Assembly (NCBI GenBank): GCA_002869615.1
Contig: PKUH01000009.1
Location: 1 to 40,113, forward strand
Origin: Desulfuromonas sp.
Lineage (GTDB): Bacteria; Desulfobacterota; Desulfuromonadia; Desulfuromonadales; UBA2294
Reading direction: 5' to 3'
Length of the DNA stretch: 40,113 bases
A model generated the notes under the pieces. The model was given only the letters and a program-made list of their open reading frames with translations, made no database searches and was not told the origin of the DNA. A program made the translations under genes and the position numbers. Each line of letters starts with the position of its first letter. Position 1 is the first letter of the stretch. Of the stretch, positions 1 through 40,113 are shown piece after piece.

Positions 1-35
1 CGGGGATAAGTCAAAATCATCAATGGATTCCCCCT
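1..35 (-). repeat. Edge of a third copy of the dispersed multi-hairpin element
   Basis: Read on the minus strand, these bases match the first 35 or so bases of the element at 33614 with only a few differences (shared core GATGATTTTGACT). The rest of this copy would lie left of the window. Its orientation is opposite to the two full copies. The match is seen directly; that a full copy lies outside is inferred. Confidence 0.6.
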
Positions 36-493
36 TCGGCTACTTCGGCGAGCTCAGTACAAGATAACTCAGGACAGGCGATCGGAGTCGGGAATAACAT
101 TTTTGGTCCCTGAATGAAAATTTAGATTCTTAACGCAATGAAAACCAAAACGGAGCCAGGCCTGCCAAAGGAGTAACGCTCGTAACCGTTTAGTTTTGCC
201 TCTGAATTCTCTGCGTCTCTGCGGACGAAGTCCTGCGTTAATAAATGCTTTTGATCCTGAAGGATTCAAATCGGTGCAGTGAGGGAACCTGATCATCAGG
301 CGGGTGAGCTGGGGTGTCGTTCTTTTGCTTCCTTTTCTTGGACAAGCCCTTCGGCTGGCTCAGGACAGGTAGAAAAGGAAGGAGCAAGCCGGACGATACC
401 GGCGAACCGGAATTATGCTTTCATGGTGCGATTGAAAAAGTATGGCGGTATTTGGGTGCGCACCATTTATTCCCGATAAAACGCGATGAACCA
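36..493. other. Gene-free stretch with dispersed repeat fragments
   Basis: No convincing gene is present: short open frames lack ribosome binding sites and recognisable protein features. Two related motifs of the form CCCTTCGGC...CTCAGGACAGG occur at about 31-78 and 343-371, and a TCTCTGCGTCTCTGCGG motif lies at 208-224. Such motifs are common as intergenic dispersed repeats in many bacterial genomes. The region looks like accumulated repeat debris downstream of pckA. Confidence 0.5.
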
Positions 494-523
494 TAAAAAA
501 GGGCCTGAAACAGGTTCAGGCCC
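494..523 (-). terminator. Intrinsic terminator of pckA
   Basis: A 9-bp stem GGGCCTGAA/TTCAGGCCC with a 5-base loop is followed on the minus strand by a run of T. It lies about 25 bases past the pckA stop codon. Confidence 0.85.
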
Positions 524-546
524 CTTGATTCAAATGTTGATGCCAT

Positions 547-2148
547 TCAGACTTGCGGACCGGCCTGGGTGAAATCAAAATCATTATTGGCGGCGGTGTA
601 TTTTTTGAAATTATCGATAAACATGCCGGCCAGCTTATTGGCTGTTGCATCAAAGGCTTCCTTGTCGGACCAGGCATTCCGCGGATTAAGGATAGTGCTG
701 TCGACACCAGGAAGCTCTTTTGGCAAGCTGAGTTTGAACCAGCGAGTCTGTTCGAACTCGGCATTTTTGATACTGCCGTCAAGAATAGCATTGATGCAGG
801 CCCGGGTCGCCTTGATGCTCATCCGCTTACCAACACCGTAACCGCCACAGGCCCAACCGGTATTAACGAGATAGGCACTAACATCGTACTTCTCCATCTT
901 CTCACCGAGCAGTTTGGCATATGCGGTCGGATGCAGCGGCAGAAACGCCTCGCCGAAACAGGAGGAGAATGTCGCCTGTGGCTCGGTGACACCGCGTTCG
1001 GTACCGGCAACCTTGGCCGTGTATCCGGAAAGGAAATAGTACATCGCCTGTTCCTTGGTCAGCCTGGAGACCGGCGGCAGAACACCGAAGGCATCGCAGG
1101 TCAGAAAGATAATATTCTTCGGGTGGCCCGCTTTGAGGGCCGGCTCGTGATTATCGATGTGTTCGATCGGGTAAGAAACCCGGGTGTTTTCGGTTTTCGA
1201 AGCATCAGCAAAATTGATTTCACCGGTATCTTCGTTGTAGACGACGTTCTCAAGCAACGCATCCTGCTTGATTGCATTGAAAATTTCCGGCTCGTTCTCG
1301 GCCGAAAGATCGATGCACTTGGCATAACATCCACCCTCGAAGTTGAAGATGCCATCTTCATCCCAACCGTGCTCGTCATCACCGATCAGCTTGCGGGCGG
1401 CATCGGTCGAGAGGGTGGTTTTCCCGGTGCCGGAAAGGCCGAAGAAAAGAGCAACGTCGCCATCTTTGCCGACGTTGGCCGAGCAGTGCATCGACAGGAT
1501 CCCCTCGATCGGCAACCAGTAGTTCATCATGGTGAAGATGCCTTTTTTCATCTCACCGCCATACCAGGTGCCGCCGATAATTGCGACGTTCTTCTCAATA
1601 TTAAAGATAACGAAAACCTCGGAGTTCAGTCCGTGCTTTTCCCAGTTTTTGTTGGTCATACCGGCAGCATTGTAAACCGTGAAGTTTGGTGAGAAGTTCT
1701 CGACCTCTTCGTCGCTCGGCCGGATAAACATGTTCTTGACGAAATGCGACTGCCAGGCATACTCGGTCACGAAACGGGCCTGTCGACGGGTCTTCTCGTT
1801 GGCACCACAATAGCCGTCGAGAACATACAGGTCTTTACCGGAGAGATAGTCGATGACTTCATCATACAATTCATCAAAAATTTCCGGGGCGACCGGCTTG
1901 TTGATGTTGCCCCAGGCAATATTATTCTGCGACGGCGGCTGCTTGACGAAATACTTGTCCTTGGGTGACCGGCCGGTAAACTTACCGGTATCGACCATCA
2001 TTGTTCCATTCTCCGAGAGTCGGCCTTCCTTGTTGGCCGTCTCGTGCTCGAACAGTTCATCATAGCCCAGATTATGGTAAACCTTGCCGACGCTTTTCAG
2101 CCCGAGTGTTTCGGCATTCAATACTTTTGCTGCTTTCGCTTCTTGCAT
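547..2148 (-). CDS. pckA: Phosphoenolpyruvate carboxykinase (ATP)
   Basis: Converts oxaloacetate and ATP to PEP, CO2 and ADP in the cytoplasm, the entry step of gluconeogenesis. At 533 residues it is a normal length for the ATP-dependent family. Visible signatures are the early [16 protein letters not shown] block, the kinase-1a P-loop [11 protein letters not shown], the preceding [14 protein letters not shown] block, and the downstream RVSYPIEHI and [15 protein letters not shown] blocks. The ATG at 2148 is chosen because family similarity begins at [11 protein letters not shown] and a purine-rich AAGGGCAGAGAA precedes it. The frame stays open 23 codons further upstream, but that extension runs into the T-tract and second arm of a terminator hairpin, so it is unlikely to be coding. 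The gene has its own promoter, a leader of about 130 bases and a 3' terminator, so it is probably monocistronic. Confidence 0.97.
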
Positions 2149-2178
2149 TTCTCTGCCCTTTGAAAAAGTTTTGAGTAG

Positions 2179-2211
2179 AAAAAAAACATTGCCGGAGGAA
2201 TACCTCCGGCA
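2179..2211 (-). terminator. Terminator hairpin inside the pckA 5' leader (candidate attenuator)
   Basis: A perfect 9-bp stem TGCCGGAGG/CCTCCGGCA with a 4-base loop is followed on the minus strand by ATG and eight T. It lies downstream of the pckA promoter candidate and about 40 bases before the pckA start codon, so transcripts from that promoter must read through it. It could alternatively serve as the terminator of the upstream hydrogenase operon, although that operon ends some 265 bases earlier. Confidence 0.75.
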
Positions 2212-2218
2212 AAACAAT

Positions 2219-2257
2219 TTAAAACTCCAGAATAAACGACGGCACCTTAACAGACAT
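2219..2257 (-). CDS. Candidate 12-residue leader peptide upstream of pckA
   Basis: A 12-codon frame ([12 protein letters not shown]) starts with ATG, has AGGCGG about 7 bases upstream as a possible ribosome binding site, and stops about 8 bases before the leader terminator hairpin. The arrangement promoter, short frame, terminator, structural gene is typical of attenuation. No residue dominates its composition, so no effector is obvious. Translation is not demonstrated and the frame could be chance. Confidence 0.35.
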
Positions 2258-2287
2258 TTCAGACCGCCTGCCCACTGCCGAAGTTGG

Positions 2288-2317
2288 ATTATAGGTTAGT
2301 TTTTGAAGCAGAATCAA
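2288..2317 (-). promoter_or_regulatory. Sigma-70-type promoter for pckA
   Basis: On the minus strand TTGATT (2312-2317) and a perfect TATAAT (2288-2293) are separated by 18 bases. The expected start, near 2281, gives a leader of about 130 bases before pckA. Confidence 0.7.
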
Positions 2318-2476
2318 GAGGGAATACGCCTCTCTTTTTGATTTTTTTCACTTCGCCCGGCGAGAACTTTAACAAATTTAGTCAAAATAAAAAAGTAAAA
2401 GTTAGCTTAAAAAGCCTTTTTTGACCGTACTTGCCAAAAGTTTCACCAGGACAAATCAGGCCTCCGGCCGGTCAGC

Positions 2477-2884
2477 TCACTTGCCGCCAGCCCGCTGTAT
2501 CAAGTAATACACCATCAACCAGGTTTCTTTTTCGCTGAAATGCGGGCCCCAGGCCGGCATAACCGACCCTTGGGAAAGAAAAGGTTCAACTGTTTTTCCT
2601 TCGGCGATCCGCCAGTACAGGTAAGCAGGATCAGCTTCCTTATACTGCCGCTCATAGAAATCGGGTGCCGGCGGATCAAAAAAGTCAGCGCGTGGCCCGC
2701 GACCTTCGTTTTCATGGCCATGGCAATAAGCACACTTGTCGAGAAACGTCCGTTGCGCCCAGGCGAGGCCGGCCCGATCCTGTTTGACGCTTTCGGGCAT
2801 TGTTCTTTGCGGATATGAAAGCTTCTGCTCGCTGCACGCGACAAGTGCCAGCAGCACTGAAAAAACAATCACATGAATACGCAT
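2477..2884 (-). CDS. Lipoprotein monohaem c-type cytochrome
   Basis: 135 residues. The N terminus MRIHVIVFSVLLALVAC is a lipoprotein signal with Cys17 as the lipid-attachment residue, so the mature protein should be membrane-anchored outside the cytoplasm. One haem-binding CAYCH motif lies near residues 51-55, and the Met in SVMPAWGP is the likely distal haem ligand, as in class I cytochromes c. It is the last gene after hyaA-hyaB-hyaC-hyaD, separated from hyaD by a hairpin. Its position suggests an electron acceptor for the hydrogenase, which is inference. A GAGGG purine tract precedes the ATG. Confidence 0.85.
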   Translation of the reverse strand: MRIHVIVFSVLLALVACSEQKLSYPQRTMPESVKQDRAGLAWAQRTFLDKCAYCHGHENEGRGPRADFFDPPAPDFYERQYKEADPAYLYWRIAEGKTVEPFLSQGSVMPAWGPHFSEKETWLMVYYLIQRAGGK

Positions 2885-2895
2885 AAAAACCCTCG

Positions 2896-2933
2896 AAAAA
2901 ACAAATAAGGGCCATCTCGCGATGACCCTTATT
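2896..2933 (-). terminator. Terminator-like hairpin between hyaD and the cytochrome c gene
   Basis: AATAAGGG/CCCTTATT (8 bp) continues after one mismatch with a further 4 bp around a TCGC loop. On the minus strand it is followed by TGTTTTTTCG. It sits just before the ribosome binding site of the cytochrome gene, so it may reduce that gene's expression relative to the hydrogenase genes. Confidence 0.6.
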
Positions 2934-2945
2934 CAATCATTTCAT

Positions 2946-3425
2946 TCAGGCCGCTTTTTCCAGCGACGCCCCCCACCTTGCCAGTTCATCAACAACCGAT
3001 TGGACCAGCTCATCGAGAGCAGCGGCCACCGGCGGGCTCATCTCCATGGTCATCTCGATCGAGGCGGGCTGCACCCCCCAGAAAACCAGCTCGCGTGGTG
3101 AATACCCCTGGAGATCGGCGACCGCCAAAAGGTCCTGAAGGCCCATCTGGTGCACCGAGAGTTTACTCGCAAACGCCCGCGGCACCTCATCCCCCTCGAG
3201 GCGGAAAATCGATCCGGGATCAGCTTTCATCTCTAGCGCATCGATGATCAGCAGCTGGTCTGCTTCTTCGATGAACGGCAACAGATCGAGTCCGAGAGTG
3301 CCGCCGTCAACAATCTTGACCTTTTCCGGAAAGCGATAATCCTGCTGCAGTCGGGCAACGGCCCGGACACCAACGGAATCATCGCTCATCAGAGCGTTGC
3401 CGAGCCCGAGAACCAGAATACCCAT
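2946..3425 (-). CDS. hyaD: [NiFe] hydrogenase maturation protease (HyaD/HybD family)
   Basis: 159 residues, normal for family M52. This endopeptidase removes the C-terminal tail of the large subunit after nickel insertion. Seen are the N-terminal LVLGLGNALMSDDSVGVRAV signature with its acidic pair, the VDGGTLGLDLL block, IDALEM (the second metal-ligand Asp region) and SVHQMGL, whose His matches the third nickel-sensing ligand of HybD. Its start codon directly abuts the stop codon of hyaC, so the two are probably translationally coupled. The matching substrate, with its C-terminal extension, is HyaB two genes upstream. Confidence 0.94.
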   Translation of the reverse strand: MGILVLGLGNALMSDDSVGVRAVARLQQDYRFPEKVKIVDGGTLGLDLLPFIEEADQLLIIDALEMKADPGSIFRLEGDEVPRAFASKLSVHQMGLQDLLAVADLQGYSPRELVFWGVQPASIEMTMEMSPPVAAALDELVQSVVDELARWGASLEKAA

Positions 3426-4082
3426 TCAGTCGAGCTCCTTCGGATCAATGAACTTGTAGCCACCAAAGATGCTGGCCAATGTTCCGTTCTTTTCTTTCAC
3501 CTCCATGAGCCAGGCGCTGTAGACATGATGGATGGCAAAACCGATCAGTAGCCACATGACAACATGGTGGGTCAGGCGCATGCCCTGATTACCAAAAATT
3601 GGCAACAGCCAACCGAACGCCGTATCCCATCCGCCGCCCGGAGCGTACTGCCCATACAGGGCAAAACCGGTGATCATCTGGACGAAATAAAGTCCAAAAA
3701 CGGCGACGTAAGCCATGGCGGCCAGAGCATTGTGGCCAACAACACCCGGCGGCTTCGCCTTCACAAAGGTATAGAAGAGAAAGGTTCCGGCAATATACTT
3801 TCTTCCTTTACTCGAAACCCAGGGGAAAAAGACCCGCCAGCTGGCAAATTCGTTGCCCAGAAAAGCCCAGATAATCCGCGCGAGAACAGACAGGGCAAAG
3901 ACGTAAGCAAAGATAAAGTGAAGAAAACGCATCCAGCCCATGACGTATTGAGAAGTCGAAGGGACAGAAACAAAAGGATCACCAATATAAAAGCCAGTCA
4001 CCGACAACACCACAATCGAGATGGCATTGAACCAGTGGGTCAGGCGAACCGGCCATTCCCATACATAACGAAGTTCATGCAT
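3426..4082 (-). CDS. hyaC: Hydrogenase b-type cytochrome subunit (HyaC family)
   Basis: 218 residues, normal length for the HyaC family of di-haem membrane cytochromes that carry electrons from the hydrogenase small subunit to the quinone pool. The start MHELRYVWEWPVRLTHWFNAISI has the typical WPVRLTHW motif with a haem-ligand His. About four hydrophobic segments follow, and further His residues lie in LHFIFAY, RLTHHVVMW and IHHVYSAW. The gene lies 18 bases after hyaB and abuts hyaD. In context it anchors HyaAB on the periplasmic face of the membrane. Confidence 0.94.
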   Translation of the reverse strand: MHELRYVWEWPVRLTHWFNAISIVVLSVTGFYIGDPFVSVPSTSQYVMGWMRFLHFIFAYVFALSVLARIIWAFLGNEFASWRVFFPWVSSKGRKYIAGTFLFYTFVKAKPPGVVGHNALAAMAYVAVFGLYFVQMITGFALYGQYAPGGGWDTAFGWLLPIFGNQGMRLTHHVVMWLLIGFAIHHVYSAWLMEVKEKNGTLASIFGGYKFIDPKELD

Positions 4083-4100
4083 CGTCTCAGCCTCCTTTGG

Positions 4101-5813
4101 TTAGAGGGCCTTGACCCGGATAATTTCCGAACCGTTGCCGTCCATCAAATGTACCGCGCAGGCCAGACAGGGATCGAATGAGTGAATGGTCCGCAGAATC
4201 TCGACCGGCTTCTCCGGATCTGCGATCGGCGTTCCGATCAGGGCCGACTCGTACGGGCCCTTGTTGCCCATGGCATCACGCGGACCGGCATTCCAGGTCG
4301 ACGGAACAACCGCCTGATAATTGGCTATTTTCTGATTTTCAATCCGGATCCAGTGACCAAGGGCACCGCGCGGCGCTTCGTGAGTACCATAGCCCTGAGC
4401 CTCTTTCGGCCAGGTAGCCGGATCCCACTTCTCCTTGTTGTGAACTTCATAATCACCGGTTGCGATGTTATTGGCCAGATCGGTCAGCCACTTCTCGTTA
4501 CGTTGCGCCAAGACCAGGCAATCAACGGCCCGGGCGGCTGTCCGGCCGAGGGTCGAAAAGAGGGCCGATGCAGGAGCACCAAGCTTCTGTAAAACGAAGT
4601 CAACGGCGCCCTTGACTTCCGGAACTCCGGCCGAATAGGCAACGAGTACGCGGGCCAGCGGACCGACCTCCATCGGCTGATCCTTGTAGCGCGGCGACTT
4701 GACCCAGGAGTACTTTTGATCGGTATCGAGCCATTCGTAAGGTGGCTTCGGTCCGGTATAGTTGTCCTTGGTTTCGCCGTCATAAGGATGCAGGCCCTTG
4801 TCGTAGCCACCTGAATAATTGTACCAGGAGTTGGTGACGTACTCGGTGACCTTCTTCTCGTCAAACGGCATCAGGTTGGCCAGATCCTTGCCCATAATGA
4901 CACCGCGCGGATAAAAGTAGCTGTCAACATCATTTCCCCCCGCCTCCGGGAAATCGCCATAGGAAAGGAAGTTACCGACACCACCGCCGATACCGGCCCA
5001 GTCGAGATAGAACGGGGCGACTGCGAGGACATCGGGAATATAGACCTGCTCGACAAAATCGCGCGCTTTTTTCAGCATTTTGGCGATAAAAGCAATCTTG
5101 TCGGCATTGATTCCATTCTGGCTGTTCGGATCGACCGGTGTCGACATGCCGCCGACCAGGAAGGTCTGCGGATGCGGGTTCTTCGAACCGAGGATGGCGT
5201 GAATCTTGATGACTTCCTTCTGCCATTCAAGGGCCTCGAGATAGTGGGCGACTGCCATCAGGTTCGCTTCCGGCGGCAGTTTGTAGGCCTTGTGCCCCCA
5301 ATAGGCGTTCTGGAACGGACCGAGGCCGCTCTTGGCCGTAGCGAAGCGGGCGATCCGCTCCTTGACCGCGGCAAAATGCTTGACGCTCGAGTTCGGCCAA
5401 TCGGAAACCGACTGGGCGAGCTGGGCGGTCTTTTTCGGATCAGCCTGCAGGGCACTGGTAATATCAACCCAGTCGAGAGCATGCAGGTGATAGAAATGGA
5501 TAACGTGATCCTGCACGTTCTGGATACCCATGATCAGGTTGCGCAGCAGCCGCGCATTGGTTGGAATCTCAATCTTCAGGGCATCTTCAACGGCCCGGAT
5601 ACTCGCCATCGAATGTACGGTGGTACAGACACCGCAAAAACGCTGGGTAAAATGATGGGCATCGCGCGGATCGCGCCCTTTCAGAATCGTCTCGATGCCG
5701 CGGAATGCGGTCGAAGAGCTCCAGGCATCAACGATCTTGCCCCCTTCGACAGTCGCCTCGATGCGCAGGTGACCCTCGATACGGGTAATCGGATCAACAG
5801 CAATTCTAGCCAT
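4101..5813 (-). CDS. hyaB: [NiFe] hydrogenase large subunit (group 1 uptake type)
   Basis: 570 residues; carries the NiFe(CN)2CO active site for hydrogen oxidation in the periplasm. The N-terminal nickel ligands are in RFCGVCTTVH (Cys60, Cys63, His67) and the C-terminal ones in DPCLACAVH (Cys549, Cys552, His555). The 15 residues after His555 are the tail expected to be removed by HyaD. It has no signal peptide of its own, as expected for co-export with the Tat-signal-bearing small subunit. It starts 14 bases after hyaA, with an AAAGGAGG-like site before the ATG. All active-site cysteines are present, so an active enzyme is likely. Confidence 0.97.
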   Translation of the reverse strand: MARIAVDPITRIEGHLRIEATVEGGKIVDAWSSSTAFRGIETILKGRDPRDAHHFTQRFCGVCTTVHSMASIRAVEDALKIEIPTNARLLRNLIMGIQNVQDHVIHFYHLHALDWVDITSALQADPKKTAQLAQSVSDWPNSSVKHFAAVKERIARFATAKSGLGPFQNAYWGHKAYKLPPEANLMAVAHYLEALEWQKEVIKIHAILGSKNPHPQTFLVGGMSTPVDPNSQNGINADKIAFIAKMLKKARDFVEQVYIPDVLAVAPFYLDWAGIGGGVGNFLSYGDFPEAGGNDVDSYFYPRGVIMGKDLANLMPFDEKKVTEYVTNSWYNYSGGYDKGLHPYDGETKDNYTGPKPPYEWLDTDQKYSWVKSPRYKDQPMEVGPLARVLVAYSAGVPEVKGAVDFVLQKLGAPASALFSTLGRTAARAVDCLVLAQRNEKWLTDLANNIATGDYEVHNKEKWDPATWPKEAQGYGTHEAPRGALGHWIRIENQKIANYQAVVPSTWNAGPRDAMGNKGPYESALIGTPIADPEKPVEILRTIHSFDPCLACAVHLMDGNGSEIIRVKAL

Positions 5814-5827
5814 ATCTCAATCCTCCT

Positions 5828-6928
5828 TTATTCCTTGTCATCTTTGTCAGAGCCTTTGCGGAAAGCGCTGACAACCCCGTGGCCAGCAAATGCTGCAGCT
5901 GTCGCAGCGGCAAGGCCGATACCGATATCATAGGCGTTGGATTCAATTCCGAAACCGGGAACATTCGGTAGACGGCGATAAAACGGGCTCATGGTATCCC
6001 AGAACTCCGGCTCGGAGCAGCCGATACAACCATGCCCCGCCATAATCGGCCAGCTCAGACCCTCGTTGTAGCGAACAGTCGGACAGTTGTGGAATGTTTC
6101 CGGTCCTTTGCACCCGAGCTTGTAGAGGCACCAGCCCTGGCGATGTCCGGCATCGCCGAAACCTTCGGCGTACTGACCGGCATCGAAATGACTGCGCCGT
6201 TCGCAGTTGTCATGAATCCGTTTGCCATAGGCAAACTTAGGTCGGCCGAGTCGATCGACCGCCGGCAGATTCTTGAACGTCAGGTAGTGAACGATGGTTG
6301 CGGTCAGGTTCTGGGCATTGACCGGACAGCCGGGAAGATTGATAATCGGTGCCCCCGGCACGAGATCCATCACCGAAACGGCCCCGCTCGGATTCGGCGC
6401 AGCCGCCGGAATTCCGCCAAAGGAGGAGCAGGAACCGACACAGATGGTTGCGGCGGCATTCTTGACCAGCTCTTTGCAACTTTCAACCGCACTGACGCCA
6501 CCAACGGTACAGTAACCACCACCCGCACCCTCCGGAATCGATCCCTCGACAATCAGGATATACTTGCCGGCGTGTTTTTTCATGGCGTTATGCTTGGCAT
6601 CTTCAGCAAGATGGCCGGCCGCGGCCATGACGACCTCGGAATACTCCAGGGAAATCGTCTCGAGAATAATCTCTGCCGCAGTCGGTGCATTGGCCCGCAG
6701 GAAGGCTTCCGAGTCACCGGAGCAGCTCTGGTATTCAACCCAGATCACCGGTGGCCGTTGCCCTTCGAGTGCCTCCGCAACCTTCGGGATAAAGCTCATC
6801 GGCAAAGCGAGAGCAGCGGTTGTTGCCGTACAGAACTTGATAAAATCACGCCGGCTGACACCTCGCGACTCCCATTTCTGCAGGATCTCTTCTGGAATCG
6901 AGACCGGTGCGGATGTGTGGTCTTTCAT
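5828..6928 (-). CDS. hyaA: [NiFe] hydrogenase small subunit with CxxD proximal-cluster motif
   Basis: 366 residues from the ATG at 6928, chosen for the AAAGGAG site 8 bases upstream; a GTG 18 bases earlier is the alternative. Holds three iron-sulfur clusters that carry electrons away from HyaB. A Tat signal SRRDFIKFC is at residues 25-33, and a hydrophobic C-terminal helix (about 335-356) anchors it to the membrane. Distal ligands: His239, Cys242, Cys267, Cys273. Medial ligands: Cys282, Cys301, Cys304. For the proximal cluster the usual Cys-x2-Cys reads Cys69-Ser-Gly-Asp72, with Cys167 and Cys201 as the other expected ligands. Cys140 (GGYC) lies where oxygen-tolerant enzymes such as E. coli HyaA carry an extra cysteine, by alignment from memory. 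An Asp ligand is known from the actinobacterial-type group 1h hydrogenase of Ralstonia eutropha. Confidence 0.95.
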   Translation of the reverse strand: MKDHTSAPVSIPEEILQKWESRGVSRRDFIKFCTATTAALALPMSFIPKVAEALEGQRPPVIWVEYQSCSGDSEAFLRANAPTAAEIILETISLEYSEVVMAAAGHLAEDAKHNAMKKHAGKYILIVEGSIPEGAGGGYCTVGGVSAVESCKELVKNAAATICVGSCSSFGGIPAAAPNPSGAVSVMDLVPGAPIINLPGCPVNAQNLTATIVHYLTFKNLPAVDRLGRPKFAYGKRIHDNCERRSHFDAGQYAEGFGDAGHRQGWCLYKLGCKGPETFHNCPTVRYNEGLSWPIMAGHGCIGCSEPEFWDTMSPFYRRLPNVPGFGIESNAYDIGIGLAAATAAAFAGHGVVSAFRKGSDKDDKE

Positions 6929-7328
6929 CGGCTCATCTCCTTTCACATCAATAGAATGGCAAACACTGTTCCAAATGTTTCAAATAAAAAATTTTAATAA
7001 ATTATAGAGAGTGGAGGGAGTTGACCGCCTTGACATGCACAACGCTGAAACCTCCCGGAACCCTTAATAATCAAAACTTTACTACACAAATAAAATACTG
7101 TTCTACGCCTAGCCAAATTAAAGAACGAACAGCAAACTGTCAAGCACCTTTTTATTAGAGGTGACCTCCCTTATTATCAGATAAGGGACTTCATAATAGA
7201 TTGTATTTATTCGGCTTTTCATATAAAAAACATTAACACTTCCTAATTATAGCACTTGCCCACAATCCTTCAAGCCAACCGAAGATTATTTATGATGCTA
7301 TACTTGCAGACAAGGAGAGGGTGCCCCT
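6929..7328. promoter_or_regulatory. Divergent intergenic region between hyaA and archease, with a dyad
   Basis: No gene is seen. On the minus strand a TATAAT (7001-7006) could be the -10 element for the hydrogenase operon, but no good -35 is evident. An inverted repeat TCCCTTAT/ATAAGGGA (7167-7188, 6-base loop) lies mid-way with no T-tract, next to an imperfect palindrome GAGGTGACCTC (7158-7168). These could be operator or leader structures. TATACT at about 7301 is a weak plus-strand -10 candidate before archease. Confidence 0.35.
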
Positions 7329-7754
7329 ATGGATTCATTCGAACTGCTCGAACATACTGCCGATATCGGTATTGAAGCGACGGCTGGAGAGCGTGAGGGG
7401 TTAGCCGAGCAGTGCGGATACGGTCTCACCTATTTATTGTTTGGTGATCAAAAGGATTCCGGGAATAGCGGCAAGCTGACCCGGGCGGTGCGGGCAAGCG
7501 GCAATGGCGCGGAAGAGACGCTGGTCAACTGGCTTAACGAACTGCTATTCGCTTTGACTGAACGCGATTTAAGATGCCGGGAAATAAGAGTCAGTCATTT
7601 CAGCGAAACCGAGATTATGGCCGAACTACAGGGTGAGCGCTCCGACTCGGTCAACCATCCGATGCTTCGCGAGATCAAGGCGGTAACCCATCACCAGACA
7701 CGGATCGACCACGCTGGCGACTGCTGGCATGCACGGGTCTATCTCGACCTGTAA
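7329..7754 (+). CDS. Archease, RtcB activator
   Basis: 141 residues, the usual archease length. Archease helps RtcB load guanylate and allows repeated turnover. Family signatures are the N-terminal LLEHTADIGIEATAG, the central LVNWLNELLFAL and the C-terminal HPMLREIKAVTHHQTRI, which contain the acidic and His residues that bind metal. The gene begins with ATG after GGAGAGGG and ends 11 bases before rtcB, so the two form an operon. In this order they make a minimal RNA-ligation unit; no RtcA or RtcR is seen nearby. Confidence 0.93.
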   Translation: MDSFELLEHTADIGIEATAGEREGLAEQCGYGLTYLLFGDQKDSGNSGKLTRAVRASGNGAEETLVNWLNELLFALTERDLRCREIRVSHFSETEIMAELQGERSDSVNHPMLREIKAVTHHQTRIDHAGDCWHARVYLDL

Positions 7755-7765
7755 AGAAGATCTCA

Positions 7766-9220
7766 ATGAAAGATAAAGAGCCTGTACCGATTGAACAGAT
7801 CGATTGTTGCCGATGGCGCATTCCGCAAAGCGGAAGAATGCGGACCGAAGGCCTTGTTTTCGCTGACCGAAAGTCGATTGAATTTCTGCAGCGGGAACAG
7901 TCCCTGGAGCAGGTGCGCAATGTCGCCACCCTGCCCGGCATCGTCGGGGCGGCGATGGCGATGCCGGATATCCACCAGGGATACGGGTTTCCGATCGGCG
8001 GCGTCGCCGCCTTTGACGAAAAAGACGGCATCGTGTCGCCCGGCGGCGTCGGCTACGATATCAACTGCGGCGTCCGACTGCTCCGAACCAATCTTGAAAA
8101 AGGCGAATTAAAGAAAAATATCGCCGAGCTCGCTAACGCACTGTTCCGGAACGTTCCGTCCGGAATAGGTTCGCATCGCACGGATCTGCAACTATCGCCT
8201 GCAGAAACAAGAAAAGTCCTGCGCGACGGCGCCGGCTGGGCCGTCAGTAAAGGCTTCGGTACCCTTAATGACCTCGATCACATCGAGGATAATGGTTGTA
8301 TTGACGGTGCCGACCCCGACCTGATCTCCGAGCGAGCCAGACAGCGCGGCCGCAACCAGCTCGGCACCCTCGGCAGCGGCAACCACTTTCTCGAGATCGA
8401 TTACGTCGAAGCGATCCTCGATCCGGATGCCGCCGCCGGCCTCGGCCTCTTTCCGGAGCAAGTCGTGGTCAGCATTCACACCGGCAGTCGCGGGCTCGGC
8501 TATCAGGTTTGCGACGACAATCTGCGCACCATGCTGGCCGCCGCCCGCAAGTACGGCATCGAGCTGCCGGACCGGCAACTCTGCTGCGCGCCGCTCGACA
8601 GCCCGGAAGGAAAAAACTATCTCGCGGCAATGGCCGCTGCCGCCAATTTCGCCTTTGCCAATCGCCAGATTATTACCGCCCGGGTGCGCGAATCATTCGA
8701 GCAGATTCTGCATAAGGGGCCGGCTGATCTGCGCATGTCGCTGATATACGATGTTTGCCACAATATCGCCAAATGGGAGAACCATGAAATCAACGGCAAA
8801 AGCCGCCGGCTCTGCGTCCATCGCAAGGGCGCGACCCGGGCCTTTCCGCCGCACCACCCGGAAACACCGGATGCGTTCAAGGCACTCGGTCAGCCGGTTC
8901 TGATCCCGGGCGACATGGGCCGCTACTCCTATGTCCTGCTCGGCACCGAAGCTGCTTTTACCGAGACCTTCGGCTCGACCTGCCATGGTGCCGGGCGGCT
9001 TCTCTCCCGCACGGCCGCCAGGAAAAAAGCAAGGGACCAGGACATTTTTGGCTATCTTGAAAAACAGGGGATTATTCTGCGGGCCGCCGGCCGGAGTACG
9101 GTGGCCGAGGAGATTCCGGATGCCTATAAGGACGTCCGCGAGGTGGTCTCGGTTGTCGAACGGGCCGGAATTGGTAAAATAGTGGCACGGTTAAGACCCA
9201 TGGCAGTCATCAAGGGATAA
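7766..9220 (+). CDS. rtcB: RNA-splicing ligase RtcB
   Basis: 484 residues. Joins RNA 2',3'-cyclic phosphate or 3'-phosphate ends to 5'-hydroxyl ends using GTP and Mn2+, in tRNA splicing or repair of broken RNA. Seen: the metal site DINCGVRLL with Asp98 and Cys101, the HxGSRG block SIHTGSRGLGYQV, the early MPDIHQGYGFPIGGV block, and STCHGAGRLLSR, whose His407 corresponds to the guanylated His of characterised RtcB. The ATG follows AAGATCTCA, a weak ribosome site, suggesting coupling to archease. Bacterial rtcB is often stress-induced; no clear sigma-54 promoter is seen here. Confidence 0.97.
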   Translation: MKDKEPVPIEQIDCCRWRIPQSGRMRTEGLVFADRKSIEFLQREQSLEQVRNVATLPGIVGAAMAMPDIHQGYGFPIGGVAAFDEKDGIVSPGGVGYDINCGVRLLRTNLEKGELKKNIAELANALFRNVPSGIGSHRTDLQLSPAETRKVLRDGAGWAVSKGFGTLNDLDHIEDNGCIDGADPDLISERARQRGRNQLGTLGSGNHFLEIDYVEAILDPDAAAGLGLFPEQVVVSIHTGSRGLGYQVCDDNLRTMLAAARKYGIELPDRQLCCAPLDSPEGKNYLAAMAAAANFAFANRQIITARVRESFEQILHKGPADLRMSLIYDVCHNIAKWENHEINGKSRRLCVHRKGATRAFPPHHPETPDAFKALGQPVLIPGDMGRYSYVLLGTEAAFTETFGSTCHGAGRLLSRTAARKKARDQDIFGYLEKQGIILRAAGRSTVAEEIPDAYKDVREVVSVVERAGIGKIVARLRPMAVIKG

Positions 9221-9238
9221 ACTCACAAGGAGCAAACC

Positions 9239-10129
9239 ATGCAGGTATTCATCACCGGTAGCACCGGTTTCGTCGGCAACGCCGTTATTCGTCAGTTGCT
9301 CACCAAGGGTCATCTTGTCCATTGCCTGGTCCGGCAAGGTTCGGAAGAAAAATTGCCGCACAAAAACGATGTGACCATCCACTTCGGCGACGTTACCGAT
9401 CCCGACAGCCTGAAAAAGGGGATGGTCGGGTGTGACGCGGTGATTCATCTGGTCGGCATCATTCGCGAATTTCCCGGCAAGGAGATCACCTTCGAGAAAC
9501 TGCACGTCGAGGCAACAAAAAATGCACTGCAGGCGGCCAGCGCTGCGGGCATCAAACGCTACCTGCAAATGAGCGCCAACGGCACCCGGGCCAACGCCAA
9601 AACCGGATACCATAAAAGCAAATGGCAGGCCGAAGAGGCGGTGCGGGCATCGCAGCTCGACTGGACCATCTTCCGCCCCTCACTGATCTACGGCAAGGGC
9701 GGCGAGTTCGTCGAGATTATGCTCGACCTGGTCCGCAAGCTGCCAATTGTTCCGGTCATCGGCGACGGTCAATACCGCATGCAGCCGGTCTCTGTCAAAC
9801 AGGTGGCCGAGAGCTTCGAAAAGGCTCTCCGCCGGCCGGAAACGGTAGGCGAAACCTATCATCTCGGCGGCAAAAAAGATTACAGCTACGATCAACTGCT
9901 CGATATCTTCGGCCAGGCCGTCGGCAAGAAAAACGTCGCCAAACTGCACCACCCACTCGCCCTGATGAAACCGGCGATCAAGATACTGCAAAACATCCCG
10001 CAATTCCCGATCGCCTCTGACCAGCTCGCCATGCTGCTTGAAGGCAACGTCTGCGACCCGACCAACTGGGCCGAAACTTTTGACATCGAACCGGAGGATT
10101 TTGCGGTCGGGCTGAAAGATTGTGTTTAA
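9239..10129 (+). CDS. Atypical SDR / NDUFA9-like NAD(P)-binding protein
   Basis: 296 residues. The N terminus MQVFITGSTGFVGNAVIRQLL is a Rossmann fold with the TGxTGFxG nucleotide motif, followed by GDVTDPDSLKKGM and AVIHLVGII. The active-site-like stretch is YHKSKWQAEEAVRAS, then WTIFRPSLIYG. This pattern fits the extended SDR subgroup related to the complex I subunit NDUFA9, whose bacterial members have mostly unknown substrates. It lies 18 bases downstream of rtcB with an AAGGAGC site, so it may be cotranscribed, though no functional link to RNA ligation is known. Substrate unknown. Confidence 0.85.
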   Translation: MQVFITGSTGFVGNAVIRQLLTKGHLVHCLVRQGSEEKLPHKNDVTIHFGDVTDPDSLKKGMVGCDAVIHLVGIIREFPGKEITFEKLHVEATKNALQAASAAGIKRYLQMSANGTRANAKTGYHKSKWQAEEAVRASQLDWTIFRPSLIYGKGGEFVEIMLDLVRKLPIVPVIGDGQYRMQPVSVKQVAESFEKALRRPETVGETYHLGGKKDYSYDQLLDIFGQAVGKKNVAKLHHPLALMKPAIKILQNIPQFPIASDQLAMLLEGNVCDPTNWAETFDIEPEDFAVGLKDCV

Positions 10130-10191
10130 AACTGCCGAGTGACAAAGGGCACGGTCTCATTTCAGAAAAACAGGATTGATTTCCGCCCCTG

Positions 10192-10221
10192 ATAGCGAAA
10201 CCCTGAACGAGGGTCCGCTAT
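10192..10221 (+). other. Imperfect hairpin after the SDR gene
   Basis: ATAGCG/CGCTAT encloses ACCCT/AGGGT with a 5-base loop. No T-tract follows, so it is not a standard intrinsic terminator. It may stabilise the 3' end of the archease-rtcB-SDR transcript. Confidence 0.35.
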
Positions 10222-10293
10222 ACCCGTTCCTCCTGTCCCTGGGGTTAATAGCCGAACTTGCTCTCTTCTCTTTTCTATTGAAATGCTTTCCCG

Positions 10294-10299
10294 TATAAT
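10294..10299 (+). promoter_or_regulatory. -10 element for the dinG-like gene
   Basis: A perfect TATAAT lies 28 bases before the TTG start of the helicase gene. The -35 region (TTTTCT at about 17 bases) is poor. Confidence 0.45.
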
Positions 10300-10326
10300 G
10301 ATCCGACTTCCCGGAGAGCTATTCTT

Positions 10327-12846
10327 TTGTTAAACGATTATTCTGACACTGCCATCCTGCAAATTCGCGACGCGATTGAACAAGCCAGCGGCAATGAGGT
10401 TTTTTTTCTCGGCACAACCGACATGGAGAAACAGGTGTTGTCGGTCGAAGTCCTGGCCCGCGGTTCAGACAATGCGGTACCGGCGATCCTTCAGGCCTGT
10501 TCGCACGGCGATGTCGTTATCCACAATCACCCCTCGGGGCGACTTGAACCATCCGGCGCCGATATCGAAGTTGCTTCGCGTCTCGGTGGACTCGGAGTCG
10601 GCTTTCATATTGTGGATAACTCTGTGGAAAATGTGTACAAAGTCGTTGAAATCTTCCCGCCGCAGGAACAAAAATCGCTCGACCCAAAAGAAATCGAGAA
10701 GATTCTCGGTCCGCACGGTAGCGTCGCTGCATCGCTCAAAGGCTACGAGGAACGGGCCGAGCAATTGCAGATGGCCCTCGAGATAGGTGCGGCATTCAAT
10801 CACGACCGGGTCGCAATCATCGAGGCCGGCACCGGCACCGGCAAGTCTCTCGCCTACCTCGTGCCGGCGATTCTGTTCAGTCGCAGCAACGAACAGCGAG
10901 TTATCATCTCAACCAAGACGATCAACCTTCAGGAACAGCTTATCCGTAAGGATATTCCATACTTGCAGCGTAATTGCGGGATCGATTTCAGAGCCGTTCT
11001 GGTCAAGGGTCGCAGTAATTATCTCTGTAAAAGACGCCTGAAAAATGCATTGGCCGAACCGGGTCTGTTCGATACCATGCAGTCGTCCGAACTCGGCAAC
11101 ATTGAATCCTGGGCTACCGCCACCGCCGATGGCTCGCGCGAAGAGCTGCCGCAGCCGCCAGCCGATGAGGTCTGGGAAGAAGTCCGTTGCGAGGTTGACC
11201 AGTGCGCCCGGGCCCGCTGTGAGTTCTACGCTGACTGTTTTTTCTACAGAGCCCGCCGGCAGGCCGCTTCAGCCGACATTCTGGTGGTCAATCACGCCCT
11301 GTTGCTCTCCGACCTGGCGTTGCGCCGGGTGACCGACAACTATTCGGCAGCGGCCGTTCTTCCACCCTGTGACCGGCTGATTCTCGATGAAGCACACCAC
11401 CTCGAGGATGTCGCCACCAGCTATTTTTCAGCCCGGGTCACCCGTTTCGCTTTCGCCCGCATCCTCAACCGGCTTCGCCATCCGCGCAAAAGCGACAAGG
11501 GTCTGCTGCCCCGGCTCTTCACCCAACTCGGGACCAAACTACCCGACAGCTGTGATGATCTTTACCGGGCGCTACACACCCGAATTGAAGAGATTCTGGC
11601 GGCACGCGCCGAACTCTACGACCGCGCCATCTCTACCCTTGAAAATATCGGCAGTGGCCTCGCCGCCAGCCTTGATATTGACATTCCGGAGAACGAGGAG
11701 TTACGACACCGAATCGTTCCAACTTTCCGCGCTTCGGCAACCTGGCAGGATATGGCCGGTGAAGTCGAGGAGCTGGCCGGAAAAACCGGCGCGATCGCTA
11801 AAGGGATCCGGGCACTACTGAAGCAATGCGAACAGATCCCGGAAAAATACTATGATGCATTCGTATCCAACCTGACCGACCTTGCCGGGCTCGGCCGCAG
11901 GCTCGAGGGGCTGGCGACCGACCTCGGTCTGTTCAGCGCCGAGGATGAGAACTACTGCTCGTGGATCGAGGTGCGCGAAGGCCGCATCGGGCGGGGGCGC
12001 GGCATTGTTACCCGTCTCTGCTCATCACCGCTGAGCGTTGACATGCTGCTGCGTGAGACAATTTTCGAACGCAACAAGAGTGTCATCCTGACCAGCGCCA
12101 CCCTGGCCGTCAACAACCGCTTCACCTATCTCAAGCAACGCACCGGCCTCAACGACATCGAAACACAACGGCTGCTTGAACTCGAGCTCGCTTCACCGTT
12201 CGACTTCCGCAAACAGGCTCTTCTGGTAGTCCCTTCCGACAACCCGGCACCGGGACAGAACGGCTATCCGGAGATGCTGCGTGAGCAGATTGAGCAGGCG
12301 ATCCTCGCCGCCGGTGGCCGTACCTTTGTTCTCTTTACCGCCTATTCCATGTTGCGGCGTATTCATGCCGAACTGGCGCCGATTCTTGAACCGCAAGGAT
12401 TCCGCTGCCTGCGCCAGGGAGAGATGAACCGGCACAAACTGCTGAAGGCGTTCAGTTCCGATCCGTCAAGTATCCTCTTTGCGACCGATTCGTTCTGGGA
12501 AGGAGTCGATGTCCCGGGCCGATCACTCGAGCAGGTCATTATCGCCCGCCTGCCGTTCCGGGTGCCATCGGAACCGGTGCTCGAGGCCCGGGCCGAGGCG
12601 ATTGAACGAGCCGGCGGCGATCCGTTCATGGAATATACGGTGCCGCAGGCGGTGATCCGTTTCAAGCAGGGTTTCGGCCGGCTGATCCGCAACAGGACCG
12701 ATCGGGGTGTTGTGTTGATTCTCGACAACCGGGTCATCAAGCGGGGTTATGGCAGGATGTTTCTTAATTCACTGCCCGATGTTCCACTCATCGCTGCCCC
12801 GACCGAGCAGACCCGAGAGACGATCAAGACTTTTTTTGCCGGGTGA
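10327..12846 (+). CDS. dinG: DinG/XPD-family helicase with N-terminal JAMM (RadC-like) domain
   Basis: 839 residues. The C-terminal 690 or so residues are an iron-sulfur superfamily 2 DNA helicase of the DinG type: Walker A EAGTGTGKS (Lys173), DEAH at 354-357, cluster cysteines Cys234, Cys293, Cys298 and Cys304 with the same 5- and 6-residue spacing as E. coli DinG, and motif VI QGFGRLIRNR. The first 110 or so residues carry a complete JAMM metal motif, His66-x-His68-x7-Ser76-x2-Asp79, in the RadC-like form HNHPSGRLEPSGADI, plus an upstream Glu24. The TTG start at 10327 is supported by GGAGAG upstream and because the next Met would cut into the JAMM domain. Firmicute DinG proteins carry an N-terminal exonuclease instead. 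The role of the JAMM domain is unknown. Confidence 0.93.
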   Translation: MLNDYSDTAILQIRDAIEQASGNEVFFLGTTDMEKQVLSVEVLARGSDNAVPAILQACSHGDVVIHNHPSGRLEPSGADIEVASRLGGLGVGFHIVDNSVENVYKVVEIFPPQEQKSLDPKEIEKILGPHGSVAASLKGYEERAEQLQMALEIGAAFNHDRVAIIEAGTGTGKSLAYLVPAILFSRSNEQRVIISTKTINLQEQLIRKDIPYLQRNCGIDFRAVLVKGRSNYLCKRRLKNALAEPGLFDTMQSSELGNIESWATATADGSREELPQPPADEVWEEVRCEVDQCARARCEFYADCFFYRARRQAASADILVVNHALLLSDLALRRVTDNYSAAAVLPPCDRLILDEAHHLEDVATSYFSARVTRFAFARILNRLRHPRKSDKGLLPRLFTQLGTKLPDSCDDLYRALHTRIEEILAARAELYDRAISTLENIGSGLAASLDIDIPENEELRHRIVPTFRASATWQDMAGEVEELAGKTGAIAKGIRALLKQCEQIPEKYYDAFVSNLTDLAGLGRRLEGLATDLGLFSAEDENYCSWIEVREGRIGRGRGIVTRLCSSPLSVDMLLRETIFERNKSVILTSATLAVNNRFTYLKQRTGLNDIETQRLLELELASPFDFRKQALLVVPSDNPAPGQNGYPEMLREQIEQAILAAGGRTFVLFTAYSMLRRIHAELAPILEPQGFRCLRQGEMNRHKLLKAFSSDPSSILFATDSFWEGVDVPGRSLEQVIIARLPFRVPSEPVLEARAEAIERAGGDPFMEYTVPQAVIRFKQGFGRLIRNRTDRGVVLILDNRVIKRGYGRMFLNSLPDVPLIAAPTEQTRETIKTFFAG

Positions 12847-12940
12847 AGGTCATTTCTGTACCGGGCAAAAGCTCCCGGATGTGATATTTTGGAAAACAGC
12901 GCTTGCATCAAGATCATACACATGAAGAGGATTGAATAGA

Positions 12941-13819
12941 ATGGCAACAGAACAGAACAATTCGGTTTCGCTGGTTCTCGGCAGCGGCGGCGCCCGTGGG
13001 CTCGCCCATATCGGTGTGATCCGCTACCTGGAAGAGGAGGGGTACCGGATCGAGTCGATCACCGGCTGTTCGATCGGCGCCCTGATCGGCGGTATTCATG
13101 CCGCCGGCAAACTCGATGAATACGAAGAATGGATCAGGGGGATCGATAAACTCGATATTTTTTCACTACTCGATTTTACTTTCGGGCGGACCGGGTTGGT
13201 CAAAGGCGACAAGTTGATGAAGAAGCTCAGCGAGATGGTCGGTGAAGCGAAGATAGAAGACCTTGACATCAACTTCACCGCGGTCGCCGCTGACATCTCA
13301 CGCGAACGGGAAGTCTGGTTCAGCAAGGGACCGCTGTTCGATGCCATCCGGGCGTCGATCTCTTTGCCGCTGTTTTTCACACCCTATGAACACAAAGGGG
13401 TCAAACTGCTCGACGGAGGCATCTTCAATCCGGTGCCGATTGCGCCGACCTACCACGACATGACCGACATGACCATCGCCGTCAACCTGATCGGCCCGCT
13501 GGAAAAAAATGGCGACCTTTTTCCGGAGGACAGCGATGGCAACGGCGCTGAAGGTTTCCGGGAAAAAGTCAGGGCCTTTCTGACAAAACTCCTTCCCGAC
13601 ACTCCGGAAGAGGGCGAAGACTGGGATTATTTTTACATTGCCAGCCAGTCATTCGATGCCATGCAGGGGGTGCTCGCCCGGCAGAAACTGGCGGCACACC
13701 CACCCGACGTACTGATCGAGATTCCCCGTAATGCCTGCGGCATTCTCGATTTCGACCAGGCCGAAGAGATGATTGATCTCGGCTACAAAAGAGCCAGAAA
13801 AAGCTTAGCCGAAGATTAA
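12941..13819 (+). CDS. Patatin-like phospholipase family protein (RssA-like)
   Basis: 292 residues from the ATG at 12941, preceded by GAAGAGG; an in-frame TTG 9 bases earlier is less likely. Predicted serine acyl hydrolase: the oxyanion motif GSGGARGLAHIGVI, the nucleophile elbow GCSIG (Ser44) and the catalytic LLDGG (Asp158) are all present, giving an intact Ser-Asp dyad. No signal peptide, so it is probably cytoplasmic. Substrate is unknown; bacterial relatives hydrolyse phospholipids or other esters. It stands between the helicase and thyX without clear functional linkage. Confidence 0.9.
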   Translation: MATEQNNSVSLVLGSGGARGLAHIGVIRYLEEEGYRIESITGCSIGALIGGIHAAGKLDEYEEWIRGIDKLDIFSLLDFTFGRTGLVKGDKLMKKLSEMVGEAKIEDLDINFTAVAADISREREVWFSKGPLFDAIRASISLPLFFTPYEHKGVKLLDGGIFNPVPIAPTYHDMTDMTIAVNLIGPLEKNGDLFPEDSDGNGAEGFREKVRAFLTKLLPDTPEEGEDWDYFYIASQSFDAMQGVLARQKLAAHPPDVLIEIPRNACGILDFDQAEEMIDLGYKRARKSLAED

Positions 13820-13884
13820 AATCAATCTGACGCTGAAAGAGTATAGTCCATACATCCATACATCTTTTTAAAAGGATAGATCCA

Positions 13885-14793
13885 ATGAGTGATTCGACGA
13901 TCAAACGCGCTGGCGTCCCGGCGCTCGATGAAATTCTCGGCAAGAGCTTTCCGGTCCTCGACCATGGTCACGTCCGGGTCATCGATTACATGGGAGATGA
14001 TGCGGCCATCGTTCAGGCAGCCAGAGTCTCCTACGGCGCCGGCACCAAGAAGGTCCATGAGGACCGTGGGCTCATCCGCTACCTGTTGCGCAACGCTCAT
14101 ACGACTCCTTTCGAGATGTGCAAGCTCAAACTCCATATCCGGGTGCCGATGGATTGCTGGCGCCAGTGGATCAGCCACCGAACCGCTTCGGTCAATGAAT
14201 ACAGTACCCGCTATTCCGAGGCGATTGCCGACCAGCAGACCACATTGCCGGGCGAATGGCGCCTGCAGACGATGCTGAACAAACAGGGAAGCGAGGGGTT
14301 TATCGATGAGGCGACCGGGGCCGAACTGACGGCGAGCGAAAAGGAGTTCCACCAGGCCGCACACAACCTTTATGACAGCCGGATCGAACAAGGCGTGGCG
14401 CGGGAACAGGCGCGCAAGGATCTGCCGCTTTCAACCTATACCGAGGCCTATTGGTCGATCGATCTGCACAACCTGCTGCACTTCCTCAACCTGAGGATGG
14501 ACAGTCATGCTCAGTATGAAATCAGGCAGTATGCGACCCTGATCGGAGAAGAGATTGTCGCCCGCTGGGTGCCGGCGACCTGGGAAGCGTTCCGGGACTA
14601 CCGGCTGAATAGCATGCGCCTTTCCGGACCGGAAATCGAGCTGATGCGGCTGCTGATTGGCGGAGACCAGGCCGCGGCAGACAGCTGGGTGAACGATAAC
14701 GGCTGGATTAATGCTGAAACCGGCAAAAAGTCGCGGGAAGCGAATGAGCTGACAGCCAAGCTGGAACGGCTCGGCCTGCAACTCCCGGGGTAA
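13885..14793 (+). CDS. thyX: Flavin-dependent thymidylate synthase with altered ThyX motif
   Basis: 302 residues. Methylates dUMP to dTMP with methylene-tetrahydrofolate, FAD and NADPH, replacing ThyA. The diagnostic region reads W-I-S-H-R-T-A-S-V-N-E-Y-S-T-R-Y (residues 95-110), so the ThyX motif RHRx7S is present except that the first Arg is Ser97. His98, Arg99 and Ser107 are retained. Other family blocks seen are QAARVSYGAGTKK, LIRYLLRNAHTTPFEM and LHNLLHFLNLRMDSHAQYEIRQYA. A C-terminal extension past the core, after WEAFRDYRL, suits the longer ThyX clade. AAAGGATAGATCCA precedes the ATG. Confidence 0.95.
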   Translation: MSDSTIKRAGVPALDEILGKSFPVLDHGHVRVIDYMGDDAAIVQAARVSYGAGTKKVHEDRGLIRYLLRNAHTTPFEMCKLKLHIRVPMDCWRQWISHRTASVNEYSTRYSEAIADQQTTLPGEWRLQTMLNKQGSEGFIDEATGAELTASEKEFHQAAHNLYDSRIEQGVAREQARKDLPLSTYTEAYWSIDLHNLLHFLNLRMDSHAQYEIRQYATLIGEEIVARWVPATWEAFRDYRLNSMRLSGPEIELMRLLIGGDQAAADSWVNDNGWINAETGKKSREANELTAKLERLGLQLPG

Positions 14794-14827
14794 AAAAGAT
14801 TCTGTTCCCTTTTGCGGGAGATGCCGG

Positions 14828-15073
14828 TCAATGCCCGCAACATCCCCCTTTTTTACTGCCACAGCAGCCACCGGTTTCCGGTTGCATCATCTCCTCGACA
14901 CCCTGGTCAAAGGCCTGTTCAAGCTGATTGAGAGTGGCATCAAAATACCCGGCCGGGATCGGCTTGTCACAGTGTGGACAAGACCGATAATCACGCCGGA
15001 ACCAGCGCATTGCCTGATAGATTGAATCACCGCAATGCGGACATTCAAGGGAAATCCTGGACTCTTCAAGCAC
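14828..15073 (-). CDS. Small zinc-ribbon protein with Cys-rich tail
   Basis: 81 residues if started at the GTG at 15073, which has GAGGAG 7 bases upstream; the frame is open further upstream but without a better start. Two CPHC motifs (ECPHCGDS and SCPHCDKP) about 20 residues apart form a likely zinc ribbon. The C terminus is GGCCGSKKGGCCGH, a second cluster of cysteines with a final His that could bind metal. No named family recognised. It runs convergent to thyX with a short gap. Function unknown; metal binding is an inference from the Cys pattern. Confidence 0.7.
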   Translation of the reverse strand: MLEESRISLECPHCGDSIYQAMRWFRRDYRSCPHCDKPIPAGYFDATLNQLEQAFDQGVEEMMQPETGGCCGSKKGGCCGH

Positions 15074-15213
15074 AATAATGCTCCTCACCTGCAAGATGAT
15101 TCCAACATAACAGAACCTGTGTCCCGGAGGCAACTCCTCCGGATATCAATTCCTCGAACGAAAACTATCGGCAGCCGCACCCGGAGTCGGCTCTCTTTTT
15201 TCCGGCCCGGCCA

Positions 15214-15669
15214 CTATTTGAGAAAATAGCCGGCAACCAGCCACTCGCCACCCTGCTCCTGCAGCAAGGTCACCGTCTCCCGCGCCAATTCCTTGAACCG
15301 GAATGTCGTTGCAAAGGTGACCACCACGTACTCACCAGCCGGCATGTCATCACCCGGGTCGGCATAAACGATATCCTCGCGGGTCCGCTCAACAACTGCG
15401 CCGAACGGCTCACGCATTGCCGAAAGCTTTTTATTCCAGGTCTCACGCGACAACATCTCCCTGAGAACATCTGAAGTCGCCTCCCAACTTGCGCTATAGG
15501 CCTGGCTGTCAACCAGCTTGAGAAAGTGGTCTGCTGCAGCACTCGATTGTTGTGCAACTTCGAGACCCGGAGTCTTGTTCAAATAGGGGATGATTACAAG
15601 CGCCAACGTTGCGCCTATCAGGAACAGGTGAATCCTTGAATTTGTCCAGAGCGGTTGCCGTTTTTGCAT
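15214..15669 (-). CDS. DUF4019-type membrane-anchored protein
   Basis: 151 residues. After a polar start, residues about 13-30 (IHLFLIGATLALVIIPYL) form a signal anchor, leaving the rest outside the cytoplasm. The C-terminal domain, with VVVTFATTFRFKELARETVTLL and a final WLVAGYFLK, matches the DUF4019 pattern. Function of the family is unknown. A GCAGGAGAC site precedes the ATG and a promoter candidate lies upstream, so it is probably transcribed alone or with the zinc-ribbon gene. Confidence 0.75.
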   Translation of the reverse strand: MQKRQPLWTNSRIHLFLIGATLALVIIPYLNKTPGLEVAQQSSAAADHFLKLVDSQAYSASWEATSDVLREMLSRETWNKKLSAMREPFGAVVERTREDIVYADPGDDMPAGEYVVVTFATTFRFKELARETVTLLQEQGGEWLVAGYFLK

Positions 15670-15685
15670 GTTTGTCTCCTGCCAA

Positions 15686-15713
15686 TAATTACGATAACAG
15701 CAGGTCGAGTCAA
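15686..15713 (-). promoter_or_regulatory. Weak promoter candidate for the DUF4019 gene
   Basis: On the minus strand TTGACT (15708-15713) is followed after 16 bases by TAATTA (15686-15691). The -35 is good, the -10 poor. Confidence 0.35.
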
Positions 15714-15777
15714 TTTTAATAAAAGATCAGGCAGTACCAAAGATTACTGAATTAAGCAGGCCCGTAGCCGGCAAAAA

Positions 15778-16734
15778 TCAGTCATCATCCCAGAGCCAGT
15801 CCTGGGTGTAGGGCGACCCGGCAAAGGTGAAAAAGCTGCCATCGACATAGCGGAAACCGGTTTCCAGGGTCGCCAGGGCGGCCATATCCTCTGTGGTCAG
15901 ACACAAATCAGCCGCCCTGAGATTCTCGGCCAAGTGATCGGGGCTGGTCGACTTCGGAATAACCGCCGTACCACGCGCTGCGGCAAAAGCAAGCAGGACC
16001 TGGGCCGGGCTGCAATCGTGAGCCGCGGCAATTTCCTTGACCGATTGATTCGCCAGCAGGCTCGGTTCGTCCGATTTTTTCATGGCCCCCGGCCGGTCAC
16101 CGGAACCGAGTGGCGAATAAGCGGTCAGGTGAATCGATTTCTTGCGGCAGAATTCGAGCAGCTCATCCTGCGGCAGAAATGGATGGAGCTCAACCTGGTT
16201 CATCTCGGGCCGGATCGTTGCAGACTGGCAGAGGGTTTCCAGGTGCCCTGGTTTGAAGTTCGAAACGCCGATATGGCGGGTCAAACCGGAACCGACAGCA
16301 GCCTCCATCGCCTGCCAGGTCTCGAGCAGGGGCGCCTCGGCAATGGTCATGAATTCTTCTGGTTTTCCGGCAAAAACGACCCCGGGCCGGAAGGCGATCG
16401 GCCAGTGCATCAGATAGAGGTCAAGATAATCGAGTTGCAGATCGGCCAGCGTCTTCTGCAGCGCCCCTGCAACCTGATCTTTTTTGTGGGCGTTGTTCCA
16501 GAGCTTCGAGGTGATCCAGAGATCTTCCCGACGAACCTCGCCGCCAGAGATGAGTTCCTTTAAAGCTTTGCCGATCTCCGTTTCGTTGCCGTAGATAGCA
16601 GCGCAGTCGATATGGCGATAACCGATCCGTACCGCTTCGCGGACGGCAGCACCAACCTCCCCCGGCTCCGATTTCCAGGTGCCGAGTCCGAGGATCGGCA
16701 TCTGGTCGTTATTGGCAAAAGAGAGTGATTTCAT
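15778..16734 (-). CDS. Aldo/keto reductase
   Basis: 318 residues, normal for the family. NADPH-dependent carbonyl reductase in the cytoplasm. The catalytic tetrad is intact: Asp43 and Tyr48 in RHIDCAAIYGNE, Lys77 in ITSKLWN, His110 in LMHWP. Coenzyme-binding features such as AVIPKSTSPDHLAENL and the substrate-side IGVSNF are present. It resembles the AKR group that reduces aldehydes and sugars; the substrate cannot be told from sequence. Divergent from the dienelactone hydrolase gene. Confidence 0.94.
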   Translation of the reverse strand: MKSLSFANNDQMPILGLGTWKSEPGEVGAAVREAVRIGYRHIDCAAIYGNETEIGKALKELISGGEVRREDLWITSKLWNNAHKKDQVAGALQKTLADLQLDYLDLYLMHWPIAFRPGVVFAGKPEEFMTIAEAPLLETWQAMEAAVGSGLTRHIGVSNFKPGHLETLCQSATIRPEMNQVELHPFLPQDELLEFCRKKSIHLTAYSPLGSGDRPGAMKKSDEPSLLANQSVKEIAAAHDCSPAQVLLAFAAARGTAVIPKSTSPDHLAENLRAADLCLTTEDMAALATLETGFRYVDGSFFTFAGSPYTQDWLWDDD

Positions 16735-16902
16735 GACTCCTCCGTATGGTTTGTAAATATTCAGATGAACAGGGAACAGTGTATCAGGGTTTTTACGGAT
16801 GAAAAGTTACAGATTATGCCTGACGGATGAAAATAACAAATAGAGTGATAAACTTCTTTCAAGTAAAAAATGATCACTTTTGCGCTACAGGAGAATCATA
16901 AA

Positions 16903-17640
16903 ATGAAAAAACTCGTCCTCACGCTATTGATTTTGATATTCGCCTCACCCGGCTTCGGGGCAGGCAAAACAGTTACCTATACTGTCGACGGCGCTGACTA
17001 TGAAGGCTACTACACCAGCCCCGACAAAAAAGCTCCGCTGGTACTTCTGCTTCACGACTGGGATGGCCTGACCGATTACGAAGTCAAACGTTCGGAAATG
17101 CTCGCTGCCATGGGATATACGGTTTTCGCTGCCGATCTTTTTGGCAAGGGCGTTCGGCCGACCGAAGTCAAGGACAAGCGCCAGCATACCGGCGAGCTCT
17201 ACAAGGATCGGGAGAAAATGCGGCGCCTGCTGAATGGCGCCCTCTCTGAAGCAAAACGTCTCGGCGGCAACACCGGGAATGCTGTCGCCATGGGCTACTG
17301 CTTCGGCGGCGCAGCAGTTCTCGAATTTGCCCGGTCCGGCGCCGATGTGAAGGGCTTCGTCACCTTCCACGGCGGCCTGCAGACCCCCGAGGGCCAGGAC
17401 TATGCAAAAACCCGCGGCAGCGTTCTGATTTTGCATGGTACCGCCGATGCCAACATCACCATGGATCAGTTTGCCGCGCTCGCTGCGGAACTTGAGCAAG
17501 CCGGCGTCAGCCATGAAATGATCACCTACAGCGGCGCCCCGCACGCCTTTACCGTGTTCGGAAGCAATCGCTACCGTAAGGATGCCGATGAGAAATCATG
17601 GCGCCGGTTTACTGACTACCTGCAACAAACGCTTGATTGA
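16903..17640 (+). CDS. Secreted dienelactone hydrolase family protein
   Basis: 245 residues from the ATG at 16903, which follows AGGAGAATCATAAA; an in-frame upstream ATG would add 11 residues with no ribosome site. The start MKKLVLTLLILIFASPGFGA is a signal peptide, so the enzyme is probably periplasmic. It is an alpha/beta hydrolase with a cysteine nucleophile: Cys133 in GYCFGG, Asp182 in HGTADANI and His214 in PHAFTVFG form the triad of the dienelactone hydrolase family. Substrate unknown; the true dienelactone pathway is not represented nearby. Confidence 0.92.
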   Translation: MKKLVLTLLILIFASPGFGAGKTVTYTVDGADYEGYYTSPDKKAPLVLLLHDWDGLTDYEVKRSEMLAAMGYTVFAADLFGKGVRPTEVKDKRQHTGELYKDREKMRRLLNGALSEAKRLGGNTGNAVAMGYCFGGAAVLEFARSGADVKGFVTFHGGLQTPEGQDYAKTRGSVLILHGTADANITMDQFAALAAELEQAGVSHEMITYSGAPHAFTVFGSNRYRKDADEKSWRRFTDYLQQTLD

Positions 17641-17695
17641 CCGGCCGCGTTCACAACGAGTTTAGCGGAAAAATCTCTCGGACGGCAGCACCGCT

Positions 17696-18322
17696 TCAGT
17701 CAGCAGCCTTTTTCAGTTCCCCCCGACCGGCGGTGAGGTCTCTGAACATCGCTGCGAACCCCGTCTGCTGCTCCTGCGGCAGGCGGAGTTCGAGAGTGAC
17801 CCGTTCGGCATAGCTGCTTGCCAGCTCTTCGCCTTCGAAATCGCTCAGCCGCTGCTGTAATGGTGCCAACAGGGAGTAGTCGAAACAAAGTTCCAGATGT
17901 GCCCAGGCGATCCGCTCGGTGCGCGGCAGCTTCGTAAGAGCCGCTTGCACCGCCGCGGTGTAAGCCTTGACCATGCCGCCCTTGCCGAGCTTGATGCCGC
18001 CGAAGTAACGGCTGACAACCACGGCCGTATCACCGAGGCCGGCATGTTGGAGGGTGGTCAGCATCGGCTTGCCGGCGACGCCATGCGGTTCGCCGTCGTC
18101 GCTCAGGCCGATACGGTCTGTACTGCCGGGCGGACCGACAAGATAAGCCCAGCAGTTATGGTTGGCGTCGGCAAATTCGGCCTTGATCCCGGCAATAAAA
18201 GACTGCGCCTCCTCCGCCGTTGCAACTGCCTGCACGGTGGCGATGAAGCGGCTGCGTTCGACCTCAATCTCACACCGAAAGCGCTGTGCCGGGATCGGGT
18301 AGCGCCGGGATCCGTTAGCCAT
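17696..18322 (-). CDS. yigZ: YigZ/IMPACT family protein
   Basis: 208 residues, matching the usual length. The N-terminal half contains the UPF0029/IMPACT signature: ERSRFIATV, NHNCWAYLVG, LSDDGEPHGVAGKPML and VVSRYFGGIKLGKGGMVKAY. The C-terminal half is the DUF1949 ferredoxin-like domain. The eukaryotic homologue IMPACT regulates the translation kinase GCN2; the bacterial role is unclear. It runs convergent to the dienelactone hydrolase gene and lies downstream of the parvulin gene on the same strand. Confidence 0.93.
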   Translation of the reverse strand: MANGSRRYPIPAQRFRCEIEVERSRFIATVQAVATAEEAQSFIAGIKAEFADANHNCWAYLVGPPGSTDRIGLSDDGEPHGVAGKPMLTTLQHAGLGDTAVVVSRYFGGIKLGKGGMVKAYTAAVQAALTKLPRTERIAWAHLELCFDYSLLAPLQQRLSDFEGEELASSYAERVTLELRLPQEQQTGFAAMFRDLTAGRGELKKAAD

Positions 18323-18441
18323 GAGGTCTCCACAGATTGCACTCGACAGGCAACACGAGCCCGGGGTTGGCTTGCCAATGACAGCGGAATGCTTTCACCG
18401 AAAAAAGGTGCAGGTCTTCCGCTTGCCAGTATCGCGCTGTT

Positions 18442-18723
18442 TTAATCGGTCCGTTCCGTGACTTCAATCAGATGGTAACCAAACTGTGTCTTCACCGGAC
18501 CGAGCACCTTGCCGACTTCGCCCGAAAAAACGACGTCATCAAACTCCTTGACCATCTGGCCGGGCGTAAACGACCCGAGGTCACCCCCCTGCTGGCCGGA
18601 AGGGCAACCGGAGTGTTGTTTGGCAACGGCAGCGAAATCTTCACCACCTTCAATTTTACTTTTCAGCTCGTTACAGGCTTCTTCCGACGGCACCAGGATA
18701 TGCCGGGCACTTGCTCTCGCCAT
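18442..18723 (-). CDS. ppiC: Small parvulin-type peptidyl-prolyl isomerase
   Basis: 93 residues, a stand-alone parvulin domain as in E. coli PpiC. It starts with MARASARHILV (first active-site His), has FAAVAKQHSGCPSGQQGGDLG and FTPGQMVKEFDDVVF in the middle, and ends GPVKTQFGYHLIEV with the second conserved His. There is no signal peptide, so it is cytoplasmic. An AAGGAG site precedes the ATG. It speeds proline cis-trans isomerisation in client proteins. Confidence 0.95.
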   Translation of the reverse strand: MARASARHILVPSEEACNELKSKIEGGEDFAAVAKQHSGCPSGQQGGDLGSFTPGQMVKEFDDVVFSGEVGKVLGPVKTQFGYHLIEVTERTD

Positions 18724-18906
18724 TACAAATCTCCTTCTACTTGATTCAGTGGAAAAAATAATCTTTTTGTTTCGGGGAGTTTATAGGATCGCTCATCGTT
18801 ATTCAAGAGGGCGCCTTGCTCATTGTCTCCCTTTTGCTCATCGACAGTGTTATCATGCGCAACAGGCGCACTCAAGACAACTCACATCATTCGTATAGGA
18901 AACAGT

Positions 18907-19266
18907 ATGAAGAAAAACTTCAAAATGTCCCACCCCAAGCACAAGCAACCGCGCTGGGTTGATCTGATTAAATATGAAGTGAAAAAGTACATCAAGCGCG
19001 AGCGGAACAAGGCGCTGCCGGAAGGGGTCGATTTCTGGGATTTCGATTGCAAGTACGGGCCGGACGAAGCGAACAGTGAAGAGATTCATGTCTCGACCAT
19101 CAACAAACATATCTCGCAGGCCGAAGCCGATGGCCTCGACTCTTTTTATCTGGAGATTCTCGCCAAACCGGGCATCCGCACCAAAAATCCGGCCGGTCTC
19201 AGTGAAAATCAAACCGACGTCGACAGCCAGGCCGGTGGCGAGGAGGGGGGCGAATCGCCCGAATGA
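18907..19266 (+). CDS. DUF6172 family protein
   Basis: 119 residues from the ATG at 18907 (AGGAAACAGT upstream). The stretch KYIKRERNKALPEGVDFWDFDCKYG followed by FYLEILAKPG is the pattern I associate with DUF6172, a family of unknown function. The first half is strongly basic and the C-terminal 25 or so residues are acidic and low-complexity (GGEEGGESPE), probably disordered. No catalytic motif visible. It is followed by the dispersed repeat element and then by convergent genes. Confidence 0.75.
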   Translation: MKKNFKMSHPKHKQPRWVDLIKYEVKKYIKRERNKALPEGVDFWDFDCKYGPDEANSEEIHVSTINKHISQAEADGLDSFYLEILAKPGIRTKNPAGLSENQTDVDSQAGGEEGGESPE

Positions 19267-19324
19267 TCGCCAGTCGAAAAAAACAGGAAAGCAGTTCCTG
19301 AATCCGACCGAGGATCTATGTTTC

Positions 19325-19630
19325 GATTATGACTCACCCCCGTTGCTCTTGAGGTCGCACCAGTCAGCGCAATCAGTGAACCGTAGCCCAACCGCGCCAG
19401 CCACGGAGATGAACTGTGTTTGCCTTAAGGCAAACTCCCTGTCAGAACAGTTGAACAAAAATAATTTAAACGGCGCAAAAAAGCCCCCTGCAAGGGAGCC
19501 GTTTTCTGCATACTCTTTTATGGCTCAATAAAAGAGTATGGCGGAGTGCGCGGCCGCGCGGTTTTATCAAGGGGACACTCCCCTGAACTTCGGATAGTGT
19601 CCCCGTCCGACGAATCGAGGTCGCCGTTAT
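19325..19630. repeat. Dispersed multi-hairpin element, copy A
   Basis: About 306 bases that align with 33631-33951. Structures in order: a near-hairpin around CTCTTGAGGTCG (19343-19361), a TTTGCC/GGCAAA hairpin (about 19419-19434), an identical AGCCCCCTGCAAGGGAGCC block, a perfect 13-bp inverted repeat CATACTCTTTTAT/ATAAAAGAGTATG with loop GGCTCA (19509-19540), a GCGCGGCCGCGC palindrome and a terminal GGGGACACT/AGTGTCCCC hairpin (about 19571-19604). No protein-coding frame is convincing. It lies between two convergent genes. Confidence 0.85.
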
Positions 19631-19663
19631 CGAACGGAAAGTGCCTAACTTTTAAAGTAGCGG

Positions 19664-20140
19664 CTAGATTGATTCTGGGGAATCGCCCCGATATTTCAGC
19701 TGCGCCCCCTTGAGGAAATTCCTTAAAATCTGATCTTTACATTCCCGGTAGTGCTTATGCCCCGGCTTGCGAAACAGGGCGCTCAGTTCGTGCGGGCTGA
19801 TCTTCATGCCGGCCAGGTTGAGATATTCGAGAACATCGTCGTTCTTCAGATTAAAGGCGATCTTCAGCTTTTTAAAAATAATGTTGTTGTTCAGCCGTTT
19901 CTCCGGCGCCGGTTGCGGTCCTTCTTTTTTGCCGCGGCGATCGATTATCAGGCCATTGAGAAAAACCGCCAGCTGCCGGTCGTTACATTCCTGGCCAGCC
20001 GGATCGTCCTCTTTTTTCAACCAGGCACTGATCTGCTCGCGGGTTTCTTCCTGCCCACCGAGGCGGAACAAAACGATCATTTTTGAATCATTACAGTCAA
20101 AAATGTAGCGGAGACGGCGTAAAACATCATTATTGGTCAT
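19664..20140 (-). CDS. DUF1456 family protein (YehS-like)
   Basis: 158 residues with the duplicated architecture of DUF1456: [18 protein letters not shown] in the first half and [25 protein letters not shown] in the second, each followed by a helical stretch ending in a LAVFLNGLI- or LRNFLKGA-like block. Role unknown. The ATG overlaps the stop codon of the VF530 gene by four bases (ATGA), so the two are translationally coupled in the ychJ operon. Confidence 0.92.
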
Positions 20141-20373
20141 GGTTTATTTGGCTCTCTTTTCATCGCCAGGTAGAGGTTTTCAACCCTGGTCCGGGCCCAG
20201 GGTGTCTTGCGCAGGAATTTGAGACTCGACTTGACCGAAGGATTGTTTTTAAAACAGTTAATGTCGATTCGGTTGCCCAGGCCGGGCCAACCATACGCTT
20301 CGACCAGACTGCTGACGATCTGCTCAAGGGTGATCCCGTGCAGCAGATCATGACTCTTCTGCTCGTGCGTCAT
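20137..20373 (-). CDS. VF530/DUF2132 family small protein
   Basis: 78 residues from the ATG at 20373. The core [27 protein letters not shown] followed by [24 protein letters not shown] is diagnostic of the VF530 family, a small helical fold suggested to bind DNA. The start is supported by the family's usual N terminus just before LHGITLE; the open frame extends upstream into ychJ but is not needed. It begins 19 bases after ychJ and overlaps the DUF1456 gene. Confidence 0.9.
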
Positions 20374-20392
20374 CGACGACAACCGGTCACCA

Positions 20393-20872
20393 TTAACCAC
20401 AACACTTCTTGAACTTCTTGCCGCTTCCACAGGAGCAGGGGTCGTTCCGTCCGATCTTGGTTACGGTCAGCGGCTGGCCCTTGACCATGCTCCCTTCCGT
20501 GAAATACCACTTTTTCTTTTTACGCTCGAACCGGCCCCGCTCATGATAACTGCGAATCCCGTCCTTGTCGCGATAGCGGGCAATGAATTCGACCTCACCG
20601 GTTTCATCCTTGGGGCCGCCATCGACAGTATCGATAATTTCCAGGCCATGCCAATCCGACTCCTCGGCCCATTTCCTGGCAGCCTTCTTGTCGTAATCCT
20701 TGCGATGCTCCGGGTGCAATGAGTCGCTGACAAAATCTATCTCAACCTTGACGTGCGCTGTATAGCGCGCCCGCATCAACTGTTCAGCTGTTTCGGCCGC
20801 TTTCTTCCCTTTAATAATCGGTTCGCAGCAGGCGCTGTACTCGGCACCACTGCCGCAGGGACATTCATTCAT
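20393..20872 (-). CDS. ychJ: YchJ family protein with two SEC-C motifs
   Basis: 159 residues. Zinc-binding SEC-C motifs stand at both ends: [15 protein letters not shown] at the N terminus and [19 protein letters not shown] at the C terminus, around an NTF2-like YchJ middle domain ([47 protein letters not shown]). Function unknown. An AAGGAGG site lies before the ATG. It is the first gene of the three-gene minus-strand operon ychJ-VF530-DUF1456 and has a good promoter upstream. Confidence 0.94.
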
Positions 20873-20907
20873 AACATTTCCTCCTTCAGCTGAATTAAAT
20901 CGGCGAA

Positions 20908-20937
20908 ATTCTAGGCATGAGAAGGGTGCGATGTCAA
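20908..20937 (-). promoter_or_regulatory. Sigma-70 promoter for the ychJ operon
   Basis: On the minus strand a perfect TTGACA (20932-20937) and TAGAAT (20908-20913) are 18 bases apart, giving a leader of about 30 bases before ychJ. Confidence 0.75.
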
Positions 20938-21107
20938 GCGAGTGCTTCCGACCTGTCGACTATAATCGGCATTTTTCGAAACGATCAACGTCCGTTCCTC
21001 TGATTGCGCAGAAAAAAGCCCGGGCAGAGACAAAAAGGACTATCAACAAAGCGCACCTGTCCTGTGATAAAATACCTTGAATTCCTGAAAGGTCTCTTTA
21101 AAAGGTC

Positions 21108-22178
21108 ATGCAATCAATCTCATTTACCGGAGTAATCCTGGCCGGCGGCGACAGCAGCCGGATGGGACGCGACAAGGCACAAATCACTCATCGCGGAAAA
21201 CCGCTCTGGCGCAGCAGTTATGATGCGTTGGCAAGTACTTGTAACGATCTGCTCATTGCCGGCCGCCGGCCCGACCTCGCAGCGGCAAAAGTGCCATGTT
21301 TCACTGACAGACTCGCCGGCTCGGCCCTGGCCGGCATTGAAACAGGCCTCGTCCACTGCAAAAGCGAGTGGATTACTGTATTACCCTGCGATCTGCCCTA
21401 CCCATCGGTCTCTCTTTTGAATCGATTGCAGGCCGCATGCAGTACGGATGTTGATGCCGTCGTGCCGCGCACCCGTACCGGACGCGAACCACTGGTCGCC
21501 TGTTATCGCAAAAGCGCCCTAAAACCGATAACCTGCCGGCTCGAATCCGGGAACCCCAAGATTCTGGATCTTCTGGATGAGCTGAACGTCTGCTATCTCG
21601 GAGAGGAGGACCTGCCGGAAGGTTGGCGGCGGGCCTTTACAAACATCAATACACCGGCTGATCTCGAACAGCTCCTGGCTCCGCCGCCAGCAATATCTTT
21701 TTTTGCAAATAGCGGCACCGGCAAGACGACCCTGATTGAAAACCTGATCCGTGAACTGATGAAGAATGGCTGGACCGTCGGTGCCCTGAAGCACGATGCA
21801 CACAACTTCGAGATAGACCACGAAGGCAAGGATTCCTGGCGCCTGGCCCGGGCCGGCGCCGCGGTGACCGCGATCAGTTCATCGACAAAAACAGCGGTTA
21901 TCAGTCAGCATCAATCGGAACAATCGCTCGACGAAATCTTGTTGTCATTTGCCGGCAAGGTCGACATCGTTCTGACCGAAGGCTTCAGGCAGAGCCGCCT
22001 GCATAAAATAGAAATCCATCGCACCGAGTTGAACCGGCCACTGATCAGCCAGTTACAGAACGTACCGGGCCTGGTTGCTGTCGCCAGCGACAGCCCTGTC
22101 GATACCGAAGTACCGGTATTCGATCTCAACGAAATCACTGAACTGAGCACTTTCATCGAGAAAAATTTTTTAAAATAA
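21108..22178 (+). CDS. mobA: Fused MobA-MobB molybdenum cofactor protein
   Basis: 356 residues. The first 195 or so residues are MobA, molybdenum cofactor guanylyltransferase: GVILAGGDSSRMGRDKA at the start, then the VLPCDLPY metal-binding block and REPLVACY. The rest is MobB, a GTP-binding partner: P-loop [14 protein letters not shown] near residue 200, then VGALKHDAHNFEIDHEGKDSWR and DIVLTEGFRQSRLHKIEIHR. MobA attaches GMP to molybdopterin to make the bis-MGD cofactor of enzymes such as nitrate reductases and formate dehydrogenases, none of which lies in this window. Single-frame fusions of the two are known in other bacteria. AAAAGGTC precedes the ATG. Confidence 0.94.
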   Translation: MQSISFTGVILAGGDSSRMGRDKAQITHRGKPLWRSSYDALASTCNDLLIAGRRPDLAAAKVPCFTDRLAGSALAGIETGLVHCKSEWITVLPCDLPYPSVSLLNRLQAACSTDVDAVVPRTRTGREPLVACYRKSALKPITCRLESGNPKILDLLDELNVCYLGEEDLPEGWRRAFTNINTPADLEQLLAPPPAISFFANSGTGKTTLIENLIRELMKNGWTVGALKHDAHNFEIDHEGKDSWRLARAGAAVTAISSSTKTAVISQHQSEQSLDEILLSFAGKVDIVLTEGFRQSRLHKIEIHRTELNRPLISQLQNVPGLVAVASDSPVDTEVPVFDLNEITELSTFIEKNFLK

Positions 22179-22254
22179 GCAGACAGTCGTCATATCTGTT
22201 ATAACTTGTAATTCGCACGAAACACGCAACACCAGACAGGCACAGGAGGTCTTT

Positions 22255-23307
22255 ATGCAAGACTGGGGAAATTGTAATCCCGGTGATGAACTTGAAAAGA
22301 AAATCATCGATTTTACCAACAAAGTAAAAGAGAAAATGCAATCGGGAGGGGGCGGCGGCAATTTCAAAGCGAGCCGCGCCATCCTGATATTTTTCGTTGT
22401 CATCATTGTCGGCATCGCCGCGATGACCAGCTTCTACAAGGTTGAAACGGAAGAGACCGGGGTGGTGCTCCGTCTCGGCAAGTTTTCCGGCCTGACCGAT
22501 CCCGGGCTGCATTTCAAACTGCCCTTTGGCATTGAACGGGTGATCAACGTCCCGACGGCCCGCGTCGAGAAACAGGAATTCGGGTACCGCACCGTTAATC
22601 CCGGGGTCCGCACAACTTACACCAAGAAAGGGCTCGAAGAGGAGTCCCTGACCCTGACCGGCGATCTCAACGTCAGTGATGTCGAATGGATCGTCCAGTA
22701 CAAGATCGCCGAACCGTTCAAGTTCGTCTTCAACATCCGGCGACCGATCGAAACAATTCGTGACATCGCCGAAGCGATGGTACGCAAGGCGGTCGGCAAT
22801 TCGAACGTCACCAAGGTTCTGACTACTGAGCGGGCTGAACTCGCCAGCGAAATAGAGGCCGACCTGCAGAAGATTCTCAACGACTACGATATCGGTGTCC
22901 GTATCGTCACCGTCAAGTTCCAGGATGTGACACCGCCCGACCCGGTCAAGGCAGCCTTCAACGAGGTCAACGAAGCCGAACAGCAGAAGGAAAGCCTGAT
23001 TTTCCAGGCGCGTGAACAATACAACCGCGAGGTACCGAAAGCCCGCGGTGAGGCAAAGAAAATGATTCAGGAAGCCAAGGGTTACGCCACCGAACGGATC
23101 AACAAGGCCAAGGGTGAAGCGAACCGTTTTGAATCAATCCTCGCCGAATATCGCAAGGCTCCCGAGGTCACGCGCCGCCGGATGTACGTTGAAACGCTTG
23201 AGCAGATTCTGCCGCGCCTCGAAGAAGTCTACATTATGGATAAGCAGACGGGAGGGAATATTCTGCCGTTCCTGCCGCTGCGTAGCGAGAAGGGGGTTGC
23301 CAAATGA
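22255..23307 (+). CDS. hflK: HflK, SPFH-domain modulator of FtsH
   Basis: 350 residues. Gly-rich N terminus (QSGGGGGNFKASR), one membrane segment at about residues 41-60, then the SPFH/prohibitin domain (FYKVETEETGVVLRLGKFSGLTDPGLHFKLPFGIERV) and a long charged helix rich in EAKKMIQEAKG-like repeats. With HflC it forms a large periplasm-facing complex around the membrane protease FtsH. An AGGAGGTC site precedes the ATG, and the end overlaps hflC by four bases (ATGA). Confidence 0.97.
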   Translation: MQDWGNCNPGDELEKKIIDFTNKVKEKMQSGGGGGNFKASRAILIFFVVIIVGIAAMTSFYKVETEETGVVLRLGKFSGLTDPGLHFKLPFGIERVINVPTARVEKQEFGYRTVNPGVRTTYTKKGLEEESLTLTGDLNVSDVEWIVQYKIAEPFKFVFNIRRPIETIRDIAEAMVRKAVGNSNVTKVLTTERAELASEIEADLQKILNDYDIGVRIVTVKFQDVTPPDPVKAAFNEVNEAEQQKESLIFQAREQYNREVPKARGEAKKMIQEAKGYATERINKAKGEANRFESILAEYRKAPEVTRRRMYVETLEQILPRLEEVYIMDKQTGGNILPFLPLRSEKGVAK

Positions 23308-24236
23308 AAAAAACAGTACCTATTTTAGTTGTCCTGGCTGCCGCCCTGGTCATTTTGTACAGCAGTTTCTACCTGGTTTATGAAGGACAGCAGGCGATTG
23401 TCACCCAGTTCGGGGCACCGGTCGGCGAGATTAAAAACCCGGGACCACATTTCAAGACACCGTTTATCCAGGATGTCATCCGCTTTGAAAGCCGGATTCT
23501 GAAATGGGATGTTGATCCGACCGAAATACCGACCAAGGACAAGAAATTCATCTGGGTCGACACCACGGCCCGCTGGAAAATTGTTGATCCGCTATTGTTC
23601 TACCAGACCGTTGCCACCGAACGCGGCGCCCAGAGCCGCCTCGACGATATCATCGACTCGGTGGTGCGCGACGCCGTCTCCGGCCGCTTGCTCGTCGAGC
23701 TGGTCCGGGGCAGCGACTACGTTCCTGAAGCCGGCGCCAGCGAACGTTTTGAGGTCGACGGAGTCGAAATACCGCGTGAAGAGATGATTGGCCGTGAAGA
23801 GATTCTCGCCGGTATGCTCGATAAAGCCCAGGCGAGCACACCCGAATACGGCATCGAGCTGCTCGATGTGCAGATCAAGCGGATCAACTACGTCGAGCAG
23901 GTCCGGCGCAGTGTCTACGAGCGGATGATTAACGAACGGAAGAAAGTCGCAACCCAGTACCGCTCCGAAGGCGAAGGTGAAAAGGCCGATATCCTCGGCC
24001 AGATGGAACGGGAGCTCAAGGAGATCAGCTCCGAGGCCGAGCGCCAGTCGCTGGAACTCCGCGGCCAGGGTGACGCCGAGGCGACCGCCATCTACGCCCG
24101 GGCCTACAACCGCGACAAGGAGTTTTACGCCTTTTTGCGAACCCTTGAATCGTACAAGAAAGGAATTCAGGGGAACGGGCGCCTGGTAATTTCGACCGAC
24201 TCCGAGTTTTTCAAGTACCTCAAGAAAGCAAAATAA
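23304..24236 (+). CDS. hflC: HflC, partner of HflK
   Basis: 310 residues. An N-terminal membrane segment (about residues 5-23) is followed by the SPFH domain (YEGQQAIVTQFGAPVGEIKNPGPHFKTPF) and the HflC-typical block MINERKKVATQYRSEGEGEKADILGQMERELKEI. It ends with DKEFYAFLRTLESYKKG, usual for the family. Forms the HflKC assembly around FtsH. The start overlaps the hflK stop codon, so they are coupled; a strong terminator follows. Confidence 0.97.
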   Translation: MKKTVPILVVLAAALVILYSSFYLVYEGQQAIVTQFGAPVGEIKNPGPHFKTPFIQDVIRFESRILKWDVDPTEIPTKDKKFIWVDTTARWKIVDPLLFYQTVATERGAQSRLDDIIDSVVRDAVSGRLLVELVRGSDYVPEAGASERFEVDGVEIPREEMIGREEILAGMLDKAQASTPEYGIELLDVQIKRINYVEQVRRSVYERMINERKKVATQYRSEGEGEKADILGQMERELKEISSEAERQSLELRGQGDAEATAIYARAYNRDKEFYAFLRTLESYKKGIQGNGRLVISTDSEFFKYLKKAK

Positions 24237-24302
24237 AATTGCCGATAAATTACCTTTCCCGAAAGGGCAAAATCGCTGCCTTTAACCAGGTACGATTTCA
24301 AT

Positions 24303-24341
24303 AAAAAAAGAGGGCCGGGGCGTTTCCCGGCACTCTTTTTT
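24303..24341. terminator. Bidirectional terminator after hflC
   Basis: AAAGAG and CCGGG pair with CCCGG and CTCTTT around a short loop with one internal mismatch. A T-run follows on the plus strand, and an A-run precedes it so that it would also act on the minus strand. No gene is seen in the rest of 24237-24548. Confidence 0.85.
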
Positions 24342-24483
24342 ATCAACGATTCCGTGATCTATAAACTATTGTCGCCCGATATCACTCGTTTTTTTAGTCG
24401 CCGATGGTCTTTCTATCGGAACCGAGGTTATGCTGATGGGCCATCCAAACTGTTGCCGGGCCGAGATAAAATCATTAATTCTC

Positions 24484-24513
24484 TTGTTGTGGCACCACCT
24501 TTCAAGTGATAAT
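24484..24513 (+). promoter_or_regulatory. Weak promoter candidate for prc
   Basis: TTGTTG (24484-24489) and GATAAT (24508-24513) are 18 bases apart, 36 bases before the prc start. The -35 is weak. A TGGCAC inside the spacer resembles half of a sigma-54 site but its -12 part is absent. Confidence 0.35.
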
Positions 24514-24548
24514 GGCTGTTTGAATATATTCAAACGAACGGAATAACA

Positions 24549-26657
24549 ATGCTGAATCAATCTAAAATATTCTGCACCATTTTACTAATCATCCTCATGG
24601 TCGTTTTCTCCGGGCCGATCTCCGCATCAACAGCGACCCAGGAGTACAACCCGAGTCGGGCCAAACTCCTCGGATACATGCTCAAGGAGAGTCTGCCTCG
24701 GCACCATTACAGTCATAAAAAAATTGATGACAAACTCTCGGAGGACGCGTTTGAGCTTTATCTCAAGAGCCTCGACAGCCAGAAACGTTTTTTGCTCAAG
24801 CCGGACACGGTTATTCTCAACCCTTTCCGCCGACAGATTGACAATGAACTCAAGTCGGGAAATATCCGTTTCCCCCTGGTAACGACCCAGATCATAAAAG
24901 ACCGCCTCGAAGCGACCGAAAAAATAATAGAGGATCTGCTCAGCCGCGATTTCGATTTCACTTTGAAGGAGAGTTTCGAAACCGATCCGGATAAACTCGA
25001 TTTCGCCTCGACCGAACAAGAACTGAAGAACCGTTGGCGTAAACTTATCAAGTACCAGGTACTGAACCGTTACCTCGAACTTGAAGAAGAGGAGAAAGCC
25101 AACAAGGATAACAAGGAGCATAGCGTCAAGCCCCGTACGCCGTCGGAACGGCAGCAGGAGGCCCGCGATAAAACCCTGAAAAGCTTCCGCAACCTCTTCT
25201 CCCGGCTGAAGAAGAACACCGAGCAGGATTATTTCAATACCTACCTCAATGCGGTGACCAGGGCGTTTGATCCGCATACCGTCTACCTGCCGCCAAAGGC
25301 GAAGGAAGACTTTGATATCAGCATGCGCGGATCACTCGAAGGCATCGGTGCAACCCTGCGCGAAGAAGATGGATACATCAAGGTCGTCCGGATTATCCCG
25401 GGCAGTGCTGCCTCCCGTCAGGGCGAACTCGAAGCCGAGGATCAGATCATCAAGGTGGCCCAGGGGACCGACGAACCGGTTGATATTGTTGACATGCGCC
25501 TGCGCGATGCGGTCAGCCTGATCCGTGGCAAAAAGGGTTCGGAGGTACGACTGACCGTTAAAAAGCCGGATGCCCGGATCGTCGTGATCCCGATCATCCG
25601 CGACGTTGTTCAAATCGAGGAAACCTTTGTCAAGGGAACGATCTTCGAAGAGAACAAGCAGAAAATCGGTTATATCAAGATCCCGAGTTTCTATCGTGAT
25701 TTTGCCGGATCCCGGAAAGGGAAGGGACGAAATGCGACGGATGATGTACGGGCCGAACTTGAAAAGTTAAAGAAAGAAAAAATCGACGGTCTGATTATTG
25801 ATTTGCGCAACGACGGCGGCGGCGCCTTGACCGATGCCGTCAAGATTGCCGGTTTCTTCATTGAGGAGGGTCCGGTCGTTCAGGTCCGCGACAGCAGCGG
25901 CTCTTCGCGCACGCACGCCGACGAAAGCGGCACTGTTCTGTACGATGGCCCGCTGGCGGTTATGGTCAACCAGTTCAGTGCATCCTCTTCGGAAATCCTG
26001 GCTGCCGTGCTTCAGGATTACGGCCGGGCGGTTATTGTCGGCGGCAATCATACGCACGGCAAAGGTACCGTCCAGGCCATTATCGAACTTGATCGCCGTC
26101 TCCCTTTCCGTAATATGGCCCAGTACAAACCCCTCGGGGCGCTCAAAATAACCATTCAGAAATTCTACCGGGTCAGCGGCGAATCAACCCAGTATCGCGG
26201 CATTGTGCCGGATATCATCCTGCCGGATCGGCTCGGACACCTGAAATCGGGAGAGCAGTACAGTGACCATTCCCTCCCCTGGGACACTGTCGAGGCAATC
26301 GACTACGAGAAATGGGACGCCTTCAGTCTGCCGATAGCAAAACTGCAGCAACTCAGCAAAAAACGGGTTGCTTCGAACGAGGATTTTCAACGCATCATAG
26401 AGGAAGCCGGGCGGGCTCGCGAGCGGAGTGAAAAAACGGTACGGCCGCTGAATATTGACGCGCTGCGTCAGGAGAGAGCCGAGACCAAACAGCTCGCCGA
26501 CGAAGAAGAGCTCTCCGCGCCGCATGGTAAAAAAGGTGACAATCCGGAGGATTGGATCGAACAGGCGAAGAAGGATCCGTATATCAGTGAAACCCGGCAT
26601 ATTTTGTCCGACATCAATAACCTGCCGAGCAGCTCGTTGGCAAAAAGCAGCGAGTGA
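24549..26657 (+). CDS. prc: Tail-specific carboxy-terminal protease Prc
   Basis: 702 residues, close to the length of E. coli Prc. The N terminus (about residues 1-26) is a signal peptide, placing it in the periplasm. An N-terminal helical domain (VTRAFDPHTVYLPPKAKEDF near its end) precedes a PDZ domain (GSLEGIGATLREEDGYIKVVRIIPGSAASR) and the S41 protease core (IGYIKIPSFY, GLIIDLRNDGGGALTDAV). The catalytic Ser is in NQFSASSSE (about 477-481) and the catalytic Lys is Lys505 in HTHGKGTVQ. It degrades or trims envelope proteins from their C termini. The tail (LADEEELSAPHGKKGDNPEDW) is charged. Separated from hflC by a terminator, so probably an independent unit. Confidence 0.95.
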   Translation: MLNQSKIFCTILLIILMVVFSGPISASTATQEYNPSRAKLLGYMLKESLPRHHYSHKKIDDKLSEDAFELYLKSLDSQKRFLLKPDTVILNPFRRQIDNELKSGNIRFPLVTTQIIKDRLEATEKIIEDLLSRDFDFTLKESFETDPDKLDFASTEQELKNRWRKLIKYQVLNRYLELEEEEKANKDNKEHSVKPRTPSERQQEARDKTLKSFRNLFSRLKKNTEQDYFNTYLNAVTRAFDPHTVYLPPKAKEDFDISMRGSLEGIGATLREEDGYIKVVRIIPGSAASRQGELEAEDQIIKVAQGTDEPVDIVDMRLRDAVSLIRGKKGSEVRLTVKKPDARIVVIPIIRDVVQIEETFVKGTIFEENKQKIGYIKIPSFYRDFAGSRKGKGRNATDDVRAELEKLKKEKIDGLIIDLRNDGGGALTDAVKIAGFFIEEGPVVQVRDSSGSSRTHADESGTVLYDGPLAVMVNQFSASSSEILAAVLQDYGRAVIVGGNHTHGKGTVQAIIELDRRLPFRNMAQYKPLGALKITIQKFYRVSGESTQYRGIVPDIILPDRLGHLKSGEQYSDHSLPWDTVEAIDYEKWDAFSLPIAKLQQLSKKRVASNEDFQRIIEEAGRARERSEKTVRPLNIDALRQERAETKQLADEEELSAPHGKKGDNPEDWIEQAKKDPYISETRHILSDINNLPSSSLAKSSE

Positions 26658-26667
26658 CCGGCAGGTT
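26619..26667 (+). other. Large inverted repeat across the prc stop codon
   Basis: AACCTGCCG (26619-26627) and CGGCAGGTT (26659-26667) pair over 9 bp, with a further partial pairing inside. There is no T-tract. It could protect the 3' end of the prc transcript. Confidence 0.35.
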
Positions 26668-26804
26668 ATGGCAAACATCCCGAAGTTGCAAAATGATGCT
26701 TGATTCAACCCTGCTTTCTGTCTATGTTCTATAAATTCAATTCATTATTATGGTCACTCGCTCGCAAGACAAGGTCGACCCGCTTTTTCTTCAAGGAGGA
26801 TGTT

Positions 26805-27530
26805 ATGAAAAGGGCCATTTCGGTTCTGCTTTTGGCCACTACTCTTTCACTTGCCGCCGTAGCATCACTGTATGCTGAAACCATTTACGTCGGCGACCGT
26901 CTGGTCGTTGGCATCCGTGCGACTCCGGAGGCGGCCGCTCCGTCAATCGGCAACCTGACATCGGATGACCCGGTTGAACTCCTGGAAGAAGGCGATGTTT
27001 TTTTCCTCGTCAGAACGGAAGATGGCACGGAAGGGTACATCAAAAAACAGTACCTGACCCGGTCCCGGCCGAAAAATCTGATTATAGCAGACCTCGAAAA
27101 AAAGCTGGCCCGGGAGAAGAAAGCGCTGGCCGATCTTAAGGCATCGATGTCGAGTTCCGAGTCCGATCTTGAGAAAAATCAGGCCAAACTGAATGCCACG
27201 ATCGAGCAACTGCAACAGCAGCTGGCCGAGCAGGAAAAGGAACTGACCGAGCGTGCCAAGGGAGCGGAGAACCTGAAACAGGATCTGGCCGAGGCCCGCA
27301 AAAAGTTCAATAACCTGAAAAAGGATTCCGAAGATGTCATCAGCATCGTCAACGAACGGGAAAGGCTCAAGCAGGAAAACGCGGGATTGACCGATGAGCT
27401 GAACTCGCTGCGCGAAGAGAATGCTTATCTGTTGCGAAGCGGAGTTATCAAGTGGTTTCTGGCCGGCGCCGGCGTGCTTTTTATCGGCTGGATGATCGGT
27501 AAAAGTTCACGCCGTAAGCGGCGCTATTGA
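26805..27530 (+). CDS. TIGR04211-type SH3 domain and coiled-coil membrane protein
   Basis: 241 residues from the ATG at 26805, which follows a perfect AAGGAGG; longer open frames upstream have no such site. Order: signal peptide (residues 1-24), a bacterial SH3-like domain (ETIYVGDRLVVGIRATPEAAAP to EGYIKKQYLTRSRP, about 25-90), a long coiled coil rich in Glu, Lys and Gln (about 95-215), and a C-terminal membrane segment with a basic end (KSSRRKRRY). This is the architecture of the TIGR04211 family, whose role is unknown; the SH3 part may contact peptidoglycan. Its end overlaps an extended frame of the following lipase gene. Confidence 0.88.
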   Translation: MKRAISVLLLATTLSLAAVASLYAETIYVGDRLVVGIRATPEAAAPSIGNLTSDDPVELLEEGDVFFLVRTEDGTEGYIKKQYLTRSRPKNLIIADLEKKLAREKKALADLKASMSSSESDLEKNQAKLNATIEQLQQQLAEQEKELTERAKGAENLKQDLAEARKKFNNLKKDSEDVISIVNERERLKQENAGLTDELNSLREENAYLLRSGVIKWFLAGAGVLFIGWMIGKSSRRKRRY

Positions 27531-27571
27531 TGGCGCTGCAAACTGACCATAAAACGAAGGACAATTTTTAT

Positions 27572-28186
27572 ATGAAACTATTTCGCCATCTTTTCCTGAC
27601 CGGACTTCTGCTGTCCCTGCTCCTGGCCGCCTGCGACAATGGCGATCGTTTCAGCTTTTTACGTCCCAACGATGTCATTCTCGCTTTTGGCGACAGCCTG
27701 ACGCATGGAACCGGGGCCAGCGAAGACAAGAGTTACCCGGCCCAGCTCGAAAAAATGCTTGCGCGCACGGTCATCAATGCCGGCGTTCCGGGTGAGGTTA
27801 CAGCCGAAGGGCTGAAACGCCTGCCGGGATTACTCGATAAGCATGATCCGGATATGCTGATCCTCTGTCACGGCGGCAATGATATCCTGCGCCGTCTCGA
27901 CCGGGAAACGACCATTGCCAACCTCAAGGCGATGATTGGCGAAGCGCAGGCACGTGACATTCCGGTTATCCTGGTTTCGGTACCACAGTTCGGACTGTTC
28001 ATTGACTCGGCCCCCTTCTACCAGGAGATCGCCGACGAAATGAAGATTTTCTGTCAGAACTCAATTGTCAGCGAAATCCTGACCGATAAATCGCTGAAGA
28101 GTGACACCATTCATCCGAACGCTGACGGGTACTTCCAGATGGCGGAGGGGATCGCCGATCTGCTCAAGGAGCACGGGGCAATCTAG
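27572..28186 (+). CDS. tesA: GDSL/SGNH lipoprotein esterase, TesA-like
   Basis: 204 residues from the ATG at 27572 (GAAGGA upstream). MKLFRHLFLTGLLLSLLLAAC is a lipoprotein signal with a lipobox Cys, whereas E. coli TesA is a soluble periplasmic enzyme. The SGNH blocks are all present: FGDSLTHGTGA (catalytic Ser), the Gly of INAGVPGE, CHGGNDIL with the conserved Asn, and DTIHPNADGY with the Asp-His pair. Predicted lysophospholipase or thioesterase at the membrane. It lies 41 bases after the SH3 protein gene and may share its transcript. Confidence 0.92.
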   Translation: MKLFRHLFLTGLLLSLLLAACDNGDRFSFLRPNDVILAFGDSLTHGTGASEDKSYPAQLEKMLARTVINAGVPGEVTAEGLKRLPGLLDKHDPDMLILCHGGNDILRRLDRETTIANLKAMIGEAQARDIPVILVSVPQFGLFIDSAPFYQEIADEMKIFCQNSIVSEILTDKSLKSDTIHPNADGYFQMAEGIADLLKEHGAI

Positions 28187-28199
28187 CGTCAGGATTCTG

Positions 28200-28227
28200 T
28201 TGACTTTTGAATGGCAGATATGATAAC
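28200..28227 (+). promoter_or_regulatory. Promoter candidate for the leader-aminotransferase unit
   Basis: TTGACT (28200-28205) and GATAAC (28222-28227) are 16 bases apart, placing a start about 18 bases before the leader peptide ATG. Confidence 0.45.
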
Positions 28228-28251
28228 TGATTCGACTTACAGGAGGAGTTC

Positions 28252-28350
28252 ATGACTTTTTCATCGGTAGATACAGCACAAGCGAACAACGCGGCGGCCG
28301 CAGCGCAAGCCGCGCGCACCCTGTTGTCTGTTTTTCTGCCGATTGTCTGA
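28252..28350 (+). CDS. Candidate Ala-rich leader peptide before the aminotransferase
   Basis: A 32-codon frame starts with ATG at 28252 after an excellent CAGGAGGAG site. The peptide begins MTFSSVDTAQ, has five consecutive alanines (nine alanines in all), then RTLLSVFLPIV and a stop 23 bases before a strong intrinsic terminator. The short frame, ideal ribosome site, codon bias toward one amino acid and following terminator are typical of attenuation leaders of amino-acid genes. Alanine or branched-chain amino acids would be the natural signals. Translation and control are not shown. No competing antiterminator was identified by eye. Confidence 0.6.
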   Translation: MTFSSVDTAQANNAAAAAQAARTLLSVFLPIV

Positions 28351-28373
28351 ACGCTTTTATTCTAACCACACCC

Positions 28374-28405
28374 AAGGCCATGGCAGAGAAACCATGGCCT
28401 TTTTT
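28374..28405 (+). terminator. Attenuator-type terminator before the aminotransferase gene
   Basis: A perfect 10-bp stem AAGGCCATGG/CCATGGCCTT with an 8-base loop ends in a run of T. It is 52 bases before the aminotransferase ATG and directly after the leader peptide, so it would stop transcription unless relieved. It could instead just end the tesA transcript. Confidence 0.88.
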
Positions 28406-28457
28406 AATGCATGCAATCGCTTCTGGCGACTGAATTTGATAAGAACAGGAGATTAAA

Positions 28458-29762
28458 ATGCGGAACAATATCGTCCATATCGGTGCCGGAGAACTGACCT
28501 ACGAAATCCGGGCTATTGTCGAGATCGCCGACACACTGAAATCACTCGGGATCAAGACCAACATGGAAAACATCGGTGATCCGATCGCCAAGGGGGAAAA
28601 AATTCCCGACTGGATGAAGAAGATCGTCGCCGACCTGGCGATGAAAGATTGCACCTACGGCTACTGTGCAACCAAGGGCGTGTTAGAAACCCGTGAGTTC
28701 CTGGCCGAAATGACCAACAGACGGGGCAAGGCGCAAATCACCGCTGATGATGTTATCTTTTTCAATGGCCTCGGCGATGCGATCCAGAAGGTTTATGGCC
28801 TGCTGCGCCGTGAATCACGCGTCATCGGACCGACTCCGACCTATTCGACGCATTCATCCGGCGAAGCGGCTCATGCCGGCCAAAGACCGGTCTGTTATCG
28901 GCTCGATCCGAACAACAACTGGTACCCCGACCTTGATGACCTGCGCCTGTCGGTCAAATACAATCCGGCAATCTCCGGCATTCTGATTATCAATCCGGAC
29001 AACCCGACCGGCGCTGTCTGGCCGGAGCGGATTCTCAAGGAGATTGTGGCGATCGCCCGGGAGTACGATCTCTTTATCATCGCTGACGAGATTTACCAGA
29101 ACCTGGTCTACAACGGCCAGTCGACCAAGCCGATTTCCGACCTTGTCGGTGATATTCCGGCCATCTCGATGAAAGGGATCAGCAAGGAACTTCCATGGCC
29201 CGGATCGCGCTGCGGCTGGATCGAAGTCTATAATGCCGATAAGGATCCGATGTTCAAGCGGTACATTCAGAGTATCCTTGATTCAAAGATGGTCGAGGTC
29301 TGCTCAACCACCCTGCCGCAAAAAGCGATCCCGCCGATCCTGAGCCATCCCGAATACCAGGGTTGGCTCGACGAACGGATTGAACGCTACGAAAGATTTT
29401 CAAACATCGCCTACGATCTTCTGAAAAAGGTCCCCGGAATACGTTGCAACCGGACCAACGGCGCCTTTTACATGAGTGTCGCTTTCGAACGGGATGTTTT
29501 GAACAACAAGCAGACGCTGCCGATCGAGATCCCCGAAGTCAAAACCCTGGTTGAAGGCCTGGTCAACGAACCAGGGATCAGCCTCGACAAGCGCTTTGTC
29601 TATTATCTGCTGGCATCGACCGGGATCTGTGTCGTGCCGCTCTCGTCGTTCTTTACTCCCGAGCTCGGATTCCGGATTACCCTGCTCGAGCGGAACGAAG
29701 AGGAGTTCACCAAGATTTTTGAATCAATTGCTTTCAGCATCGCCGCTTATCTCAAATCGTAA
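28458..29762 (+). CDS. PLP-dependent class I/II aminotransferase
   Basis: 434 residues, fold type I. Seen: the N-terminal ENIGDPIAKGEKIPDW, the cofactor-binding NPDNPTGAVW, Asp210 and Tyr213 in IADEIYQNLVY, the PLP Lys243 in GISKELPWPGSRCGW, and C-terminal GFRITLLE with the carboxylate-binding Arg. Such enzymes move amino groups between amino acids and 2-oxoacids; the exact substrate is not decided by these motifs. The Ala-rich leader upstream makes alanine or valine/leucine attractive guesses. An AGGAGATTAAA site precedes the ATG. gshA follows 50 bases downstream. Confidence 0.92.
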   Translation: MRNNIVHIGAGELTYEIRAIVEIADTLKSLGIKTNMENIGDPIAKGEKIPDWMKKIVADLAMKDCTYGYCATKGVLETREFLAEMTNRRGKAQITADDVIFFNGLGDAIQKVYGLLRRESRVIGPTPTYSTHSSGEAAHAGQRPVCYRLDPNNNWYPDLDDLRLSVKYNPAISGILIINPDNPTGAVWPERILKEIVAIAREYDLFIIADEIYQNLVYNGQSTKPISDLVGDIPAISMKGISKELPWPGSRCGWIEVYNADKDPMFKRYIQSILDSKMVEVCSTTLPQKAIPPILSHPEYQGWLDERIERYERFSNIAYDLLKKVPGIRCNRTNGAFYMSVAFERDVLNNKQTLPIEIPEVKTLVEGLVNEPGISLDKRFVYYLLASTGICVVPLSSFFTPELGFRITLLERNEEEFTKIFESIAFSIAAYLKS

Positions 29763-29812
29763 TGGGTATCTTCACAATATTCATTCGTGTTATTTCATGC
29801 TAGGCTAAAGTC

Positions 29813-31162
29813 ATGCCTGAGCCGATACTCGCCATGGATCAGCCTGTTGAGACCAAACAGCAGCTGATCAACTATCTCTCCGCCGGCGCCCGCAAACCGG
29901 AAAAGCGCTTTATTGGCGCCGAACTGGAAAAACTGGTGATCGTCAGGGAAAGTGGTGAAGCGGCCCCTTTTTCGCGCATTGAAGAACTCCTCAGACGGCT
30001 TGCGCAGACCGGCGGCTGGGAGGGCATCCGTGAAAACGACCACCTGATTGCCCTGCAGGGGAGCGACTCTTCGATCACTCTCGAACCGGGAGGTCAGCTT
30101 GAGCTTTCCGGTGCCCTCTGTTCCGACATTCACTGCTGCCATGGCGATCTGATCCGCCACCTGCGCCAGATTTCCGGCCAGGCCGAAGAGCTTGGCCTCG
30201 CCTTTCTCGGCCTCGGCCTGCATCCCTTCTCCGGACTCAAAGATATAGAATGGCTACCGAAGGACCGCTACAAGATCATGGGTCCGTACATGCAAAGGCT
30301 CGGCGGCCATGGCCGTGAAATGATGACCCTCAGCGCCGGCGTCCAGATCAATCTCGATTTTATTGACGAAGCCGACTGCGTCGAGAAACTCCGCTTCGGC
30401 ATGATGCTCTCACCGCTTCTTTACGCCCTGTTCGCCAACTCCCCCCTGCTGCACGGCAAACCGTCGGGCTACCTCTCGACCCGCGGTCATTTCTGGTCAA
30501 CCACCGACCCGGATCGAACCGGACTGATTATGGCGCTCTTCGACGATGACGCCAGCCTTGAAACCTACGTCGATTATGCCCTGAACGTGCCGATGTACTT
30601 TATCGTTCGCCAGGGTCAGTACGTTGACCTGACCACTGAACGTTTCACCTTTGCCCGCTTCTGGCAGGAGGGCCATGCCGGGCATCAGGCCCTGATGTCC
30701 GACTGGATTCTTCATCTTTCGACCATCTTCCCTGAAATCCGGTTGCGACCGCAGCTCGAAATCCGTTCGATCGATTCTTTGCCCCAGAACATGTCGCTGG
30801 CCGCAGCGGCGTTACTCAAGGGGCTCTTTTATGACAAGAACGCCCAGGCCGATGCGATGCAACTTTTCAGTCCGCAAGAACTGACTGAAACCTACCGGCA
30901 ATCCCCGAAGTCAGGCCTCGCCACACCGCACAACGGCCATACTCTTCAGGATATAGCCATCGACCTGCTTGTCCTCGCCCGGGAAGGGCTACAGCGGCAA
31001 AAAGTCCGCAACAATTGTGGCATGGATGAAACCATCTACCTCGATATCCTCGACGAAATGGTCGCCAGCGGCAAAACCCTGGCCGAGAGGCTGTTGCAGG
31101 ACTGGCACGGCTCCCATGCCAATAAGCTGGCAGCGCTGATCCGGCATTGCGCCATGACCTGA
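29813..31162 (+). CDS. gshA: Glutamate-cysteine ligase, plant type
   Basis: 449 residues. Joins glutamate and cysteine with ATP, the first step of glutathione synthesis. The sequence matches the plant/alphaproteobacterial GCS2-like class rather than E. coli GshA: FIGAELEKLVIV, EPGGQLELSGA, GLHPFSGLKDIEWLPKDRYKIM, GREMMTLSAGVQINLDF and RGHFWSTTDPDRTG. A glutathione synthetase gene is not in the window. The ATG at 29813 follows TAGGCTAAAGTC; a second Met at 29834 is possible. A strong terminator lies about 150 bases downstream, so the aminotransferase and gshA may share a transcript. Confidence 0.94.
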   Translation: MPEPILAMDQPVETKQQLINYLSAGARKPEKRFIGAELEKLVIVRESGEAAPFSRIEELLRRLAQTGGWEGIRENDHLIALQGSDSSITLEPGGQLELSGALCSDIHCCHGDLIRHLRQISGQAEELGLAFLGLGLHPFSGLKDIEWLPKDRYKIMGPYMQRLGGHGREMMTLSAGVQINLDFIDEADCVEKLRFGMMLSPLLYALFANSPLLHGKPSGYLSTRGHFWSTTDPDRTGLIMALFDDDASLETYVDYALNVPMYFIVRQGQYVDLTTERFTFARFWQEGHAGHQALMSDWILHLSTIFPEIRLRPQLEIRSIDSLPQNMSLAAAALLKGLFYDKNAQADAMQLFSPQELTETYRQSPKSGLATPHNGHTLQDIAIDLLVLAREGLQRQKVRNNCGMDETIYLDILDEMVASGKTLAERLLQDWHGSHANKLAALIRHCAMT

Positions 31163-31316
31163 TCCATCCCGTCCCGACAAATCGACTGCACATCCCCACA
31201 GTTTTATCCTGTCAGACCTGATGCAAAATTATGCGGATCGCCACCTGTTTTTTATTGCTTTTCAACGATACGATACAACCATCAAACAAACCTTCTTCCT
31301 CCACCACCTCGCTCTA

Positions 31317-31357
31317 GACCGGCCCACGACGCCTCCACGTCGGGCCGGTCATTTTTT
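31317..31357 (+). terminator. Intrinsic terminator after gshA
   Basis: GACCGGCC/GGCCGGTC plus CGACG/CGTCG, with a small bulge and a 6-base loop, is followed by ATTTTTTAT. Confidence 0.9.
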
Positions 31358-31552
31358 ATGGGTTTACAAGAACCGCCGCAGATGTAAAAATCCCCTTCAA
31401 ATAATTCTGTCATTTCCGCTAAGCAGGAATTCCTGCACAAGGTATTGGCCGCAGAGAACACAGAGGCCGCAGAAATGATTCCGATATATTTTTAAGATGT
31501 ACTTTCGCTGTGAACACCGTGGTTCACCCTATTAACAATTTAAGGATTCAAC
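31358..31552. other. Intergenic region before tkt with a dispersed CGCAGAG motif
   Basis: No gene is seen. A motif CCGCAGAGAACACAGAGG lies at about 31449-31466, related to motifs at 208-224, 35875-35892 and 38309-38332. AAGGATTCAAC just before 31553 serves as the tkt ribosome site. Confidence 0.4.
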
Positions 31553-33538
31553 ATGTCTGAAAAATTTACCGAAGCTGCTACCGAATCGATCAACACCATC
31601 CGTATGTTATCCGCCGATGCCGTCGAAAAAGCCAACTCGGGCCACCCCGGGACACCGATGGAAGCTGCCCCGATCGCCTATCTGCTCTACCGCCATCACC
31701 TGCGCCACAACCCGGCCAACCCTGAATGGCCTGGCCGCGATCGTTTTATCCTGTCGTGCGGTCATGCTTCGATGCTGCTCTACAGCTCGCTTTTTCTCTC
31801 CGGCTACGACCTGACGCTTGACGACCTGAAAAATTTCCGTCAGCTCGGCAGTCCGACCGCCGGCCACCCGGAGTTCGGTCATCTGCCCGGCATCGAAACA
31901 ACGACCGGCCCACTCGGTCAGGGGATCGCGGTTGCCGCCGGCATGGCGATGGGCGCCCGCTTTCTGCAGAAGAATGTCAGCCAGGAGTTGTTCGACTACC
32001 GGACCTACTGCCTCTGTTCCGATGGTGACCTGATGGAAGGGGTTTCCGCTGAAGCGGCTTCGCTGGCCGGCCATCTCCGTCTTGGCAGCCTGATCTGTCT
32101 TTATCTCGACAACAAGATTACCATTGAAGGGGATACCAGCCTCGCTTTTACCGAGGAAGTCGCAACCCGTTATCTCAGCTACGGCTGGCAGGTTCAGCAT
32201 GTCGAGGGCGAAAATCTCGACGATATCAACCGGGCTATCGAAAAGGCAAAACATTCGCCGCGACCGTCACTGATTCTGGCGCGCAGCCATATCGGTTACG
32301 GCGCTCCGAACAAACAGGATACCGCAGCCGCGCACGGTGCGCCGCTCGGTCAGGATGAGTTGAAGCTGACCAAGCAGTTCCTCGGCCGGGATCCCGAACA
32401 AACGTTTCAGGTTCCCGAGGCTGCAGTTTCGCACATGGGTGAAGTAAAGAGCATCGGCGCAAACCTTGAAGCCGATTGGCAGAAAAAACTGGCAGAAGAG
32501 CTGAAAGAGAATACGAAACTCGCTGCCTGGCAGCAGGCTGCAAATGGCGAGCTGCCGGCAGGGTGGGATGATCTGCCGACCTTCGCAGCCGGAGAAAAAC
32601 TGGCGACCCGCCAGGCGAGCGGTCAGACCCTCAATGCCCTGGCCGACAAGCTGCCACTTCTGCTCGGCGGTTCCGCCGACCTCGGCCCCTCTAATAATAC
32701 GACCCTGAAAAACGAAACATCCTTCGGCCCCTGTACGAGCGGCCGCAACATTCACTTCGGTGTCCGTGAACACGCCATGGGAGCGGTCATGAATGGCCTG
32801 GCCCACACCGACGGCCTGATTCCCTTCGGCGGCACCTTCCTGATCTTCGCCGACTACATGCGGCCGCCGATCCGCCTTGCAGCGATGATGGGCCTGCAAA
32901 CAGTCTACGTTCTGACCCATGACTCGATCGGCCTCGGCGAAGACGGCCCGACCCATCAGCCGATTGAACAATTGCCGGGCCTGCGCGCCGTTCCAAATCT
33001 GACGGTGATCCGCCCCGGCGACGCCAACGAAACGGTTGAAGCCTGGAAGGCAGCGATCGCCAATCAGTCGGGACCGACTGCGCTGATTCTTTCGCGGCAG
33101 GGCTGGCCGACCATTGACCGCGAGCAATATCCGCCGGCCGCCGAACTGCACAAGGGCGCTTATGTCCTGAAGCAGGAAAGCTCGAAGCTCGATGCGGTTC
33201 TGATTGCCAGCGGCTCGGAAGTTCCTCTCGCCATGACAGCCGCTGCCGAACTCGAAGCTGATGGGCTCGGTGTGCGGGTCGTTTCGATGCCTTCGTGGGA
33301 ACTGTTCGAATTGCAGAGCCAGGAATACCGTGACGAGGTTCTGCCGCGCGACTGCCCGAACCGGGTTGCCATCGAAGCTGCCAGCATCTTCGGCTGGGAA
33401 CGCTACATCGGCAGCAAGGGCCTGGTTATCGGCATGTCCGGCTTCGGTGCCAGCGGCCCGGCCGACCAGCTGATGCAGCATTTCGGCTTTACCGTCGAAA
33501 ACGTCAAGGCCAAGGTTAAATCACTTATCGCCGACTGA
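31553..33538 (+). CDS. tkt: Transketolase
   Basis: 661 residues, the full usual length. Transfers two-carbon units between sugar phosphates with thiamine diphosphate in the pentose phosphate pathway. Landmarks: [36 protein letters not shown], the TPP-binding [18 protein letters not shown] followed by [10 protein letters not shown], the catalytic Glu block [17 protein letters not shown], and [19 protein letters not shown]. Followed by its own terminator. It runs convergent to pepF across repeat copy B. Confidence 0.97.
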
Positions 33539-33560
33539 TCCTTAAAGCTGATGAACAATA

Positions 33561-33596
33561 AAAGGGGACGACCCGTTAAGGGTGCGTCCCCTTTTT
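33561..33596 (+). terminator. Intrinsic terminator after tkt
   Basis: GGGGACG/CGTCCCC with an inner ACCC/GGGT pair and one bulged base, preceded by an A-run and followed by TTTTTAT. Confidence 0.92.
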
Positions 33597-33613
33597 ATAT
33601 ATAACCCATAAGC

Positions 33614-33951
33614 AGGGGGAATCAATTGATGATTTTGACTCACCCCCGTAGCTCTTGAGGTCGCTACCGTCAGCACAATCACAGAACCGTAGCCCAACCG
33701 CAACCGCCACGGAGATGTGACGCGTTTGCCTCAAGGCAAACTCCCAAACAGCAAAGTTGAACAGAAATGATTCAGCCCGGACAAAAGCCCCCTGCAAGGG
33801 AGCCGTTTTCTGCATACTCTTTTATGGCTCAATAAAAGAGTATGGCGGAGTGCGCGGCCGCAACCGCGCGGTTCTCTTGTATTCAGGGACACTTTCCTGA
33901 ACTTCGAGAGTGTCACCATCCAACCAATCACGGTCGCCGGTATTGCTCGGC
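33614..33951. repeat. Dispersed multi-hairpin element, copy B
   Basis: Aligns with 19325-19630 in the same orientation, and its first part also matches the left edge of the window in inverted form. The 13-bp inverted repeat CATACTCTTTTAT/ATAAAAGAGTATG (33813-33844) and its loop are identical to copy A. Here the first hairpin is perfect, GTAGC/GCTAC, and the TTTGCC/GGCAAA hairpin has loop TCAA instead of TTAA. The terminal GGGACACT/AGTGTC hairpin is slightly decayed. No coding frame. It lies between convergent tkt and pepF. Confidence 0.85.
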
Positions 33952-34007
33952 GGTCCTACATGGGCCTCGGCAGAGCAGTGGGAACAGTCAAAAACAAGAC
34001 AGTTTCA

Positions 34008-35801
34008 TCAACCTTCAGCTGCGATCAGCTCCTCAAGATTGCTGAGCATGCTTTCGACGAAATCATAACCACTCTGCCAGAAGTTGGCATCGCCGAGATC
34101 TATACCGAGCGGTTCGAGCAGGGTTTGCGGCCGGTCACTGCCGCCGCTGGCGAGAAGTTCAAGGTATTTCTGCTTGAACGCTTCACCTTCAAGCAGATAC
34201 TTCTGGTAGAGGGCGAGTACCAGCAGCTCGCCGAACACATAGCTGTAGCAGTAGAAGCGGGCGTGGATAAAATGACTGATGTAAGACCAGCCCCAGCGAT
34301 ACGGTTCGATCATCTCGACATCATCACCAAACAGCTTGGCGTTCTCCTGCCACCAGAGCTGGCAATAATCATCGGCCGATAGCAGCCGCTCGCCCCGCAT
34401 CCGATGCGCCGCCAACTCAAACCGGGTCAGGACATTCTGGCGGAAGGTGGTTGCGATAATATCCTCGATCTTGCTGCAGAGTAAGGCAATCTTCAGCTGC
34501 CGGTCGCTCTCCTTTTCAAGCAGCATCCGGGTCAGCAGCATTTCACCAAAGACCGAGGCGGTCTCGGCCATCGGCAATGGCGCGTGATAGTGGAAGAGAT
34601 TCTGCCGCCCTGAGAGCGAGTAGTGCACGGCGTGCCCGAGCTCGTGGGCGAGCGTCGAGACATCACGCAGATTGCCGGTAAAGTTGAGCATCACATAGGG
34701 TGACCACTCCGGCAGAATCCCCATACAGAAAGCGCCGCCGCTTTTGCCGGGGCGCGGGTAGACATCGGTATAACCGTCATTCATGATCGCGGCGGCCCGA
34801 TCAGCCAACTCCGGCGAAAACGCTGCAAAGCTCTGCTGTACCAGCTCCTTCGCTTCGTCATATTCGAAGGTTCGCGGATTGGCATTGATCGGCGCATAAA
34901 GGTCACTGTTCTTCAGTCGATCGTAGCCGAGCAGCCTTTTTTTCAACCGGAAGTAGCGCTGGGCCAGGCCATAATTCTCCTCCGTAACCTGCATCATCTG
35001 CTCGACCATCTGCGGTTCTGTTTCACTGCCGAGATGGGTCGGCGTCATCAGGTCCGGGTAGTTGCGAAGTTCAGCCTCACGACCATGATCGAGCAGAATA
35101 TTATTAAAGCAGTTGACCAGGACCGTGCTGTTCTCGGCATGTTTATTCAGGAACGTCGAAAACGCCTCTTCCCGTACCGACCGGTCGGTATGATAGAGCA
35201 ACGACAGCAGCTCTTCACCGGCAACTTCCCGTGTCTCTTCCTCTCCCGGCATCCTGAAGCGGAACCTGAACGAGGAGGTCGCCTCGTCAAACAGGCTGAC
35301 AAAGGCCTCCTTGCCGGAGAGGTCCTTGCGCTTGATCACCTGCTCCACCTCCTCGGCAAGTGCATAGGGGGCGTTAGCCCGTATATTATCGAGGTAGTGC
35401 CGGTAGGGTGCGACATCGTCATCGGCGAGCAGACGATTGAAGGTCTCGTCATCGAGCTGCAAGAGCTCGAGTTCGAAGAAGAGCGTCTCCTCGGTCACCG
35501 CGGTCAGGATTTCCCGGGCCCGGGCAAGCAGCGCCTTGTGACTCTCATCTTCACTGTTGCCGGCGAACAGCAGGTAGGCGTAGTGATACGGTACGAGGGC
35601 CAGGCGTTGTAATTCTTCGTAGTCACGCAATGCCGCGGCCAGAGTCGAGACATCCGGACCGACTGCAATTTTCCCCTTGTAGGCACGACTGAAGGCAGCA
35701 GCGTCGGCGACTGCCTTTTTCAAATCATTCTCAATTTTCGGATCATCGATGGAACTGTAGATTGGACTCAGATCCCACTTGTCAGTTGTGTCTTTTTTCA
35801 T
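34008..35801 (-). CDS. pepF: M3 family oligoendopeptidase (PepF type)
   Basis: 597 residues from the ATG at 35801, which has AAAGGAATTAATA upstream; an in-frame upstream extension of 16 residues lacks family similarity. Cytoplasmic zinc metallopeptidase that cleaves short peptides. The zinc site is HELGHAVH in DVSTLAHELGHAVHYSLSG, and downstream are the conserved MAETASVFGEMLL and ISHFIHARFYCYSYVFG blocks. The start KWDLSPIYSS is typical of the pepF/M3 clade. Convergent to tkt. Confidence 0.95.
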   Translation of the reverse strand: MKKDTTDKWDLSPIYSSIDDPKIENDLKKAVADAAAFSRAYKGKIAVGPDVSTLAAALRDYEELQRLALVPYHYAYLLFAGNSEDESHKALLARAREILTAVTEETLFFELELLQLDDETFNRLLADDDVAPYRHYLDNIRANAPYALAEEVEQVIKRKDLSGKEAFVSLFDEATSSFRFRFRMPGEEETREVAGEELLSLLYHTDRSVREEAFSTFLNKHAENSTVLVNCFNNILLDHGREAELRNYPDLMTPTHLGSETEPQMVEQMMQVTEENYGLAQRYFRLKKRLLGYDRLKNSDLYAPINANPRTFEYDEAKELVQQSFAAFSPELADRAAAIMNDGYTDVYPRPGKSGGAFCMGILPEWSPYVMLNFTGNLRDVSTLAHELGHAVHYSLSGRQNLFHYHAPLPMAETASVFGEMLLTRMLLEKESDRQLKIALLCSKIEDIIATTFRQNVLTRFELAAHRMRGERLLSADDYCQLWWQENAKLFGDDVEMIEPYRWGWSYISHFIHARFYCYSYVFGELLVLALYQKYLLEGEAFKQKYLELLASGGSDRPQTLLEPLGIDLGDANFWQSGYDFVESMLSNLEELIAAEG

Positions 35802-35926
35802 TATTAATTCCTTTAAAATCTTATGCCACCAAGGCGCCAGGGACACCAAGAAACCAGGACTTCTATTTTACGGAGAGCCGCAGAGAAGGAGAGAAAACCT
35901 CCTCCCATCAGCCCAGACCATGAGAT

Positions 35927-35953
35927 GTCATTCCCGACTAGATCGGGAATCCA
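35927..35953. repeat. REP-like palindrome just after the GIY-YIG gene
   Basis: GTCATTCCCGA-CTAGA-TCGGGAATCCA: a perfect 8-bp stem (35930-35950) with asymmetric ends GTC and CCA. It begins four bases after the GIY-YIG stop codon and is the inverted partner of the palindrome at 36258-36283. Confidence 0.8.
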
Positions 35954-35956
35954 TTT

Positions 35957-36241
35957 TCATATTATTGACTCATAAAGGTCTTGCCACTCGGGATTATTGT
36001 TTTCAATCAATTCAATTTTCCAGGTTCTGTTCCATTTTTTTATCTGTTTTTCACGCTTTATTGCTTCGCTAATATCATCGAAAACTTCGTAATAGACGAG
36101 CATTGATAGATCGTATTTTGATGAAAAACCAACTATTACTTTTCCTTTGTGTTGATATATTCGCTTTGGTAAATCTGATGTCACCCCTGTGTAAAGTGTA
36201 CCTCTAGGCTTATTCGTTAAAATATAAACACAGTACCGCAT
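35957..36241 (-). CDS. Single-domain GIY-YIG nuclease
   Basis: 94 residues, consisting of one GIY-YIG domain. Seen: VYILTN (positions 5-10) and LYTGVTSDL (16-24) for the two motif strands, Arg27 and His31 in KRIYQHK, and the acidic helix EAIKREKQIKKWNR with the likely metal-binding Glu. The C terminus NPEWQDLYESII is usual for these small stand-alone proteins (YhbQ/COG2827-like). They have no established cellular role; an endonuclease is expected from the fold. GGGAGGGGG precedes the ATG. The base composition is more AT-rich than neighbours, consistent with recent acquisition. Inverted palindromes flank the gene on both sides. Confidence 0.9.
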   Translation of the reverse strand: MRYCVYILTNKPRGTLYTGVTSDLPKRIYQHKGKVIVGFSSKYDLSMLVYYEVFDDISEAIKREKQIKKWNRTWKIELIENNNPEWQDLYESII

Positions 36242-36257
36242 TGCCCCCTCCCAAAAA

Positions 36258-36283
36258 TGGATCCCCGCTTTCGCGGGAATGAC
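36258..36283. repeat. REP-like palindrome just before the GIY-YIG gene
   Basis: Read on the minus strand: GTCATTCCCGC-GAAA-GCGGGGATCCA, with a CCCGC/GCGGG stem. It has the same GTC...CCA end asymmetry as the palindrome at 35927 but in inverted orientation, 17 bases before the start codon of the gene. Confidence 0.8.
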
Positions 36284-36398
36284 ACAACATATAACACAAC
36301 TAAAATTATTAACAAACTGTCAACCAAATCTCTTTTTCACCGTCTACATAGCTGTAAACTTCAAAATGAACGGTTTTAATATTTATGAACTTTTGCGC

Positions 36399-36427
36399 AG
36401 TTGACACCACCATAAACGGCGGGTACG
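36399..36427 (+). promoter_or_regulatory. Possible promoter close to the sigma factor start
   Basis: A perfect TTGACA (36399-36404) and TACGCT (36422-36427) are 17 bases apart, but the -10 is weak and the start would fall almost on the ATG at 36436, implying a leaderless message. GAAC motifs at 36367 and 36386 could instead be -35 elements of an ECF autoregulated promoter. Confidence 0.25.
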
Positions 36428-36435
36428 CTCTGCCA

Positions 36436-37014
36436 ATGGATAAACGGCAGGAAACGATACTTCTCGAACAGGCGCGCGACGGATGCGAGCAGAGCTTTGA
36501 AACCCTGGTCCGCCAGAACTCCGGGAAAATGATCCAGCTCGCTTTTCGGCTGGTCAACAACCGCTCGGATGCCGAAGAGATCGTTCAGGAAGCATTTCTC
36601 AGGCTTTATCGTTCCCTCGGTTCTTTTCGCGGTGAGAGCCGCATCGGCACCTGGCTCTACCGGACTGTCAGTAATCTGGCGATTGATCATCTGCGCCGCG
36701 AGAAAATCAAACGGAAACTGTTCTTCCTGAAACGGAACAGCGACGATGCCGACCCGGTCGAATTTACCCCATCTTCTGAGCCGGCCCAGGACGATCAGCT
36801 GATGGCCCGGGAAGAGCTGGCTACAGTCGTTCAATCCCTCGACAAACTTTCACCGCGTCAACGCACCGTCCTGACTCTTCGCCACCAGGAGAATCTGTCG
36901 ATCAGGGAGATCGCCGACATTCTCGGGCTGAGTGAAGGGAGTATAAAAGTGCACCTGCACCGGGCTATTCAAACCCTGCGTGCAGCTCTTGATGATATGG
37001 GAGACAAGCCATGA
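36436..37014 (+). CDS. ECF-type RNA polymerase sigma factor
   Basis: 192 residues from the ATG at 36436, where similarity begins (MDKRQETILLEQARDG); an ATG at 36385 is also open but gives an odd 17-residue extension. Neither start has a good ribosome site. Region 2 is seen in AEEIVQEAFLRLYRSLGSFRGESRIGTWLYRTVSNLAIDHLRR and region 4 in LDKLSPRQRTVLTLRHQENLSIREIADILGLSEGSIKVHLHRA. No extra domain, so a standard RpoE-like ECF factor. Its stop codon overlaps the anti-sigma start (ATGA), as usual for sigma/anti-sigma pairs. Confidence 0.94.
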   Translation: MDKRQETILLEQARDGCEQSFETLVRQNSGKMIQLAFRLVNNRSDAEEIVQEAFLRLYRSLGSFRGESRIGTWLYRTVSNLAIDHLRREKIKRKLFFLKRNSDDADPVEFTPSSEPAQDDQLMAREELATVVQSLDKLSPRQRTVLTLRHQENLSIREIADILGLSEGSIKVHLHRAIQTLRAALDDMGDKP

Positions 37015-37469
37015 TTGAAAAGAATTGCCCGAACGAGGAGGACCTGTCCCTCTACGCGACCGGCGACCTCTGCGGCGATGCCCGCATCGCGCTTGAAGAG
37101 CATCTCGAAGTTTGCCGGGACTGCCGACAAACCGTGGCGTCTATAGAACGGACCCTCAATGCCTTGCCGCGCCTTGATCTTGAACTTTCCGACAATGAAA
37201 CAAGCGCCTTTGTTCAACAGGTTGCTGCCAGTTTGCCGCGGCGGAAAGGCTTTTTCAATCTGCAGACCGTCGGGGCGGCGGCAACGACCATCGCCGCCGG
37301 TCTGGCAGCAGTATTCGTATTCAGCCCAGACCACATCGCACCCAGAACCGGTTCGACGACTACCATTGTTGCCACTGATATCGATCTGGTTGAACAGCTG
37401 GAGATGATCGAACACATGGAGCTTCTCGAAGAGCTTGAATTGCTCGAACTGCTTGACGACAGGGGATGA
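37011..37469 (+). CDS. Zinc-finger anti-sigma factor with acidic Leu/Glu tail
   Basis: 152 residues. Residues 1-45 form the anti-sigma zinc finger with His31-x3-Cys35-x2-Cys38, plus Cys6. One membrane segment lies at about residues 82-105 (TVGAAATTIAAGLAAVFVF), so the sigma-binding part is cytoplasmic and the C terminus outside. The outside part ends in a dense acidic Leu/Glu stretch, IDLVEQLEMIEHMELLEELELLELLDD at about 123-150. It overlaps the sigma gene at its start and the next gene at its end, giving a tightly coupled operon. Confidence 0.9.
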   Translation: MIEKNCPNEEDLSLYATGDLCGDARIALEEHLEVCRDCRQTVASIERTLNALPRLDLELSDNETSAFVQQVAASLPRRKGFFNLQTVGAAATTIAAGLAAVFVFSPDHIAPRTGSTTTIVATDIDLVEQLEMIEHMELLEELELLELLDDRG

Positions 37470-37474
37470 TCGGC

Positions 37475-37702
37475 ATGCGAATCACGTTTTTGTTCCTTCT
37501 TTTAACACTTATCTCCTCCCCGGGGTACACTTCGCCGGACCAGGACGAACCGCCGGCCGCAGAGAACGAGGTCAATAATCAAGAGAAGGCGGAACCGCTG
37601 CCGGTCGAGGATAAGGATGTGGTTGCTGATCTCGAATTGCTTGAGCTTTATGAATTGCTGGTGAATATGAACGCTCTCGCCAGTATGGAGGATACCCGAT
37701 GA
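37475..37702 (+). CDS. Small secreted acidic protein of the sigma operon
   Basis: 75 residues from the ATG at 37475, with AGGGGATGAT upstream; an ATG at 37466 overlapping the previous stop codon is the alternative. A signal peptide (MRITFLFLLLTLISSPGYTS) precedes an acidic, Pro/Glu-rich linker and a C-terminal helix DLELLELYELLVNMNALASMED. This helix resembles the tail of the preceding anti-sigma factor. No known family recognised. The end overlaps the DUF3106 gene (ATGA). Expected location: periplasm. Confidence 0.75.
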   Translation: MRITFLFLLLTLISSPGYTSPDQDEPPAAENEVNNQEKAEPLPVEDKDVVADLELLELYELLVNMNALASMEDTR

Positions 37703-38259
37703 AACGATTGATCACATACAGCATTCTGGTCGCGACATTTCTATTTGTTTTGCTGTTGCCGGTCCTTGCCATTTCGGCGCCGGAGGCCCGCCCCGTAGAG
37801 ATCGAGGCGGCAGCCGATTTCGACCAACTCAAGCAACGCTGGCAGAACCTGTACCCGGACGAACGGCAGCAGATGCGGCAGCGGTATCAGAAATTCAAAC
37901 AGTTGCCGCCGGAACAGCAGCAGCGCCTGCGCAATCGGCTCAAGCAGTTCCGCAAGCTGCCGCCGGAAGAGAAACAGATGCTGCGCCGACGCTGGCAGCG
38001 CTGGCAGGAGATGCCGCCGCATGAACAAAAGCGGATCCGGCAACGCTTCGAACGTTTCCGCCAACTCCCTGCTGGCGAGCGCCAGCAGTTGCGCCGCGAT
38101 CTACAGGATATGCGCCAGCTTCCGCCCGAAGAGCGTTACGAGTATCGGCGCCAACTGCGGGATAAATATTTCAGCGGCGACGCTCCCGGCAGCTACGGTG
38201 GAGGCGCTGGTTCTTCCGGCGGATCCGGCCCGGGCGGCGGTGGTGGTTCCAGCCGCTAG
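37699..38259 (+). CDS. DUF3106 protein with six 18-residue repeats
   Basis: 186 residues. Signal peptide at 1-27, then six consecutive 18-residue units of the pattern LPPEERQQLRRRWQRFRQ (about residues 52-160), matching DUF3106, and a Gly/Ser-rich tail. The repeats are very rich in Arg and Gln, making the mature protein strongly basic, the reverse of the acidic tails in the two preceding proteins. Function unknown. Its position in the sigma/anti-sigma operon suggests a periplasmic partner or sensor. The DNA shows matching 54-base periodicity. Confidence 0.88.
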   Translation: MKRLITYSILVATFLFVLLLPVLAISAPEARPVEIEAAADFDQLKQRWQNLYPDERQQMRQRYQKFKQLPPEQQQRLRNRLKQFRKLPPEEKQMLRRRWQRWQEMPPHEQKRIRQRFERFRQLPAGERQQLRRDLQDMRQLPPEERYEYRRQLRDKYFSGDAPGSYGGGAGSSGGSGPGGGGGSSR

Positions 38260-38274
38260 TTCTCCCGATTATCG

Positions 38275-38307
38275 AAAAAAGGGCTGCAGTCAATGCGGCC
38301 CTTTTTT
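38275..38307 (+). terminator. Terminator of the sigma factor operon
   Basis: AAAAAAGGGC and GCCCTTTTTT flank a GCA/TGC inner stem; 16 bases past the DUF3106 stop codon. Confidence 0.9.
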
Positions 38308-38381
38308 CTTTGCGTCTTTCCGTCTCTGCGTTATATTTGAAGTTGATAATATGTTTATGATTTTTTCATGGGGAGTCTTTT

Positions 38382-38888
38382 ATGAGCATTGCCGATTATT
38401 GTAAAAAACTCGACAGCCACCTCGCCGGGATCGAATCCGTCGACGCACGGATCAAGGCATCGGCCGAAATTTTGAGCAAGGCCTACAAGGTCAGCATCGA
38501 CGAGGTCGCGATCTTCCTGCTCGACCATGCGAAGGACCTGATCCATTTTCACTGGCCGCTCAAGCTGAAGAAGATGGGTTTCGTGCCGCTCTCTTCGCAC
38601 GACTCCCTGGCCGCCAAAACAGCCCGCGAAAACAAGTCTTTCCTCAATAACCGTTTCGCTTCGGTTCATCACGCATCGATTTTCGAAAAGGTTCGACTCG
38701 AAAAAGAGGGGTCATCTCCACAACCGATTCAGAAAATCATATCGGTCCCGATCCCGGGAGAAGAAAAATGCAAAGGGGTTGTCCAGATTTCGCGCAAAGG
38801 TATAGCAGAGGATTCGGTCAAAAATTTCAGTGATGGTGATCTTAAAAACCTGGCCGAGATTGCCAAGACCCTCTCAACACATTTCTAA
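38382..38888 (+). CDS. Small GAF-domain-like protein
   Basis: 168 residues with no signal peptide. The layout (SADAR-like helix, SKAYKVSIDEVAIFLLDHAKDLIHFHWP, SLAAKTARENKSFLNNRF, KIISVPIPGEEKCKGVVQISRKG and a final helix LAEIAKTLSTHF) fits a single GAF domain, a small-molecule or protein-sensing fold. No output domain is attached, so it may act by binding a partner. GGGAGTC precedes the ATG. It has its own terminator downstream. Ligand unknown. Confidence 0.75.
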   Translation: MSIADYCKKLDSHLAGIESVDARIKASAEILSKAYKVSIDEVAIFLLDHAKDLIHFHWPLKLKKMGFVPLSSHDSLAAKTARENKSFLNNRFASVHHASIFEKVRLEKEGSSPQPIQKIISVPIPGEEKCKGVVQISRKGIAEDSVKNFSDGDLKNLAEIAKTLSTHF

Positions 38889-38906
38889 ATTTTCAATAAT
38901 AGAGAA

Positions 38907-38935
38907 GGGGACACTTCCCATTTGGAAGTGTCCCC
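38907..38935. terminator. Strong hairpin between the GAF gene and the convergent VCBS gene
   Basis: A perfect 12-bp stem GGGGACACTTCC/GGAAGTGTCCCC with a 5-base loop. It is followed by only a short T-rich stretch (CGCTTT), so termination is likely but not textbook. The same GGGGACACT/AGTGTCCCC core ends the dispersed element. Confidence 0.65.
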
Positions 38936-38979
38936 GCTTTATCGTCTCGTCACTCGTCACTGATCACTAGCAACTGCCT

Positions 38980-40113
38980 TCAAGGCAACTCGTAAACCAC
39001 CAGCTTCGACTGCACCAGGTCGTCTCCGATCCCCCTGACCAGGGCGGTCACGATTTCATCACGGTCGTCGTTGTCAACATCGGCAACCTGGAAGTCGGCG
39101 AGGTAGCCGCCCTTCGGATCGGTGTGCCACGCCTCTTCGAGACTGTCGCCGTCCCAGACCAGGCCGGCCAGCAGGCTCTCCGAAAAGACCTTGGAGCTGA
39201 ACATCCCGTCATCCCCCTTGTTGACCGGCACCAAAATGGTTCCATCCGGCATTCTGTCGAGATTCGCCTTGAGATAATACTTGAGCTTGTCGCCCCTGGC
39301 GTTCGGGTCTTCCCGCAAGATATAGGCGCTGCTACCGCCGAGAACCTCGTCGCTGTCCCAGATTTTCTTGCCGGTCAGCTTGACGACCTCGAGGCGCTCG
39401 TTGATATCGAACAATACGACGACCCGCTGGTCGTCAGACTGGATTGGTAAAAAACCGTTGGCCGTCAATTTCCCGGTCCCGAAATCGATCTCGGCCCCGT
39501 TGTCGAAGTCATCGCCCTGGCGCTGCAACCGGTAGACCTTGCCGCCGTAGGTCCGCTCGGTATCGGCGGCGCGCTGGGCGGCGATGACCGTCTCCTCCCA
39601 CGGGATATCAACGCGGCGGAGAAAATAAGGGATATCATCTGCGATGATTCGGTATTGGCCGTTGACCTCTTCGGCGACCAGCGAGGCAACGACTTCAATG
39701 TCACGGCTGATATCGAGCTTGACCGCCGAGATGTAGAGCTCGGGACGGCCGTTGCCATCGAGATCGGCCGCATCGATACCGACCAGCCGGGTCCGCTTCG
39801 GGATATCGATAAAACCCTGGCCTTTGTACTGTCCGCCAGCCAGAGACCCGATCAGCACCTTGTTGGTAAAGGCGCTGACCGTTTCAACAACGCCATAGCC
39901 GTCGAGATCGACCACGGCAACACCGACCATCTCACCCGGCATGTCAGGTCCGTTCCAGACCCCTTCCATATCGGTTGATGGTCGGCCAAGGCCGGTCGCG
40001 GTGCCGGCCGACTTGCCGGCGGCAACAATTCCGGTCTGCGGCTGGGCCAGGGTCGTCGCCTGCGGTCTGGTCACGGCAATCGGTGCCGCCACCGTTGACG
40101 GTTTCGCCGCGAC
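38980..40113 (-). CDS. VCBS/FG-GAP repeat protein, cut by the window edge
   Basis: The frame is open to the right edge, so the N terminus is missing; 377 residues are visible. The visible start is Ala/Pro/Thr-rich (RPQATTLAQPQTGIVAAG), probably a linker, followed by VCBS/FG-GAP beta-propeller repeats with acidic, calcium-binding-type loops: VVDLDGYGVVE, AADLDGNGRPEL and VADVDNDDRDEI. Such repeats form integrin-like propellers in extracytoplasmic proteins. Related Geobacter-type proteins are of unknown function. Start, signal peptide and total length cannot be judged here. Confidence 0.8.
   Translation of the reverse strand, partial: VAAKPSTVAAPIAVTRPQATTLAQPQTGIVAAGKSAGTATGLGRPSTDMEGVWNGPDMPGEMVGVAVVDLDGYGVVETVSAFTNKVLIGSLAGGQYKGQGFIDIPKRTRLVGIDAADLDGNGRPELYISAVKLDISRDIEVVASLVAEEVNGQYRIIADDIPYFLRRVDIPWEETVIAAQRAADTERTYGGKVYRLQRQGDDFDNGAEIDFGTGKLTANGFLPIQSDDQRVVVLFDINERLEVVKLTGKKIWDSDEVLGGSSAYILREDPNARGDKLKYYLKANLDRMPDGTILVPVNKGDDGMFSSKVFSESLLAGLVWDGDSLEEAWHTDPKGGYLADFQVADVDNDDRDEIVTALVRGIGDDLVQSKLVVYELP

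Follow-up and report, generated by a model that had tools for sequence, protein, structure and literature searches.

A predicted alanine-responsive leader-peptide attenuator in front of an alaA-like aminotransferase gene in Desulfuromonadales

Introduction

In the enterobacterial trp, his, leu, thr, ilv and phe attenuators, a promoter is followed by a short leader frame with its own Shine-Dalgarno sequence and a run of control codons, by an antiterminator and an intrinsic terminator that exclude each other, and by a gene of the biosynthetic pathway that matches the control codons. The locus considered here, which lies in a 40,113-nucleotide stretch of DNA (the whole of which we call the window) from the genome of a sediment bacterium of the order Desulfuromonadales (G000:C9), shares these parts, the match of pathway being judged from the homology of the controlled enzyme to Escherichia coli AlaA. 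Unlike the enterobacterial cases, the apparent control amino acid is alanine, the target is a single aminotransferase gene, likely together with a GCS2-family gene, rather than a long operon, and the host belongs to Desulfobacterota. To our knowledge, alanine is not among the classical attenuator cases.

Non-enteric attenuators have likewise been predicted by comparative genomics, with other amino acids and other genes involved: a Cys-codon uORF attenuator of cysS in Rhodobacterales (uORFC-8-2, PMC8632094), and trp, leuS, ilv and cys leaders in Actinobacteria (PMC1262725). The word 'alanine' is absent from the main text of the attenuator surveys that we checked, these two included. Amino-acid-responsive control of termination is also known in the bacterial group of the window, in the form of T-box riboswitches at leuA of Geobacter sulfurreducens and Pelobacter carbinolicus (PMC2494555); a T-box binds tRNA directly, whereas the element described here would act through a translated leader. 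With the Rfam 15 covariance models, T-box included, the window and ten relatives gave no match at gathering score, and the sole sub-threshold match, isrD (E = 0.31), is located on the terminator. As for the enzyme, E. coli AlaA is a glutamate-pyruvate aminotransferase (4cvq; PMC4094517), and it belongs to another NCBIfam family than the window enzyme, which falls in PRK06855.

Our search of the open-access literature, with most subscription journals outside its range, found no alanine attenuator. We know of no attenuator at E. coli alaA. Judged by that literature, the arrangement seems to be an alanine form of classical leader-peptide control that has not been described before, in agreement with a first, sequence-only reading of the window, which had held that alanine attenuation could be new. 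If so, alanine would be added to the amino acids sensed through leader-peptide attenuation, PRK06855 would gain a testable function, alanine synthesis, and the many diverged natural copies of the leader would provide ample material for studying how antiterminators co-evolve and how control codons are chosen.

Results and discussion

Layout of the leader region

The features of the locus are collected in Table 1. All the parts that the sequence-only reading had pointed out, namely a promoter candidate, an ideal ribosome site, a 32-codon frame with five Ala codons and an LLSVFLPIV end, a 10-bp terminator and an aminotransferase gene, are present. The leader peptide contains nine alanines in total, five of them consecutive. 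The terminator hairpin (28374-28401) reads AAGGCCATGG-cagagaaa-CCATGGCCTT and runs into the U tract, with a dG of -16.7. Upstream of the promoter, a GDSL-lipase gene in the same direction ends at 28186.

Table 1. Features of the leader region and the adjacent genes, in window coordinates
Feature	Position	Strand	Basis and details
Promoter	28200-28227	+	-35 TTGACT (28200-28205), 16-nt spacer, -10 GATAAC (28222-28227); read from sequence
Shine-Dalgarno AGGAGGAG of the leader frame	28241-28248	+	Read from sequence
Leader peptide frame, 32 codons, ATG at 28252, MTFSSVDTAQANNAAAAAQAARTLLSVFLPIV	28252-28350	+	Sequence; Ala-rich short frame co-located in relatives
Predicted protector pairing, 28263-28270 with 28336-28343	28263-28343	+	Minimum free energy (MFE) fold of the untranslated leader
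Control codons GCG GCG GCC GCA GCG (five consecutive Ala)	28291-28305	+	Sequence; of the peptide, it is the Ala run that is conserved
Two further Ala codons past the run	28309-28314	+	Sequence
Putative antiterminator 5' strand GTTTTTCTGCC, leader codons 27-30	28330-28340	+	Predicted 11-bp pairing with 28382-28392
Intrinsic terminator: 10-bp stem, 8-nt loop, U tract at 28400-28405	28374-28405	+	Folding; GGCCATGG stem conserved
Putative antiterminator 3' strand GGCAGAGAAAC: end of the terminator 5' arm, loop and one further base	28382-28392	+	Pairing; partner-swap test
Controlled gene (predicted): PLP-dependent aminotransferase (NCBIfam PRK06855), class I/II	28458-29762	+	Family match; E. coli AlaA is the closest of the solved structures
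GCS2-family (glutamate-cysteine ligase family 2) gene	29813-31162	+	Pfam PF04107

The alanine run and its conservation

The orthologous aminotransferase gene was taken from 58 related genomes and the named genome contigs. At nearly every Desulfuromonadales locus examined, what precedes it is a short frame that includes a run of Ala codons, together with a terminator of the GGCCATGG type, the leader peptides being, for example, MILAMAKAERATTAAAAAQAARYAVFASLPFA in a member of the same genus (L002), MFKATNITAAIKAARANNAAAAAAACHELVHCLEN (L005) and MINTAAAAARAFQAATLRLSTVHHP (L059). A protein search with the window peptide matched only the window itself; the leaders of the relatives are missed because the peptides are too diverged, and conservation was therefore read from synteny. 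What is kept among the relatives' leaders is the run of control codons for one amino acid, while the remaining peptide diverges. This bears on the conservation of the frame, which the sequence-only reading had put up as a test: it is specifically the alanines, and not the other residues, that persist.

The leader frames were chosen for their Ala content, and the shuffled controls were run with the same ORF-selection rule. Under this rule, the 300 nt before the window gene, dinucleotide-shuffled 3000 times, never reached the Ala density of the real leader; over 73 loci, seven Ala within 12 codons occurred in 0 of 2920 shuffles, as against most of the real loci. The upstream regions of alaS, taken as a gene control (28 loci), carry no Ala leader, nor is there one in front of the alanine dehydrogenase of the window genome. 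The latter gene appears to be split over two contig ends, with its N- and C-terminal parts at G000:C65:17-466 and G000:C98:9-374 (L189, L190).

The choice among the Ala codons is also skewed. The leaders use GCG 109, GCA 90, GCC 78 and GCT 34 times, a GCC share of 25%, compared with 69% (588/852) in the controlled genes. By theory, control codons are matched to the isoacceptor with the most starvation-sensitive charging (PMC1183508), and the avoidance of GCC in the control run fits this expectation.

One might ask whether the leader senses another amino acid, perhaps leucine or valine, given that the window peptide ends in LLSVFLPIV, or arginine, whose codons are common in the homologs. However, Ala alone is enriched in all leaders, the controlled enzyme is nearest to alanine aminotransferases, and the tail varies between species, with HCLEN, VHHP, RRMA and others in its place. 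The tail makes sense once its codons are read as a strand of the putative antiterminator discussed below. We therefore see next to no chance for a signal other than alanine of this kind, and branched-chain starvation, which the sequence-only reading had offered as a possible signal beside alanine starvation, finds no footing in a tail that is not conserved as peptide.

Promoter and upstream neighbours

In 65 of 71 loci, the 100 nt before the leader ATG contain the motif TTGAC-N13-18-GNTA, where 0.7 would be expected from shuffles. A sigma-70 scan of the window did not detect the promoter at 28200-28227, because its -10 element, GATAAC, is insufficiently TATAAT-like. From the conservation of the promoter upstream of the leader it follows that transcription should start upstream of the leader, and we infer a start just upstream of the leader frame, as attenuation requires. 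The position of the start was the second point on which the sequence-only reading had staked its case, a start downstream of the terminator being the adverse outcome; the promoter conserved in these 65 loci lies upstream of both the leader and the terminator.

The same region allows a simpler account, in which the terminator does no more than close off the gene upstream, and the short frame either is fortuitous or serves just to enhance the translation of the gene that follows. Intergenic terminators are common, and the upstream gene of the window is co-directional and ends only shortly before the promoter, at 28186. Yet a conserved promoter sits between that gene and the leader. The upstream neighbours also change from genome to genome, the GDSL gene being found in 3 of 52 relatives checked, while the leader and terminator stay, and neither the Ala run nor the co-evolution of the antiterminator would have a cause under this account. 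We hold it to be very improbable.

A putative antiterminator

The search for an antiterminator by RNA folding, proposed in the sequence-only reading, led to an 11-bp pairing between 28330-28340 and 28382-28392 that co-varies with the terminator. When the stretch after the Ala run was compared with its own dinucleotide shuffles for pairing with the 5' arm and loop of the terminator, the mean z over 73 loci was -1.86, with 50 loci below -1 and 2 above +1; loci of the sister families showed the same tendency (mean z -1.47, 15 loci). In a partner-swap test on 52 loci, chosen as representatives below 80% identity, native partners paired at -16.9 kcal/mol and exchanged partners at -14.4 kcal/mol (permutation z -7.8; 0 of 20000 permutations). 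The shared GGCCATGG motif is retained in the swaps, so the signal points to co-evolution of the variable parts, and the test as a whole indicates a co-evolving antiterminator.

When the window RNA was folded as if a ribosome were stalled on the Ala codons, the terminator had a probability of 0.19 and the antiterminator one of about 0.81. The terminator rose to 1.00 if the ribosome was placed at the stop codon, and likewise if the leader was left untranslated. In the fold of the untranslated window RNA, 28263-28270 pairs with 28336-28343, hiding the antiterminator strand. The folds show a clear choice of structure by ribosome position in the window and seven other loci; with a stalled ribosome, the terminator probability fell below 0.5 in only 8 of 71, equilibrium mostly favouring the terminator. 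In most homologs, therefore, the switch would have to be kinetic, the nascent RNA pairing into the antiterminator before the terminator can form, and equilibrium folding does not decide in general whether homologous leaders switch.

Proposed mechanism

The layout of amino-acid attenuation that the sequence-only reading recognised in the window thus gains weight from three sides, the retention of Ala in relatives, the conserved promoter upstream and the co-variation of antiterminator with terminator. We consider it very probable that the element is a ribosome-mediated transcription attenuator that reads the alanine supply and controls the alaA-like aminotransferase gene.

In our model, transcription would begin just upstream of the leader frame, and a ribosome would translate the leader. 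When Ala-tRNA is scarce, the ribosome would slow on the Ala codons, so that the 28330-28340 strand could bind the 5' arm and loop of the terminator (28382-28392), as the predicted pairing and its co-evolution suggest; with the antiterminator in place the terminator would not form, and read-through would allow the aminotransferase gene to be transcribed. When Ala-tRNA is plentiful, the ribosome would reach the stop codon and cover the antiterminator strand, and the 10-bp terminator would then end transcription. Should the leader not be translated at all, upstream leader RNA is predicted, for the window, to sequester the antiterminator strand, and the terminator would again form. Alanine as product of the enzyme, as homology and the leader suggest, would close the feedback loop.

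A possible nucleotide-level constraint within the alanine run

A further account of the same leaders must be weighed here. The nascent Ala/Arg-rich peptide, or its RNA, might be a specific arrest or ligand-sensing element, with a conserved ARAxxAAAA core, whose CGA codon hardly varies, as the sensor and a signal other than alanine shortage. Of the 58 leaders that have the core Arg, 54 write it as CGA, a codon that makes up 3.5% (24/691) of the Arg codons in the genes. The sister families show hardly any variation in the core GCACGAGCTATCAGCGC, and a small hairpin lies within their Ala codons. The window, however, has Gln (CAA, 28279-28281) at the Arg site, and L128, L129, L131 and L133 are without the motif; moreover, the position, number and spacing of Ala vary widely among the leaders while Ala itself persists, as expected if codons are counted. 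A dedicated peptide or RNA sensor in place of alanine attenuation is, we believe, improbable.

Returning to the alanine attenuator, the near-invariant CGA and the core and hairpin of the sister families suggest a constraint at the nucleotide level beyond the counting of Ala codons, perhaps connected with ribosome timing. One might then imagine that the alanine attenuator has, throughout the class, a second layer at the level of nucleotides, in which a rare, near-invariant CGA followed by GCU, GCG or GCA heads the Ala run, with the hairpin added in the sister families. We put this forward tentatively and with some doubt; if true, the second layer would set the timing of the ribosome or add a sensor beyond Ala-tRNA charging.

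Two details of the core can be recorded in their own right. Within the ARAxxAAAA core of leaders L002-L143, the Ala codon after CGA is never GCC. In the sister families (L210-L227), the extended core GCACGAGCTATCAGCGC[AC]GCGGCG is nearly invariant in nucleotides, and the Ala codons form a hairpin of the type GCGGCG-N5-YGCCGC.

The enzyme and the linked gene

The aminotransferase matches PRK06855 with 746.6 bits against a cut-off of 443; the family has no assigned substrate, and PRK08363, alanine aminotransferase, ranks second. Among solved structures, E. coli AlaA (4cvq, E = 1.1e-47) is the best match, covering residues 13-346 with the SK lysine motif aligned, the C-terminal part being diverged from AlaA and unaligned. 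The conserved Ala leader is itself an argument for alanine as the product, and homology and leader taken together point to L-alanine synthesis from pyruvate and glutamate as the most likely reaction. The GCS2 gene follows the aminotransferase gene in 44 of 52 relatives, with a gap of about 50 nt in the window, and the two are probably co-transcribed.

Distribution among genomes

The predicted attenuator is conserved throughout the class, and some lineages outside it have it as well. PRK06855 members were found in all 117 sampled genomes of the class (E <= 1e-100). A covariance model built from 32 leaders gave one full-length match each in 80 of the 98 genomes of the order (E below about 1.2e-8), and every match whose neighbour was checked precedes the same aminotransferase gene. 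Ten secondary matches were inspected: two (L191, L192) are leaders before the aminotransferase, and the other eight are ordinary terminators or chance matches. On the strength of these matches, primary and secondary, the leader seems to serve a single gene. Of 20 loci sampled from sister families of the class, 17 have an Ala-rich leader before the orthologue, two of the 17 with only four to five alanines.

Family f18 of the order gave no strong match to the covariance model in 13 of 14 sampled genomes. The aminotransferase is retained in this family (L026, L027, L120, L130; L191), the attenuator being missing or reduced in those 13 genomes, and G206 has a shortened leader.

At the Syntrophaceae and Desulfobulbaceae loci examined the leader is absent, and it is found in other Desulfobacterota lineages (L076, L080-L084, L177, L178). 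At five loci from other classes of this phylum (L080, L082, L083, L084, L178), the Ala-rich frame is followed by two successive GGGCTGC-type hairpins with T tracts, which are possibly tandem terminators.
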